This document shows, piece by piece, positions 1-64,000 of a stretch of 64,000 nucleotides of DNA (positions within the stretch are counted from its first letter, which is position 1; each line of letters opens with the position of its first letter). The notes beneath the pieces are model-generated. The model was not told the origin of the DNA. It made no database searches and saw nothing but the letters and a program-made list of their open reading frames with translations. The stretch covers positions 212,001-276,000 of the forward strand of contig NZ_CP012369.1 in NCBI RefSeq assembly GCF_001267405.1, read 5' to 3'. The position numbers and the translations under genes were made by a program. This DNA is from Moorella thermoacetica (GTDB lineage: Bacteria; Bacillota; DSM-521; Neomoorellales; Neomoorellaceae).

Positions 1-324
1 CTGATGGGCCTGATGGGCCGGTTGCAGTTTTTGATCGGCATGCGTCTCCACGCCCTGATCCTGGCTTCTTTGATGGGGGTTCCTTTCCTGGCCCTGCCCT
101 ATGACCCCAAAGTGACGGCCCTGGCCAGGATGATGGAGCAGCCGGTCGCCGGCTTTCTGGCGAGTGTCAGTTATACCGGCCTGGAAGCAGCCGTCAAACA
201 GGCCCTGGCCGAACGTGAGGAAAACGCCCGGCGGGTACAGGCCGCGGTGGCCGAACTGCGGCCTCTGGCCCTGGACACCGCCCGGCTGGTAATAGAGTAT
301 TTGCGGAAAGGAGCAAGGGGCTGA
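1..324 (+). CDS. csaB: CsaB-type polysaccharide pyruvyl transferase, 3' end only
   Basis: This is the C-terminal ~107 residues of a protein whose start lies left of the window; the frame is open from base 1. The stretch with FLIGMRLHALI followed by a short hydrophobic loop and a helical tail is what the end of CsaB/WcaK-type pyruvyl transferases looks like. CsaB adds ketal-pyruvate to the secondary cell-wall polymer, the ligand recognised by SLH domains. It is followed after 16 bases by murJ, so the two are probably co-transcribed. An SLH-domain protein is encoded at 33.5-34.5 kb in this same window, which fits the role. The identification rests on a fragment, so it is likely but not certain. 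Confidence 0.75.
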   Translation: MMGLMGRLQFLIGMRLHALILASLMGVPFLALPYDPKVTALARMMEQPVAGFLASVSYTGLEAAVKQALAEREENARRVQAAVAELRPLALDTARLVIEYLRKGARG

Positions 325-340
325 TTACCGGCCCTGACCT

Positions 341-1942
341 ATGGCAGTCGCGAATGATGGCAAGCCAGCCCGGGGTCCTGAGGGCACGCCGGTAGCCCGG
401 ATGGCCCGGGCGGCGAGTGTTGTATTGGTATTGAACCTTTTGAGCCGGGTGCTGGGCTTTGTCCGGGATGCCAGTATTGCCGCCCGCTTCGGCGCCGGGC
501 CGGCCACCGATGCTTACCTGGTGGCCTACACCATCCCCTTTTTCCTGCAAACCATCCTGGGGATGGCCTTTGTGACGGTGATGGTGCCGGTGGTCACTAC
601 TTACCTGGTGCGGGGCGACCGCGACCAGGGGTGGGCGGTAGCCAGCGCCGTGGGCAACTGGACGGCCCTGATCCTGGGATTGCTGACCATTGTGGGCCTT
701 GGGGTGGCGCCCTGGCTGGTCCGGCTCATGGCGCCGGGTTTTCCGGCGCCGGTCTTCGATCTGGCTGTCAAGCTGACCCGGATTATGTTCCTCTCCCTGG
801 CCTTTATGGGTACAGGCATGCTGGTCAGCGGTATTTTAAACGCCGGTTATATCTTTACTTCCCCGGCCCTGGCGCCGGCAGTGAGCAACCTGGTGATTAT
901 TGCCACGGTGATCTTTGCCGGGTCAGCCTTTGGTATCACCGGACTGGCGGTGGGTACTGTCCTGAGCTTCGTGGCTTACCTGTTAATCCAGCTTCCCGAC
1001 CTGCCGCGCCTGCAGTTCCACTACACCTGCAGCCTCATGGCAGGTCACCCGGCAGTGCGGAGAATCGGCCGGCACCTCCTGCCGGTATGTTTCAGTTTGG
1101 CGGTAGTCCAGCTCTACCTGGCGACGAACCGCTTTTTTGCTTCCCAGCTGGAGCCCGGGAGTATTACCGCCCTGGACTTTGCCAACCGCCTGGTGAACCT
1201 GCCCCTGGGGGTCTTTGTCGCCAGCGTGACCACCGCCATCTTTCCCTCCCTGGCCGAGCAGGCGGCCCTTAATGACCGCCGGGAAATGGCCCACCTGACG
1301 GACCGCGGCCTGGGGCTGGTGGCTCTGACTATTTTGCCGGCGGCGGTCGGGATGATTGTCCTGCGGGTGCCCCTGGTGCAATTGGTCTTCCAGCGCGGGG
1401 CCTTCGATCCCCGGGCTACGGCCATGACGGCTGTGGCGGTACTCTTTTATTCTGTTGGCCTCCTGGCTCAGGCCATGCATCCCATCCTTACCCGGGCCTT
1501 TTACGCCCTCCAGGATGTGGTTGTCCCGGTGGTTACAGGTATTATTTCCGTTGGCCTGAACATCCTCCTTAGCTATTTCCTGGCCCCGCGCCTGGGGCAC
1601 GGCGGCCTGGCCCTGGCCAATTCCCTGGCGGCCAGCATCTACGCCCTGATGCTTTACCTGGCCCTCTACCGGCGCCTGCCGGAGTTAAAAGTAACCTTGC
1701 TCTTAAGTACCATGTTGCGGATTTTCCTGGCGGCCATGGGCATGGGACTCCTGGTCTGGCTGGCCGGAAGAGGCCTGCATGTTTTCACCTGGTCGCGGCC
1801 CCTCCTGGGGCTCCTCGTGCGGATGACGTTGTTAATGGGGGGCGGGGGCCTGGCTTTCTGGGTTCTGGCCCGGTGGCTGAAGGTAGAGGAAGTGACCTTC
1901 ATCACCGCCATGATCCGGCGGCGCCTGGAGCGAGTTTTCTAA
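341..1942 (+). CDS. murJ: MurJ/MviN lipid II flippase
   Basis: The 533-residue protein is almost entirely hydrophobic, with about 13-14 predicted membrane segments. Its N-terminal signature (LLSRVLGFVRDASIAARFG, then GPATDAYLVAYTIP) is typical of the MviN/MurJ family of the MOP exporter superfamily. MurJ moves lipid II across the cytoplasmic membrane for peptidoglycan synthesis. Length matches the family. The ATG at 341 has no good ribosome binding site, and an in-frame ATG at 401 (just before the conserved ARAAS segment) is an alternative start. The neighbours csaB, fabZ and a TagO/WecA homologue place it in an envelope-synthesis cluster. Confidence 0.93.
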   Translation: MAVANDGKPARGPEGTPVARMARAASVVLVLNLLSRVLGFVRDASIAARFGAGPATDAYLVAYTIPFFLQTILGMAFVTVMVPVVTTYLVRGDRDQGWAVASAVGNWTALILGLLTIVGLGVAPWLVRLMAPGFPAPVFDLAVKLTRIMFLSLAFMGTGMLVSGILNAGYIFTSPALAPAVSNLVIIATVIFAGSAFGITGLAVGTVLSFVAYLLIQLPDLPRLQFHYTCSLMAGHPAVRRIGRHLLPVCFSLAVVQLYLATNRFFASQLEPGSITALDFANRLVNLPLGVFVASVTTAIFPSLAEQAALNDRREMAHLTDRGLGLVALTILPAAVGMIVLRVPLVQLVFQRGAFDPRATAMTAVAVLFYSVGLLAQAMHPILTRAFYALQDVVVPVVTGIISVGLNILLSYFLAPRLGHGGLALANSLAASIYALMLYLALYRRLPELKVTLLLSTMLRIFLAAMGMGLLVWLAGRGLHVFTWSRPLLGLLVRMTLLMGGGGLAFWVLARWLKVEEVTFITAMIRRRLERVF

Positions 1943-2024
1943 TGCCGGCAGGAATAAGGGGATAAGTGGCGAATATATTTATTACTATTGTCCAAGAACC
2001 ATATGTATAAAGTGAAGTGACAAC

Positions 2025-2456
2025 GTGGACTGGAATGCTATCCAGGGGATTTTACCCCATCGCTACCCCTTCCTGCTGGTCGACAGGGTCCTGGAGGTAG
2101 AGGCGGGCCGGCGGGCAGTGGGCCAGAAAAACGTGAGCGGTAACGAATGGTATTTCAGCGGTCATTTTCCCGGCCAACCGGTAATGCCCGGGGTACTGAT
2201 AATGGAAGCCCTGGCTCAAGTCGGGGCGGTGGCTCTCCTGAGCCTGCCGGAATTTCAGGGCCGGCTGGCCCTTTTCGGCGGTATGGACCGGGTCCGCTTC
2301 CGCCGCCAGGTAGTCCCGGGGGATGTCTTGCGCCTGGAGACGGAGATTATCAAGCTCAAGGGCCGGGTCGGTAAGGGCTACGGCCGGGCCTTCGTCGGCG
2401 AAGAGCTGGCCGCCGAGGGCGAGCTTCTCTTTGCCGTGGGCGAAAAGATCGAGTAA
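2025..2456 (+). CDS. fabZ: 3-hydroxyacyl-ACP dehydratase FabZ
   Basis: The 143-residue hot-dog-fold enzyme dehydrates beta-hydroxyacyl-ACP to trans-2-enoyl-ACP in type II fatty acid synthesis. The opening [13 protein letters not shown] and the [20 protein letters not shown] block are diagnostic; the catalytic pair is His47 in GHFPG and Glu61 in MEALAQ. Length is normal for FabZ. The start is GTG with a poor Shine-Dalgarno sequence. It stands apart from the usual fab cluster, between murJ and a polyprenyl-phosphate sugar transferase, in an envelope gene set. The 82-base gap before it is AT-rich and may hold a promoter, but no clear -35/-10 pair is visible. Confidence 0.95.
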
Positions 2457-2471
2457 GAGGAGGAACCGCAG

Positions 2472-3521
2472 GTGGATATCCTGGCCTTGGCACTAGCCGG
2501 GATAGTCAGTTTCTTACTGACACCTTTGCTTTGCCGGATAGCACCCCGCCTGGGGGCTGTAGATAAACCCAACGCCCGCAAGATTCATCATACCCTTATG
2601 CCCCGCCTGGGAGGGGTGGCCATTTATGCGGGGTTTATGCTGGCTTACTGGCTGGGAGGGTATCGCCATCAGGAATACCTGGGGCTCTTCCTTGCCGGGA
2701 CCTTTATCATGCTTGTGGGTATAATTGATGATATCCGCTCCTTGAGCCCCCGGCTGAAGCTCCTGGGGCAGATCATAGCGGCCGTCATCCTGGTGGCCTT
2801 CAGTGTCCGGGTGGATTTCCTGACCAACCCCTTCGATGGCCTTTTTATCCTGGGGAAACTGGCTATCCCGGTTACTATTTTCTGGCTGGTAGGCGTTACC
2901 AACGCCTTGAACCTTGTCGACGGACTGGACGGGCTGGCAGCAGGAACCTCTTTGATAGCGGCCGTAACCATCGCCGTTGTCGCCTGGTTCAACGGCGAGC
3001 TGGTAGTAGCTTTTCTCTCCCTGGCTCTGGCGGCAGCAGTCCTGGGTTTCCTGCCCTTCAACTTTCACCCGGCGCGGATTTTTATGGGCGATAGCGGGTC
3101 CATGTTCCTGGGCTTTAACCTGGCGGCCCTGGCTACCATCGGCCTGACCAAGAGCGCTACGGTAATATCCCTCTTTATCCCGGTGGTAATCCTTGGACTG
3201 CCAATTCTGGACACCATGTTTGCCATTGTCCGTCGCTTCCTCAATCACCGGCCCATCTTTGCCCCGGATAAGGGGCACCTGCACCACCGCTTGCTGGCCC
3301 AGGGTTTGAGCCAGCGCCAGGCAGTAGGGGTTATTTACCTCGTTGATGCCTGCCTGGGTGGCAGCGCCATCCTCCTTAGCCGGGTGGCTACGGACCAGGG
3401 GGTGCTGATCCTGATCGGGCTGGCGGTAATTATCCTGGTGGGTTGCGATAAATTGGGGATTATTGGCAGGGGCGGCCTGGCCAGGGCTAAAACCCGGCAT
3501 AATACCCTGCACATGTTCTAG
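2472..3521 (+). CDS. Undecaprenyl-phosphate sugar-1-phosphate transferase (TagO/WecA/MraY family)
   Basis: The 349-residue polytopic membrane protein (about 10-11 segments) belongs to glycosyltransferase family 4. Visible motifs are PRLGGVAIY, the Mg-binding IDDIRSL near residue 87, NALNLVDGLDGLAAG, the FMGDSGSMFLGF motif and DKGHLHHRLL near the C-terminal third. The HLHHRLL motif is the carbohydrate-recognition loop of the TagO/WecA branch, which uses UDP-GlcNAc, and argues against MraY. The enzyme would start synthesis of teichoic acid or secondary cell-wall polymer by loading GlcNAc-1-P on undecaprenyl phosphate. It starts with GTG behind GAGGAGGAACC and follows fabZ by 15 bases, so is likely in the same operon. 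Confidence 0.9.
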   Translation: MDILALALAGIVSFLLTPLLCRIAPRLGAVDKPNARKIHHTLMPRLGGVAIYAGFMLAYWLGGYRHQEYLGLFLAGTFIMLVGIIDDIRSLSPRLKLLGQIIAAVILVAFSVRVDFLTNPFDGLFILGKLAIPVTIFWLVGVTNALNLVDGLDGLAAGTSLIAAVTIAVVAWFNGELVVAFLSLALAAAVLGFLPFNFHPARIFMGDSGSMFLGFNLAALATIGLTKSATVISLFIPVVILGLPILDTMFAIVRRFLNHRPIFAPDKGHLHHRLLAQGLSQRQAVGVIYLVDACLGGSAILLSRVATDQGVLILIGLAVIILVGCDKLGIIGRGGLARAKTRHNTLHMF

Positions 3522-3526
3522 GGGAG

Positions 3527-3769
3527 GTGGTAGCCCTGGATGGCCGTAATTATCTTCTGCTAGCCCTTTTACTTTTAACCCTGGGGCTTGGGCTGGCTGG
3601 TGGCGCCCGGGCGGGAGCGGCCGCTGCCGGCTCCCAGGAGGACCCGGTGGTCACCCGCAGTTATGTCCAGGAAGCGGTAGATAACCGCCTTGAACCCCTC
3701 CGGCAACAGCTTGATGCAGCCAGCAAGCGCCTGGCAGCCCTCCAGCAGCGCCTGGATAGTTTGAAATAG
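3527..3769 (+). CDS. Small exported protein with signal peptide and coiled coil
   Basis: I do not recognise a named family. The N-terminal half is a signal peptide (LLLALLLLTLGLGLAGGARAGAAAAG) and the rest is a charged helical stretch with heptad-like spacing (VDNRLEPLRQQLDAASKRLAALQQRLDSL), so a short secreted coiled-coil protein is likely. The GTG at 3527 overlaps the GGGGAGGTGG ribosome binding site. An in-frame CTG at 3536, six bases after that site, is better spaced and may be the true start. The gene follows the TagO-type gene by 5 bases and is closed by a hairpin terminator at 3791-3823. Confidence 0.6.
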   Translation: MVALDGRNYLLLALLLLTLGLGLAGGARAGAAAAGSQEDPVVTRSYVQEAVDNRLEPLRQQLDAASKRLAALQQRLDSLK

Positions 3770-3790
3770 GGATTTCCTGGTGCAGATGTG

Positions 3791-3823
3791 AAGGATCGTA
3801 GTCATTGACTGCGGTCCTTTTTG
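3791..3823 (+). terminator. Rho-independent terminator closing the csaB-murJ-fabZ group
   Basis: A long hairpin AAGGATCGTAGTCA / TGACTGCGGTCCTT (two G-U pairs) is followed by TTTTTGC. It lies 22 bases after the small coiled-coil gene. Confidence 0.75.
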
Positions 3824-3886
3824 CATTTATGGCACGCCTGGGGAAATAATACGGAATGAAAATCTCCAGGAACGGGGGGCAAAAGG

Positions 3887-3982
3887 TTGCGCGACCTGAT
3901 TATTGAGGGCCTTTTAATCCTGGCCTTTATCGTGGCCGGTACCGGCCTGCTCTTTTACCTTCATAAACGCGAGTTGTTGTAA
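3887..3982 (+). CDS. Possible 31-residue single-pass membrane peptide
   Basis: From a TTG at 3887 the frame reads MRDLIIEGLLILAFIVAGTGLLFYLHKRELL and stops at TAA. That is one clean transmembrane helix with a positively charged end. A purine-rich GGGGGGC stretch about ten bases upstream could serve as ribosome binding site. The gene is too short to assign to a family. The upstream ATG at 3856 is out of frame. It sits between a terminator and the structured intergenic element. Confidence 0.4.
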   Translation: MRDLIIEGLLILAFIVAGTGLLFYLHKRELL

Positions 3983-4037
3983 AGACCTTTCCGGAGGAGC
4001 CCCTCATGGGGGGGCTGCCGCCCCCCCTCAACAAACC

Positions 4038-4357
4038 ATAAAAATGTGGGTTCAGGTAAGGGCTGGCGGGTACAGGCGGAGGGCGACTTGGTTCGAGGCG
4101 TCAGCAAACTCAGCGAAGCCGAAGCGAGGCGGCGGTGAACGGGATGGGGATCGCAAAGTGGCTTCAGGAACGAGAAGTACCACGCCACGTTATGAATGAT
4201 CAAAGAGATAAAGCCGAGCCACCCCCGACGCCGAGCAAGGCTGAGCGCCAAGTTTGCTCGCTGAGAACCACCGGAGCCCGTAGCTGTACCCGCCAGCCTG
4301 TAGTAAAGCGCCTGCCAATAGTAACCATTTTTGGCAGAAGTCTATTTTGAAGGAGGT
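4038..4357 (+). repeat. Structured intergenic element, copy A (unassigned RNA-like family)
   Basis: This non-coding stretch matches 16078-16396 over most of its length and shares end motifs with other sites. The left motif (TAAAAATGTGGGTTCAGGTA) is followed by a 15-base arm GGCTGGCGGGTACAG (4061-4075), whose exact reverse complement CTGTACCCGCCAGCC lies at 4284-4298. Inside are a second long-range pairing (AGCAAACT with AGTTTGCT) and a local hairpin GTGGCTTC...GAAGTACCAC. The right motif TTTTTGGCAGAAGTCTATT runs into the AAGGAGGT ribosome binding site of the DUF421 gene. Upstream, at 4000-4012, a CCCCTCATGGGGG hairpin is shared with the site at 52595. The nature (ncRNA, leader or miniature mobile element) is not known to me. 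Confidence 0.75.
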
Positions 4358-4365
4358 ACATCAGC

Positions 4366-4962
4366 GTGAAATTCGTGGAGGTTTTTCTGCAAACCCTGCT
4401 GGCCTTCTTTGCCATCCTGATCTATACTCGGATCCTGGGCAAGCAGCAGATAGGCCAGTTAACTTTTTTCGAGTATATCAACGGCATTACCTTCGGCAGC
4501 ATCGCCGCCGTCCTGGCCACCGATACAGCCCCCAACCAGACCTGGATGCACTTCCTGGGTTTGACCCTCTTTGCCTTTTTTACCTGGTTGGCCGGGTATG
4601 CGGTCCTGGTGAGCAGGCCGGCCCGGAAATTGATCTCCGGTGAGCCTACAGTGGTCGTCCATAACGGTAAAATATTGGAAGAAAACATGAAGAAAATGCG
4701 TTATAATTTTGATGAGCTGGCCATGCAGCTGCGGCAAAAAAATGTCTTTGATATTGCCGATGTTGAATATGCTATTATGGAGCCTGACGGGGACTTAAGC
4801 GTGCTCCTCAAGTCCCAGAAGCGACCCCTGACACCTTCTGACCTTAAGCTATCGACCAAATACGAAGGGGTACCCACTGAGCTCATTGAAGACGGGGAGA
4901 TCCTCTTCCAGAATCTCCGGCAGAATCACCTGGACGAGAAGTGGCTCATCCAGCAACTCTAG
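4366..4962 (+). CDS. DUF421 (YetF-like) membrane protein, truncated by in-frame TAG
   Basis: The 198-residue product has three N-terminal membrane segments (VFLQTLLAFFAILIYTRILG; ITFGSIAAVLAT; FLGLTLFAFFTWLAGYAVLV), then the soluble domain typical of YetF-type proteins (GEPTVVVHNGKILEENMKKMRYNFDELAMQLRQKNVFDIADVEYAIMEPDG). The function of this family is poorly defined; some members act in spore or membrane physiology. The reading frame ends at a TAG after LIQQL, but the same frame continues for 54 more codons that look like the missing C-terminal part (see the next entry). The GTG at 4366 follows the GAAGGAGGT of the upstream structured element. Confidence 0.8.
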   Translation: MKFVEVFLQTLLAFFAILIYTRILGKQQIGQLTFFEYINGITFGSIAAVLATDTAPNQTWMHFLGLTLFAFFTWLAGYAVLVSRPARKLISGEPTVVVHNGKILEENMKKMRYNFDELAMQLRQKNVFDIADVEYAIMEPDGDLSVLLKSQKRPLTPSDLKLSTKYEGVPTELIEDGEILFQNLRQNHLDEKWLIQQL

Positions 4963-5127
4963 GCCCAGGGGATACAGGATATCAGCCAGGTTGACTATGC
5001 CGTTCTCCGGAGTAACGGCACCCTTTATGTCAATACCAAGGAGGACGATATTATCAACCCGGTGGATATCACCGACGCCCCGGAAAGCCCGGTGAAAACA
5101 GAGAAGGAAGAGCAGGATCGCCCCTGA
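4963..5127 (+). pseudogene. Displaced C-terminal part of the DUF421 gene, beyond the TAG
   Basis: Directly after the TAG at 4960-4962, the same frame reads AQGIQDISQVDYAVLRSNGTLYVNTKEDD and ends at a TGA at 5125-5127. YetF-type proteins normally end with exactly such a segment (a second 'VxYAxLxxxGxLYV' unit that mirrors VEYAIMEPDGDLSV in the first part). A single base change, for example AAG or CAG to TAG, explains the break. It could be a real nonsense mutation or a sequence error. Confidence 0.65.
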
Positions 5128-5150
5128 CTAAAAGGAGGTACAGAGCTCTT

Positions 5151-6566
5151 ATGGCTATTAAATTTGGGACCGACGGCTGGCGCGCCGTCATTGCCGACGA
5201 GTTCACCTTCGCCAATGTGCGCTTGGTCACCCAGGCCACGGCCAATTACCTGCTCCGGGAGGCCGGCAGCGGGAAGATCATTATCGGTTACGATAACCGT
5301 TTCCTGGCCCCGGAGTTTGCCCGGGCTGTGGCCGAGGTCCTGACTGCCAGCGGTTTTACCGTCTACCTGCCGTCCCGGGCGGTGCCCACACCGGTAACGG
5401 CCTGGGCCATTAAGCATTACCAGGCCATGGGTGCGTTAATGCTTACCGCCAGTCATAATCCTCCGGAATACTGCGGCTTGAAGTTTATCCCCGAATATGC
5501 CGGGCCAGCGGTGCCTGCCATTACCTCCGCCATTGAAAAAGAAATTGCTGCCGTCATAAATGGGGGAGAAGTGAAGACCCTTAACCTGGATGAAGCCCGG
5601 GGCCGGGGCCTGGTCCGGGAATTGGAACCGGAGGCCGATTACCGGGAGTACCTGCACGGGCTCATTGACGTTGAGGCCCTCCGGAAGGCCGGTTTGAAGG
5701 TCGTAGTCGACCCCCTCTATGGAGCTGGTATAGGCTACCTGGAGGATTTCCTGCGAGGGGCCGGCTGCCAGGTGCAGGCCATACATAATTACCGGGATCC
5801 CCTGTTTGGTGGCGACTTACCGGATCCCAGCGCCCGGGGCCTGGAGGAACTCAGCCGGCGGGTCCGGGAGACAGGTGCCCATCTGGGGCTGGCCCTGGAT
5901 GGCGATGCCGACCGCTTCGGGGTAGTAGACGGGGACGGTACCTACCTGACGGCCAACCAGGTCCTCTACCTGGTCCTGGCCCATTTAATCATGGACCGCC
6001 ATTACCGTGGTCCGGTAGCCAGGACGGTAGCCACCACCCATAACCTGGACCGCCTGGCCAGGGCCCACGACCTGGAGATAATTGAAACCCCGGTCGGCTT
6101 CAAGTATATAGGAGAGGCCCTGCGGGAAAAGGGCTGTATCCTGGGGGGAGAAGAGAGCGGGGGCTTAAGCATCCGGGGGCATATTCCGGAGAAGGACGGC
6201 ATCCTGGCGACGGCCCTGGTGGCTGAACTGCGGGCGGTCCGGGGCCGGAGCCTGGGGGAGATTTTGGCGGATTTGCATTCCAGTTATGGCCATCTGGTCA
6301 ACCAGCGCCTGGATATCAAGGTAGACCCGGCTACTAAAGAAAGGGTGCTGCAGGAATTACCGGATTTTGCCCCCGCCAAGGTAGCGGGCATACCGGTAAC
6401 CGGGCGTTTGACGGTAGACGGGGTAAAATTGACCCTGGCCGACGGCAGCTGGGTTTTACTTAGACCTTCCGGTACGGAACCCCTCCTGCGTTTATATGCG
6501 GAGGCGCCCGACGCCGGGCGTCTCCGCCTGTTGCAAAAAGAAATAACCACTGCCCTCAGGATTTAA
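5151..6566 (+). CDS. Phosphoglucomutase/phosphomannomutase family protein
   Basis: The 471-residue enzyme belongs to the alpha-D-phosphohexomutase superfamily, which interconverts hexose 1- and 6-phosphates. It shows the four-domain layout: N-terminal KFGTDGWRAVIADEFT, the phosphoserine loop TASHNPPEYCG near residue 100, the metal-binding DGDADRFG near residue 250, the sugar-binding GGEESGGLS, and the C-terminal phosphate-binding RPSGTEPLLRLY. Substrate preference (glucose, mannose or glucosamine) cannot be told from this. The ATG follows AAAGGAGGT. Its 3' end overlaps by 11 bases with the convergent zinc-ribbon gene. Confidence 0.92.
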   Translation: MAIKFGTDGWRAVIADEFTFANVRLVTQATANYLLREAGSGKIIIGYDNRFLAPEFARAVAEVLTASGFTVYLPSRAVPTPVTAWAIKHYQAMGALMLTASHNPPEYCGLKFIPEYAGPAVPAITSAIEKEIAAVINGGEVKTLNLDEARGRGLVRELEPEADYREYLHGLIDVEALRKAGLKVVVDPLYGAGIGYLEDFLRGAGCQVQAIHNYRDPLFGGDLPDPSARGLEELSRRVRETGAHLGLALDGDADRFGVVDGDGTYLTANQVLYLVLAHLIMDRHYRGPVARTVATTHNLDRLARAHDLEIIETPVGFKYIGEALREKGCILGGEESGGLSIRGHIPEKDGILATALVAELRAVRGRSLGEILADLHSSYGHLVNQRLDIKVDPATKERVLQELPDFAPAKVAGIPVTGRLTVDGVKLTLADGSWVLLRPSGTEPLLRLYAEAPDAGRLRLLQKEITTALRI

Positions 6567-6720
6567 AGTAGCGGGCGTATTCTTCGGCCGAGAGTTCCCG
6601 GTAACAGTTGGGGCACAGGGACCCCATACCGGGAACCTCGACGGCGTCTTCCAGGCTAAGGCGCTCCATCAGGCTCAGGGAAGCACCGCAGCGCAGGCAG
6701 GCATCGCCGGTTGCAACCAT
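6556..6720 (-). CDS. Small zinc-ribbon protein (54 aa)
   Basis: The peptide MVATGDACLRCGASLSLMERLSLEDAVEVPGMGSLCPNCYRELSAEEYARYFKS carries two CxxC knuckles (CLRC and CPNC), so it probably binds one zinc ion. The ATG at 6720 is chosen because AAGGAGGTGG lies six bases upstream on the minus strand; a longer frame from 6741 lacks a site. It converges with the phosphohexomutase gene and overlaps its last 11 bases. No function can be assigned. Confidence 0.65.
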   Translation of the reverse strand: MVATGDACLRCGASLSLMERLSLEDAVEVPGMGSLCPNCYRELSAEEYARYFKS

Positions 6721-6788
6721 TTTTGGCCACCTCCTTCGCACCCTATTTGGTCGCCAGGCATAGGATGGAGCAGGGGGGTGAAGAGATT

Positions 6789-7220
6789 ATGGGCTACCAG
6801 GCACCTGTAACCCTGCTGGCATCTGTCGTTTCCCTGGCGCTGGCCTACGGCTGGCTCTGGCGGCGTTATCAAGCCTGGGGGTTAAATTATTACCGCCTGG
6901 TTATTTTAGTACGTAACCAGGGAGAATACCTGGAAGGGCTCTTGCGCCAGTTTTTTAGCTGGCGCTACTGGCATGGTTTACCTCTGGAGCTGTGGGTGGT
7001 TGTCGAAGCACCCTGTGAAGCAACCCTAGCTATCTTGCACCATTTCCTCTATCCCTATCCCTGTTGCCGGGTACTTTGTATAGCCCGGGACTCACCGGTA
7101 ACAGGTGCGGTTCCGGCCTTGACCGCCGGGGACGGTGAAGTCCTGGACCTGCGGGAAGAAACAAACTTTTTCCGCGCCGGGGCCAAATTATACCAGGTTT
7201 ATTCAAAAATGCTAACTTGA
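6789..7220 (+). CDS. Hypothetical membrane-anchored protein
   Basis: The product has 143 residues when started at the ATG at 6789, which follows GGGGGGTGAAGAG. One membrane segment lies near the N-terminus (VTLLASVVSLALAYGWLWRR), followed by a cytosolic domain with FYRLVILVRNQGEYLEGLLRQFF-like and ELWVVVEAP segments. That arrangement loosely resembles the first Rossmann strands of a family 2 glycosyltransferase, but no DxD motif is present, so I do not assign a function. The frame is also open upstream to 6711, without a better start. Confidence 0.55.
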   Translation: MGYQAPVTLLASVVSLALAYGWLWRRYQAWGLNYYRLVILVRNQGEYLEGLLRQFFSWRYWHGLPLELWVVVEAPCEATLAILHHFLYPYPCCRVLCIARDSPVTGAVPALTAGDGEVLDLREETNFFRAGAKLYQVYSKMLT

Positions 7221-7284
7221 TAGAAGGAGAAATTATAACTGGTGGCGAATAAAGCATATATTCTTATTTAAGGGGAATTAACCC

Positions 7285-8358
7285 ATGGGCGAAAAGCTCG
7301 GGCGGGCCGACTGGTTGGCAGCGATGCTGGTTACAGTGGGGGGCGTTTTTTTGTCCCTGGCAGCGCCACCGGGCCCGACTGTCTATTGGGGGTTGACCTG
7401 GAGTATATTTAACGGCCTCATCCTGGCTATCGGAATTCTTAGCACGGGTTTTATCACCCGGGTTTTGATCCTGGGACTGAACCTGATACTGATAGCTGGC
7501 TGGCAGTTAACAAGTGGCTGGCCGTCAGCCACGTCACTTCCCTTGCTTCTCTTCTTACCGGTCCTGGTGCCCCTTTATCGGAAGCAAAGGAAGGAAATCC
7601 TTGCAGGCCTGGTAGGGGGGCTGATACTGGGAGGATACAGCACTTTAAAAGAAAATCTGGCTAATCCGTCTTCATGGGCTATCCTGGGTGGTTGGGTTGC
7701 AATCGCGGGCTTCTTTTATTACCTCATGGTGGGTCTGGTGGTTAAGGCCAGGCAGGCTGCTTCTTTGCAGGCTGAGGTGGAATATACCCGTCACGAGTAT
7801 CAAGAAGCCTGCAAGCGGCTGGCCGCCATGGAGATGGCGGCCATTACTGATGATTTAACCGGGATTTATAACTACCGCTACTTCGTGCAGGCCTTTAGCA
7901 ACCTGTTGAACTCCCGGCAGCAGCCCCGTTACCTGGCAGTTTTAATGCTGGATATCGATTACTTTAAAGAGATAAATGATGCCTACGGCCATCTCACCGG
8001 TAACAGGGTACTGGCGGAACTGGCCACCATCCTGAAGGAGTGCACCCGTGAACAGGATGTTGTCACCCGTTTCGGCGGGGAGGAGTTCGCTCTCATTTTG
8101 CCCGATACAGATTATCACGGTGCCCTGCAGGTGGCGGAAAGGATCCGCAAGGCCATCGCCGAGCATACCTTCCAAGCTGAAGGAACGGCCATCCACGTTA
8201 CTGTAAGTGCCGGTGTGGCGGTCTGGCCGGTAGACGGGACCGATAAAAAGGATATCATTGCCCGGGCCGACCGTGCCCTTTACCAGGCCAAGACAACCGG
8301 GCGTAACAGTGTCTGCGCCTATCAGTTCCTGAAAAAGGAACGGGGTGTCCATGAATAA
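7285..8358 (+). CDS. Membrane diguanylate cyclase (GGDEF domain)
   Basis: The 357-residue protein has about six N-terminal membrane segments (residues ~10-150), a short helical linker and a C-terminal GGDEF domain. The active site reads RFGGEEFALILPD (GGEEF, around residue 264), preceded by LDIDYFKEINDAYGH. An RxxD inhibitory site (REQD) lies exactly five residues before GGEEF. The enzyme should therefore make cyclic di-GMP from two GTP and be subject to product inhibition. The gene overlaps the start of comFA by 8 bases (ATGAATAA), so the two are translationally coupled. The signal sensed by the membrane part is unknown. Confidence 0.9.
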   Translation: MGEKLGRADWLAAMLVTVGGVFLSLAAPPGPTVYWGLTWSIFNGLILAIGILSTGFITRVLILGLNLILIAGWQLTSGWPSATSLPLLLFLPVLVPLYRKQRKEILAGLVGGLILGGYSTLKENLANPSSWAILGGWVAIAGFFYYLMVGLVVKARQAASLQAEVEYTRHEYQEACKRLAAMEMAAITDDLTGIYNYRYFVQAFSNLLNSRQQPRYLAVLMLDIDYFKEINDAYGHLTGNRVLAELATILKECTREQDVVTRFGGEEFALILPDTDYHGALQVAERIRKAIAEHTFQAEGTAIHVTVSAGVAVWPVDGTDKKDIIARADRALYQAKTTGRNSVCAYQFLKKERGVHE

Positions 8359-10153
8359 GGGAAGCAGTTACCGGCAGCCGATCTTTTGCTGGCAAGGTCC
8401 CCTCTACCTGGTGGAAGGCGATGGGGGATGGCGGGTAGGCTTGAGCCACAATCCCGGCCTGGACCAAACCTTCTGGCTGCAGCGCGGTTACCGGCAGTTT
8501 GAGGTCCTGACACCGCCGTTACCCCTCGGGGCGGCGGTTTTTTTACATGACCTGGTGGCAGGATACCTGGCGACAGGAGGACAACGTGTGACCAGGGGCG
8601 GGATAATGGAAATGCTGGCCCGGGGCAGGGCCAGGATGGGCCTTAAACCCTGGACCCCGGTGGAAAAGGTAGCTGCCCAACCCCTGCCACCGCCACCGGC
8701 GGAGGAGCTGGCCCTGGTAAGGCACACCCTGGCCGGGAGGGTCCTCTGGCGGGAGGAACTGGCCCGGGCCCTGGCGGAGAGGAGACTGGGGGTGCACACC
8801 CCCCTGGAGGACCTCTGTCACTGGCTTTATTTGGAAGGTGAAATAAAGCTTCTGCCCGGGGTGGGTTATGACCCTGACGGTCGCCCCCGGTGCCGGCGCT
8901 GCGGCCAGGCTACCGGGCTTTTAAAGGTCAACTGCGCCGCCTGCAGCCGAGAGGATTGCCTGCTCTGCGAGGAGTGCCTGGCTATGGGCCAGTCCCGCCG
9001 CTGCCGTCCTCTGTACGCCAGGCCCTGGCCCTTTGCCGCGGGTTCTCCGGCCAGGCCGGCGGCAGTGGTGCGCCCCCTGCTCCGGTTTGACCTCACGCTG
9101 GCCCAGGCGGACGCCTACCGGGAGGCGGAAGGGTTTGCCAGCCAGGATAAGGAAAAGGAGTGCCTCCTCTGGGCCGCCTGTGGCGCCGGAAAAACTGAGG
9201 TGGCCTATGGCGCCATTGCTGCCGCCCTGGCCCGCGGGCGTAAAGTCCTTTATGCCTGCCCCCGGAAGGAGGTTATCCGGGAACTCCACCCGCGCCTGCA
9301 AGCCGTCTGGCCGGGCCTGCGGATCCAGGCTCTATATGGTGGCAGCCAGGGCAAATACGGCGAGGCCGACCTCATCCTGGCCACCACCCACCAGGCCTTA
9401 CGTTTCTACCGCCGTTTTGACCTGGTGATCCTCGATGAAGTGGACGCCTTCCCCCTGGCGGGGGACCCCATGCTCTACTATGCCGTCGAGCGGGCGCGCC
9501 GGGAACATGGTCAGATCCTGTGGTTAACGGCCACCCCGCCCCCGGAGATGGTGGCCAGGGTCAGGAAGGGCAAGCTGGCCGTTATTTACTTGCCAGCCCG
9601 GTACCACGGCCACCCCCTCCCGGAACCCGAGTTCGTCCGGGAACCATTTCTTAGGCCGCCGGGGACAGGCCCCCTGCCTCGCTCCATGGTTAACTGTATA
9701 AATACTACCCTGGGGGCGGGGCTCCAGCTCCTGCTCTTCGTCCCGGCCGTTTCCCTGGTGGAGGGGGTGGCTGCATGGTTGCTGGACTCCTGGCCCGGCC
9801 AGGCCCCCGGCGGGGCCTGGGTCCGGGGCTGTCATGCCGCCCACCCCAGGCGGGAGGAAGTTATCGCTGCCTTTCGCCGGGGAGAATTCCCGGTTCTGGT
9901 GACCACTACCGTTATGGAGCGGGGGGTTACCATTCCCCGCCTGAACGTCCTTGTCCTTTACGCTGAGGAGGGCAGGGTCTTTACGGCCAGCACCCTGGTG
10001 CAGATCGCCGGCCGGGCCGGGCGTTCGGCGGCTTATCCCACCGGGAGGGTATGGTTTATAGGCCGGCACTTGAGCCCCGCCATTGCAGAGGCTGCCCGCC
10101 AGATCCGGGAATTCAACCGCCTGGCCCGCCGGCGGGGTTACTTGACGCGGTAA
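8351..10153 (+). CDS. comFA: ComFA-like DNA-uptake helicase
   Basis: The ~600-residue superfamily 2 helicase has a long N-terminal region, a four-cysteine zinc cluster (CRRCG...CAAC...CLLCEEC, residues ~180-215), Walker A in WAACGAGKTEVAYGAI (~275), a DEVD Walker B in VILDEVDAFP, the WLTATPP motif III and a C-terminal helicase domain ending QIAGRAGRS. ComFA is the ATPase that helps pull single-stranded DNA through ComEC during transformation. The ATG at 8351 overlaps the diguanylate cyclase stop; a GTG at 8345 is an alternative. comFC follows after 114 bases, the standard order. Confidence 0.9.
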   Translation: MNKGSSYRQPIFCWQGPLYLVEGDGGWRVGLSHNPGLDQTFWLQRGYRQFEVLTPPLPLGAAVFLHDLVAGYLATGGQRVTRGGIMEMLARGRARMGLKPWTPVEKVAAQPLPPPPAEELALVRHTLAGRVLWREELARALAERRLGVHTPLEDLCHWLYLEGEIKLLPGVGYDPDGRPRCRRCGQATGLLKVNCAACSREDCLLCEECLAMGQSRRCRPLYARPWPFAAGSPARPAAVVRPLLRFDLTLAQADAYREAEGFASQDKEKECLLWAACGAGKTEVAYGAIAAALARGRKVLYACPRKEVIRELHPRLQAVWPGLRIQALYGGSQGKYGEADLILATTHQALRFYRRFDLVILDEVDAFPLAGDPMLYYAVERARREHGQILWLTATPPPEMVARVRKGKLAVIYLPARYHGHPLPEPEFVREPFLRPPGTGPLPRSMVNCINTTLGAGLQLLLFVPAVSLVEGVAAWLLDSWPGQAPGGAWVRGCHAAHPRREEVIAAFRRGEFPVLVTTTVMERGVTIPRLNVLVLYAEEGRVFTASTLVQIAGRAGRSAAYPTGRVWFIGRHLSPAIAEAARQIREFNRLARRRGYLTR

Positions 10154-10220
10154 GGGTGCAACCGGCGCCTGAAGGGAACTGGCCTCAACCTGGAGGCAAC
10201 TTGAGTTTGTAGCGGCAACT

Positions 10221-10252
10221 ATTTTTGCCGGAACCCTATTATCGGAGGAGGT
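10221..10252 (+). repeat. Short copy of the recurring pre-RBS motif (before comFC)
   Basis: ATTTTTGCCGGAACCCTATT followed by ATCGGAGGAGGT matches the right-end motif seen at 4325-4357, 16366-16396, 52650-52680 and 58925-58953. Here it stands alone, with no long structured core. Confidence 0.5.
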
Positions 10253-10267
10253 TTATGGCCCGAAGAC

Positions 10268-10999
10268 ATGCCGGCGTTTATCAATCTCCTCTTTCCCCGG
10301 GGGAAAACCTGTGCCTGGTGCGGACGGCCGGTGGACCGGGGGCTATTTTGCCCGCAGTGCCACCAGGAACTATATTCCTGGCAGGAGAAGTACCATCCAT
10401 GCCGGTATTGCGGGCGCCTCCTGGCGGCGGGCGGGGGGGCGGTCTGCCGCCAGTGCCGGGAGGAATTGCCTCCCTTCCGGCGGGCCCGGGCGGTAGGAGC
10501 CTACAGGGGTATCTTAAAAGAGTTGATCTGGGCCTTCAAGTACCAGGGACGGCGCTCCCTGGCCGCGCCCCTGGGACAGCTCCTGGCCGGTGTTGTTGTC
10601 AAGGAACTGGGATCGGCCCGCCCCCACCTGGTAATACCGGTGCCCCTGACTGCGGCCCGCCTGCAGGCGCGCACCTTTAACCAGGCGGAGCTCCTGGCCC
10701 GGGCCCTCGGCAGGGAACTGGGATTGGCGGTTTCCGGGCAGGCCCTGGCCCGGATGCGGGAAACGGCCCCCCAGGTCGGTCTTTCCCGGCGGGAGCGCTG
10801 GCAGAACTTGGCCGGGGCATTTCAAGTTCAGGAGCCGGCCCTGGTTAAGGGCCATCGTCTCCTCCTGGTTGACGACGTTATGACTACCGGGGCTACGGCT
10901 GCGGCCTGCACCGGTGCCCTCCTGGCTGCCGGTGCCGCCGTTGTCGAGGTGGTTACCCTGGCAACGGGTATCGACTCAATTGCAAATATTTCACCATGA
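10268..10999 (+). CDS. comFC: ComFC-like phosphoribosyltransferase-domain protein
   Basis: The 243-residue protein has an N-terminal double zinc finger (CAWCGRPV..LFCPQCHQ and CRYCGRLL..VCRQCREE) and a C-terminal PRTase fold. The latter shows FKYQGRRSLAAPLGQLL, VPVPLTAARLQARTFNQAELLARAL and the PRPP loop LLLVDDVMTTGATAAACTGALL near residue 198. ComFC is needed for transformation together with ComFA. The start is odd: the strong GGAGGAGGT ends 15 bases before the ATG at 10268, while an ATG at 10255, ideally spaced, opens a different frame. No other in-frame start exists, so translation may be inefficient or coupled. Confidence 0.85.
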   Translation: MPAFINLLFPRGKTCAWCGRPVDRGLFCPQCHQELYSWQEKYHPCRYCGRLLAAGGGAVCRQCREELPPFRRARAVGAYRGILKELIWAFKYQGRRSLAAPLGQLLAGVVVKELGSARPHLVIPVPLTAARLQARTFNQAELLARALGRELGLAVSGQALARMRETAPQVGLSRRERWQNLAGAFQVQEPALVKGHRLLLVDDVMTTGATAAACTGALLAAGAAVVEVVTLATGIDSIANISP

Positions 11000-11288
11000 A
11001 TAACCATAGCGAATCCTCTGTTCGACAAAATATTGAGCTTTAAACATTCCCGTCCACAGGGATCAAGCAGTGATTGCAAGTTATTAACAGGGTTATCCAC
11101 TTTATCCACAGGTTTGGGTGGATTGAAACAGGGACTTAAGAGCCGGTTTTATCATCCAAAATTTAACATTTATTAAGGTCGTGAGAGATATTTGCCGTTT
11201 TATTTACCAGGAGCAAATTTAATTTGACACCGGCACCATTTACCCTGTACCGGTCCGGTGCGATGGGGTTTATTTACCAGAAGCAGAT
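11000..11288 (+). other. Non-coding region between comFC and cspA with DnaA-box-like sites and direct repeats
   Basis: No gene is seen. Two abutting DnaA-box-like 9-mers, TTATCCACT (11093-11101) and TTATCCACA (11102-11110), are present, with a further GTCCACAGG nearby at 11052. Further on, TTTATTTACCAGGAGCAAAT (11199) recurs as TTTATTTACCAGAAGCAGAT (11269). Each copy is followed within a few bases by TTGACA, so two promoters may start here. Confidence 0.55.
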
Positions 11289-11317
11289 TTGACAGCCATC
11301 TTTAACCATGCTAAAAT
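11289..11317 (+). promoter_or_regulatory. Sigma-A promoter of cspA
   Basis: TTGACA (11289-11294), a 17-base spacer and TAAAAT (11312-11317) lie 61 bases upstream of the cspA start. This is the best consensus promoter in the window. Confidence 0.8.
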
Positions 11318-11378
11318 AGGTACACTTGGAGGTGCTCCCGGCCCCAAGGGAGAATATTTTAGGAGGAATTTTTACAAG

Positions 11379-11576
11379 ATGCAGGGTAAGGTGAAATGGT
11401 TTAACCCGGAGAAGGGGTACGGTTTTATTGAAAGGGAAGACGGCAAGGACGTGTTCGTCCACTTCTCCGCCATCCAGGAAGAGGGTTTCAAAACCCTGGC
11501 TGAGGGACAGGAGGTCGAGTTTGACATCGTGGAAGGACCTCGCGGTCCCCAGGCAGCCAATGTAATAAAATGCTAG
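11379..11576 (+). CDS. cspA: Cold shock protein (CspA family)
   Basis: The 65-residue single cold-shock domain has both RNA-binding motifs: [13 protein letters not shown] (RNP1) and DVFVHFSAI (RNP2), ending [18 protein letters not shown]. Proteins of this type bind single-stranded RNA and DNA and melt RNA secondary structure. The ATG at 11379 is preceded by TTTAGGAGGAATT. The gene stands alone between a consensus promoter at 11289 and a terminator at 11584. The ~55-base leader contains a CTCCC/GGGAG hairpin just before the ribosome binding site, which might modulate translation. Confidence 0.95.
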
Positions 11577-11583
11577 CCTACCG

Positions 11584-11610
11584 GGCCCCGGCATGAGCCG
11601 GGGCCTTTCT
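11584..11610 (+). terminator. Terminator after cspA
   Basis: The hairpin GGCCCCGGC-ATGA-GCCGGGGCC is followed by TTTCT, eight bases after the cspA stop. Confidence 0.75.
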
Positions 11611-11765
11611 GGTGCCAGGGGATAATTATTGCAGCCGGGGACCTGGAGGTTGGAACCGTCCTGGTTGGGGGTCCGGAACGGCAGGAGTTTTCTGGAGTGG
11701 TAGCAGGAATTTGGCCTTTAATGGGGAATAATAGAAAAAAGGGATCTGAAAGGAGTGCTTCAAGG

Positions 11766-12293
11766 ATGGAATTAATCATCCGCGGCAAAAACCTTCCGGT
11801 CACCGACGCTTTACGGCAGTACATCGCTAAGAGGTTGGGTAAAATCAAACGCTACCTGGATGGTGTCGATGAGATCCAGGTCAACCTGGCCGTGACCAGG
11901 GATAAACACGTGGTCGAAGTGACTATTCCCCTGAACGGGTATATCCTGCGGGGCGAGGAAGCCACGGGGGATATGTATGGTTCCGTCGACCTGGTGGTTG
12001 AAAAATTAGAGAAACAGATCGCCAAATATAAAACCCGGCTTAATAAAAAAATAAAGAACGGGACCATTAAAGAATTTGCTGCCGGCCAGCCGGAGGAAGA
12101 AAACGGGCCTGAACCGCGCTTGATCCGAACCAAGCGTTTTCCCATCAAGCCCATGCCGGTGGAGGAAGCCATCCTGCAGATGAATCTCCTGGGCCACAGC
12201 TTCTTTGTCTTTTCCAATGCGGAAACCGAGGAAGTCAACGTCCTTTACCGCCGCCGGGACGGTAATTACGGCTTGATCGAACCGGAGTATTAA
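11766..12293 (+). CDS. hpf: Ribosome hibernation promoting factor, long form
   Basis: The 175-residue protein starts with the YfiA/HPF ribosome-binding domain (ELIIRGKNLPVTDALRQYIAKRLGKIKRY). After a charged linker it ends with the dimerisation domain found only in long HPF (LIRTKRFPIKPMPVEEAILQMNLLGHSFFVFSNAETEEVNVLYRRRDGNYGLIEP). Long HPF pairs two 70S ribosomes into inactive 100S dimers in stationary phase or stress. The ATG at 11766 follows AAAGGAG. A strong terminator follows at 12318. Confidence 0.95.
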   Translation: MELIIRGKNLPVTDALRQYIAKRLGKIKRYLDGVDEIQVNLAVTRDKHVVEVTIPLNGYILRGEEATGDMYGSVDLVVEKLEKQIAKYKTRLNKKIKNGTIKEFAAGQPEEENGPEPRLIRTKRFPIKPMPVEEAILQMNLLGHSFFVFSNAETEEVNVLYRRRDGNYGLIEPEY

Positions 12294-12317
12294 TATAAAG
12301 ACATTTGGAGATTATGG

Positions 12318-12355
12318 GAGAAATTGGCCGTTTGGGGGCCAATTTCTCTTTTTTT
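12318..12355 (+). terminator. Terminator after hpf
   Basis: A perfect 12-bp stem GAGAAATTGGCC / GGCCAATTTCTC is followed by seven T residues. Confidence 0.92.
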
Positions 12356-12442
12356 GACCATTTTTAAGCTGACAGGCAGGGATTTTATGGGGCGGCGCGA
12401 ATATAAACTATAGCAAGGAAAGGAAATCGAGGATGAGGAGCT

Positions 12443-13126
12443 TTGCCAGAAACTAAAAAAGGTGAACCGGGGTCGGGGGATTATGAGAGGGTTATCTGTC
12501 AGATCAAGGGAGTGCTGGGCGCCCGTCTGGTAACGGAGCCTGACGGGAGCATCAGTGAAATACATATCATGGCCGTTAGCGGGCGTAACCCCAAGCAGAT
12601 AGTCCGGGATGTGGAATCGGCCATTCTGGTGCAATTGGGGGTAGCCGTTGATCATAAAAAAATAAGTATTGTTCAGGTCGAACTTCCACAGCTGCCGGGA
12701 GAGGTGGCGGAAGAGCGGCTTTCCGATACACAGGGAGACCGGTTGCGGTTGGTAAGCATCAACCTTTTTACCCGCGGTCTGGAGACGGAGGCCACCGTCG
12801 AAGTGGAAGCCGGAACGGGGGGAACCATTTACCAGGGACATGCGTTCGGGCCCAATGCCCCCGAATACAATCTGCGGCTGGTGGCGGCGGCTACAGTGAA
12901 TGCCCTGGAAAAGTGCTGCGGCAGCAACTGGAGTATAGCCCTGGAAGACCTGGTATGGGTAGAGGTAGCCCATCACCGGGCGGCCGTCTGCGCTATTATC
13001 CTGGTCACGCACCAGGGGAGTGAGTACCTGGTAGGGGCGGCCCTGGCGGATGGCGATGATCGCCAGGCAGCAGCCCGGGCCGTACTCAAGGCCCTGGCCT
13101 CTCGCTGCTATCATGTTAACGATTGA
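12443..13126 (+). CDS. Conserved-looking protein of unknown function (227 aa)
   Basis: I do not recognise a family with certainty. The protein is soluble and acidic and seems to have two alpha/beta parts. Residues ~15-75 (VICQIKGVLGARLVTEPDGSISEIHIMAVSGRNPKQIVRDVESAI) look like a small ACT-like or ferredoxin-like sandwich. Residues ~100-225 form a second alpha/beta unit with two similar strands (VSINLFTRGLETEATVEVEAG and CAIILVTHQGSEYLVGAALADGDDRQAAARAVLKAL). The start is TTG after GAGGATGAGGAG, since the nearby ATG at 12433 runs into a stop at once. It lies alone between the hpf terminator and the secA promoter. Confidence 0.7.
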   Translation: MPETKKGEPGSGDYERVICQIKGVLGARLVTEPDGSISEIHIMAVSGRNPKQIVRDVESAILVQLGVAVDHKKISIVQVELPQLPGEVAEERLSDTQGDRLRLVSINLFTRGLETEATVEVEAGTGGTIYQGHAFGPNAPEYNLRLVAAATVNALEKCCGSNWSIALEDLVWVEVAHHRAAVCAIILVTHQGSEYLVGAALADGDDRQAAARAVLKALASRCYHVND

Positions 13127-13155
13127 TTGCCACCCGTCTTACTTCGTGTTAAAAT
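13127..13155 (+). promoter_or_regulatory. Probable secA promoter
   Basis: TTGCCA (13127-13132), 17 bases and TAAAAT (13150-13155) lie 190 bases upstream of secA, directly behind the stop of the preceding gene. Confidence 0.5.
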
Positions 13156-13177
13156 ATACAAGGCAGGTTTTTCTCTT

Positions 13178-13202
13178 AAGGAACCAGCACGGTTCCTTTT
13201 AT
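13178..13202 (+). terminator. Hairpin with T-run in the secA leader
   Basis: AAGGAACC-AGCAC-GGTTCCTT is followed by TTATG. It lies between the proposed secA promoter and the secA start, so it either ends the upstream transcript or attenuates secA. Confidence 0.6.
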
Positions 13203-13345
13203 GTTATTTTGAGCTGGAAATTACGGGCTGGCATTTGTTGCCGGGGGGTGTGCAGAAGCAAAGCCGCCCGTGACTGTCACCCGGCAAAGCAATGGGGTGC
13301 TAAGTATAAGCATTTCGCAAGAGGTTGTTTTCGAAGGAGGGAGAA

Positions 13346-16036
<2,691 letters not shown>

Positions 16037-16077
16037 ATCCCGTGCCAGGAATGCCCGTGGTGGCTGATGCCCCCCCA

Positions 16078-16396
16078 CTAAAGATGAAAATGCAGGTGGA
16101 GACAGGGGTTGGCGGGTACAGGCGGAAGGCGACTGGGTTCGAGGCGCAGAGCAAACTCAGCGAAGCCGAACCGAGGTGGCGGTGAACGGGATGGGGATCG
16201 TAACGTGGCTTCAGGAATGAGAAGTAGCACGCCCCGTCATGTTTGATCAAAAGAACAGAGTTCTGCCACCCCCGCCGCTTAAGCAACTGAGCGCGAAGTT
16301 TGCTCGCTTTAGCACCTGGAGCCTGAAGCCTGTTCCAGACCCGCAGCAGTTACTATAAGATGCAACCATTTTTGGTAGAAGCCTATTTTCGGAGGA
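16078..16396 (+). repeat. Structured intergenic element, copy B (before prfB)
   Basis: This is the second long copy of the element at 4038-4357. The left motif is TAAAGATGAAAATGCAGGTG. The outer arms are GCGGGTACAGGC (16112-16123) and GCCTGT (16328-16333) plus ACCCGC (16339-16344), with a 5-base bulge, so pairing is kept although the sequence differs from copy A. Shared core blocks include AGCAAACTCAGCGAAGCCGA, GGCGGTGAACGGGATGGGGA, the hairpin CGTGGCTTC...GAAGTAGCACG and the partner AGTTTGCTCGCT. A GGTTCG/CGAACC pair is perfect here but weaker in copy A. The right motif TTTTTGGTAGAAGCCTATT runs into the prfB ribosome binding site GGAGGAG. Confidence 0.75.
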
Positions 16397-16408
16397 GTGA
16401 GCCAAACC

Positions 16409-17516
16409 ATGTTACAGGACTATAAAGGCCGCCTGGACGAACTGGACCGGCGGCTGGAAGAATTGAGGGTCTCCCTTTGACCTGGAGGCAACCAGCGAAG
16501 AAATCGAGCGCCTGGAAAAGGAAATGCTGGCCCCGGGTTTCTGGGAAGACCGCGCCCGGGCCGAGGCCGTAGGCAAGCGCCTCACCTACCTCAAGGAGAA
16601 GCTGGCCCGCTACCGGGAGTTAGAGAGCAAGTGCGCCGACGTCCGGGAGCTATGGCAACTGGCCCTGGCCGAAGACGACCACTCCCTGGAAGAAGAAATA
16701 GCCAGGGACCTGGCTGCTGTCGAAGGCAAAGTGGAGGGTCAGCTCCTGGCGACCCTGCTGAACGGCCCCTATGACCGCCATAACGCCATCCTCTCCCTCC
16801 ATCCAGGCGCCGGGGGAACGGAGTCCCAGGATTGGGCCGCCATGCTGTTACGCATGTATAATCGCTGGTGCGAAGACCGCGGCTACCAGGTGGAACTCCT
16901 GGATTACCTGGAGGGTGAAGAAGCCGGACTAAAGAGCGCCACCATCCTCGTCAAAGGGGAGAACGCCTACGGCTACCTCCAGGCGGAGAAGGGGGTGCAC
17001 CGTCTGGTCCGGATCTCGCCCTTTGACGCCGCCGGTCGCCGCCATACCTCCTTTGCCTCGGTGGATGTTATCCCGGAAGTGGAGGCCGACGAGGAAGTCG
17101 AAATTAATCCCGACGATTTAAAGATCGACACCTTCCGCTCCCAGGGAGCCGGGGGACAGCACGTTAACAAGACGGACTCGGCGGTGCGGATCACCCACCT
17201 GCCCACGGGGATAGTGGTAACCTGCCAGAACGAGCGCTCCCAGCACGCCAACCGTTTGAGCGCCATGAAGATCCTCCAGGCCAGGCTGGCGGCTCTAAAG
17301 CGCCAGGAACAGGAGGCGGAGCTGGCCCAGATCCGGGGTGAACAGCGGGAGATCGCCTGGGGGAGCCAGATCCGTTCCTATGTCTTTCATCCCTACAGCC
17401 TGGTTAAAGATCACCGCACCGGGGTGGAAACAGGTAATATCCAGGCCGTTATGGACGGCCAGATCGACCCCTTTATCCAGGCTTATTTACACTGGCAGCG
17501 TAGAAAGCAAGGCTAA
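16409..17516 (+). CDS. prfB: Peptide chain release factor 2, with programmed +1 frameshift
   Basis: The protein is read in two frames: 16409-16477 (23 codons), then +1 to 16479-17516, giving about 368 residues. The slip site is CTTTGAC at 16475-16481, with an in-frame UGA at 16478-16480 and an upstream AGGG that can act as the stimulating Shine-Dalgarno element. RF2 recognises UAA and UGA, so low RF2 raises frameshifting and thus its own synthesis. The codon-reading SPF motif (VRISPFDAAGRRHTSF) and the peptidyl-transferase GGQ motif (RSQGAGGQHVNKTDSAVR) are both present. The stop codon lies inside the stem of the terminator at 17509. Confidence 0.95.
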
Positions 17517-17552
17517 AGCCAGGCTTCGCCGGGCTTTAGCCTTGACTTTTTT
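17509..17552 (+). terminator. Terminator overlapping the prfB stop codon
   Basis: The perfect 12-bp stem AAGGCTAAAGCC / GGCTTTAGCCTT contains the prfB TAA and is followed by GACTTTTTT. Confidence 0.9.
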
Positions 17553-17660
17553 CGGGGCTTGGTATAGGATGGAATTGATCTTTTTTGGTCTTTTGGGTAT
17601 AGCGCTGGCTTGAATTGGGGACTAATAAACCAAGCCAAACCAGGGAAGGAGAGGATAGCC

Positions 17661-19049
17661 TTGATTAACGCCCGTGCCCATTTAGAGCTGGCCAAAAAGT
17701 ATGTAACCGAAAAGGTCCTCCAGGAAGCCTTCAGCTATATGGAAAAAAACCCAGAGGAGAATTTTCCCCGCATCCTGAATACCGCCCGGTTATTGGCCAG
17801 GGAGGAGGTACATAAGCAACAGATCGCCAAAGTGCTGGAGGCCTACCGGACCAACCCCAGCATCCACGCCTACGTGAATCGCCTCTTCAAAGTGCATCCT
17901 AATGTTAAACAGCGCCTGATCTACAACTGGTTCGTCAACGCCATGCTCCTCGGTATACCTCGCCAGCACCAGGTCTCCCAGGAAACCGGGGTTCATATAC
18001 CTAATTTCTTCCTTCTGGACCCCACCAGCGACTGCAACCTGCGCTGTCACGGCTGCTGGGCCGGGGAGTATGCCCACCACGACACCCTGGAACTGGATCT
18101 GGTGGACCGCCTCTGCCGCGAGGCCAAGGCGGTCGGCATTTACTGGCTGGCCATGTCCGGCGGCGAGCCCTTCCGCTGGCCCCATCTCTTTGAACTGGCC
18201 GAGCGCCATCCCGATATGGCCTTTATGCTCTATACCAACGGCACGCTCATCGATGACGCCGTGGCCGACCGCATGGTGGAGGTCGGCAACATCACGCCGG
18301 CCATTAGCCTGGAAGGCTGGCGGGAACGCACCGACGCCCGCCGGGGCCGGGGTGTCTTTGACCGGGTAATGGCCGCCATGGACCGCCTGCGGGAGCGGGG
18401 TCTGGTCTTCGGGGTTTCCATCACCATTACCAGGGAAAACGCGGAGGAGGTCACCAGCGATGAGTTCATCGACTTCCTGTTGGAGAAGGGTGTAGTCTAC
18501 GGCTGGAGTTTCCATTATATACCCATCGGCCGGGATCCCAATCCCGAACTCATGGTCACTCCCGAGCAGCGGGCCTACCTGGCTGAGCGCATTCCCTATA
18601 TTCGTAACCACAAGGGGCTGCAGATTGCCGATTTCTGGAATGACGGCGAGCTGACCCTGGGATGCATCGCCGGCGGCCGGCGCTACTTCCACATCACCGC
18701 CAGCGGGGCAGTGGAGCCCTGCGCCTTCATTCACTTCTCCATGGACAACATCAAAGAGAAGAGCCTGCTGGAGGTTCTCCAGTCGCCCCTCTTCCGGGCC
18801 TATCAGCGCCGCCAGCCGTTTAGCGATAACCTGCTCAGGCCCTGCCCCCTCATCGATGTCCCTGAGGGCCTGCGGCAGATCGTAGCCGAAACCGGGGCTA
18901 AACCAACCCACCCGGGCGCAGATACAGCCCTGAAAGGTTCTATCGGCGCCTATCTGGACGCCAACGCCGCCCGCTGGGGCGAGGTGGCTGACAGGATCTG
19001 GCGGGAACGTCACCCGGAGCCCCAAAAAGAATTGACAGCCGGGAAGTAA
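17661..19049 (+). CDS. Radical SAM protein with SPASM-like C-terminus
   Basis: The 462-residue protein has an N-terminal helical region of ~110 residues, the radical SAM cluster motif CNLRCHGCW (CxxxCxxC, ~residue 126), the SAM-binding GGEP (AMSGGEPFRW), and C-terminal cysteines in LGCIAGGRRYFHITASGAVEPCAF and LLRPCPLID that fit an extra-cluster or SPASM-type binding site. It should cleave SAM reductively to a 5'-deoxyadenosyl radical; the substrate is unknown. The TTG at 17661 is preferred because GGGAAGGAGAGG sits eight bases upstream; the frame is open to 17610 without a site. An HTH protein gene follows after 41 bases. Confidence 0.85.
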   Translation: MINARAHLELAKKYVTEKVLQEAFSYMEKNPEENFPRILNTARLLAREEVHKQQIAKVLEAYRTNPSIHAYVNRLFKVHPNVKQRLIYNWFVNAMLLGIPRQHQVSQETGVHIPNFFLLDPTSDCNLRCHGCWAGEYAHHDTLELDLVDRLCREAKAVGIYWLAMSGGEPFRWPHLFELAERHPDMAFMLYTNGTLIDDAVADRMVEVGNITPAISLEGWRERTDARRGRGVFDRVMAAMDRLRERGLVFGVSITITRENAEEVTSDEFIDFLLEKGVVYGWSFHYIPIGRDPNPELMVTPEQRAYLAERIPYIRNHKGLQIADFWNDGELTLGCIAGGRRYFHITASGAVEPCAFIHFSMDNIKEKSLLEVLQSPLFRAYQRRQPFSDNLLRPCPLIDVPEGLRQIVAETGAKPTHPGADTALKGSIGAYLDANAARWGEVADRIWRERHPEPQKELTAGK

Positions 19050-19090
19050 GGGTATATGCTGGAGGTATCACCTAGCGGGAGAGGAATGCC

Positions 19091-19783
19091 ATGTTAACCA
19101 GGCGACGGCGCCAGTTCCTGGATAAAATTAAAAAAATATACCAGGAAACCGGCAAACCGGTCCACTATATTGCGGTGGCCGAAGCCCTCAAAGTGAGCAA
19201 GTGGACGGCTTACGATGTTTTGCTGGAACTGGAGAAAGAAGGCTTCCTGGAGCGGCAGTATATAGTTAACAGCAATGAAAAGACACCGGGCCGGTCGATG
19301 GTTATGTTTGTTCCTTCATCCCTGGCGGCCAGCCTGGAGGGAAGCGGGGGTAACACCTCCTCTTTTGTCCTGGACTGGCAACAGGCCAGGGCCAGGCTGC
19401 TGGATGCCCTGGCGAATCTCTTGCCCCGGGAAGCGGGACAGGTGGCCGGGGAGTTATTGCAGGAGATGCCGGGCAAGACCAACCCTGTAATTACCAGCGC
19501 CTACACCCTGACCATCCTGCTGGTATACTTGAAGTCCCTGGGTGAAAGGGCCCTGCAGGTGGTACGCAGCGCCCTGGATAAGGCTTCTCGCCCGGAGGCC
19601 GGCCTTTTCCTGGCCACCGGCACCGGCCTGGGACTGGCGGTCAATATGCTGTCCCAGAACCCCCTGGCCGGGCAGCTGGCCGGGTATTTGAACCGTCTCC
19701 AGGAACACATAGAGAATCTAACCGGCCGCGAGCATAAACTGCTGCTGGATTTTCTGCACGAAGCCCTGGAAAGGGTCGTTTAA
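19091..19783 (+). CDS. HTH-domain protein of unknown function
   Basis: The 230-residue protein begins with a winged-helix-like segment (RRQFLDKIKKIYQETGKPVHYIAVAEALKVSKWTAYDVLLELEKEGFLERQYIVN), similar in layout to MarR/Rrf2-type DNA-binding domains. A mainly helical region follows, with a glycine-rich hydrophobic stretch near residues 170-200 (FLATGTGLGLAVNMLSQNPLAGQLAGYL). It is probably a transcription regulator, but its ligand and targets are unknown. It lies 41 bases after the radical SAM gene, behind GGGAGAGG, and is followed by a terminator, so the two form a small operon. Confidence 0.7.
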   Translation: MLTRRRRQFLDKIKKIYQETGKPVHYIAVAEALKVSKWTAYDVLLELEKEGFLERQYIVNSNEKTPGRSMVMFVPSSLAASLEGSGGNTSSFVLDWQQARARLLDALANLLPREAGQVAGELLQEMPGKTNPVITSAYTLTILLVYLKSLGERALQVVRSALDKASRPEAGLFLATGTGLGLAVNMLSQNPLAGQLAGYLNRLQEHIENLTGREHKLLLDFLHEALERVV

Positions 19784-19790
19784 AAGAATG

Positions 19791-19826
19791 AAAAGCCCGG
19801 TGCTGTTTTAAGCCCGGGCTTTTTTA
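19791..19826 (+). terminator. Terminator between the HTH gene and the ubiB-like gene
   Basis: AAAAGCCCGG ... CCGGGCTTTT is followed by TT; it starts seven bases after the HTH gene stop. Confidence 0.85.
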
Positions 19827-19847
19827 AAAGGAGGCCCCTGCTGGAGG

Positions 19848-21512
19848 ATGTCCCTGCGGCGTCGCTACATTCATTTGAACCGTTATCGCCAGGTGGTCAA
19901 TGTCCTGGCCCGCTATGGTTTTGGTTATCTCCTGGATCAGGTGGGGCTGGGAGAATTAATTCTCCGGCGGTCACGGGAAGAAGCACCTCTGTCCCTGGGA
20001 CAGCGCCTCCGCCTGGCCCTGGAGGAACTCGGACCTACCTTTATCAAGCTGGGACAGCTGCTGAGCACCAGGCCTGATCTGTTGCCGGCGGATATCATCA
20101 GCGAACTGACCCGCCTTCAGGACCGGGTGCCTCCCTTTCCCTTCGCTGACGTCCGAAAAGCGGTGGAGGAGGAACTGGGCCAGCCCCTGGAGGAACTCTT
20201 CGCCTCCTTTGACCCCGAGCCCCTGGCGGTGGCATCCATCGGCCAGGTCCACCTGGCTACCCTCCCGGACGGCAGCCAGGTAATCGTCAAGGTCCAGCGA
20301 CCCGGAATTGCCAGGCAGGTTCGGGTGGATCTGGAGATCCTCTTCGACCTGGCCCGCCTGGCCCAGCGCCACACTCCCTACGGCAAGATATACGATTTCA
20401 ACCAGATGGCCGCCGAGTTTGCCCGGGCCCTGACCGAAGAACTGGATTATACCCGGGAAGGCCGCAACGCCGACCGCTTCCGGGAAAACTTCGCGGGGGA
20501 CGCAAGCGTCTATTTTCCGGCCGTTTACTGGGACTATACCACCAGGGGAGTGCTGACCCAGGAGTATGTAGAGGCGGTAAAACTCAATAACCTGGAAGAG
20601 ATTGACCGCCGGGGTTATAGCCGCCGCCGGATAGCCGTTAACCTCGCCCGGGCCGTTTACCAGCAGGTTCTGGTGGACGGCTTTTTCCATGGCGACCCCC
20701 ACCCGGGAAACCTGGCCGTCCTGCCAGGGGAAGTTATTGTCTTTATGGATTTCGGTCTCACGGGGACTTTGACGGAGGAACTTAAGGAGCAGTTTGTCAA
20801 CCTGGTCCTGGGGATTATCCGCCGCCGCAGCCAGGACGTCCTCAGGACCATCATAGCCATGGGCATGGTGCCGGCCGAAGTGGACCGGGGTGCCCTGCGG
20901 CGGGAAATTGAAGCCCTGCGGGATAAATACTACCACCTTTCCTTTCGCCAGATCAGCCTGGGCCAGGCTATTGAGGAACTCCTCCAGCTGGCCTTCAGGT
21001 ATCACCTGCGCATGCCCCCGGAATTAACCCTGCTGGGAAAAACCCTCTTGACCCTGGAGGGCCTGGTCAGGAAACTTGACCCGGAGCTGGAACTGGCCGA
21101 ACTGGCCGAACCCTATGGCCGGGAGCTCTTGCGGCGTCGCTTCAGCGTTCGTTTCCTGTGGCGGGCGTTGACGGAAAACCTGGCTTCCGGCTGGGAGGTT
21201 ATGCAGAGCCTCCCCCGGCAGTTCCAGCACCTCCTGGACCTGGCGGAACGGGGCGAACTGACCCTCAGGGTGGAACCCCTGCACCTGCGGGGCCTGGTGC
21301 GGCAAATAGACCGGATTATCAATAAGCTGACGATGAGCGTAGTTTTGCTCGCCTTCAGTATCATTATGGCCAGCCTGATCATCAGCACGGCCCTGGGGGC
21401 CCCGACCAACAGCCTTTTCTTCCGCCTGCCCACCCTGGAGGTCGGCTTCGGGGCGGCCGGCATGATGCTCCTGTGGTTACTGGTGACCATCTGGCGGGGC
21501 GGCCGCGACTGA
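19848..21512 (+). CDS. AarF/UbiB/ABC1 family atypical kinase-like membrane protein
   Basis: The 554-residue protein has the UbiB/ADCK signature: KLGQLLSTRPDLLPADIISELTRLQDRVPPF (the KxGQ-type motif), ASIGQVHLATLPDGSQVIVKVQRPG with the nucleotide-binding lysine, a catalytic-loop equivalent DGFFHGDPHPGNLAVL and the metal-binding DFGLTG. Two C-terminal membrane helices follow (VVLLAFSIIMASLIISTAL and AAGMMLLWLLVTIW). Family members support quinone or lipid metabolism, and ATPase activity is known for relatives. The ATG at 19848 has GGAGG a few bases before it. A ferredoxin gene follows, which may hint at a membrane redox role. Confidence 0.9.
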   Translation: MSLRRRYIHLNRYRQVVNVLARYGFGYLLDQVGLGELILRRSREEAPLSLGQRLRLALEELGPTFIKLGQLLSTRPDLLPADIISELTRLQDRVPPFPFADVRKAVEEELGQPLEELFASFDPEPLAVASIGQVHLATLPDGSQVIVKVQRPGIARQVRVDLEILFDLARLAQRHTPYGKIYDFNQMAAEFARALTEELDYTREGRNADRFRENFAGDASVYFPAVYWDYTTRGVLTQEYVEAVKLNNLEEIDRRGYSRRRIAVNLARAVYQQVLVDGFFHGDPHPGNLAVLPGEVIVFMDFGLTGTLTEELKEQFVNLVLGIIRRRSQDVLRTIIAMGMVPAEVDRGALRREIEALRDKYYHLSFRQISLGQAIEELLQLAFRYHLRMPPELTLLGKTLLTLEGLVRKLDPELELAELAEPYGRELLRRRFSVRFLWRALTENLASGWEVMQSLPRQFQHLLDLAERGELTLRVEPLHLRGLVRQIDRIINKLTMSVVLLAFSIIMASLIISTALGAPTNSLFFRLPTLEVGFGAAGMMLLWLLVTIWRGGRD

Positions 21513-21598
21513 ATAATCTCCTGGTGGCGCAAGCGAACCGCGCCTGAATAAACTTTCCGGTCCGGGCGAAGAATGAGCATAAAAAGCGGGGGATAAAA

Positions 21599-21856
21599 GT
21601 GCCTTACCGGATAACCAATGATTGTATTGCCTGTGGCGATTGTACGGTGGTCTGCCCCCGGAAGGCCATCGTTTTGGAGGGCTCCACCTATAACACCGTG
21701 GGGGATATCAACTCGACCACGGATGTCGTCCGCGACGGGGCCATGGATGAACCGCCGGAGAAACTGGTGGCCTTTTACCGCATCACTGCCGGTTGCAATA
21801 ACTGCGGCTGCTGCCGGGAGGTCTGCCCGGCAGGGGCCATTATCTGGGAAGATTAG
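21599..21856 (+). CDS. 2[4Fe-4S] ferredoxin-like protein
   Basis: The 85-residue protein has two full cluster motifs, CIACGDCTVVCP at the start and CNNCGCCREVCP near the end, separated by an unusually long ~45-residue insert (LEGSTYNTVGDINSTTDVVRDGAMDEPPEKLVAFYRI). Two [4Fe-4S] clusters for low-potential electron transfer are expected. The start is GTG behind AAGCGGGGGATAA. The small inverted repeat GGCAGTA/TACTGCC at 21862-21879 follows the gene without a T-run. Confidence 0.9.
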   Translation: MPYRITNDCIACGDCTVVCPRKAIVLEGSTYNTVGDINSTTDVVRDGAMDEPPEKLVAFYRITAGCNNCGCCREVCPAGAIIWED

Positions 21857-21951
21857 CCGCCGGCAGTAAAAATACTGCCCGGTGCTACCGCTCAGGCAGG
21901 AAAAAGGTTTTCCCTGTCGAAAAGGAACAATGTTCCAGGGGGGTAGGTGCT

Positions 21952-22797
21952 TTGCACAGGAAAGCGTGGGCAGACTACCTGGGGATTACCGCCGGCACCC
22001 TGGTTACGGCCCTGGGGCTGGTACTCTTCCTGGTGCCCAACAGGATCGCCGCCGGTGGCGTCAGCGGCCTGGCCACGGTCCTTCATTATGTCTTCGGCTG
22101 GCCGGTGGGCCTGACCATGCTGGTCCTCAACATACCCCTCTTTCTGGCCGGTTTGAAGGTCCTGGGCCTGGAGTTCGGCCTTAAAACCCTCTACGGGACC
22201 ATCATCCTGTCCGTTTTTACCGATACCCTGGCCCTGTGGCTGCACGCGCCTACCAGCAACACCCTCCTGGCTTCCCTTTACGGCGGCCTCTTGAGCGGCG
22301 TCGGCATGGGTATAGTTTTCCGTTCCGGCGGCAGTACAGGGGGCACCGATCTGGCAGCCCTCCTCTTTCGCCACTACCTGCATATCAGCGCCGGCATGGG
22401 GTTGTTGATGGTGGACGCCCTGGTAATCAGCCTGGCCGACCTGGTATTTAATGTGGAACTGGCCCTGTATGCCCTGGTAGCCCTTTTTCTTACCAGCCGG
22501 GCCATCGACGCCATCCAGGAGGGCGGCGGTTACGCCCGGGCGGCCCTGATAATTTCAGATAAAGCCGAAGAAATCGCCCGCCGGGTCCTGGTGGAGCTGG
22601 ACCGCGGCGTGACGGGACTGGCGGGCCGCGGCTACTATACCCGCCAGGAACGGGAAGTGCTGCTGGTTGTAGTCCAGCGGGCCGAGGTCAGCCGCCTGAA
22701 GGACCTGGTGGCTAGTATCGACCCGGAAGCCTTCGTCATCGTCAGCAACGTCCATGAAGTCTTGGGTGAGGGCTTTGGCTATTTTAACAGACTTTGA
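21952..22797 (+). CDS. YitT family membrane protein
   Basis: The 281-residue protein has about five to six membrane segments in its first 180 residues (GITAGTLVTALGLVLFLVPNRIAAGGVSGLATVLHYVFG and RSGGSTGGTDLAALLFRHY are typical of YitT/DUF161). A C-terminal cytosolic DUF2179 domain follows (GVTGLAGRGYYTRQEREVLLVVVQRAEVSRLKDLVASIDPEAFVIVSNVHEVLGEGF). The function of the family is not established. TTG start after GGGGGGTAGGTG. The transketolase subunit gene follows after 20 bases. Confidence 0.88.
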   Translation: MHRKAWADYLGITAGTLVTALGLVLFLVPNRIAAGGVSGLATVLHYVFGWPVGLTMLVLNIPLFLAGLKVLGLEFGLKTLYGTIILSVFTDTLALWLHAPTSNTLLASLYGGLLSGVGMGIVFRSGGSTGGTDLAALLFRHYLHISAGMGLLMVDALVISLADLVFNVELALYALVALFLTSRAIDAIQEGGGYARAALIISDKAEEIARRVLVELDRGVTGLAGRGYYTRQEREVLLVVVQRAEVSRLKDLVASIDPEAFVIVSNVHEVLGEGFGYFNRL

Positions 22798-22817
22798 GTT
22801 TAGGAGGGAACGGTTAA

Positions 22818-23633
22818 TTGGAGAAGGATTTACAGAGCCTTATGGCTACGGCCAGGCGGATTCGCCGGGACATCGTCAGGATGGTGGGGGCGGCCGGCTC
22901 CGGCCACCCCGGCGGGTCCCTGTCGGCGGTGGAGATCATGACAGCCCTTTATTTTAAGGTCATGCGCCTGGACCCGGAGCGGCCGGACTGGCCGGAGCGG
23001 GACCGCTTCGTTCTTTCCAAGGGCCACGCGGCCCCGGTTCTTTACGCCGCCCTGGCGGAAAGGGGCTTCTTTGCCGTGGATAAGCTGGATACCCTGCGGC
23101 GGCTGGGCAGCCCCCTGCAGGGGCACCCGGACCGCAAATCCCTGCCGGGGGTGGAGGTTTCCACCGGTTCCCTGGGCCACGGCCTGGCGGTAGCCAACGG
23201 CATGGCCCTGGCCGGGCGCCTGGACGGCCGGGATTACCACGTCTATGTCCTCCTGGGGGACGGCGAGCTGGAGGAAGGCATGGTGTGGGAAGGGGCCATG
23301 GCCGCGGCCCATTATCATCTGGACAACCTGACGGCCATCGTCGACCACAACCACCTGCAGATCGACGGGCGGGTGGAGGAGGTCATGTCCCCGGAGCCGG
23401 TGGCCGACAAGTTCCGCGCCTTCGGCTGGGAAGTCATGACCATCGACGGCCATGACTTCGGCCAGATCCTGGACGCCCTGGAGCGGGCCCGGGAGGTAAA
23501 GGGCAAACCCACGGTCATCATCGCGGAAACCATCAAAGGCAAAGGCGTGTCCTTCATGGAAAACCAGGCCGGCTGGCACGGCAAAGCCCCGAAACCGGAA
23601 GAAGTGGAAAAGGCCCTGGCCGAGCTGGCCTAA
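22818..23633 (+). CDS. Transketolase, N-terminal (thiamine-binding) subunit
   Basis: The 271-residue subunit carries the first half of transketolase: GSGHPGGSLSAVEIMTALYF, a conserved SKGHAAPVLYAALAERGFF block, the thiamine diphosphate/Mg motif GDGELEEGMVWEGAMAA...DHNHLQIDG, and a C-terminal ETIKGKGVSFMENQAGWHGKAP. With its partner at 23877 it moves two-carbon ketol units in the pentose phosphate pathway. Split transketolases are common in anaerobes and archaea. TTG start after TAGGAGGG. Confidence 0.95.
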   Translation: MEKDLQSLMATARRIRRDIVRMVGAAGSGHPGGSLSAVEIMTALYFKVMRLDPERPDWPERDRFVLSKGHAAPVLYAALAERGFFAVDKLDTLRRLGSPLQGHPDRKSLPGVEVSTGSLGHGLAVANGMALAGRLDGRDYHVYVLLGDGELEEGMVWEGAMAAAHYHLDNLTAIVDHNHLQIDGRVEEVMSPEPVADKFRAFGWEVMTIDGHDFGQILDALERAREVKGKPTVIIAETIKGKGVSFMENQAGWHGKAPKPEEVEKALAELA

Positions 23634-23659
23634 CGCTGCCCCAGTGCTAACACCTGCCG

Positions 23660-23861
23660 GCGTACTATGAAAATTGCAGGCTGAAGCAAAAGGCTGGGGG
23701 ATAGAAGCGGAGGGCGACTAGGCGTCTAGCCACCTCCTGCTGGCTGGCAAAATAGAAGGCCAAGTCTGGCAGCCGAGCGCCATCTGAGCCTGGAGCAGCA
23801 TCCTCCAGCCCAAAGAACAAATACAAATCAACCTGGAAATGCTATTTTGATAGCATTTTTA
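23660..23861 (+). repeat. Diverged copy of the structured intergenic element, between the transketolase subunits
   Basis: The left motif (TACTATGAAAATTGCAGG) is followed by arms GGCTGGGGGAT (23692-23702) and ATCCTCCAGCC (23800-23810), which pair over 11 bases including one G-U, with sequence unlike the arms of copies A and B. The block GCGGAGGGCGACTAGG matches GCGGAGGGCGACTTGG of copy A. The right end is a hairpin AAATGCTA-TTTTGA-TAGCATTT (23837-23858) with a T-run, directly followed by the ACGGAGGA ribosome binding site of the second transketolase gene. Confidence 0.6.
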
Positions 23862-23876
23862 CGGAGGAAGATATAT

Positions 23877-24812
23877 ATGACCAAGATTGCAACGCGGGAA
23901 GCCTACGGCAAGGCCCTGGTGGAGCTGGGGCGGCAGAACAGCCAGGTAGTGGTCCTGGACGCCGACCTGTCCAAGTCCACCATGACCCGCTACTTTGCCC
24001 AGGAGTTCCCCGAGCGCTTTTTCAATATGGGTATCGCCGAGCAGAGCCTCATGGCTACAGCCGCCGGTCTGGGATTAAGCGGCAAGATCCCCTTTGCCAG
24101 CACTTTCGCCGTTTTTGCCACCGGCCGGGCCTATGACCAGGTCCGCAACGGCATCGCCTATCCGAAGGTCAACGTAAAAATCGCCGCCACCCACGCCGGC
24201 CTTACCGTCGGCGAAGACGGCGCCTCCCACCAGGCTGTCGAGGACGTGACCCTGATGCGGGCCATCCCCAACATGACGGTCATCGTCCCGGCCGACGGCG
24301 AGGAAACCAGGCAGGCTGTCTTTGCCGCCGCCGCCTATCAGGGGCCGGTATATATCCGCCTGGGCCGCCCGGCTGTTCCGGTTATTTACAATGAGGATTA
24401 TAGATTCCAGATCGGGCGCGCCCATACCCTGCGCCGGGGGAAGGACGCGGCCATCATCGCTTGCGGCGTCATGGTCCATGAGGCCCTCCGGGCGGCGGAG
24501 GAACTGGCGGCAGCGGGCCTGGAAGTCATGGTCGTCAACATGAGCACCATCAAACCCCTGGACCGGGAGGCTGTCCTGGCGGCGGCGGCCACCGGGGCAG
24601 TGGTGACAGCCGAAGAACACACCGTCATCGGCGGCCTGGGGAGCGCCGTGGCCGAGGTCCTGGCCACGGAGAGACCGGTACCCCTGGCCATGGTGGGCAT
24701 CCGCGACACCTTCGGCGAGTCAGGCAAGCCCGACGAGCTGATGGCCAAATACGGCCTGACGGCACGGGATATCGTGGCTGCGGTGAAAAGGTTGAAGGGA
24801 AAAAAGGATTAA
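23877..24812 (+). CDS. Transketolase, C-terminal (pyrimidine-binding) subunit
   Basis: The 311-residue partner of the previous subunit shows the pyrimidine-binding domain (KALVELGRQNSQVVVLDADLSKSTMTRYFAQEFPERFFNMGIAEQSLMATAAGLG; the Glu in GIAEQ activates thiamine diphosphate) and the C-terminal transketolase domain (RRGKDAAIIACGVMVHEAL...VVTAEEHTVIGGLGSAVAEVL). The ATG at 23877 follows ACGGAGGAAG. It is separated from the first subunit by 243 bases of structured non-coding DNA, where the two genes are normally adjacent, so their expression may be adjusted separately. A terminator follows at 24892. Confidence 0.95.
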   Translation: MTKIATREAYGKALVELGRQNSQVVVLDADLSKSTMTRYFAQEFPERFFNMGIAEQSLMATAAGLGLSGKIPFASTFAVFATGRAYDQVRNGIAYPKVNVKIAATHAGLTVGEDGASHQAVEDVTLMRAIPNMTVIVPADGEETRQAVFAAAAYQGPVYIRLGRPAVPVIYNEDYRFQIGRAHTLRRGKDAAIIACGVMVHEALRAAEELAAAGLEVMVVNMSTIKPLDREAVLAAAATGAVVTAEEHTVIGGLGSAVAEVLATERPVPLAMVGIRDTFGESGKPDELMAKYGLTARDIVAAVKRLKGKKD

Positions 24813-24890
24813 AGGCAAAGTCTTCCTGGAAGCCTCCCACCGCCGTCGCTAAGGATAAACTGATTTGTGAAAAACATGCGCATCGACATA

Positions 24891-24970
24891 AAACCGCCCC
24901 TAAAGGGGCGGTTTTTACTTTTAGCGTAGGGACGAAGCGCCCGCGTGGATGCCGGGACCGGGGCGGTGCC
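24891..24970. repeat. 80-bp direct repeat, left copy
   Basis: It is identical to 26131-26210 except for one base (A at 24928, G at 26168). It starts with a terminator hairpin and ends GGGCGGTGCC. The two copies bracket the Rpn-like gene. Confidence 0.95.
24892..24917 (+). terminator. Terminator hairpin in the left direct repeat
   Basis: ACCGCCCC-TAAA-GGGGCGGT is followed by TTTTA. It can serve the transketolase transcript and, being symmetric, the opposing gene. Confidence 0.8.
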
Positions 24971-24978
24971 GTCAAAAA

Positions 24979-26013
24979 TCACTGCTCCATCTGTTTCTTC
25001 AGCGCGTTTATCTCTTCCAGGGCAAGTCCCGTGGCTTTGATGATGGTTTCAATGTCAACGTTCAGCAAAAGGAGGTTCCGGGCCACTTCCCGTTTGCCCT
25101 CCAGTTTGCCTTCCAATTTGCCTTCCAGTTTCCCTTCCAATTTGCCTTCCAGTTTCCCTTTCTGTTCGCCTTCCTTTAAGCCTTTTAACAAAGCCTGCCG
25201 TTGCATCTCTTCCAGGGTTAGCTCCAGGTTGTAAATCATCCGTTCCACCTCCCAGGGATTGCTTGCGTTCAGGATGCCATCGATTTTTTCGCTAAAATCT
25301 CCGGGCATTCTGGGTTGGACGACGTTCTTCAGCCAGGTGGTGAAATGGCGAAATTCATCAGGCGTGAGCCGCCTTAAGACCCCAGCCAGTTTCTGCAGAC
25401 GTCCCGCCAGGTCTTCAGGTTGCATCTTCTGGTCCAATAGAAAGATGCCGGCGATTAGATTGGCCGCCCTGATAAGCTCTTCTTCGCTGTAACGGTTCAC
25501 ATCAAACAACAGGTAGCGGAAGTCGAGGAGATGCCCGCTGAAATCCTGGTAACTGTTTAGCATTTCTTTGAAGGAAAGGGCCGCCGTCCAGGAGCCAGCC
25601 CCGTTGTAGAGCACCGCCGGTATGATGGGCGGCAGGCGGAAATGCTTGCTCTCCCGCTCGCCCTGGGGAGTGTTGTTGTATATTTCCCGCCAGATCTCGA
25701 CCATATAGAGTAAAAGGCGAAAGGGCATCAGGTAGTCTACTGTTGACTGTAACTCCAGCAGGACGTAAAAGATGACGTTTCTATTTCTGGTCTTAAGCCG
25801 ATAGACGACATCGGCTTCTTTCTCGCTGAAATCCTGAAGGACGTAAGATTTATTAACCAGGATGAGGTCGTCTGCGTCGATGGCTTCCACCCAGGCTTCC
25901 CGGACGAAGGTTTTTAACAGCTCCAGGAACACCCTTTTGTCGGCCAGAAGCTGCCGGTAACCCTTGTCGTAGGGGTGGTGGGGAGGCCGGGGCTGCCCTT
26001 CATTTTCCGGCAA
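24979..26013 (-). CDS. Rpn-family recombination-promoting nuclease / putative transposase
   Basis: The 344-residue protein opens with HPYDKGYRQLLADKRVFLELLKTFV, typical of Rpn/YhgA-like proteins. It has a PD-(D/E)XK nuclease core in which an acidic pair (EADVVYRLK ... FYVLLELQSTVDY) gives the D...ExQ pattern. Rpn proteins of E. coli are DNA endonucleases that raise RecA-independent recombination. Near the C-terminus the protein has five to six KLEG repeats encoded by 12-bp units (25093-25164). The gene is on the minus strand, opposed to its neighbours, and framed by 80-bp direct repeats, which suggests acquisition as a unit. The ATG is preceded by AAAAAGAAGGTGATC. Confidence 0.88.
   Translation of the reverse strand: MPENEGQPRPPHHPYDKGYRQLLADKRVFLELLKTFVREAWVEAIDADDLILVNKSYVLQDFSEKEADVVYRLKTRNRNVIFYVLLELQSTVDYLMPFRLLLYMVEIWREIYNNTPQGERESKHFRLPPIIPAVLYNGAGSWTAALSFKEMLNSYQDFSGHLLDFRYLLFDVNRYSEEELIRAANLIAGIFLLDQKMQPEDLAGRLQKLAGVLRRLTPDEFRHFTTWLKNVVQPRMPGDFSEKIDGILNASNPWEVERMIYNLELTLEEMQRQALLKGLKEGEQKGKLEGKLEGKLEGKLEGKLEGKREVARNLLLLNVDIETIIKATGLALEEINALKKQMEQ
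25093..25164. repeat. 12-bp tandem repeat encoding KLEG units
   Basis: Six units of the type TTTGCCTTCCAG follow one another; alternate units differ in a way that gives a weak 24-bp period. On the minus strand this encodes (KLEG)n, likely a charged helix or linker. The copy number may vary between strains. Confidence 0.9.
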
Positions 26014-26130
26014 GGGATCACCTTCTTTTTGGATTTTATTATAGCATATTTTGGTGGGATGAAGACGGGGAGAACCGCTAAAGCATTTGTTTGCAAACCA
26101 GGCCCTGCCGCCAGGGCTGTCATGTTAAAG

Positions 26131-26210
26131 AAACCGCCCCTAAAGGGGCGGTTTTTACTTTTAGCGTGGGGACGAAGCGCCCGCGTGGATGCCGGGACCG
26201 GGGCGGTGCC
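26131..26210. repeat. 80-bp direct repeat, right copy
   Basis: 79 of 80 bases match 24891-24970. It holds the same hairpin (26132-26157) upstream of the Rpn-like gene and lies exactly 1240 bases from the left copy. The following 230 bases (26211-26443) have no recognisable gene; CGCCGGCGAGCCGGGG at ~26215 and CGCCGGCGAACCGGGG at ~26372 are a further near-repeat pair. Confidence 0.95.
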
Positions 26211-26443
26211 ATGACGCCGGCGAGCCGGGGTGACGATTCGGGAATTGGTAGGAGCGCTGAAATAATATTGATAATTTGGGAAATATCAGGTGCAGGGGCT
26301 GGCATGGAGCGGCAAATAATGCGGAGAGGTCTGTTTTTCGTTTGATCGACATGCCGCGCTTCCGGGAGGGAACGCCGGCGAACCGGGGCCGGGGGAATAG
26401 CTGTCAATGCCTGGACGGGAATGGAAAGGGAAGGCTTAAAAGG

Positions 26444-26791
26444 TTACGGTAAAACATCGTCCGGGATCTGGAGGGCGGCGATAAAGGCGGCGATGTTTTT
26501 GGCCGGGACGCCGGTCCGCTCGGCTAAGAGCTTTACCAGCGGGTCGGCGGCCAGGGAACGATAGCTGGCCAGGGGTAACGGCGTGGCGGCTCTTTCGACG
26601 CCCACCAGTTCGTCCAGGGAAACACCAAAGAGTCGACTCAGCCTGACCAGCGTCTCCAGGCCGGGCTGCTTCGTCCCACGCTCCCAGTTGGCGACTGTGG
26701 GACGCTCGACGCCGACCATCCTGGCGACGTCTTCCTGCCTCAGGCCCTTCCGCTGGCGCAGCTCCTTTAGAGACTCGCCGAACCTCAGCAT
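26444..26791 (-). CDS. XRE-family HTH regulator
   Basis: The 115-residue protein has an N-terminal helix-turn-helix (FGESLKELRQRKGLRQEDVARMVGVERPTVANWERGTKQPGLETLVRLSRLFGVSLDELV) and a C-terminal ~50-residue tail of unknown role. The ATG at 26791 is six bases after GGAGGTG; a GTG at 26800 lies inside that site and is less likely. It is divergent from a second XRE gene at 26927. The shared 135-base region holds a palindrome and a promoter, so the pair may control each other and the adjacent surface genes (inference). Confidence 0.88.
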   Translation of the reverse strand: MLRFGESLKELRQRKGLRQEDVARMVGVERPTVANWERGTKQPGLETLVRLSRLFGVSLDELVGVERAATPLPLASYRSLAADPLVKLLAERTGVPAKNIAAFIAALQIPDDVLP

Positions 26792-26807
26792 GATTATCAC
26801 CTCCGTA

Positions 26808-26822
26808 GTTTCTAATAGAAAC
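26808..26822. promoter_or_regulatory. Perfect 15-bp palindrome, likely XRE operator
   Basis: GTTTCTAATAGAAAC lies 16 bases upstream of the minus-strand XRE start. Related GTTTCC half-sites recur at 26850 and 26874 around the divergent promoter. Confidence 0.6.
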
Positions 26823-26842
26823 CTTATATGTTTGGAATCCTA

Positions 26843-26872
26843 TTGACAAGTTTCCAACAGATTACATATAAT
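26843..26872 (+). promoter_or_regulatory. Promoter of the plus-strand XRE gene
   Basis: TTGACA (26843-26848), an 18-base spacer and TATAAT (26867-26872) lie 54 bases upstream of the ATG at 26927. GTTTCC half-sites overlap the spacer and the -10, as expected for a repressor site. Confidence 0.75.
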
Positions 26873-26926
26873 GTTTCCAGACGGCACATCAGGGGACGAG
26901 CAGTACGAGAGAAAAGGAGGCAGCCA

Positions 26927-27172
26927 ATGCGCACTGCCCTGCGCAGGGTCCGGCTCCAGGCCGGCCTGACGCAATCCGAACTGGCCCGCCTGGTGGGGTT
27001 GACCCGCACTTCCTACACGAACATCGAGAAGGGGCACAAAAACCCTTCCGTGGGTACCGCCCTTCGCATCGCCCGGGCCCTCAACCGGCCGGTGGAGGAG
27101 CTCTTCGCCGACGAGTCTCCTGCCGTCCAGGACGTTAAGAGCGAAGGGAGGGCGATGCGGAAGGGAGGTTGA
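26927..27172 (+). CDS. Small XRE-family HTH regulator
   Basis: The 81-residue protein is nearly all helix-turn-helix (RRVRLQAGLTQSELARLVGLTRTSYTNIEKGHKNPSVGTALRIARALNRPVEELFA). That pattern is close to small Xre/DUF-type regulators often found with mobile or phage-derived genes. The ATG follows AAAAGGAGG. About 225 bases without a clear gene separate it from the large surface protein gene at 27398; several GGAGG-like sites in that gap lead only to peptides under 15 residues. Confidence 0.85.
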   Translation: MRTALRRVRLQAGLTQSELARLVGLTRTSYTNIEKGHKNPSVGTALRIARALNRPVEELFADESPAVQDVKSEGRAMRKGG

Positions 27173-27397
27173 GCGGCTCCACGTGCGGCTAACCGCCGGA
27201 AGTAAATATTGCCATTTCTGCCGCGAATTATGCACAGGCCGTGATCCGGTCCGGGAAAACTGATGTGCCGGCCGGGGCGGGCCGGGTGACGGTACCGGCG
27301 GCGTTTCCCGGAGGAGGTGGGAGTAGCAAAGAGAGGGCAGATACGGGTGCACCGGTGACATCCATATCGAGGCAGCTAAATCTCAGCGAGGAGGGTA

Positions 27398-30300
27398 TTG
27401 AAAAGAGTGAGTGCGCAATCTTTGACTAAAAGTTTTAAAAAGGCGCGCAGGGCCGTAGCCGTAGTGGCGGTCCTCGCCCTGCTCGCGGCGCTTTTGCCGG
27501 CCGTACCGGCGTGGGCGGCGGACGTGACTACGATCAACATAAGCAATCCAACGTCTACGTCGCCCAAATACGTCAAGGCCGGGGAGACTTTTACTGTCCA
27601 ATACACTACTGATGGCCAGGGGACCGGCTATGTACGGTTCTCTTTAGTGAATGCAACAGGAACAAGGGAGTTGGCCGTTGATCAGGTCACGTTTCCTGTG
27701 ACCAGCGGCTCCAAGGTTCTCACCGTTCCAGCGGACATGGCGGATGGAACGTATGACCTGAAAGTCGAGGCCAGGGAGCAATATCAGGCCAACTGGTACC
27801 CCACGACTGTGAATGGCGCCGTTATAGTGGACAGCACACCCCCGAGCATTACGGCAAGCACCCTAACCAGCCCCAACGGCGGCGAAAATTGGAAGGTTGG
27901 TACGTCGCAAAACATAACCTGGCGCTCCACCGATATATCCGATGATAATTTGAAAGGCATCAACCTCTACTACTCCACCGACGGCGGCGCTAACTGGACG
28001 CTCATCGAGGGCAATAAAACCAATGATGGAACCTACTCCTGGACTGTGCCGGGCGCCATAAGCACTAACTGTAAGGTGAAGATCGAGGCCGAGGACATGG
28101 CCGGCAACAAGGTCTCGGACGTCAGCGACGGCACTTTCACCATCTACGGTGTCGACAATTCCGCCCCGACTGTCAGCCTGACTGCGCCCGCGAATAACGC
28201 GTGGGTCGGTGGGACCTACTCCGTCACCGCTAATGCCAGCGACTCTGAGTCTGGCATCGCCAGCGTGAGGTTCGAGTACTCCACCGACAACGGCAGCAAC
28301 TGGACCACCATCGGAACAGCTACTTCTTCTCCCTACTCCGTGAGCTGGAGCACCGCCAGCATTGCCGACGGTGCCACGGTGTTGGTGCGGGCCACGGCTA
28401 CTAACGGTGTTGGCGTTACCAAGACCAGCGACCCGGTGACCGTCCGGATCGACAATTCCGCTCCGACTGTCAGTCTGACTGCGCCCGCGAATAATGCGTG
28501 GGTCGGTGGGACCTATACCGTCACCGCTGACGCCAGCGACTCTGAGTCTGGCATCGCCAGCGTGAGGTTCGAGTATTCCACCGACAACGGCAGCAACTGG
28601 ACCACCATCGGAACAGCTACTTCTTCCCCCTACTCCGTGAGCTGGAGCACCGCCAGCATTGCCGACGGTACCACGGTGCTGGTGCGGGCCACGGCTACCA
28701 ACAATGCCGGTGTCGAGGCCAGCGACACCAGGACCGTCACGGTGGACAACTCGGCACCTTCTAGCACGGGCGTGACCGCCCCCGCGGCTGGCGCCGTGTG
28801 GAAGATCGGCACAACGCAGGAGATCAAGTGGAATCCATTCACTGACGCCAAGAACAACCTGTTGCCGAACCCGATTACGATAAAGCTCTCCACGGACGGC
28901 GGGACTAATTGGACCACCATCGCCGCGAACGAGGCCAACGACGGAACTTATACCTGGGTCGTGTCAGGGGTTCCTTCGCAAAATTGCAAGATAAAGATTG
29001 AGGCTACCGACACCGCCGGGAACACCGGTGAAGCGGTGAGCGATGAATTCACCATCTGGGGCCAGGATACCAGCGGCCCGACGGTGGCGCTGTCGGGAGT
29101 GAACAACAACGATAAAGTAAAGGGCACTGTTACCCTGAACGCCACGGCCAGCGACTCTGAGTCTGGCATCGCCAGGGTGAAGTTCGAGTACTCCACCGAC
29201 AACGGCAGCAACTGGACTAACATCGGCACGGATACTTCTTCCCCCTACTCCGTGAACTGGGACACCACCAGCGGCATTGCCAACGGCACTACGGTGATGG
29301 TACGCGCGGTGGCCACGAACGGTGTTGGGGCTGAGGTTGCCGATGTCAGGACGGGCATTCTGGTGGACAACTCTCCACCAAGCGTGACTCTACAGCAAAT
29401 ACCCAACAATCTGATTGGCGCCACTTGCACCATCAAGGCCGATGCCAGCGATAACGAGTCCGGCATCGCCAGCGTGAAGTTCCAGTACTCCACCGACAAC
29501 GGCAACACCTGGAGTGACATTGGAACGGCGACCGCGCCGAACGCCGAGGGCTACTATCATGTAACCTGGAATGTGCCTCTGGCGGACGGCACCACCGGCG
29601 TGCAGGTGAGAGCCACGGCTGTTAACGGTGTAGGCCTAGAATCTGCTCCATCAACCGCGACCGGCCTGACAGTGGACAAGACGCCACCTTCGATCAAGAC
29701 CAACACACTGGCCTCGCCCAACGGAAACGAGCGCTGGGCCAGGGGTTCGAAGCAGTCTATAACCTGGACGAGCGGTGATATTACTGATAACCACCTGGGT
29801 GCGACCCCGGTCAGCCTGTACTATTCCACCGACGGCGGCGCTAACTGGACGCCCATCGCGGCCGACGAGACCAACGACGGCACGTACGACTGGGTCGTCC
29901 CCGCGGTGATCAGCGATAAGTGCCGCGTCAAGATCGAGGTGCGCGACCAGGCGGGCAACGTGGCCAGCGACATCAGCGATGCCGACTTCACCATCTACGC
30001 GGTGGAGCAGAGCGCGCCTGATGTGACCGTCAACAGCCCGAACGGCGGCGAGAGCTACACGCCCGGATCGTCCGTGGTGATCACCTGGACGGCTGCCGAC
30101 GACACCACGCCACGGGCTGACCTTAAGGTGGACCTCTACTACTCCACCGACGGCGGCGCGACCTGGACTGCCATCGCTACCAACGAGGCCAACGACGGTG
30201 CCTACGCCTGGACGGTGCCCAGCGTTAGCAGCAGCAATTGCCTGGTGAAAGTGGAGGCCCGGGACGCCGTGGGCAACGTGGGATATGATATTAGCGACCG

Positions 30301-30838
30301 CACTTTCAGCATCAACGCCCCCGCGACCCCGCCAGCAGAAGTTAACACGGTAGCGCTTAAGGCCGGCTGGAACCTGGTATCGCTGCCTCTCATCCCGAAG
30401 GAGCCGGCCATTGACACCGTCCTGGCTGGCGTCTACGGCAATCTCGATACGGTCTGGGGTTACGACACAACAACCGGCACCTGGTCCTCCTACGCGCCGG
30501 GCGCGCCGAGCACCCTGACGCAGATGCGAGACGGCCGCGGCTACTGGGTGAAGGTTAACAATGACTGCTCTTTTGCCGTTGACGGTGTGGTGCTGCCCAT
30601 GCCACCCCAGGTACCGCCGAGCTACGAGCTGGTGCCGGGCTGGAACCTGATCGGCTTCAAGTCCACGGTGCCGAAGAAGGCCAGCGAGTACCTGGCGGCA
30701 ATGGCGGGCAAGTACACTGTTATCTATGGCTTCGACGCTGCCACGCAGCGGTTCCAACAGGTGCTGGCCGACGACAACCTGCAGCCCGGTAAAGGTTATT
30801 GGGTTGCGGTGACCGACTCCGGCCGCATCTATCCGTAA
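27398..30838 (+). CDS. Large secreted Ig-repeat surface protein
   Basis: The 1146-residue protein starts with a long signal peptide (KKARRAVAVVAVLALLAALLPAVPAWAA). It then has two alternating Ig-like modules. Four copies are of a KNH/Kre9-like type (SPNGGENWKVGTSQNITW ... YYSTDGGANWT ... KVKIEAEDMAGN; residues ~148, 455, 765, 870). Four are of a bacterial Ig type (SAPTVSLTAPANNAWVGGTYSVTANASDSESGIASVRFEYSTDNGSNWT). The first two of the latter are near-identical at DNA level. The C-terminus has two GWNLVSLP...GYWV units. No SLH or LPXTG anchor is seen, so it may bind the surface through partners. TTG start after GAGGAGGG. Confidence 0.82.
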   Translation: MKRVSAQSLTKSFKKARRAVAVVAVLALLAALLPAVPAWAADVTTINISNPTSTSPKYVKAGETFTVQYTTDGQGTGYVRFSLVNATGTRELAVDQVTFPVTSGSKVLTVPADMADGTYDLKVEAREQYQANWYPTTVNGAVIVDSTPPSITASTLTSPNGGENWKVGTSQNITWRSTDISDDNLKGINLYYSTDGGANWTLIEGNKTNDGTYSWTVPGAISTNCKVKIEAEDMAGNKVSDVSDGTFTIYGVDNSAPTVSLTAPANNAWVGGTYSVTANASDSESGIASVRFEYSTDNGSNWTTIGTATSSPYSVSWSTASIADGATVLVRATATNGVGVTKTSDPVTVRIDNSAPTVSLTAPANNAWVGGTYTVTADASDSESGIASVRFEYSTDNGSNWTTIGTATSSPYSVSWSTASIADGTTVLVRATATNNAGVEASDTRTVTVDNSAPSSTGVTAPAAGAVWKIGTTQEIKWNPFTDAKNNLLPNPITIKLSTDGGTNWTTIAANEANDGTYTWVVSGVPSQNCKIKIEATDTAGNTGEAVSDEFTIWGQDTSGPTVALSGVNNNDKVKGTVTLNATASDSESGIARVKFEYSTDNGSNWTNIGTDTSSPYSVNWDTTSGIANGTTVMVRAVATNGVGAEVADVRTGILVDNSPPSVTLQQIPNNLIGATCTIKADASDNESGIASVKFQYSTDNGNTWSDIGTATAPNAEGYYHVTWNVPLADGTTGVQVRATAVNGVGLESAPSTATGLTVDKTPPSIKTNTLASPNGNERWARGSKQSITWTSGDITDNHLGATPVSLYYSTDGGANWTPIAADETNDGTYDWVVPAVISDKCRVKIEVRDQAGNVASDISDADFTIYAVEQSAPDVTVNSPNGGESYTPGSSVVITWTAADDTTPRADLKVDLYYSTDGGATWTAIATNEANDGAYAWTVPSVSSSNCLVKVEARDAVGNVGYDISDRTFSINAPATPPAEVNTVALKAGWNLVSLPLIPKEPAIDTVLAGVYGNLDTVWGYDTTTGTWSSYAPGAPSTLTQMRDGRGYWVKVNNDCSFAVDGVVLPMPPQVPPSYELVPGWNLIGFKSTVPKKASEYLAAMAGKYTVIYGFDAATQRFQQVLADDNLQPGKGYWVAVTDSGRIYP
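28154..28747 (+). repeat. Two near-identical 297-bp tandem repeats inside the Ig-repeat gene
   Basis: Unit 1 is 28154-28450 and unit 2 is 28451-28747, both opening GACAATTCCG. The period is 99 codons, so copy-number change keeps the frame. Most differences are single synonymous bases. More diverged copies follow from ~29090. Confidence 0.9.
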
Positions 30839-30862
30839 GCAGCGCGAGAGGCTGGTGGTTGA

Positions 30863-32473
30863 ATGTTTAGTAGAATGTTCGCTTTGAAAAAGCCGGCGGG
30901 AGCCTTCGGGCTCCTGCTGGCCTTGATTTTGATATTCGGATTACCTGGTTATGCCCTGGCCGTGCCTGCGCAGCCGCACCAGTTCTACGGTCAGGTGACT
31001 GTAGGAGGAGAGCCAGCGCCGCAGGGCATTGAAGTAGTGGCCAAAATTGATGGCGTCCAGTACGCGGCCACTGTTACCGACGCCCTGGGCCGGTACGGCT
31101 ACGATCCTGTGTTCTACGTTCCGGCTGACAATCCCGATACCCCCGCCATAGAGGGAGGGCGCAGGGGGGATCTCATTGAATTCTACGTGGCTGGTGTCCT
31201 GGCCGGAAGCTATCAATTTGAAGTTGGCGGCGTGACGAAGCTTGACCTCTCCATAGCAGCACTGCCGGACACCACCGCGCCGACTGTGAGCATAACTGAC
31301 CCGGCGAACAACGCGACCAGCGTTGCGGTTGACAAGACCATCACGGTGACCTTCAGCGAGGATGTGAAGGCTGGTGCTGCCTACGACGGCATTACCCTCA
31401 AAGACGCTGGAGGTTACCCCGTTGCCGTGACCAGGAACATTGTCGGCAAAGTCCTGACCATTAAGCCGAACGCTAACCTTACCAACAGCACCACTTACAC
31501 CGTGGTCATTCCAGCCGGAGCGGTGGCTGACCTGGCGGGCAAAGCCCTGGCGCAGGATTACATCTTCAACTTCACAACCGAAGCGGCGCCCGTGACGCTT
31601 CAGGCACTGAAGGTCGAGCCGTCCAGCTTCACCCTTACCGTGGGCGAGACCAAGCAGCTCGTGGTGAAGGCGGTTTACTCCGACGGCAGCGAGGCGGACG
31701 TGACGGATGAGGCGACCTACGCTTCGGCGAATGAGAACGTGGCCAGGATAAGTGCCACAGGCTTGATCACCGCGGCGAGCGCAGGCGAGACGGTGATAAC
31801 GGCCACCTACGGCGATAAAGAGGCCCAGGTTGCAGTGATTGTACAGGTGTCTCCTGCAGGTCCCGCGCCCACAGTTACGGCTGTCGATCCGACTAATGCC
31901 GTGGCGGGCCAGAGCGGACAGACCATCACCGTCACCGGCCAGAACTTCCAGGACGGTGCCCAGGTGGTCCTGCTGCAGAACGGGCAGGAAGTATCTGCTG
32001 TAAACGCGGTCTACAGCGATTCCAGCCGGGTAACATTTACCCTCCCCGTCAGCGTGCCGCCAGGTGTTTACACCGTCGCCGTACGCAACCCCGACGGCCA
32101 GCAGTCCGCTGACGCCGTAGCCCTGGTCCTTTACGCCGGCCCGAAACCGGCGATGAACGTCTATCCCGGCGTCCAGGGCACCCAGCCGGGCCAGGTGCAG
32201 GCCGGCGGCGGCGTGCGGGTAGAGGTCCCCGTCCTGGTAAGTCAGATCTATCCAAATGCGCTGGTGATCATCAGGGTAGACGACCCTGACGGAAAGCCGC
32301 TTTACGCTTCGGTAGAGGGTCCGCTACCGGCCAACACCCCGCTGAAATACTCCGCCAGCTTCAACCTGCCGGGCAAGGCCGGCAACTACACCGTGAAAGC
32401 CTATGTCTGGGACGGCTGGCAGACCATGAACCCCATCGTGCCGGCGTCGCAAGCGCAATTCACAGCCCAGTAA
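30863..32473 (+). CDS. Secreted protein with Big_5, Big_2 and IPT/TIG-type domains
   Basis: The 536-residue protein has a signal peptide (FGLLLALILIFGLPGYALA), an N-terminal domain FYGQVTVGGEPAPQGIEVVAKIDG, a Big_5/SbsA-type Ig domain (DTTAPTVSITDPANNATSVAVDKTITVTFSEDVKAG...YTVVIPAGAVADLAGKALAQDYIFNFTT, ~residues 137-245), a Big_2 domain (LQALKVEPSSFTLTVGETKQLVVKAVYSDGSEADVTDEATYAS), an IPT/TIG domain (PTVTAVDPTNAVAGQSGQTITVTGQNFQDGAQVVL) and a C-terminal beta-rich domain. It shares its first two domains with the next gene, so the two are paralogues. It is probably an S-layer-associated or adhesive protein. It follows the Ig-repeat gene by 24 bases. Confidence 0.8.
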   Translation: MFSRMFALKKPAGAFGLLLALILIFGLPGYALAVPAQPHQFYGQVTVGGEPAPQGIEVVAKIDGVQYAATVTDALGRYGYDPVFYVPADNPDTPAIEGGRRGDLIEFYVAGVLAGSYQFEVGGVTKLDLSIAALPDTTAPTVSITDPANNATSVAVDKTITVTFSEDVKAGAAYDGITLKDAGGYPVAVTRNIVGKVLTIKPNANLTNSTTYTVVIPAGAVADLAGKALAQDYIFNFTTEAAPVTLQALKVEPSSFTLTVGETKQLVVKAVYSDGSEADVTDEATYASANENVARISATGLITAASAGETVITATYGDKEAQVAVIVQVSPAGPAPTVTAVDPTNAVAGQSGQTITVTGQNFQDGAQVVLLQNGQEVSAVNAVYSDSSRVTFTLPVSVPPGVYTVAVRNPDGQQSADAVALVLYAGPKPAMNVYPGVQGTQPGQVQAGGGVRVEVPVLVSQIYPNALVIIRVDDPDGKPLYASVEGPLPANTPLKYSASFNLPGKAGNYTVKAYVWDGWQTMNPIVPASQAQFTAQ

Positions 32474-32519
32474 CTAAGGCGCGAATAGGCGCACCTGGGG
32501 CATGAGCGACCCGGCTGCC

Positions 32520-32560
32520 CCGGCGGGCGGTAGCGCGATGCCCGCCCGCCGGTCTTTATT
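32520..32560 (+). terminator. Terminator before the SLH protein gene
   Basis: The perfect 11-bp stem CCGGCGGGCGG / CCGCCCGCCGG has an 11-base loop and the tail TCTTTATT. Confidence 0.8.
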
Positions 32561-32581
32561 GTGAGCGAGGAGGGATATGGA

Positions 32582-33553
32582 TTGACCTTTAAAAGGCTTG
32601 TGCTGGTAGTGGCGGCGGTGATGATGCTGCTCCTGGGCGCGACATCGGCCTACGCCGCCTACACCATCAATTTAAACGAGCCGGTAGTCAGCACCAGCGC
32701 CCCGCCCTACGCCACCGTGACGGCTGGAGGCTCGGTCCAGGCTGACGGCCAGCCAGCGGTGGGCGTGCCCGTGGCCCTACGCCTGAGCGGCGCCGACGGC
32801 CAGCTCCTGGCCGCCGACCAGGTGGCGACCGACAGCTCAGGCTCCTTCAGCGAGCCCCTGCCCCTGCCTGCGGGCACTAACAGCGGGAGCGCCACCCTGG
32901 TGGCCGCTGCGGCCGGGGCGATAGCCCAGCAGGTTGTCGAGATTCCCCCCCTGCCCGCGGCTTACTACGGCAGCGTTAAAAACTCCGGCGGCTCAAACGT
33001 CGCCGCCGGCAGCGTCGAGGCCTATATCGACGGCCAGAAGGTCGGCTCCCTGGACTTCCAGAACGGCTTCTACGGAGGTTCCGGCGGCCTCGACCCCAAG
33101 CTGGTCGCCAGCGGGACCGATGCTGATAAAGGTAAAACCGTTACCTTCAAAGTCGTCATCAACGGCCAGGCTTACGACGCCACCCCCGCCTCCCCGGTAA
33201 CGTGGGAGCCGGGCGACGTGCGGCAGGTCGACCTGAGCATTACGGCCCAGCAGCCGCCTGCGGGCGATCAAGTACCGCCGGCAGTTACCACTACCGATCC
33301 GGCTAACGGAGCCACGGGCGTTGCTGTAACCAAAGCTGTAGCCATCACCTTCAGCGAAAATATCCAGGCCGGCGCGGCTTACGACAGCATCGCTTTGAAA
33401 GACGGCTCCGGCAACAGCGTGGCCTTCACCAAGAGCATAAGCGGCAGCGTCCTTACTATCACGCCGTCCGCCAACCTGGCCTATAGCACCATTTACACCG
33501 TGAGCCTCCCGGCGGCGGCGGCGGCTCGACCACCCCTTCCACCAACCGGGTAG
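32582..33553 (+). CDS. N-terminal part of a broken SLH surface protein
   Basis: From the TTG at 32582 (behind GAGGAGGG) the product has a signal peptide (LVLVVAAVMMLLLGATSAYA), a carboxypeptidase-regulatory-like domain, a module like the first domain of the preceding gene (AAYYGSVKNSGGSNVAAGSVEAYIDGQKVG) and a Big_5 domain (PPAVTTTDPANGATGVAVTKAVAITFSENIQAG...YTVSLPA). After that it runs into a short unnatural tail (AAAARPPLPPTG) and stops. In the frame one base back, the sequence reads on as a Gly-rich linker into the SLH part. The gene is thus split at a GGC/GCG run at 33509-33525, either truly or by a sequence error. Confidence 0.7.
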   Translation: MTFKRLVLVVAAVMMLLLGATSAYAAYTINLNEPVVSTSAPPYATVTAGGSVQADGQPAVGVPVALRLSGADGQLLAADQVATDSSGSFSEPLPLPAGTNSGSATLVAAAAGAIAQQVVEIPPLPAAYYGSVKNSGGSNVAAGSVEAYIDGQKVGSLDFQNGFYGGSGGLDPKLVASGTDADKGKTVTFKVVINGQAYDATPASPVTWEPGDVRQVDLSITAQQPPAGDQVPPAVTTTDPANGATGVAVTKAVAITFSENIQAGAAYDSIALKDGSGNSVAFTKSISGSVLTITPSANLAYSTIYTVSLPAAAAARPPLPPTG

Positions 33554-33615
33554 AGCAGCCCATCCAGGCCGGCGCAGCTACGGTAGCTGAACTCGCCGGC
33601 GTCGCCCGCGTTGAC

Positions 33616-34527
33616 GTGCCGGCCGGGGCGGTTTCCGGCACGGGCGCGACCATCGCCGCCGAGGTAAAAGACGACTCCCTGGCCGCCCAGGCCGGTATGA
33701 CCCTCATCAGCAAAGTCGTCGACGTGACCCTGAACAACGGTACCCTGAACGGGCAGCTAACCATCACCCTCTACTACGATAAAAGCAAGCTCGCCGCCGA
33801 TCAGCAGCCTGTGGCCTGCTATTACGACGCCAGCCAGGGGCAGTGGGTGCGCCTTGAAGGTAGCGTGGACGAAAACGCCGGCACGGTGGCGGTCACTGTA
33901 GACCACCTCACCACTTTTGCCGTCTTCGCCGCGGCTAAGGAAGTAACGCCGCCGGTGACCTTCAAGGATATGCAGGGCCACTGGGCCGCCGAGACGGTCA
34001 GCCGCCTCGCGAGCATGGACATCATTTCCGGTTATCCCGACGGCACCTTTAAGCCCGACAACCAGATCACCCGGGCGGAAGCCACCGCCATCCTGGCGCG
34101 GGCGCTGAAGCTGGCTCCGGGCAGCGAACAGGACTTGAAGTTTAAAGACAACGCCGCCATCCCCGAATGGGCCCGGGGTGTCGTCGCCGCGGCGGCAAGG
34201 GAAGGGCTGATTAAAGGTTATCCGCAGCCTGACGGCAGCGTCACCTTCGTGCCCGGCCGCTCCATCTCCCGGGCGGAACTGGCCGCCATAGTGGTCCGCA
34301 TCCTGGCCATGAAGTCGGGCGCCCCGGCGCCGGCCGAGCTGAAGTTCGCCGACACGGCCAGCATCCCTGACTGGGCGCGCCAGAGCGTGGCCCAGGCCGT
34401 GGCCAGCGGCATCGTCGCCGGCTATCCCGACAACACCTTCCAGGCCGAGCGGCCCGTCACCCGGGCGGAAGCCGCGGCCATGATCCTGCGCCTCTTGGAT
34501 AAGATTGGAACCCAGGGAGGCCAGTAA
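33616..34527 (+). CDS. C-terminal SLH-domain part of the broken surface protein
   Basis: This frame is open from 33487 and reads PPGGGGGSTTPSTNRVEQPIQAG before the nominal GTG at 33616, which has no ribosome binding site; it is therefore the continuation of the previous frame. It contains a ZU5/DUF-like stretch (VPAGAVSGTGATIAAEVKDDSL ... VTVDHLTTFAVFAA) and three SLH domains (FKDMQGHWAAETVSRLASMDIISGYPDGTFKPDNQITRAEATAIL, FKDNAAIPEWARGVVAAAAREGLIKGYP, FADTASIPDWARQSVAQAVASGIVAGYPDNTF). SLH domains bind pyruvylated secondary cell-wall polymer, the product of CsaB, whose gene end opens this window. Confidence 0.75.
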   Translation: MPAGAVSGTGATIAAEVKDDSLAAQAGMTLISKVVDVTLNNGTLNGQLTITLYYDKSKLAADQQPVACYYDASQGQWVRLEGSVDENAGTVAVTVDHLTTFAVFAAAKEVTPPVTFKDMQGHWAAETVSRLASMDIISGYPDGTFKPDNQITRAEATAILARALKLAPGSEQDLKFKDNAAIPEWARGVVAAAAREGLIKGYPQPDGSVTFVPGRSISRAELAAIVVRILAMKSGAPAPAELKFADTASIPDWARQSVAQAVASGIVAGYPDNTFQAERPVTRAEAAAMILRLLDKIGTQGGQ

Positions 34528-34572
34528 AGGTAACAATAAGCAAACCGAAGATCGCCGTTATAAAGAAAGGCA

Positions 34573-34602
34573 AAGGGCGGGGCATTAAATGCCCCGCCTT
34601 TT
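34573..34602 (+). terminator. Terminator after the SLH gene
   Basis: GGCGGGGCATT-A-AATGCCCCGCC is followed by TTTT, ~50 bases behind the SLH stop. Confidence 0.9.
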
Positions 34603-34608
34603 GACTGG

Positions 34609-34791
34609 TTTCAGGGCGACGGGCGGTACCACCGGTCCTTTCACATGCGGGACGACGAGACCGCGGAGCTGCTGTGCGACGACCTGGAGATCCACTTCCT
34701 GGAGCTGGAGAAGATAAAGGCGATCAAACGCAGGCCGAAGAACGCCCTGGAGGCGTGGATGATGTACCTGAATGACGCCGCCCCAAATTGA
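34609..34791 (+). pseudogene. Remnant of a PD-(D/E)XK nuclease-family transposase (C-terminal end)
   Basis: The frame 34609-34791 reads FQGDGRYHRSFHMRDDETAELLCDDLEIHFLELEKIKAIKRRPKNALEAWMMYLNDAAPN. The 'EIHFLELEKI ... ALEAWMMYL' pattern is the typical ending of PDDEXK_2-type transposase-like proteins, which are related to the Rpn group. The N-terminal nuclease half is missing. Only 60 codons remain and no start is convincing, so it is a decayed insertion at the edge of the surface-protein island. Confidence 0.65.
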
Positions 34792-34808
34792 ACTGCGGGG
34801 GAATTCCC

Positions 34809-34855
34809 AAAGGACCGGTTAACGGTAAAGGAGGAGCTGGTCCTTTTGCGTTTTT
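34809..34855 (+). terminator. Possible terminator upstream of ftsE
   Basis: AAAGGACC (34809) pairs with GGTCCTTT (34839) over a 22-base loop, followed by TGCGTTTTT. Confidence 0.45.
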
Positions 34856-34923
34856 AGGGTCTGTAATGCCAGACAAATTTTAGCAATAACCGTCAACCAA
34901 AAGGATTTTTGCCGGTTGTGTCG

Positions 34924-34950
34924 AAAACAACCCATAGAGTTGTTTTTTTT
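34924..34950 (+). terminator. Hairpin with T-run just before the ftsE ribosome binding site
   Basis: AAAACAAC-CCATAGA-GTTGTTTT runs into TTTTCTTTT and ends 11 bases before GGAGGTGATGG. It looks like an attenuator in the ftsE leader, or ends upstream transcription. Confidence 0.5.
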
Positions 34951-34972
34951 CTTTTGTCCTGGAGGTGATGGT

Positions 34973-35665
34973 TTGAGTTTAATCCAGTTTTTCAATGTGA
35001 CCAAGCAGTATCCCCCGAATATCACCGCCCTTGATGATGTCAGCGTGAAAATAGATAAAGGCGAGTTTGTCTTTCTGGTAGGACCCAGCGGGGCCGGGAA
35101 AACGACCTTTATCCGGCTGCTATTTCGGGAGGAGGTGCCCAACAGGGGGCAGATCATCATCGGCGGGCGGAGCATCAGCCGCCTGAAAAGGAAAGAGGTC
35201 CCCCTTTTAAGGTGCAATATCGGCATAGTCTTTCAGGATTTTCGTCTCCTGCCTGACCGGACGGTGTTTGAAAACGTAGCCTTCGCCCTCAGGGTGGTAG
35301 AAGCCCACCCGCGGGAGATTAAGCCCCGGGTGGAAATGGCCCTGGCCCAGGTAGGTTTGAGCAACAGGGCGCGGATGTTTCCCCACCAGCTTTCCGGCGG
35401 GGAACAGCAGCGGGCGGCCATAGCCCGGGCGATTGTCAATAATCCCCGCATTCTGGTCGCCGATGAGCCCACCGGCAACCTGGACCCGGTGACTTCCGGG
35501 GAGATAATGAAACTCCTGGAGGAGATCAACCGCCTGGGGACGACCGTCATCATGGCCACCCACGCCTGGGACATCGTCAACAGCATGCGGAAGCGGGTTA
35601 TCGCTCTCCAGCACGGCCGGCTGGTGCGGGACGACCGGGAGGGGGCCTACGGTTATGAAGCTTAG
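34973..35665 (+). CDS. ftsE: Cell-division ABC transporter ATPase FtsE
   Basis: The 230-residue ATPase has Walker A GPSGAGKTT, the Q-loop FQDFRLLPDRTVFENVAF, the signature LSGGEQQRAAIARA and Walker B ILVADEPTGNLDP, with H-loop MATHAWD. FtsE couples ATP hydrolysis to FtsX conformational changes that switch on cell-wall hydrolases at division. The TTG at 34973 is chosen since GGAGGTG lies five bases upstream; the frame is open to 34916. The last 11 bases overlap ftsX. Confidence 0.95.
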   Translation: MSLIQFFNVTKQYPPNITALDDVSVKIDKGEFVFLVGPSGAGKTTFIRLLFREEVPNRGQIIIGGRSISRLKRKEVPLLRCNIGIVFQDFRLLPDRTVFENVAFALRVVEAHPREIKPRVEMALAQVGLSNRARMFPHQLSGGEQQRAAIARAIVNNPRILVADEPTGNLDPVTSGEIMKLLEEINRLGTTVIMATHAWDIVNSMRKRVIALQHGRLVRDDREGAYGYEA

Positions 35666-36542
35666 GACGGCCGGCTACTTTTTTCGCCAGGCGGCCCTTT
35701 CACTGTGGCGTAATATCTGGATGAGCCTGGCGGCCGCGGCCAGCGTGGCCATCTCCATGTTTCTCCTGGGGGCTTTCCTGCTCCTGGTTTTTAACGTCAA
35801 TCACATCGCCGCCAATCTCCAGTCCAACGTCGAGATCGCCGCTTTTCTCCAGGTTGACGTCCCCCGCCAGGTGAGCCTGCACATCCAGGACCAGGTACGC
35901 GCCCTGCCCGGGGTGACCGAGGTCACCCTGGTGCCCAAGGAAGAGGGGTTGAAGCAGTTGAGCCAGCAGTTCGGCAGTGAACAGGACCTGCTGGCGGCGA
36001 CCGGCGGCGTAAACCCTCTCCCGGATTACCTGCGGGTGCGGGTGGCTGATCCCCAGACCATCCAAAGTGTAGCCGGGGCCATTAAGGCCATACCAGGCGT
36101 GGAAAAGGTAAACTACGGCCAGGAGGTGGTGGAACGCCTCTTTGCCGTGGTACGCTGGCTGCGGTGGCTGGGCGTCGGCATTATCGTGATGCTGGGCCTG
36201 GGGGCCCTTTCCCTGATCGTCCTCACCATTCGCCTGGCAGTCTACTCGCGCCGGCGGGAGATCAATATCATGAAGTACGTCGGGGCCACCGACTGGTTTA
36301 TCCGCTGGCCTTTCTTCCTGGAGGGCCTCTGGCTGGGGTTGCTCGGCTCGGGGGTAGCCGCCGTGGCGGTTTACCTGGGCTACCGTGTGGTTTTGAATAT
36401 GGTGGGCCCGGCGGCAGTTTTCGTGCCCCTCATCCGTGATCAGGGGTTGCTGCTGCGGAGCACCCTGGGTCTAGTTGCCGGCGGCTCCCTGGTAGGAGCC
36501 CTGGGAAGCCTCTTCTCTATCAGGCGTTTCCTGAAGGTATAA
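35655..36542 (+). CDS. ftsX: Cell-division membrane protein FtsX
   Basis: The 295-residue protein has four membrane helices (residues ~20-45, 170-195, 220-245, 265-285) and a large extracellular loop between the first two, which in relatives contacts the murein hydrolase or its activator. It begins RTAGYFFRQAALSLWRNIWMSLAAAASVAISMFLLG, typical of FtsX. It overlaps ftsE by 11 bases and is followed after 26 bases by the M23 peptidase gene, its likely partner. Confidence 0.95.
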   Translation: MKLRTAGYFFRQAALSLWRNIWMSLAAAASVAISMFLLGAFLLLVFNVNHIAANLQSNVEIAAFLQVDVPRQVSLHIQDQVRALPGVTEVTLVPKEEGLKQLSQQFGSEQDLLAATGGVNPLPDYLRVRVADPQTIQSVAGAIKAIPGVEKVNYGQEVVERLFAVVRWLRWLGVGIIVMLGLGALSLIVLTIRLAVYSRRREINIMKYVGATDWFIRWPFFLEGLWLGLLGSGVAAVAVYLGYRVVLNMVGPAAVFVPLIRDQGLLLRSTLGLVAGGSLVGALGSLFSIRRFLKV

Positions 36543-36568
36543 GGAAGCTTAAAAGGAGGTGAGAACGC

Positions 36569-37702
36569 TTGCGTCGCAAAGCCACAGCGCTGCTCCTGAT
36601 GGCTGCCCTTGCCCTGGGCACCGTGCCGGCCCACGGCGCCAGTGTAGATGACCTGCAGCGACAGCAGCAGCAACTGCAGCAGAACATCCAGGAACAGCAG
36701 AAACTCCTGCAGCAGAAAAACGACGAAGGAGAGGCCCTGCTGCAGCAACTACAGCAGATCGAGGAGGATATCCGGCAGAAACAGGCCCAGATAGCCAGCC
36801 TGGACCAGCAGCTGGCAGCGGCCCAGGGACGGGTCCAGCAGGTCGCTGCCGAACTGCAGAAGGCTGAAGCCGCCCAGGAGACGCGAATGAGCATTCTCAG
36901 GTCCAGGCTCAAGGACATCTACCAGGTGGGGCGGGTAAACTACCTGGAGGTGCTCTTGCAGTCCACCAGCCTGGAGGATTTCCTGGTGCGCCTGGAACTC
37001 CTGACCAAGATAGCCCGGGGCGACATCAACCTGATCGACGAGATCAAGGCGGAAAAGGCGAAGATCGCCGCCCAGAAGGCCGAGCTGGAGGCCGAGCGGG
37101 ATCACATCGCCCAGCTCCGGCGCCAGGCAGACAACGAGAGGGTGCAGCTCGCTTCCCGGCAGGAGAACCAGCGCCAGCTCCTGGCCCAGGTGGAGCAGGA
37201 GAAAAAACGGGTGGCCGCGGCCCTGGACGAGATGGAAGCCACGGCCCGGCAGATAGCCGCCAAGATCCGGGCCGAGCAGGCTAAAAGCAACCGCAAGCTT
37301 TCGCCCAGTGGGACGAAGGGCATGCTCTGGCCGCTGCCGGGGTACACCCAGATCTCCTCACCCTTCGGGTGGCGCATCCATCCCCTTCTGAAAACCAACC
37401 GCTTCCACGACGGCGTCGACCTGCCGGCACCTGCGGGAACAGAGATAATTGCTCCTCTGGATGGGCAGGTTATTTCCACCGGCTATCTGGGGGGATACGG
37501 CAACCATATCGTCATCGACCACGGCGGCGGGCTTTCCACCATGTACGCTCACCTGTCGGCCATCCTGGTCCAGAATGGCCAGGAGGTTAAAAAGGGCCAG
37601 GTGATCGGCCGCGTGGGATCTACGGGTTGGAGTACGGGCCCGCACCTGCACTTCATGGTCCTGCTTCAGGGCGAGCCAACTAATCCCATGAATTATTACT
37701 AA
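36569..37702 (+). CDS. Murein hydrolase activator EnvC-like, M23 peptidase domain
   Basis: The 377-residue exported protein has a signal peptide (KATALLLMAALALGTVPAHGA), a long glutamine-rich coiled coil (~residues 25-240) and a C-terminal LytM/M23 domain. The zinc-site residues all seem present (FHDGVDLPAPAGTEI with HxxxD, and GPHLHFMV with HxH), so it may be an active endopeptidase rather than only an activator. Its place right after ftsEX suggests FtsEX controls it through the coiled coil, as with EnvC in E. coli and PcsB in streptococci. TTG start behind GGAGGTGAG. Confidence 0.92.
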   Translation: MRRKATALLLMAALALGTVPAHGASVDDLQRQQQQLQQNIQEQQKLLQQKNDEGEALLQQLQQIEEDIRQKQAQIASLDQQLAAAQGRVQQVAAELQKAEAAQETRMSILRSRLKDIYQVGRVNYLEVLLQSTSLEDFLVRLELLTKIARGDINLIDEIKAEKAKIAAQKAELEAERDHIAQLRRQADNERVQLASRQENQRQLLAQVEQEKKRVAAALDEMEATARQIAAKIRAEQAKSNRKLSPSGTKGMLWPLPGYTQISSPFGWRIHPLLKTNRFHDGVDLPAPAGTEIIAPLDGQVISTGYLGGYGNHIVIDHGGGLSTMYAHLSAILVQNGQEVKKGQVIGRVGSTGWSTGPHLHFMVLLQGEPTNPMNYY

Positions 37703-37768
37703 TAACCGGACCCGCTACATATAATTGGGTAGGGTCGGGAGAATGCTATATACTAGGCGGTGGTTGGT

Positions 37769-38932
37769 TTGCCGAGGATCTGGCGTCAGATCGGCCGCGG
37801 GCTTCTAGCCCTCTGCGTGTTGGTGACCCTGGCCGTGGGAGTGGGGGTGGCTACCCACTTCCGGGAAGTGGAGCAGGGTGTTAAGACCTACGCCCTGCTG
37901 CGCTTCCAGGCCTTGCAGCCTATCAGCACTGATAAACTCATGGAAGGGGCCATCAGGGGTATGGTTGAAGCCCTTGATGACCCTTATTCTACTTACCTGG
38001 ACGCTGAAACCTACCGCAAATTGCAGGAGAGCGTCACCGGCAGTTACGGCGGGGTCGGCCTGCTGATTACCCTGGATGAAAAGGACAAGCGGGTGGTGGT
38101 CGTTTCTCCCTTTAAAGGAACGCCGGCCCAGCGGGCCGGGATTAAAAGCGGGGATTATATCACGGCCATCGACGGCCGCGATACCACCGGCATGGACCTG
38201 GAGACGGCCTCGAACCTTATGCAGGGCGAGCCGGGTACCAGGGTGGAGCTGACCATCCTGTCTGCGGGCGACAGCAACCCCAGGAAAGTCGCCCTCACCC
38301 GGGAGATTATCAAGGTACCGACGGTGGACGGCAGGATGCTCCCCGGGCATCCGGGGGTCGGATATATCAGCGTGACCATGTTTAATGAACAGACAGGAGC
38401 CGACCTGGGGCGGGAGTTAAACGACCTGCGCCAGCAGGGTATGCAGAAGTTAATTCTGGATCTGCGCAACAACCCCGGCGGCGCCCTCCCGGCGGCGGTG
38501 GATGTGGCCAGTTACTTTGTACCCCAGGGGCCGGTAGTCTATATCGCCGACCAGAAAACCAGCGAGCCCCTCATGGCCCGGGGGTATGCTCAACCCCTTC
38601 CCCTGGTTGTCCTGGTGAATAAAGGCAGCGCCAGCGCGGCGGAGATTGTGGCCGGGGCCATCAAGGATACGAAGAGCGGCACCCTGGTAGGCGAGACGAC
38701 CTTCGGCAAGGGCATCGTCCAGACCATCTTTCCCTTGCCCGGCGATGCGGCGGTGAAGATCACCACCCAAAAATACCTGACTCCGGGCAAGCACGATATA
38801 AACAAAAAGGGGATCACCCCCGACTATGTCGTTCCCATGGACCCCCAGCTGGAGCAGCAGGTCCTGGCCCACGCCCCGGATCTGGAGCGGGACGTCCAGT
38901 TGCAGAAGGCCCTGGAGGTGCTGGGGAAATAG
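37769..38932 (+). CDS. S41-family C-terminal processing peptidase (CtpA-like)
   Basis: The ~387-residue exported protease has one N-terminal membrane or signal segment, a PDZ domain (SYGGVGLLITLDEKDKRVVVVSPFKGTPAQRAGIKSGDYITAIDGRDT, ~residues 90-170) and the S41 core. The Ser of VNKGSASAAEIVAGAIKD and the Lys of GETTFGKGIVQTIFP form the Ser-Lys dyad. Family members trim C-termini of exported proteins, including cell-wall hydrolases. TTG at 37769 is spaced seven bases from GGCGGTGG; the GTG at 37760 overlaps that site. It is the fourth gene of the ftsEX cluster. Confidence 0.93.
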   Translation: MPRIWRQIGRGLLALCVLVTLAVGVGVATHFREVEQGVKTYALLRFQALQPISTDKLMEGAIRGMVEALDDPYSTYLDAETYRKLQESVTGSYGGVGLLITLDEKDKRVVVVSPFKGTPAQRAGIKSGDYITAIDGRDTTGMDLETASNLMQGEPGTRVELTILSAGDSNPRKVALTREIIKVPTVDGRMLPGHPGVGYISVTMFNEQTGADLGRELNDLRQQGMQKLILDLRNNPGGALPAAVDVASYFVPQGPVVYIADQKTSEPLMARGYAQPLPLVVLVNKGSASAAEIVAGAIKDTKSGTLVGETTFGKGIVQTIFPLPGDAAVKITTQKYLTPGKHDINKKGITPDYVVPMDPQLEQQVLAHAPDLERDVQLQKALEVLGK

Positions 38933-38960
38933 CGAGCCCGGGAGGGCAGGCAGGTAGTAC

Positions 38961-38999
38961 AGGCCCCCGGGGACAGGAGGACCCTGTCCCCGGGGGCCT
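38961..38999 (+). terminator. Very stable hairpin after the S41 peptidase gene
   Basis: A perfect 17-bp stem, AGGCCCCCGGGGACAGG and its complement, has a 5-base loop. There is no T-run, so it may be an mRNA 3' stabiliser or a Rho-independent terminator of weak type. Confidence 0.55.
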
Positions 39000-39031
39000 G
39001 AAATTAATTTCGGCCAGCAGGAGGGGAAATT

Positions 39032-39589
39032 ATGCGCCATATTCTCTTTGTCATCGATATGCAAAATGATTTTGTGGCTGAAGGGGGAGCCTTAAGTTTT
39101 CCAGCGGCGCGGGAGATAATACCTTTTGTAAGCAGTAAAGTAAAACAAGCCCTGTCTCGGGGAATGGAAGTGCTTCTCACCCTGGACACTCATATTCCCG
39201 GTGACGCTGAATTTCAAAAATTCCCGCCCCATTGTTTAGAAGGAACCCCGGGGCAGGCCCTAATCCCCGAGTTGCAGGCGATAATTGCCCCTTATGAGGG
39301 AACAGGGCAGATAAAATTTTGCAAAAAGAACCGCTACAGCGCTTTCTACAATACGGATTTAGATGCCTGGCTGGGGCTGACTCCGGGCAGCCCTGGGGAA
39401 AGGGTGAGCCAGGTAGAAATGGTGGGCGTGTGCACCAACATTTGCTGTTTTTTTACAGCTGAAGAGCTGGCCAACCGCGACATTCCCGTCCGCATCCTGG
39501 CGCAAGGCATGGCCTCTTTTGACCCCGGAGCCCATCGCTGGGCCCTGGACCAGATACGGCGGGTTTTGGGGCTCCAGGTGGCCGAATAA
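39032..39589 (+). CDS. Isochorismatase/nicotinamidase-family cysteine hydrolase
   Basis: The 185-residue alpha/beta hydrolase shows the catalytic triad of the family: Asp in FVIDMQNDF, Lys in KFCKKNRYSAF and Cys in GVCTNICCFFTAEELA. Substrates in the family include nicotinamide, isochorismate and carbamoyl compounds; the close cis-peptide/VCTNICC version often fits nicotinamidase-like enzymes, but I cannot fix the substrate. The ATG follows CAGGAGGGGA. It stands alone between a strong hairpin and the toxin-antitoxin genes. Confidence 0.88.
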   Translation: MRHILFVIDMQNDFVAEGGALSFPAAREIIPFVSSKVKQALSRGMEVLLTLDTHIPGDAEFQKFPPHCLEGTPGQALIPELQAIIAPYEGTGQIKFCKKNRYSAFYNTDLDAWLGLTPGSPGERVSQVEMVGVCTNICCFFTAEELANRDIPVRILAQGMASFDPGAHRWALDQIRRVLGLQVAE

Positions 39590-39635
39590 GACCATGCCGG
39601 GGTTAGCCGGTTAAGGGCCCGGCCTGCACACGAAA

Positions 39636-39755
39636 ATGAAGCGCCCTTGGCCTATAGATATCGATGCAGTTGTCGCCACCCTGGCGGAGGCCGGCCTGAC
39701 CAGGCCGGTGGTCAGGCTACAGCCCTCACCACATATGTTTTTAATCGCCCGCTAA
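39636..39755 (+). CDS. Possible 39-residue peptide or gene remnant
   Basis: ATG at 39636 opens a frame reading MKRPWPIDIDAVVATLAEAGLTRPVVRLQPSPHMFLIAR. It resembles the last helix-strand unit of a methyltransferase-like protein (ending FLIAR), so it may be a decayed C-terminus. There is no clear ribosome binding site, and its end overlaps the promoter of hicB. Low confidence. Confidence 0.25.
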   Translation: MKRPWPIDIDAVVATLAEAGLTRPVVRLQPSPHMFLIAR

Positions 39756-39768
39756 ACAATGATATAAT
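39740..39768 (+). promoter_or_regulatory. Promoter of the hicBA pair
   Basis: A TTTAAT -35, a 17-base spacer and TATAAT (39763-39768) lie 50 bases upstream of hicB. Confidence 0.6.
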
Positions 39769-39817
39769 AAAATAAAACCATAGAGCGATAATGTTTTACG
39801 AAAGGAGTACTATCACC

Positions 39818-40033
39818 ATGGAAATAAAGCGTTTAACAGCAGCCATAACCCAGGAAGGTAAATGGTATGTCGCTCGCTGTTTAGAGGTAGAAGTTACTTC
39901 GCAGGGACACTCTATTGAAGAGGCTATATCTAATCTTAAAGAGGCTTTGGAGCTGTATTTTGAGGATGAAGAGCACCCGAGGATAAATGCCAGCCCGATT
40001 ATTGCTCCTGTAGAGGTAAATATGGCCATATGA
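39818..40033 (+). CDS. hicB: HicB-like antitoxin
   Basis: The 71-residue protein shows the HicB partial RNase H fold: LTAAITQEGKWYVARCLEVEVTSQGHSIEEAISNLKEALELYFED. HicB neutralises HicA and often represses its own operon; this copy is the short type without a visible DNA-binding C-terminus. The ATG follows AAAGGAG. The stop overlaps the hicA start (ATGA at 40030). Here antitoxin comes first, the reverse of the E. coli order. Codon and base use is more AT-rich than in neighbours, in line with transfer. Confidence 0.88.
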   Translation: MEIKRLTAAITQEGKWYVARCLEVEVTSQGHSIEEAISNLKEALELYFEDEEHPRINASPIIAPVEVNMAI

Positions 40034-40260
40034 GTATATTTCTAGTTATTTCAGGCCAAGAAGTCGTTCGTGCTTTGCAGAAAGGCGGTTTTGTCAAGGT
40101 AAGCCAAAAGGGTAGTCATGTAAAACTAAGGAAATCGGAAGAAAATATTAGAACAGTGATAGTACCATTACATGAGGAACTTGCTCCCGGTACTTTAAAA
40201 TCGATTTTAAGGCAAAGTGGGTTGACGGTAAAAGAACTGAAGAACTTATTGAATTGTTAG
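40030..40260 (+). CDS. hicA: HicA-like mRNA interferase toxin
   Basis: The 76-residue protein has the double-stranded RNA-binding-like HicA fold: [28 protein letters not shown], with the catalytic His in GSHVKL, and [31 protein letters not shown]. HicA cleaves mRNA when free of HicB. It is translationally coupled to hicB through ATGA and ends 16 bases before uvrB. Confidence 0.9.
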
Positions 40261-40276
40261 TGTAAGGGGGAGCGCC

Positions 40277-42268
40277 ATGCCGCCCTTTATTTTAAAATCC
40301 GACTACCAGCCCCGGGGCGACCAGCCCCGGGCCATAGCCGCCCTGGTGGAGGGGCTAAAAAAAGGTTACCGGCACCAGACCTTACTCGGAGCCACCGGTA
40401 CCGGCAAGACCTATACCATGGCCCAGGTCATTCAGGCCGTACAGCGGCCGACCCTGGTCCTGGCTCCCAACAAGACCCTGGCGGCCCAGCTCTGCGGCGA
40501 ATTTAAGGAGTTTTTCCCCGACAACGCCGTGGAGTACTTCGTAAGCTACTACGACTACTACCAACCGGAGGCCTATGTGCCCCAGACAGATACCTATATC
40601 GAAAAGGACAGCTCCATCAACGACGAGATCGACAAGCTGCGCCACTCGGCCACTGCCGCCCTTTTTGAACGGCGGGATGTGATCATCGTGGCCAGCGTCT
40701 CCTGTATCTACGGCCTGGGCTCGCCGGAGGACTACAGCACCCTGATGCTCTCCCTGCGGGAGGGCCAGGAGTATGACCGGGACGCCATTTTACGCAAACT
40801 GGTGGACATCCAGTACAGCCGCAATGACTACGACTTCAAGCGGGGCACCTTCCGCGTCCGCGGCGACGTTATCGAGATCTTCCCGGCCTCCTTTACAGAG
40901 AAGGCTATCCGAGTGGAGATGTTCGGTGACGAGATCGAGCGCCTCCTGGAGATCGACACCCTCACCGGCGAGATCCTCGGCCGGCGCAGCCATGTAGCCG
41001 TCTTCCCGGCCAGCCATTATGTGGTGGAAGAGGCCAAGATGGAAAGGGCCCTGGAGAGCATCCAGGCCGAACTGGAGGAGCGCTTGCGCGAGCTGCGGGC
41101 CCAGGGCAAACTCCTGGAGGCCCAGCGCCTGGAGCAGCGGACCAATTTCGACCTGGAGATGATGCGGGAGGTCGGCTTCTGCAAGGGAATCGAGAATTAC
41201 TCCCGTCACCTGACGGGCCGGGCGCCAGGGGAGCCCCCCTACACCCTGCTGGATTATTTTCCCGATGACTTCCTTATGATGATCGATGAGTCCCATATCA
41301 CCGTGCCCCAGATAGGGGGCATGTACGAGGGCGACCGTTCCCGGAAAGAGACCCTGGTGGAATACGGTTTTCGCCTGCCTTCGGCCCTGGACAATCGGCC
41401 CCTGACCTTTGAGGAGTTCTGCCGGCATATCAACCAGGTAATTTACGTCTCGGCCACGCCGGGCCCCTATGAGCTGGAGCACTCCCAGCAGGTGGTGGAG
41501 CAGATCATCCGGCCCACCGGGCTGGTGGACCCGGAGGTCCTGGTGCGGCCGGTAAAGGGTCAGATTGACGACCTCCTGGCGGAAATCCAGAAGCGGGTGG
41601 CTAAAAACCAGCGCGTCCTGGTGACCACCCTGACCAAGCGCATGGCGGAGGACCTGACGGACTACCTGCGGGAAGCCGGCCTCAAGGTGCGCTATATGCA
41701 CTCCGACATCGGCGCCATCGAGAGGATGGAGATCATCCGCGACCTGCGGCTGGGAGTCTTTGATGTCCTGGTAGGTATTAACCTGTTGCGCGAGGGCCTG
41801 GACCTGCCGGAGGTCTCCCTGGTGGCCATCCTGGACGCCGATAAAGAGGGCTTCCTGCGCTCGGAGCGCTCCCTCATCCAGACTATCGGCCGGGCGGCCC
41901 GCAACGCCGAGGGCCAGGTTATCATGTATGCCGATACCATCACCGACTCCATGCGGCGGGCTATAGATGAGACCAACCGCCGCCGTCAGATCCAGATGGA
42001 GTACAACCGCCGGCACGGCATCACCCCCCGTACCGTCAGCAAGCCGGTACGGGAGGTCATCGAGGCCACCCGGGCGGCCGAGGAGCCGGCCCGATACGAG
42101 ACCGCGGGCGAAGGCGCCAGGAAGAAGACCAAATTGAGCAAACGGGAACTGAAGGCCCTTATCAGTCAGCTGGAGAAAGAGATGCGGGCGGCGGCCAAAA
42201 GGCTGGAATTTGAAAGGGCCGCCGAGCTGCGGGACGCCATCCTGGAGCTTCGGCTACAAGCAGGGTAA
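40277..42268 (+). CDS. uvrB: Excinuclease ABC subunit B
   Basis: The 663-residue nucleotide-excision repair helicase shows Walker [14 protein letters not shown] (~residue 40), the beta-hairpin [32 protein letters not shown], helicase motifs ([61 protein letters not shown]) and the C-terminal UVR motif ([26 protein letters not shown]) that contacts UvrC. It loads on damage delivered by UvrA. The ATG is behind AAGGGGGAGCG. It lies between two toxin-antitoxin pairs and about 4.8 kb from uvrA. Confidence 0.97.
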
Positions 42269-42327
42269 TGGGAGCAGGTTACCGGAAGCCGAACAAAAAA
42301 CGCTGGTACTTGCGGTTTTAAACTTCA

Positions 42328-42795
42328 TTAGACATAGGCGTCCAGAAGAATTACTTCCGGTAGTTCTGCTGCCGATGTATCAATTTTTGACCAGGCAAGA
42401 TCATTGCCGATAATTGCCCCACACCCGGTGTGTTTTGCCGTGGCGATAATAAGGGCGTCAGGAAGGCGCAAGTTTGTTCTGGCCCGGATGGCTGCAGCCA
42501 TTTGGCCAATCTGGCGCGAAATAGGGATTACCTTGAGGCCTGGAAAATCGTTCAGGAATAATTTTACCATAGTCAACGCTTCTTTATTATCTTTCTTTAG
42601 AGGCCCGACCAGGAGTTCTGTCTCAGTAATTACAGAAAGGACGGCTTCTAGATTTTGTTGTTCAAAAAGGCCGAATAGAGGATTTAAGATAGCGTCGTAT
42701 GGGCTAATACCCTGTAAAAAATAGATGACGGAATTTGTATCGAGGAGTAAGCGCTGGAAACCGGCAATTTTGTTTAAGAAGGCGTCTTTTCCCAT
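42328..42795 (-). CDS. PIN-domain toxin (VapC-like)
   Basis: The 155-residue PIN-domain nuclease has the acidic residues of the family: Asp in LLLDTNSVIYFL, Glu in VITETELLVG, and Asp in LRLPDALIIATAKHTGCGAIIGND. Such proteins cut tRNA or rRNA. The first 22 bases overlap the upstream antitoxin gene, so the two are co-translated. Its order, strand and AT-richer composition set it apart from the repair genes on both sides. Confidence 0.88.
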   Translation of the reverse strand: MGKDAFLNKIAGFQRLLLDTNSVIYFLQGISPYDAILNPLFGLFEQQNLEAVLSVITETELLVGPLKKDNKEALTMVKLFLNDFPGLKVIPISRQIGQMAAAIRARTNLRLPDALIIATAKHTGCGAIIGNDLAWSKIDTSAAELPEVILLDAYV

Positions 42796-43031
42796 GTTTC
42801 GCGTTCCTTCCTGACATAGACGTCTATCTCTTCTTTGGTTTGGCCGTAAACACCCTTTAGTGATCCGGCCAGCAATTCAGTGTAACTTTTAGTTTTGGGC
42901 CAAATGATAAGCTTATCGCCATGTACTTCCAGAAATAATTTTTGGCCCGGCTGGATACCAAGCTTTTTATAAATGGCGGCGGGTATGGTTATTTGGCGCT
43001 TACTGGAAACCTTTATGATAGCTTGATCCAT
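42774..43031 (-). CDS. AbrB/VapB-family antitoxin
   Basis: The 85-residue protein has an N-terminal swapped-hairpin AbrB/MazE domain (IIKVSSKRQITIPAAIYKKLGIQPGQKLFLEVHGDKLIIWPK) and a C-terminal helical tail that would wrap the PIN toxin. The ATG follows GGAGG on the minus strand. A consensus promoter with an inverted repeat over its -10 region lies directly upstream, the usual layout for autorepression. Confidence 0.88.
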   Translation of the reverse strand: MDQAIIKVSSKRQITIPAAIYKKLGIQPGQKLFLEVHGDKLIIWPKTKSYTELLAGSLKGVYGQTKEEIDVYVRKERETWEKTPS

Positions 43032-43053
43032 TTCATTTCCTCCAAATCTTTTT

Positions 43054-43092
43054 CTTACTTACTATTATAAGATCAGTAAGTGGTTTTGACAA
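43054..43092 (-). promoter_or_regulatory. Promoter and operator of the VapB-VapC pair
   Basis: On the minus strand, TTGTCA (43092-43087), 17 bases and TATAAT (43069-43064) form a near-consensus promoter. The inverted repeat CTTACT (43054) / AGTAAG (43075) flanks the -10 box and is a likely antitoxin binding site. Confidence 0.75.
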
Positions 43093-43172
43093 CGACGTAC
43101 ACGAAAAAGAAGATTTTCTAATTATGACTGTCAGGTAGCGAACAAAGACTTTTAAATAATTACGGGTGATTA

Positions 43173-46100
43173 GTGTTGCAATTTATCGCGGACCTTCACA
43201 TCCATTCCCGCTATTCCAGGGCTACCAGCAAAGATGCCACCCCGGAGAATCTTTACCGCTGGGCCCTTTATAAAGGCGTTACCCTGGTGGGCAGCGGCGA
43301 TTTTACCCATCCGGCCTGGCGGGAGGAACTGAAAAATAAGCTTGAACCGGCGGAAGACGGCCTCTACCGCCTCAAGGAAGAGTTCAGCAGGCCGGTAGAT
43401 GAGGAGCCGGGACCGGGTCCGGCCGGGCCCGGGAAGGGTGCGAGGTGGCCAGCGGACATGGGAACCTCTGCCGGTTGGTTTTCAAGCATCCCCAGCGAGG
43501 CCTCCGGCCGTCCCGCGGTCCGCTTTATAATCTCGGGAGAAATCAGCACCATATACAAAAAAAACGGGCGGGTGCGGAAAATCCACCACCTCATCCTCCT
43601 GCCCGATCTTGAGGCGGCGGAAGCCCTCAGCCGCCGCCTGGAGGAGATCGGCAACCTCCACTCCGACGGCCGGCCGATCCTGGGACTGGACAGCCGCCAG
43701 CTCCTGGAGATGACCCTGGAGGCCTGCCCGGAAGCCGTCTTCATCCCGGCCCATATCTGGACCCCCCATTTCTCCCTCTTCGGCGCCAAGTCGGGTTTTG
43801 ACAGCCTGGAAGAGTGCTTCGGGGACCTGGCCGGGTATATCTACGCCGTGGAAACGGGGCTCTCCTCCGACCCGCCCATGAACTGGCGCCTGGCCGCCCT
43901 GGACCGGTTGACCCTGGTTTCCAACTCCGACGCCCATTCACCCCGTAATCTCGCCCGGGAGGCCAACCTTTTCAATACCGAGCTTTCCTACCCGTCCATC
44001 CGCCGGGCCCTCAGGGACCGGGACGGAAAGGAATTCCTGGGGACCCTGGAGTTTTTCCCCGAAGAGGGCAAGTATCATTATGACGGTCACCGGAACTGCC
44101 GGGTTCGCTGGCGGCCGGCTCAGACCCGGGAGGCCGGCGGCGTTTGCCCCGTCTGCGGTAAAAGGGTTACCGTCGGCGTCCTGCACCGGGTGGAGGAACT
44201 GGCCGACCGTGGCGAGGGTTTCCGGCCCGCCACCGCCCGCCCCTTTGAAAGCCTGGTCCCCCTGCCGGAGGTGATCGCCGCCGCCCTGGGCTCGGGGGTG
44301 GCTACCAAAAGGGTCACCCGGCTTTATTTTGACCTGATCGGCCGCCTGGGGCCGGAGCTGGCGGTTCTACGGGAGGCCCCCCTGGAGGCCATCGCCCGGG
44401 TGGGCGGGTCCCTGGTGGCCGAGGCCGTCCGGCGAATGCGGACCGGTGAGGTTGATGTCCAGCCGGGGTTTGACGGCGAGTACGGCAAGATTTTATTACT
44501 CCGGCCGGAGGAGCGGCAGCTCTTCTCCGGGGAGCCCAGCCTGTTTGCCGGGGAAGCCGTAACCGGCCCGGTGGCGGCAATTGAGGAGAAACACCCGGAA
44601 ATTGGCGCTACAGGCCCGGCGGGCGCGACTCTAGAGGAGGCTGGCGCAGGCCAGGGGGGAATCTTTGCCCCGCAGGTACCGGCGGGACGGAGGACCCGGC
44701 ACCCGGAGACTGCCGCGAGCGCTGTTATTCGCCCGGCCCCGGTGCCTGCCGGGTCCGGGGGTCCCGGATTAACCGGCGCCCTCAACCCGGAGCAGCAGTC
44801 AGCCGTGACGGCGGCGACAGGTCCGGTGGTGGTCATAGCCGGCCCGGGTACGGGCAAAACCCGCACCCTGGTTTACCGGCTGGCTTACCTGATAAAGGAG
44901 CGGGGCGTCGCCCCGGGGGAGATCGCAGCCGTCACCTTCACCAACAAGGCCGCGGCTGAGATTCGCCAGCGGGTGGCGGACCTGCTGGGGGACAGGGACG
45001 GTATGGAGTCCCTGACTGTGGGGACCTTTCACAGCATCTGCCTGGACCTCCTTCAATCTTCCCTCACCGGGTCACCGGGAGCGGATCTTCAAGGAAAACC
45101 AGTGGGCACGACGGATACTCCGGCTTCCCCGCGGCTGACGGTCGTTGATGAAGCCGATGCCCGGGAGATCCTGGCCGGGGTTCTGGCCGAGAAAGGAACC
45201 GGGCGCCGGGGGTTGCCCGGCCTACAACGGCGCATCTCCCTTTTGAAGAGCCGCGGCCTCCTGCCCGATTCTCCGGAAGTGCCGGCCGACCTCCGGCCAA
45301 TCTACCGGGCTTACCAGGAGCAGCTGGCGGCCTACGGTGTCCTCGACTACGACGATATCCTCCTGAAGGCCCTGGAACTTCCGGCCTTAAGGCCGGAAGG
45401 TGCTCCCGCATTCCAGGGGCCCGTTCCCTTCACCCATCTCCTGGTGGACGAGTTTCAGGATGTCAACGCCGTCCAGTACCGGCTGGTGAAGAAATGGACC
45501 GGGGACGGGAAGAACCTTTTCGTTATCGGTGATCCCGATCAGGCCATCTACGGCTTTCGCGGGGCCGATTATCGCTTTTTCGGACAACTGTTGGAGGACT
45601 TCCCCGCTGCCCGGGTCTTCCGGTTGACCAGGAATTATCGCTCGACGCCGGTTATTCTCCGGGCAGCCGCCGCCGTGGTAGCCCATAACCCGGGCGGCGA
45701 TCTCAGGGCGGCTGCCGGGGGTGAGCTGGCAGCTACCACCGCCAGTACCACCAGCCCGGCAGCCGGCCCGGGTATATCAGGTGGGGGCGGGCTGGTGGCC
45801 ACCCGCCCGGAGGGAGGACCCATCCTCCACCTGGAAGCCCCGGGGGAAACGGCTGCGGGTATTGCCATCGTCCGGGAGATCGGGCGCCTGGTCGGCGGAG
45901 CCACCATGTTGCAGGCCCACGGGCAGGACGGCGGCACCTGGCGGGAAGGCCCGGAAACCGGAAGCGATGGGGCCTATGGCTTCAGCGATATCGCCGTCCT
46001 CTGTCGTACCGGGCACCAGCTAAAGGCCCTGGAGGAATGCTTTTTAAAAGAGGGACTGCCCTACCGCATCGTAGGCCGGGAGAGTTTCCTGGAGGAACGC

Positions 46101-46874
46101 CCGGTGCGGGAGGCCCTGGCCTTCTGCCGCTGCCTGGTGAACCCGGAGGACGATTTTCACCTCCTTAAATACCTCGGTTCCGGATCTGCCGGAGTCGGCG
46201 AGGAGGTTGCTATACAGGTCAGGGAAATGGCCCTTAAGAGGGGAGTCCCGGCCTGGCTGGTTATCAGGGAACTGGCGGGCGAACTGCAAAACTTTATAAA
46301 CTCCCTGGAGGCTTACCGCGCTGCCCTGGACAAGCAATCCCCGGCGGAACTCCTGGCCCGCTGGGCCGGGGAACATGGCCTGCTGGATGAGCCCTCTATC
46401 AGCCGGTTGTTGCGGGTGGCGGAGCGTTTCCCGGATTTATCTGCTTTCCTGCGCGGGGTAGTTCTGGTCGGGGAGGCCGACCACGAACGGCCGGGGAACA
46501 ATGGCGCTTCTCCGGAAGTGGTAACCCTTATGACCCTTCACGCCGCCAAGGGGCTGGAGTTCCCGGCGGTCTTTATCGCCGGGGTAGAAGACGGGCTGCT
46601 GCCCCTGAAAGAGGGGCCGGGGGTAACCTTAAGCCCTGAGGAAATGGCTGAGGAACGACGCCTCTTCTATGTGGGCATGACCCGGGCGCGGGAGCTGCTG
46701 GTCCTGGTTTCGTCCCGTAGGAGGGAGCTAAGGGGCACGGTGGTACCGGCGGAGCCTTCTCCCTTCCTGGGGGAGATACCTGCAGACTGCCTGGTAAGGG
46801 AGACGTGGGATGCCAGGGGTAAGAAGAAAAACGGGAAAGATGAGGAGAAGTATCAGCAACTGAGCCTGTTTTAA
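43173..46874 (+). CDS. EndoQ-like PHP nuclease fused to a UvrD/Rep-type helicase
   Basis: This 1233-residue protein has two halves. Residues ~1-440 resemble endonuclease Q: PHP metal motifs (ADLHIHSRYSRATSKD, GSGDFTHPAW, FIPAHIWTPHFS, SNSDAHSPRNLA), a zinc-finger-like NCRVRW...CPVCGKRVTVGVLHRVEEL, then a helix-hairpin-helix-like end. A ~100-residue Gly/Pro/Ala-rich linker follows. Residues ~535-1230 are a superfamily 1 helicase: Walker A IAGPGTGKTRTLVYRLAYL, VDEFQDVNAVQ, VIGDPDQAIYGFRGAD, LTRNYRSTPVIL, LMTLHAAKGLEFPAVFIAG, RRLFYVGMTRARELL. EndoQ nicks DNA 5' of deaminated bases; the helicase could then unwind the nicked strand. Start GTG at 43173 or TTG at 43176. Confidence 0.88.
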   Translation: MLQFIADLHIHSRYSRATSKDATPENLYRWALYKGVTLVGSGDFTHPAWREELKNKLEPAEDGLYRLKEEFSRPVDEEPGPGPAGPGKGARWPADMGTSAGWFSSIPSEASGRPAVRFIISGEISTIYKKNGRVRKIHHLILLPDLEAAEALSRRLEEIGNLHSDGRPILGLDSRQLLEMTLEACPEAVFIPAHIWTPHFSLFGAKSGFDSLEECFGDLAGYIYAVETGLSSDPPMNWRLAALDRLTLVSNSDAHSPRNLAREANLFNTELSYPSIRRALRDRDGKEFLGTLEFFPEEGKYHYDGHRNCRVRWRPAQTREAGGVCPVCGKRVTVGVLHRVEELADRGEGFRPATARPFESLVPLPEVIAAALGSGVATKRVTRLYFDLIGRLGPELAVLREAPLEAIARVGGSLVAEAVRRMRTGEVDVQPGFDGEYGKILLLRPEERQLFSGEPSLFAGEAVTGPVAAIEEKHPEIGATGPAGATLEEAGAGQGGIFAPQVPAGRRTRHPETAASAVIRPAPVPAGSGGPGLTGALNPEQQSAVTAATGPVVVIAGPGTGKTRTLVYRLAYLIKERGVAPGEIAAVTFTNKAAAEIRQRVADLLGDRDGMESLTVGTFHSICLDLLQSSLTGSPGADLQGKPVGTTDTPASPRLTVVDEADAREILAGVLAEKGTGRRGLPGLQRRISLLKSRGLLPDSPEVPADLRPIYRAYQEQLAAYGVLDYDDILLKALELPALRPEGAPAFQGPVPFTHLLVDEFQDVNAVQYRLVKKWTGDGKNLFVIGDPDQAIYGFRGADYRFFGQLLEDFPAARVFRLTRNYRSTPVILRAAAAVVAHNPGGDLRAAAGGELAATTASTTSPAAGPGISGGGGLVATRPEGGPILHLEAPGETAAGIAIVREIGRLVGGATMLQAHGQDGGTWREGPETGSDGAYGFSDIAVLCRTGHQLKALEECFLKEGLPYRIVGRESFLEERPVREALAFCRCLVNPEDDFHLLKYLGSGSAGVGEEVAIQVREMALKRGVPAWLVIRELAGELQNFINSLEAYRAALDKQSPAELLARWAGEHGLLDEPSISRLLRVAERFPDLSAFLRGVVLVGEADHERPGNNGASPEVVTLMTLHAAKGLEFPAVFIAGVEDGLLPLKEGPGVTLSPEEMAEERRLFYVGMTRARELLVLVSSRRRELRGTVVPAEPSPFLGEIPADCLVRETWDARGKKKNGKDEEKYQQLSLF

Positions 46875-46974
46875 AGTCCTGGTTGGCATAACAGGCGAAG
46901 ACCTCGCCCCTACCCGAACTAGGTGGAGGGGGAGAGCGCTGCCGGCGGCGGTATGTTTCCCCGGGCATTTATGG

Positions 46975-46980
46975 TATAAT
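46975..46980 (+). promoter_or_regulatory. Extended -10 promoter of uvrA
   Basis: TGGTATAAT is a perfect -10 with the TGn extension, 45 bases upstream of the uvrA ATG. No good -35 is seen. No LexA-type box was noticed. Confidence 0.5.
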
Positions 46981-47024
46981 ACTGCCGGGAATTATAGCCT
47001 TAAGCAGAAAACAGGAGGTGCAAT

Positions 47025-49940
<2,916 letters not shown>

Positions 49941-49953
49941 GGGAAGGGATACC

Positions 49954-51795
49954 ATGGACCTGGAGGAGAAACTGGCGCGCCTGCCGGACCACCCCGGCGT
50001 ATATATAATGCACGATGCCAACGGGGCAATAATCTATGTCGGCAAGGCGGCTTCCCTGAGGAATCGGGTGCGTTCCTACTTCCGCGGCCAGCACCAGCCG
50101 CGGACGCAAGCCATGGTCAGCCACGTTGCCGACTTTGAGTATATCTTGACGGACAACGAAGTCGAGGCCCTGATCCTGGAGTGCAACCTGATCAAACAAC
50201 ACCGGCCGCGGTATAACGTCAGCCTGAAGGACGACAAGAGTTACCCCTATATCAAGATAACCACCCAGGAGGATTTTCCCCGGATCCAGATTACGCGTTC
50301 CGTGACCCGTGACGGTTCCCGTTACTTCGGACCTTATACCAGCGCCGGTTCCCTGAAAGAAACCCTGAAGCTCCTGCGCGGCCTTTTTCCCATCCGGACC
50401 TGCAGGGATACCCCCCTGCAACCCCGCAGCCGTCCCTGCCTCAACGCCCATATCGGCCGCTGCCTGGCCCCCTGTGCCGGCCAGGTCGACCGGGAGACCT
50501 ACCGGGAGGCGGTCGATAATGTCATTATGTTCCTGGAAGGCAGGCATACGGCCCTGGTTAAGGAGCTGAAGGAGCAAATGGAAGCCGCCGCCGCGAGACT
50601 GGAGTTTGAAAAGGCGGCCAGGCTCCGGGACCAGCTCCGGGCGGTACAGGAGGTCTGTGAAAAGCAGAAACTGGCCGCCGCCAGCGGGGAAGACGCCGAC
50701 GCCATCGCCTTCGCCCGGGAAGGGGAGGCTGCCCTGGGGCTCATCTTTTTTAGCCGGGGCGGCAAGGTAATCGGCCGGGATCACTTCTTCCTAACAGGGA
50801 GCGAAGGGTTATCCCGGGGGGAGGTTATGGCGGCCCTGCTAAAAGAGTATTATAGCCGGGGAGTAGAGATACCGCCGGAGATCCTCCTCCACGACGAACC
50901 GGAGGATGCCGCCACCATCGCCAGCTGGTTGAGCCGGCTCCGTGGCGGCAGGGTTAACCTGCGGGTGCCCAAAAGGGGTACGAAATTAAAACTCCTCCGG
51001 CTGGTTCACGAGAACGCCGTAAGCCTCCTCCAGGAGCACCTGCTGACCCGCCGGCGCCAGGAGGAGGGCAGCAGGGCGGCCCTCCTGGAACTCCAGGAAA
51101 TCCTGGAGTTACCGCGCTTGCCGCGGCGGATGGAGGCCTACGATATCTCTAACTTCCAGGGGAGCTCCCAGGTGGGAGCTATGGCCGTCTTTGTTGACGG
51201 CCGGCCGCTGCCTTCGGCGTACCGCCGGTTTCAGATTAAGACTGTCCGGGGGCCCAACGACTTCGCTTCCCTGCAGGAGGTTTTGAGCCGTCGTTTCCGG
51301 CGGGCTGCCGAACAGGACCCCCATTTTGCCGATTTGCCGGATTTCGTCCTGATTGACGGCGGCCTGGGCCAGCTCCACGCCGCCCGGGAGACCATGGAAG
51401 CCATGGGGGTAGGGTATATTCCCACCTTTGGCCTGGCCAAGGAGGAGGAACTGTTATTCCGGGTGGGCACCTCCGAGCCCATCCGCCTGCCCCGTGAGAG
51501 CAAGGCCCTGCAAATCCTGCAACACCTCCGGGATGAGGTGCACCGCTTTGCCATCACCTATCACCGGCAAAAGCGGGAAAAGACAGCCTATCGCTCGGTC
51601 CTGGACGACATTCCCGGCGTAGGCCCCAAGCGTAAGAAGGCATTATTACGTCATTTTGGTTCCGTAGCAGCCATCAGCAAAGCGACGCTGGAAGATTTAC
51701 TGGCCGTAGAGGGGATGAACCGGACCGTGGCGGCCCGCATCCTGGCCGGCCTGGGGAGGAGAAGTGATGGGGAAGATTCGACTGGTAGCCCTTGA
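49954..51795 (+). CDS. uvrC: Excinuclease ABC subunit C
   Basis: The 613-residue nuclease makes both incisions. It has the GIY-YIG domain (PGVYIMHDANGAIIYVGKAASLRNRVRSYF), the UVR motif (LKEQMEAAAARLEFEKAARLRDQL), the RNase H-like domain (EAYDISNFQGSSQVGAMAVFVDG ... FVLIDGGLGQL) and C-terminal helix-hairpin-helix (DIPGVGPKRKKALLRHFGSVAAISKATLEDLLAVEGMN). The ATG at 49954 is chosen for its GGGAAGGG site; the frame is open to 49927. Its 3' end overlaps the HAD gene by 29 bases. Confidence 0.97.
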   Translation: MDLEEKLARLPDHPGVYIMHDANGAIIYVGKAASLRNRVRSYFRGQHQPRTQAMVSHVADFEYILTDNEVEALILECNLIKQHRPRYNVSLKDDKSYPYIKITTQEDFPRIQITRSVTRDGSRYFGPYTSAGSLKETLKLLRGLFPIRTCRDTPLQPRSRPCLNAHIGRCLAPCAGQVDRETYREAVDNVIMFLEGRHTALVKELKEQMEAAAARLEFEKAARLRDQLRAVQEVCEKQKLAAASGEDADAIAFAREGEAALGLIFFSRGGKVIGRDHFFLTGSEGLSRGEVMAALLKEYYSRGVEIPPEILLHDEPEDAATIASWLSRLRGGRVNLRVPKRGTKLKLLRLVHENAVSLLQEHLLTRRRQEEGSRAALLELQEILELPRLPRRMEAYDISNFQGSSQVGAMAVFVDGRPLPSAYRRFQIKTVRGPNDFASLQEVLSRRFRRAAEQDPHFADLPDFVLIDGGLGQLHAARETMEAMGVGYIPTFGLAKEEELLFRVGTSEPIRLPRESKALQILQHLRDEVHRFAITYHRQKREKTAYRSVLDDIPGVGPKRKKALLRHFGSVAAISKATLEDLLAVEGMNRTVAARILAGLGRRSDGEDSTGSP

Positions 51796-52585
51796 CCTGG
51801 ACGGGACTCTTCTGACCGACGATATCGTCATCGAGCCCCGGGCCAGGGAGGCCATCAGGAAGGTTAAGGAGAAAGGTATAACCGTGACCCTGGCAACCGG
51901 GCGCATGTTTAGTTCGGCCCGGCCCTATGCCGTTGAATTGGGGTTGGAATTGCCCCTGATCGTTTATCACGGCGCCCAGGTACGCCATTCTACGACAGGG
52001 GAAATACTCTTTGAACGTACCCTCCCGGTACCCCTGGCCCTGCGCTTGATTAAAAACATCAAGGAATTCGGTTACCCCTATAATGTTTATCTGGACGACC
52101 GGCTTTATGTAGAGAGCATCCAGGCGGAGAACGAAGAGTATGCCTGGCGGGCCGGGGTGGACCTCCACCGGGTAGAAGATATGCTTACCTTCCTGGAGCA
52201 ACAGCCGAAGGGACCTTTGAAAATTGTCGCCCTCCACGACGGGCCCGCCCTGGATCCCCTGGAAGCAGCCATCCGCCGGGAGGCAGGGGCAGGAATCTAT
52301 ATTACCAGGTCGATGCCCACCTACCTGGAACTCCTGAATCCCGAAGTCAACAAGGCCCGGGGACTCCAGGCCCTGGCTGAGCTGGAGGGGATCAGCCCGG
52401 AGGAAATTATGGTCTGCGGCGATAGTTACAATGATGTCCAGATGTTCCGCTACGCCGGCCTGGCGGTGGCCATGGCCAACGCACCGGAGAAAGTCCGGGC
52501 GGAGGCCGACTATGTCACCGGCAGCAATAATGACGGCGGCGTCGCCCAGGCCCTGGAAAAGTTCGTCCTGGGGGACGGAGCCTAG
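51767..52585 (+). CDS. Cof-type HAD-superfamily phosphatase
   Basis: The 272-residue hydrolase begins with the nucleophile motif LVALDLDGTLLTDD, has motif II TLATGRMFS, the Lys of motif III in ELLNPEVNKARGLQAL and motif IV VCGDSYNDVQMFRYAG, with a C2-type cap between. Members dephosphorylate sugar phosphates, FMN or similar; the substrate here is unknown. The ATG at 51767 is six bases after GGGGAGGA; a GTG lies at 51764. The start lies inside the end of uvrC. Confidence 0.9.
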   Translation: MGKIRLVALDLDGTLLTDDIVIEPRAREAIRKVKEKGITVTLATGRMFSSARPYAVELGLELPLIVYHGAQVRHSTTGEILFERTLPVPLALRLIKNIKEFGYPYNVYLDDRLYVESIQAENEEYAWRAGVDLHRVEDMLTFLEQQPKGPLKIVALHDGPALDPLEAAIRREAGAGIYITRSMPTYLELLNPEVNKARGLQALAELEGISPEEIMVCGDSYNDVQMFRYAGLAVAMANAPEKVRAEADYVTGSNNDGGVAQALEKFVLGDGA

Positions 52586-52624
52586 TAATCACAACCCCTC
52601 ATGGGGGCCGACGCCATTCCCGGC

Positions 52625-52680
52625 TAAAAATGAAAATTTAGGTAGCGACTTTTTTGGTAGAAACCTATTGTTGGAGGAGG
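52625..52680 (+). repeat. Core-less short form of the structured intergenic element (before rapZ)
   Basis: The left motif TAAAAATGAAAATTTAGGTA (52625-52644) is followed almost at once by the right motif TTTTTGGTAGAAACCTATTG and GGAGGAGG. It looks like an empty or deleted version of the long copies. The hairpin CCCCTCATGGGGG at 52595-52607 matches the one before copy A. Confidence 0.55.
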
Positions 52681-52690
52681 CGGGGTAGAA

Positions 52691-53590
52691 ATGCCAGAGA
52701 CAAAGTACCCGCGGCTGGTGATTGTAACCGGCCTTTCCGGGGCCGGCAAGACCCAGGCCGTACGCTGCCTGGAGGATCTGGGATTTTTCTGCGTCGATAA
52801 CCTGCCCCCCTCCCTTATTCCCGGCCTGGTCGACCTCCTGGGCCACCCCGGTAAAGAGGGGGAAGGGATTACTAAAGTAGCCCTGGTTATGGATATTCGC
52901 GGCGGGGAGTTTTTCTCCGGCCTGGATGCCGCCCTCAACTACCTGGACGGCCTGGGTATACCCTATGAAATTCTTTTCCTGGAAGCGGCCGACGAGGTCC
53001 TGGTCCGGCGTTATAAAGAAACCCGGCGGCGCCATCCCCTTTCCAGCGGCGGTCAGATTTTAGAGGGGATTATTGAAGAGAGACGCCGCCTGGAGGAATT
53101 GCGCGGTCGGGCCAGCAAGATCATCGACACTTCCGAACTGACGCCCCGCCAACTGAAGGAGCAGGTTTCCGAGCTTTTCGGGTCCAGCCAGCGACGGCTT
53201 ATTGTCAGTATCATTTCCTTCGGGTATAAATACGGCATCCCCCTGGATGCCGACCTGGTGATGGATGTCCGGTTTTTACCCAATCCTTATTATGTTCCTG
53301 CCCTGCGGCCCTTCACCGGCCACGACCGCTGTGTGGAGGAGTTTGTCATGGCCTCGCCGGTCACCCGTCAATTTATAGAGCAGTTTGCCGCCCTCCTGCG
53401 CTTCCTGATTCCCCACTACCTGCAAGAGGGCAAGTCCCACCTGGTGGTAGCCATCGGCTGCACCGGCGGCCAGCATCGCTCCGTCACCCTGGCCAATAAG
53501 CTGGGGGAGTTACTCCAGGGTGAGAACTACAGCGTGACGGTCAAACACCGGGATGTGGTTCGCTACCTGAGTACAGGCAACCGGAGGTAG
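52691..53590 (+). CDS. rapZ: RNase adapter/nucleotide-binding protein RapZ (YvcJ)
   Basis: The 299-residue P-loop protein has Walker [30 protein letters not shown], a Walker B-like [13 protein letters not shown], and the conserved C-terminal block ([27 protein letters not shown] ... [19 protein letters not shown]). In B. subtilis YvcJ hydrolyses GTP and affects competence; in E. coli RapZ binds a small RNA to control GlmS. The gene order rapZ-yvcK-whiA is standard for Firmicutes. Confidence 0.96.
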
Positions 53591-53637
53591 AAAGACTAAC
53601 CCCGGAGCCTTATTCTTCGTGGACGGGAGGTCCGGGC

Positions 53638-54978
53638 TTGGATGGCTTAAAATGGCTCTACCCGGGGCTTAAAATTAAACGTTGGCTGTTGCTGGCAGTC
53701 CTGGGTTTGCTGCTGCTTGTTTCTGGTCTAACGGTTATCTTGGGGATAACCCTGCTGGCTTCGGCGGAAAAAGGAGTTACCTGGTTTATCCTTCATACCC
53801 TGGGTGGCCTGGGCTCGCCCCTGCTGGCTGGTCTTTTGGCCATGGCCCTGGGAGCGGTCTTTATTGGGGTGGCCGTCCGGAATCTGGCCCGTTCGGTTAT
53901 CCAGGTTCTCTTGCCCGGTCATACCGCCAATCCCTGGCAGGTTTTTTACCGGCGCCAGTACCTGGCCCGGGGCCCCCACCTGGTGGCCATCGGCGGGGGG
54001 ACGGGGCTGGCCGTCCTCTTGCGGGGTTTAAAAAACTATACCCGCAACCTGACGGCCATCGTCACCGTGGCCGATGACGGGGGAAGTTCCGGTCGCCTGC
54101 GCCAGGAATTGAGCATCCCGCCCCCGGGGGATATCCGCAATTGCCTGGTGGCCCTGGCCGATACGGAAAGCCTCATGGAGGATCTCTTCAGCTACCGGTT
54201 CCGCCAGGGCGAGGGCCTGGCCGGTCACAGCCTGGGGAATCTCCTCCTGGCGGCCATGACGGATATGGCCGGTGATTTTGACCGGGCCATCCAGGAACTG
54301 GCCCGGGTCCTGGCGGTAGGGGGGCGGGTCATCCCCTCGACGACCACCCATGTCGTCATGGGTGCCGAACTGGCCGATGGCAGCACCGTCCTGGGTGAAA
54401 GCAATATCCCCCTGGCCGGCAAACCCATTAAAAGGGTGTTTTTAAAACCGGCTGACTGCCGGCCGCCGGCGGCGGCCCTGGAAGCCATTGCCCGGGCCGA
54501 CGCCGTGATAATCGGCCCGGGGAGTCTGTATACCAGCGTCCTGCCAAACCTGCTGGTGCCGGGTATTGTCGAGGCCCTGCGGGATACCCCGGCACCGGTC
54601 TTTTATGTTTGCAACATCATGACCCAGCCGGGAGAAACGGACGGTTACACGGTGGCCGACCACCTGCGGGCCCTCATCGACCACTGCGGCCAGGGGATAA
54701 TAGATACGGTAATCGCCCACAGCGGCCCCATTTCCCGGGCCGCCCGGCGGCGTTACGGCGAAAAGGGAGCCCGGCCGGTCCTGATTAACAGCCCGGCAAT
54801 CGCCAGGATGGGGGTAGAGCTGCGCCGCGGCTGGCTGGTAGACGAGACCCATGTCGTCCGCCATCACCCCGAACGATTGGCCAGCCTGGTCATGGAAGAG
54901 GTTTACCGGCACCAGGCCCGCGGCCGGCGGCGTTTTTTTTACCTGGTACGGGAGAGATTTCGCACCCTGGCCCGGTAG
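53638..54978 (+). CDS. YvcK-family (CofD-like) protein with N-terminal membrane domain
   Basis: The 446-residue protein has a CofD/YvcK Rossmann domain from residue ~115 on (HLVAIGGGTGLAVLLRGLKNYTRNLTAIVTVADDGGSSGRLRQELSIPPPGDIRNCLVALAD ... GPGSLYTSVLPNLLVPGIVEAL). B. subtilis YvcK binds UDP-sugars and is needed for growth on gluconeogenic substrates and for cell-wall balance. Here ~110 extra N-terminal residues contain two to three membrane helices (WLLLAVLGLLLLVSGLTVILGITLL; LGSPLLAGLLAMALGAVFIGVAV), so the protein would be membrane-anchored, unlike the B. subtilis one. TTG start behind CGGGAGGT. Confidence 0.93.
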   Translation: MDGLKWLYPGLKIKRWLLLAVLGLLLLVSGLTVILGITLLASAEKGVTWFILHTLGGLGSPLLAGLLAMALGAVFIGVAVRNLARSVIQVLLPGHTANPWQVFYRRQYLARGPHLVAIGGGTGLAVLLRGLKNYTRNLTAIVTVADDGGSSGRLRQELSIPPPGDIRNCLVALADTESLMEDLFSYRFRQGEGLAGHSLGNLLLAAMTDMAGDFDRAIQELARVLAVGGRVIPSTTTHVVMGAELADGSTVLGESNIPLAGKPIKRVFLKPADCRPPAAALEAIARADAVIIGPGSLYTSVLPNLLVPGIVEALRDTPAPVFYVCNIMTQPGETDGYTVADHLRALIDHCGQGIIDTVIAHSGPISRAARRRYGEKGARPVLINSPAIARMGVELRRGWLVDETHVVRHHPERLASLVMEEVYRHQARGRRRFFYLVRERFRTLAR

Positions 54979-55033
54979 GCAGGATCCGGGAAGGCCCCCG
55001 GTGGGGGCAGACCTAAATTTTCACAGGAGATAA

Positions 55034-55987
55034 ATGCTGATGCCGTTATCCTTTTCCCTGCAGACCAAGGAAGAACTGGCCCGGGTGAAGGCCCGGCACC
55101 CTTGCTGCCGGCAGGCGGAACTGGTGGCGTTTTTGCGTCTTGGTAACCTGGATGGAGGGCAGCCCGGGGAGGAAACAGTCCTGTTTACCACTCCCTACCC
55201 GGCCCTGGCACGAAAGGTCTATTCCCTGGCCAGGGAGTTCCTGGCCTGCCCCGTGAAGGTCAGAAACAGCCGCCGCCAGGGCAAAGGCCGCCCGGTCTTC
55301 AGGGTCGTTGCCCGGGCCCGGCTGAAAGAAATCCAGGACTGGCTCGCCGGCCGGGCGGGGGTGCCGGAATACCCCTGCTGCCAGGCTGCCTATATGCGGG
55401 GGGCCTTCCTGGTAACGGGCTCGGTTAATAAACCCTCGGGGACCCACCACCTGGAGCTCATTTTTCCGGATGCCGCCATGGCCGGCCAGATGCAGGGTTT
55501 GATGCAGCAGCAGGAACTGGAACCTCGCCTGAGTCGCCGCCAGCGGGGCTATGTCCTTTACCTTAAGGATAGCGAGCAGATTATCCGGGCCCTGAGCCTG
55601 ATGGGGGCCTACAGCGCCGTCCTGGCCTATGAAAATGTCCTGATCTTTAAGGATATGCGCAACCGGGTGAACCGCCTGGTAAATTGCGAAACGGCCAATT
55701 TAACCAAGACGGTGGAAACCGGCCTGCGCCAGGCGGAGAACATCCGCTACTTGATAGCTACCGTGGGCTGGGATTATCTCCCACCCGCCCTGCGGGAGAT
55801 AGCCGCCGTGCGCTTGCAACACCCGGAGGCCAGCCTGAAGGAACTGGGGGAGATGCTGCACCCCCCGGTGGGTAAGTCGGGTGTCAATCACCGCCTGCGC
55901 CGCCTGGAGCTAATTGCCAGGCAGGTGCGCGGCCAGGGAAGAGAAGGTTATGCGCCGGACGACGACCTTTCCCGCCCGCGGGCATAA
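55034..55987 (+). CDS. whiA: DNA-binding protein WhiA
   Basis: The 317-residue protein has the degenerate LAGLIDADG-homing-endonuclease-like fold (CCRQAELVAFLRLGNLDGG ... CCQAAYMRGAFLVTGSVNKPSGTHHLELIF) and a C-terminal helix-turn-helix (IAAVRLQHPEASLKELGEMLHPPVGKSGVNHRLRRLELIA). WhiA regulates sporulation in Streptomyces and supports division and chromosome segregation in Bacillus. ATG behind CAGGAGATAA. It is the third gene after rapZ and yvcK. Confidence 0.95.
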   Translation: MLMPLSFSLQTKEELARVKARHPCCRQAELVAFLRLGNLDGGQPGEETVLFTTPYPALARKVYSLAREFLACPVKVRNSRRQGKGRPVFRVVARARLKEIQDWLAGRAGVPEYPCCQAAYMRGAFLVTGSVNKPSGTHHLELIFPDAAMAGQMQGLMQQQELEPRLSRRQRGYVLYLKDSEQIIRALSLMGAYSAVLAYENVLIFKDMRNRVNRLVNCETANLTKTVETGLRQAENIRYLIATVGWDYLPPALREIAAVRLQHPEASLKELGEMLHPPVGKSGVNHRLRRLELIARQVRGQGREGYAPDDDLSRPRA

Positions 55988-56168
55988 TGCCATGGCCTCC
56001 TGGCAGAAGGTAACCCCCTTTTTAGCGGGTGGCCTGGAACTCTGCCTGGGATTACCCTTCACCCCGCCCGCCCTTTTTACGCCTGAAGAGCTGGATCCTG
56101 AGCGGCCGGGTAAAAATGGAGGTAACGCCGTCGCGGCGGCAGGAAAAACCGCCGGGGAAAACGAATAG
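55950..56168 (+). CDS. Small protein of unknown function between whiA and rpoN
   Basis: From the ATG at 55950 (behind AGAGAAGG, inside the end of whiA) the 72-residue product reads RRTTTFPARGHNAMASWQKVTPFLAGGLELCLGLPFTPPALFTPEEL and ends in a low-complexity Gly/Ala tail. It has no resemblance to the HPr-like Crh that follows whiA in Bacillus. The overlap with whiA supports translation, but the gene may also be spurious. Confidence 0.4.
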   Translation: MRRTTTFPARGHNAMASWQKVTPFLAGGLELCLGLPFTPPALFTPEELDPERPGKNGGNAVAAAGKTAGENE

Positions 56169-56216
56169 TATATACCAAGAGCGGTAATCAGGTAATAACC
56201 GGAAGGGAGGAGAGCT

Positions 56217-57602
56217 ATGCGCGAAGGTTTAGGCCTTAACCTGGAACAGACGCAAAAATTGATCATGACGCCGGAATTACGCCAGGCCATTGTTATCCTG
56301 CAGCTCTCCACCCTGGAACTGGCCGACTATATCCAGCAGGAACTCCAGGAAAACCCGGTCCTGGAAGTGCGGGACGACGGCGAAGTGGCGGCCGGCTGTG
56401 AAAGTCGGGAGGAGAACGATTCCTTCGATATTGACTGGCAGGAATATTTCCAGGACGGCAGCGACCTAGGTTATGTCTGCGAGCCCCGGGAAGAACTGCC
56501 GGAATGGTATCCGGAGAATTTCCCTACCGGCCAGCCCACCTTGCAGGATCACCTCCTGCTCCAGCTGCAGATTGCCGCTACCAACCCGCGCCAGGTGGAA
56601 ATCGGGAGTTTCTTAATCGGCAACCTGGACTCTAACGGTTATTTAAAAATCAGCCTCAAAGAGGCAGCCGCCCTGTTAAAGGTGCCCCAGGCTGACGTCT
56701 GGCAGGTCCTGGACCTTATCCAGCACTTTGATCCCCCCGGCGTAGGGGCCCGGGACCTGGTGGAGTGCCTGCTGTTACAGCTGCGCCAGAGGGGAGAGGC
56801 CCCGGCCGGGACGGAAAAAATCATTCGCGGCTTTTTGCCGGATGTGGCTGAAGGGCGCCTGACCCGCATCGCCCGGCGCCTGAATATGAGCCTGCCGGCC
56901 GTCCAGGCAGCGGTAGACTATATTCGCTCCCTGGACCCAAAGCCGGGCCGTTCCTTTGGCGGCAGCCTGGATAACCGCTATATTGTCCCTGACGTCATTA
57001 TCGAACGGGTGGGGGACGAGTATGTGGTCCTGGTAAATGACCTGGCTATGCCCCGGCTGGGAATCAACCCGGTTTATCAGGCCCTCCTACGAAAGGAGGC
57101 TGCCTGTGACCCCCGGACCAGGCAGTTTATCGAACGCAAGCTCAACGCTGCCGCCTGGCTGATACGCAGCCTGGAGCAGCGGCGCCTGACTGTTTACCGG
57201 GTAGTTAACTGTCTGGTGAAGGAACAGCGGGAGTTTCTGGATAAAGGACTGAAATATTTGAAACCCCTGACCATGCGCCAGGTAGCCGCTGCCCTTGGTA
57301 TCCACGAATCCACCGTCAGCCGGGCTACAGCCAACAAGTATGTCCAGACGCCCCAGGGGGTTTTTGAGCTGAAGTTTTTCTTCGCCAGCGGCGTCGAGAA
57401 GCGAGGGGGCGCGGCCGCTGCCGAGAGCATCAAAAAGATGATTTCTGAAGCCATTGGCCGGGAAGACCCTGCTTCGCCCCTGACTGACCAGCAACTCCAG
57501 GAGATGTTGCAGCGACAGGGTATCCGCATCTCCCGGCGGACGGTTGCCAAGTACCGGGACGAGCAGGGCATCCCGGCGGCGGCTAAAAGAAAACGATATT
57601 AG
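56217..57602 (+). CDS. rpoN: RNA polymerase sigma-54 factor
   Basis: The 461-residue sigma factor has the glutamine-rich activator-responsive region I (LGLNLEQTQKLIMTPELRQAIVILQLSTLELADYIQQELQENPVLE), an acidic region II, the core-binding region (LQDHLLLQLQIAAT ... IGNLDSNGYL), the helix-turn-helix (LTMRQVAAALGIHESTVSRATANKYVQTPQGVFELKFFF) and the RpoN box ISRRTVAKYRDEQGIP near the end. It reads -24/-12 promoters and needs bacterial enhancer-binding ATPases. ATG behind GGAAGGGAGGAGAG. It lies directly upstream of the glycolytic operon. Confidence 0.97.
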   Translation: MREGLGLNLEQTQKLIMTPELRQAIVILQLSTLELADYIQQELQENPVLEVRDDGEVAAGCESREENDSFDIDWQEYFQDGSDLGYVCEPREELPEWYPENFPTGQPTLQDHLLLQLQIAATNPRQVEIGSFLIGNLDSNGYLKISLKEAAALLKVPQADVWQVLDLIQHFDPPGVGARDLVECLLLQLRQRGEAPAGTEKIIRGFLPDVAEGRLTRIARRLNMSLPAVQAAVDYIRSLDPKPGRSFGGSLDNRYIVPDVIIERVGDEYVVLVNDLAMPRLGINPVYQALLRKEAACDPRTRQFIERKLNAAAWLIRSLEQRRLTVYRVVNCLVKEQREFLDKGLKYLKPLTMRQVAAALGIHESTVSRATANKYVQTPQGVFELKFFFASGVEKRGGAAAAESIKKMISEAIGREDPASPLTDQQLQEMLQRQGIRISRRTVAKYRDEQGIPAAAKRKRY

Positions 57603-57627
57603 TTAAGAAGGATTTTGACCATTTGTG

Positions 57628-57655
57628 TTGAATAGATAGTATTTGACGGTACAAT
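57628..57655 (+). promoter_or_regulatory. Candidate promoter of the gap operon
   Basis: TTGAAT (57628-57633), 16 bases and TACAAT (57650-57655) lie 143 bases upstream of gap, in an AT-rich 195-base gap. No CggR-type repressor gene precedes the operon. Confidence 0.5.
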
Positions 57656-57728
57656 CTCCGGCAATTAGCAATATATCATAATAAATCCTGATTGGGTTAG
57701 GAATAATATCAAAAGCCAAGGAGCCTGA

Positions 57729-58805
<1,077 letters not shown>

Positions 58806-58806
58806 A

Positions 58807-58834
58807 AAAGGCGGTCGCCGCAAGGCGACCGTTT
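58807..58834 (+). terminator. Hairpin between gap and pgk
   Basis: CGGTCGCC-GCAA-GGCGACCG is followed by TTTCG. It is a weak terminator or an mRNA processing/stability element. Confidence 0.55.
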
Positions 58835-58863
58835 CGCATGCCTTGGTAATTAGGGTAACATAA

Positions 58864-58953
58864 TAGAAAAATATGCAGGTATAATTGCTGCCCGTATTCC
58901 CTTCACCACGACGAGTCAGGTAGGATTTTGCCAGAAGTCTATTTTCGAAGGAG
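58864..58953 (+). repeat. Intermediate-length form of the structured element's end motifs (before pgk)
   Basis: A left motif TAGAAAAATATGCAGGTATAA (partial; 58863-58882) and a right motif TTTTGCCAGAAGTCTATTTT followed by CGAAGGAGGT (58926-58953) are separated by about 45 bases that match none of the long cores. TATAAT at 58879 could act as a -10 box. Confidence 0.45.
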
Positions 58954-58964
58954 GTTTTACGCAG

Positions 58965-60146
58965 GTGGCCAAGTTAACCCTCAAAGATCTGGAGCTTAAC
59001 AATAAACGGGTCCTGGTGCGGGTCGATTTCAACGTCCCCCTGGAGGCAGGCCGGGTGACTGACAATACCCGTATCCGGGCGGCCCTGCCTACCATTGAAT
59101 ACCTGCTGGACCACGGCGCCCGGGTGATTCTTATGTCCCACCTGGGCCGGCCCAAGGGTAAGGTCAAGGAAGAGCTGCGCCTGGACCCGGTGGCCAGGGA
59201 ACTGGAAAGCCTCCTGGGCCGGCAGGTACATAAGGTCAACGACTGCGTCGGTCCCGAAGTTGAGGCCGCAGCCGCCGCCCTCAAGCCCGGCGAGGTTCTC
59301 CTCCTGGAAAACCTGCGCTTCCATCCCGAAGAAGAAAAGAACGACCCCGGTTTCGCCCGGCAGCTGGCCAGCCTGGCCGATGTCTATGTGAACGACGCCT
59401 TTGGCGCCGCCCATCGCGCCCATGCTTCCACCGAGGGCGTAGCCCACTACCTGCCGGCGGCGGCCGGTTTCCTGCTCCAAAAGGAGATCGAGACCCTGGG
59501 CAAGGCCCTGGCTGATCCCGAGCGGCCCTTTGTGGCCATTATTGGCGGGGCCAAGGTATCCGACAAGATCAGCGTTATCCGTAACCTCCTTACCAAAGTA
59601 GACACCCTGATTATCGGCGGTGGCATGGCCAACACCTTCCTGAAGGCCCAGGGCTATGCCATGGGTAAATCCCTGGTCGAAGAAGATCAGGTACCCCTGG
59701 CCCAGGAGTTGATCCAGCTTGCCGCCCAGAAGGGGGTAAAAATGCTCCTGCCCCGGGACCTGGTAGTGGCCCAGGAGTTTAAGGCCGATGCCCCCCACCA
59801 GGTAGTTGCTGTAAATGCCGTGCCTGACGGCTGGATGGCCCTGGATATCGGCCCGGAAACGGCCCGGGCCTACGCCGGCGCCCTGGAGGGAGCCCGTACC
59901 GTCGTCTGGAACGGCCCCATGGGCGTCTTTGAGATGGAGGCCTTTGCCCACGGCACCGAGGCTGTAGCCCGGGCAGTGGCCGCCGTCGACGGCATGACCA
60001 TCGTTGGTGGCGGCGATTCCGTCGCTGCCGTGGAAAAGATGGGCGTGGCCGGAAAGATCGGGCATATCTCCACCGGTGGCGGCGCCTCCCTGGAGTTCCT
60101 GGAAGGCAAAGCCCTTCCCGGCGTTGTCGCCCTGACGGAAAAGTAA
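58965..60146 (+). CDS. pgk: Phosphoglycerate kinase
   Basis: The 393-residue two-domain kinase moves phosphate between 1,3-bisphosphoglycerate and ADP. Seen are [12 protein letters not shown], the ligand loop [20 protein letters not shown], the second-domain [12 protein letters not shown] and the nucleotide-binding [38 protein letters not shown] start behind AAGGAGGTTTTAC. Full family length. The gap to tpiA is 80 bases. Confidence 0.97.
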
Positions 60147-60226
60147 CTGCCGGCCGGCTACCTTAACTCTAAATACTGCCTGCCCCTGGAGGCAACCGGG
60201 GTAACTCGGGCAAGGGAGGAATTAAA

Positions 60227-60976
60227 TTGCGCCGACCAATTATTGCCGGCAACTGGAAGATGCATAATACAACGGAAGAGGCCCGGGATTTGGTCACCCT
60301 GCTGCGGCCCCTGGTAGGTACGGCCCGGGCGGAGGTAGTGGTCTGCCCGCCTTTTACGGCCATAGCGGCCACAGTTAACGCCGCCTCCGGGTCCAACATC
60401 TCCGTTGGTGCCCAGGACCTCTTCTGGGAGGATAAGGGGGCCTACACCGGCGAGGTTTCCGGGCCCATGCTGCGGGACCTTGGCTGCCGTTATGTCATCA
60501 TCGGCCACTCCGAACGGCGCCAGTATTTCGGCGAGACTGATGCCACAGTGAATAAAAAGCTCCTGGCTGCCTACCGCAATGAATTGCTCCCCATCGTCTG
60601 CGTCGGTGAAACCCTGGCGGAGAGGGAGGCCGGCCACACCCTGGAGGTTGTCGGCCGCCAGGTCCGGGAAGGGTTAAAGGGCCTGGAAACCGGCCAGGCC
60701 CGGGATCTGGTTGTCGCCTACGAGCCCGTCTGGGCCATTGGCACCGGCAAGACAGCTACGGCCGCCGACGCCCAGGAGGTTATCGCCTTTATCCGTAAAA
60801 CCCTCGGAGAGATGTACGGCGAAACAGCCGCGGCAATCAGGATCCAGTACGGCGGCAGCGTCAAGCCGGAGAATATTGCCGAGCTCATGGCCCAGCCCGA
60901 TATCGACGGTGCCCTGGTGGGCGGGGCCAGCCTGGATGCCGTTTCCTTCGCCGCCATTGTTAATTACGATCAATAG
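60227..60976 (+). CDS. tpiA: Triosephosphate isomerase
   Basis: The 249-residue TIM barrel isomerises dihydroxyacetone phosphate and glyceraldehyde 3-phosphate. The substrate-binding GNWKMH, the catalytic His in VIIGHSERRQYFGE, the catalytic Glu in VAYEPVWAIGTGKTAT and the phosphate-binding IQYGGSVKPEN and LVGGASL loops are all present. TTG start behind GGGAGGAATTAAA. Confidence 0.97.
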   Translation: MRRPIIAGNWKMHNTTEEARDLVTLLRPLVGTARAEVVVCPPFTAIAATVNAASGSNISVGAQDLFWEDKGAYTGEVSGPMLRDLGCRYVIIGHSERRQYFGETDATVNKKLLAAYRNELLPIVCVGETLAEREAGHTLEVVGRQVREGLKGLETGQARDLVVAYEPVWAIGTGKTATAADAQEVIAFIRKTLGEMYGETAAAIRIQYGGSVKPENIAELMAQPDIDGALVGGASLDAVSFAAIVNYDQ

Positions 60977-61000
60977 TACAAAGGAACAGGAGAAATCATT

Positions 61001-62542
61001 TTGGCTATAGCAGTTAATCGTCCGTTAATGTTGATGATCCTGGACGGCTTTGGCCTGGGACCGGAGGGGGAGGGTAACGCCATCAGCCAGGGCCGCCTGC
61101 CCAACTACCGCCGCCTCCTGGCCGGATACCCCCATACCCGGCTCCGGGCCTCGGGCGAAGCCGTGGGCCTGCCGGCTGGCCAGATGGGCAACTCCGAGGT
61201 CGGCCACCTGAATATCGGCGCCGGCCGCATTGTCTACCAGGAACTGACCCGCATCAGCAAAGCCATCCGTGACGGCTCCTTCTTTAGTAATGCAGCCCTG
61301 GTGGGGGCCGTCCGGGCGGCCCGGGAGCATGGCGGTGCCCTGCACCTGATGGGCCTGGTTTCCGACGGCGGCGTCCACAGCCACCTGGATCACCTCTATG
61401 CCCTCCTGGACCTGGCCAAAAGGGAGGGCCTGGAGCGAGTGTACATCCATGCCTTCCTCGATGGCCGCGATGTCCCGCCGGCCAGCGCCGCCGGTTACCT
61501 GGAGCAGGTGGAGGATGAGTGCCGGCAAAAGGGTATCGGCGCCATTGCCACCATTATGGGCCGTTACTACGCCATGGACCGGGATCGGCGCTGGGAACGC
61601 ACGGCCCGGGCCTACCGCGCCCTGGTAGCCGGTGAAGGCCATCAGGCCTCCTCCCCCAGTGAGGCTATCCGGGCTTCCTACGAGCGGGATATCACCGACG
61701 AGTTTGTGGAACCGGCAGTTATTACCCGGGACGGTAGGCCCCTGGCTACGGTCCGGGAGGGGGACAGCGTCGTCTTCTTTAATTTCCGCGCCGACCGGGC
61801 ACGGCAGCTTACCCGGGCCTTCGTGGACCGCGACTTTGATGCCTTTGAACGTCCCGGCGGCAGGTTGGACATCCAGTTTGTCTGCCTGACCCAGTACGAT
61901 GTAACTATCCCGGCTCCGGTGGCCTTCCCGCCCCAGGTGCTGCAGAACGTCCTGGGGGAAGTAATAGCCGGCGCCGGCTTGAAGCAGCTGCGTATCGCCG
62001 AGACGGAAAAGTACGCCCACGTCACCTTTTTCTTCAACGGCGGCGTGGAAGAACCCTTTCCCGGCGAAGACCGGCTCCTGATCCCCTCACCGAAGGTAGC
62101 CACCTATGATCAAAAGCCTTCCATGAGCGCCCGGGAGGTGACGGACGCCGTCCTGGAACGGCTGGATAAGTACGACTTTATTGTCCTGAATTTTGCCAAC
62201 CCCGACATGGTCGGCCATACCGGCGACCTGGCTGCGGCCATCGCCGCCGTAGAGATGGTAAATGAGTGTATCGGCCGGATTGTTCAGGCCATGGCCGAAC
62301 GCCGGGCCCCCCTTTTGCTTACCGCCGACCACGGCAACGCCGAGGAGATGCGGGAGCCCGACGGCGAGCCCCATACGGCCCATACCAGCAACCTGGTGCC
62401 CTTCATCCTGGTGGACGACCGCTACCGGGGAGCTTCCCTGCGGGAAGGCGCCCTGGAGGACGTGGCCCCGACGGTCCTGGATATTCTCCACATCCAACAG
62501 CCGGCCGAGATGACGGGCAAGAGCTTGATTGTAAAAGGGTAG
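61001..62542 (+). CDS. gpmI: 2,3-bisphosphoglycerate-independent phosphoglycerate mutase
   Basis: The 513-residue Mn-dependent mutase converts 3- and 2-phosphoglycerate. It has the alkaline-phosphatase-like metal site (LMILDGFGL; catalytic Ser in [19 protein letters not shown]-terminal [13 protein letters not shown] and [11 protein letters not shown]) and the inserted transferase domain ([22 protein letters not shown]). Length fits. TTG start behind ACAGGAGAA, 24 bases after tpiA. Confidence 0.97.
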
Positions 62543-62621
62543 GGCAGGTTTCTCGCGGAGCGGCCTGCACTCAACTCAACAGGAAGAAGTAGCCCTGTGA
62601 CGAAGTTACCAGCCAAATTAA

Positions 62622-63929
<1,308 letters not shown>

Positions 63930-63945
63930 CCCCCTTTAGAAAAAG

Positions 63946-63980
63946 AAACCCCGGCCTGGTAACCATGCCGGGGTTTAAAA
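63946..63980 (+). terminator. Terminator of the glycolytic operon
   Basis: AAACCCCGGC and GCCGGGGTTT pair around an 11-base loop; the T-run is short (TTT) and followed by AAAATT. Confidence 0.75.
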
Positions 63981-64000
63981 TTGCCTCAAAACCATCCCTT

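What the first reader, a model, noticed from the sequence alone, without database searches (positions are those of the whole stretch)
52625..52680. Core-less and short forms show a modular left motif + variable core + right motif layout
Before rapZ the left motif TAAAAATGAAAATTTAGGTA is joined almost directly to the right motif; before pgk (58864-58953) about 45 unrelated bases separate them; before comFC (10221-10252) the right motif stands alone. Core length thus ranges from about 5 to about 270 bases at different loci with constant ends. This looks like a docking frame for variable inserts, or successive deletions of an ancestral element. The CCCCTCATGGGGG hairpin is shared between 4000-4012 and 52595-52607.
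Basis: seen in the sequence. Interest (0 to 1): 0.72.

Follow-up and report, generated by a model that had tools for sequence, protein, structure and literature searches.

The report
Mobile elements targeting ribosome-binding sites
The short sequence before rapZ is the worn-down remnant of a mobile DNA element, found only in the bacterial genus Moorella, that inserts right behind the ribosome-binding site of host genes and brings its own replacement ribosome-binding site; it shares its ends with RNA-guided IS110-type insertion sequences, which explains both its constant ends and why insertion before essential genes is tolerated.

Summary
The motifs are real and far above chance: 26 right-end copies in this 2.53 Mb Moorella genome, 0 in controls, 91 in a sister species. 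They are the two ends of one ~350-nt non-coding mobile element inserted directly 3' of a Shine-Dalgarno GGAG. Core length peaks sharply at 254-272 nt; the short and core-less forms, including rapZ, are internal deletions. At ileS two close strains keep different leftovers of one insertion. The pgk "left motif" is a host promoter-like leader and is not confirmed.

In a sister genome a 1,707-bp IS110-family element with a matching left end and the same GGAGGAG right terminus sits 3' of an SD-like site in 9 of 9 copies. Its right end always reads TTTCGGAGGAG, so insertion trades the gene's SD for an element-borne one. In four related elements the upstream non-coding region holds one segment matching the element's own target flank and one matching its own right end, changing together with them: the layout of IS110 bridge-RNA guides. 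In the SD-targeting element both read GGAGGAG.

Best reading: non-autonomous relatives of SD-targeting IS110-family elements. The exact parent, and mobilisation in trans, are inferred.

The parts
52595..52644 (+). left end of the core-deleted element before rapZ: terminal hairpin CCCCTCATGGGGG (52595-52607) and inner left motif TAAAAATGAAAATTTAGGTA (52625-52644)
   Evidence: left-end profile R1, E 5.6e-14 at 52593-52648; sequence
52645..52679 (+). right end of the rapZ copy, ending in the element-borne SD GGAGGAG (52673-52679), 11 nt before the rapZ ATG at 52691
   Evidence: right-end profile R2, E 6e-9; rapZ identified by NCBIfam
3996..3999 (+). target SD GGAG left behind on the 5' side of the full-length copy
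4000..4356 (+). full-length family A element: left end 4000-4059, core about 4060-4298, right end 4317-4348, then the SD AAGGAGG (4350-4356) before the GTG at 4366
   Evidence: R1 E 2.2e-15, R2 E 4e-10; core match 87% to the G009 consensus
10211..10250 (+). right-end-only remnant before the comF-like gene (10268-10999)
   Evidence: R2 E 1e-6; comF family
16056..16397 (+). nearly full-length copy before prfB, left terminus decayed; right end 16358-16397
   Evidence: R1 E 1e-9, R2 E 2e-13; core 80%; prfB
23646..23850 (+). badly decayed copy: inner left motif, start of the core and a CTATTTTGA-like right end
   Evidence: R1 E 1.6e-4; right part by eye in the sequence
58925..58953 (+). right-end-only remnant before pgk (58965); no left end here
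   Evidence: R2 E 1.2e-8; no R1 hit

Best explanation
The rapZ feature is a core-deleted copy of a ~350-nt non-autonomous mobile element of the IS110 (bridge-RNA) kind that uses Shine-Dalgarno sequences as its target. Shown here: copies insert immediately 3' of a native GGAG; the right end usually finishes in TTTTCGGAGGAG and takes the place of the displaced SD next to the gene; short forms are internal deletions; an IS110-family element in a sister genome has a matching left end, the same GGAG target and the same GGAGGAG right terminus; the upstream non-coding region of that clade holds segments matching the target flank and the right end, at aligned positions, that change with them. Inferred: a DEDD recombinase uses a bridge RNA whose left target guide and left donor guide both read GGAGGAG, so strand exchange swaps one SD for another; and the small elements are moved in trans by such a recombinase, perhaps one now lost from this genome.
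For: Genome-wide motif, 26 against 0, genus-restricted. Length distribution with a full-length mode. Left flank almost always ends in GGAG. Empty and filled sites at efp, rplL, glyA, lysC, folD place the insertion 3' of the native SD. Start codon 3-18 nt after the right end in 20/26 (G000), 12/17 (G005), and 32/65 in G009 with 23 more running into another element; random positions 18-26% (binomial P 8e-8 for G000). IS110-family element in G008: left end E 6.6e-11, 9/9 copies 3' of AGGAG, constant right end TTTCGGAGGAG, 8/9 before a start codon; protein NF033542 'IS110 family RNA-guided transposase' E 6e-86, IS621 in the PDB E 8e-11. Segments matching own target and own right end in four elements; matches in the SD element exceed all of 500 shuffles.
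Against: No recombinase of this subgroup is in G009, the genome richest in copies, and none with the exact family A right end was found; the right-end model does not recognise the IS110 element, so the shared part on the right is only about 10 nt. In efp and rplL the right SD carries target-specific bases (GTAGGAG, AAAGGAG) rather than the element consensus, which would also fit a short target duplication. A close relative in another genus (G014) has a GGTAG target that does not lie at an SD. The guide evidence rests on four sequences and 5-7 nt matches; no RNA was observed.
Confidence: 0.82

Rival explanations
1. IS200/IS605 or RAYT type: the element is a REP-like palindrome with a GGAG tetranucleotide, moved as single-stranded DNA by a Y1 (HUH) transposase and inserted 3' of GGAG.
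For: GGAG next to a hairpin, no terminal inverted repeats, insertion 3' of a tetranucleotide.
Against: Y1_Tnp is absent from G000 and G009, which hold most copies; neither end model matches the Y1 loci tested; an IS110-family element with a matching left end and target exists.
Confidence: 0.06
2. A host regulatory leader: a conserved 5'UTR RNA or protein-binding site controlling translation of a regulon.
For: Same strand as the gene, SD included, strong predicted fold, mostly directly upstream of gene starts.
Against: Present or absent between orthologs, tandem copies, functionally unrelated downstream genes, one genus only, no Rfam match, both strands fold equally well.
Confidence: 0.05
3. 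Docking frame: constant ends with cores that are exchanged as cassettes.
For: Families A, B and the IS110 element share terminal features with different interiors; at rapZ in G009 the core is inverted.
Against: Within family A the core is one homologous sequence and short forms are deletions at shared sites.
Confidence: 0.05

Closest known systems
IS110-family insertion sequences with bridge RNA / seekRNA (IS621, ISEc21; PMC11208160, PMC11187229)
   Same: DEDD recombinase in the full element, long upstream non-coding region, no terminal inverted repeats, site- and orientation-specific insertion without target duplication when one copy of the repeat is counted as element, left guides for target then donor
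   Different: The elements in the window carry no gene and no recognisable guide region; the target is the Shine-Dalgarno sequence and the donor end is itself an SD
IS900 of Mycobacterium avium subsp. paratuberculosis (PMC8141618)
   Same: IS110-family element with target motif CATGNNNNNNTCTCCTT, which on the other strand is an SD followed by ATG
   Different: An autonomous element; I found no report of an abundant non-coding family or of SD replacement by the element's right end
Bacterial MITEs, BOX elements and REP/REPIN repeats
   Same: Short non-coding intergenic repeats in many copies; BOX is also modular (own knowledge)
   Different: MITEs usually have terminal inverted repeats and REPs depend on Y1 transposases, absent here; none is known to me to replace an SD

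Membership tests
IS110 family (full element in G008) | DEDD_Tnp_IS110 plus Transposase_20 recombinase | tested here: met
   PF01548 E 8.6e-31, PF02371 E 1.3e-20; NF033542 E 6.1e-86
IS110 family (full element in G008) | specific target, fixed orientation, no target duplication beyond a copy belonging to the element | tested here: met
   9/9 copies 3' of AGGAG; right end constant while left flanks vary
IS110 family (full element in G008) | upstream non-coding region with guides for target and donor | tested here: met
   own-target and own-right-end segments at aligned positions in four elements; transcription not tested
IS110-type non-autonomous element (family A, the finding) | shares ends and target with an IS110-family element | tested here: met
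   left end E 6.6e-11, same GGAG target and GGAGGAG right terminus; but the right-end model as a whole did not match
IS110-type non-autonomous element (family A, the finding) | mobilised in trans by an IS110-type recombinase | not testable with these tools
   inference; mini-elements of this family move in trans in published assays
IS110-type non-autonomous element (family A, the finding) | own bridge RNA in the core | tested here: not met
   no excess of guide-like matches in the core (40-85 of 300 shuffles reach the observed value)
IS200/IS605 or RAYT-REP | Y1 (HUH) transposase in the genome | tested here: not met
   none in G000 or G009
classical DDE-type MITE | terminal inverted repeats and target site duplication | tested here: not met
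   the extreme ends are not inverted repeats; only an inner imperfect repeat is seen
Rfam RNA families | match above the gathering score | tested here: not met

The most novel reading that the evidence does not exclude
A bridge RNA whose target guide and donor guide both spell the Shine-Dalgarno consensus makes a transposition system that exchanges one ribosome-binding site for another, and its small non-coding passengers have replaced the SD of dozens of Moorella genes, many of them essential, so that translation starts there on element-borne signals.
Probability: 0.55. Interest if true: 0.8.

Novelty: new variant of a known kind. Interest (0 to 1): 0.68.

Why it matters
It explains how a mobile element can insert repeatedly before important genes (efp, rplL, glyA, prfB, pgk, rapZ) without silencing them: it enters at the ribosome-binding site and supplies a new one. 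It offers a natural series of IS110 elements whose presumed guides have changed together with their targets, which is directly testable, and it shows that small non-coding passengers with IS110-type ends can reach high copy number. It also warns that 5'UTR motifs of this type in Moorella are transposon ends, not host regulators.

Tried and rejected
Rfam search of the window and of full copies: nothing above threshold. Consensus fold as an RNA: only 2 of 48 pairs show two-sided changes and both strands fold about equally, so no case for a conserved RNA in the core. Long left-right pairs as possible autonomous forms: those examined held ordinary genes between separate copies. Y1 transposase: absent from G000 and G009. 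Micro-ORF: 36 of 37 full copies have an ATG exactly 6 nt after the left GGAG, but a related IS110 subgroup whose target is not an SD has ATG at the same place, so it is probably part of the end hairpin and not a selected start. Guide matches inside the family A core: not above shuffles. An exact core search found only Moorella records and none in viral contigs. No paper describing the element was found in the library.

Full report
What is at 52625-52680. The rapZ leader holds CCCCTCATGGGGGCC..TAAAAATGAAAATTTAGGTA joined directly to GCGACTTTTTTGGTAGAAACCTATTGTTGGAGGAG, 11 nt before the rapZ ATG at 52691. The right pattern occurs four times in the window against 0.00 in shuffles and 26 times in the 2.53 Mb genome against 0 for the reversed pattern. 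Among 60 relatives it is frequent in several genomes of the same genus, with 91 copies in G009; outside the genus counts are about at control level. An exact search with a 26-mer of the core found only Moorella records.

The complete element. Tandem copies in G009 give the unit: GGAG | CCCCTCATGGGGGCTGACGCCCCCGCCAGCGAACAATGAAAATGTAGGTTGAGG - core of about 240 nt - ACCATTTTTGGTAGAAGTCTATTTTC GGAGGAG. The right end is an imperfect inverted repeat of the inner left motif (seen in the sequence). The core is a long imperfect palindrome that folds about equally on both strands. Profiles of the two ends, paired over G000 and G009, show core lengths with a sharp mode (254-272 nt in G000, 255-266 in G009) and scattered short forms down to zero.

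In the window there are a full copy (4000-4348), a nearly full copy before prfB (16056-16397), the core-less rapZ copy, two right-end-only remnants (comF, pgk) and one badly decayed copy (23646-23850). At ileS the close strains G000 and G005 share the right end and the gene junction, but G000 keeps left plus right ends and G005 only the right: different deletions in one ancestral insertion. At rapZ itself the near-identical strain G005 lacks the element and has about 90 nt of other sequence between the same flanks, while G009 has a copy with an inverted core plus a family B copy. The pgk left motif is not supported: the profile finds nothing there and the stretch is a conserved leader with TATAAT.

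Where it inserts. Orthologous sites are empty in G000 or G005 where G009 is filled: at lysC, GAGATTCTGGAGGAG|GTTACTATGG (G005) becomes ..GGAG|element..CAGAGGAG|GTTACTATGG (G009); the same holds at efp, rplL, glyA and folD. The element therefore enters exactly 3' of the native SD, and a second SD at its right end faces the gene. A start codon with an open frame follows the right end within 3-18 nt in 20 of 26 copies in G000 (P 8e-8 against the 26% control), in 12 of 17 in G005, and in 32 of 65 in G009, where 23 further right ends run into another element.

What moves it. IS110-family genes are common in the genus. One element of 1,707 bp, in 9 identical copies in G008, has a left end that the profile recognises at E 6.6e-11 and the same GGAGGAG right terminus. 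All nine copies sit 3' of an AGGAG, with left flanks that vary upstream, and with an invariant right end TTTCGGAGGAG; 8 of 9 precede a start codon. The left side is therefore target and the right side element: a replacement of the SD, not a duplication. The protein is classed as an IS110 family RNA-guided transposase and is related to IS621. A second subgroup, resident in G000 itself, has the same inner end motifs (ATGAAAATAGG, TCTATTTTCG) but the target CTAA.

Guides. In IS621 the bridge RNA has a target loop and then a donor loop, each with a left guide that pairs with the bottom strand, i.e. reads like the top strand. In the upstream non-coding regions of four related elements the first aligned block carries GAGGAG, GGGGTAG, GTACTAA and TCTAA, matching each element's own left flank, and the second carries GGAGGAG, GGAGGAG, GTGTTAA and GTGCTAA, matching each element's own right end. 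Own-flank matches in the first block are 5-7 nt; other elements' target flanks match at most 4 nt there. These are short matches in four sequences, two of them close relatives of each other, so this is strong but not final evidence. In the SD-targeting element both segments read GGAGGAG, which would explain SD-for-SD exchange.

What is inferred. That the small elements are moved in trans by such a recombinase is inferred from the shared target, left end and right terminus; published mini-elements of this family do move in trans. No parent with the exact family A right end was found, G009 has no recombinase of this subgroup, and the right-end model does not recognise the IS110 element. In efp and rplL the right SD carries bases of the local target, which may reflect later change of the SD, the way the junction is resolved, or a short duplication. 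A shorter family B (~150 nt; right end CACATCTCATTTCGGAGGAG) with a similar left end and the same target has 62 hits in G009 and 27 in G006 but none in G000.

Relation to the known. IS900 has the target motif CATGNNNNNNTCTCCTT, an SD plus ATG on the other strand, so SD targeting by an IS110-family element has a precedent. What appears new is the abundant non-coding family, the element-borne replacement SD and the series of changing guides. Searches of the paper library found no description of it; subscription journals are mostly not held there.

Noticed in passing
window 16409-17516: prfB: the ATG at 16409 after the element's SD opens a frame with one stop before the main ORF at 16524 (release factor 2), as expected of the programmed frameshift known for prfB (own knowledge).
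   Followed up: partly
window 24891-24970 and 26131-26210: An 80-bp direct repeat, 99% identical, with a terminator-like hairpin, flanking a reverse-strand ORF (24979-26013); possibly ends of another mobile or duplicated unit.
   Followed up: no
window 25074-25181: 12-bp tandem repeat (CTTCCAGTTTGC type) of 7 or more units inside the reverse-strand ORF 24979-26013.
   Followed up: no
G009 C1:258901-259257 (L133, L094): At rapZ in the sister species the element has its core inverted between left and right ends, followed by a family B copy.
   Followed up: partly
full copies of family A, 6 nt after the left GGAG: 36 of 37 full copies have an ATG at this exact spacing from the displaced SD, opening a micro-ORF of 3-34 codons (MGADAPASEQ type); it may be translated, but the ATG is also present in a relative with a non-SD target.
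   Followed up: partly
G004 C31:2158-2195: Two right-end motifs overlap with a 17-nt period, i.e. a tandem of GGTAGAAGTCTATTTTT.
   Followed up: no
L242 (G014, another genus of the same family): A related IS110 element (81% protein identity) whose target is GGGGTAG, and whose non-coding region carries GGGGTAG in place of GGAGGAG; it does not lie at an SD.
   Followed up: yes
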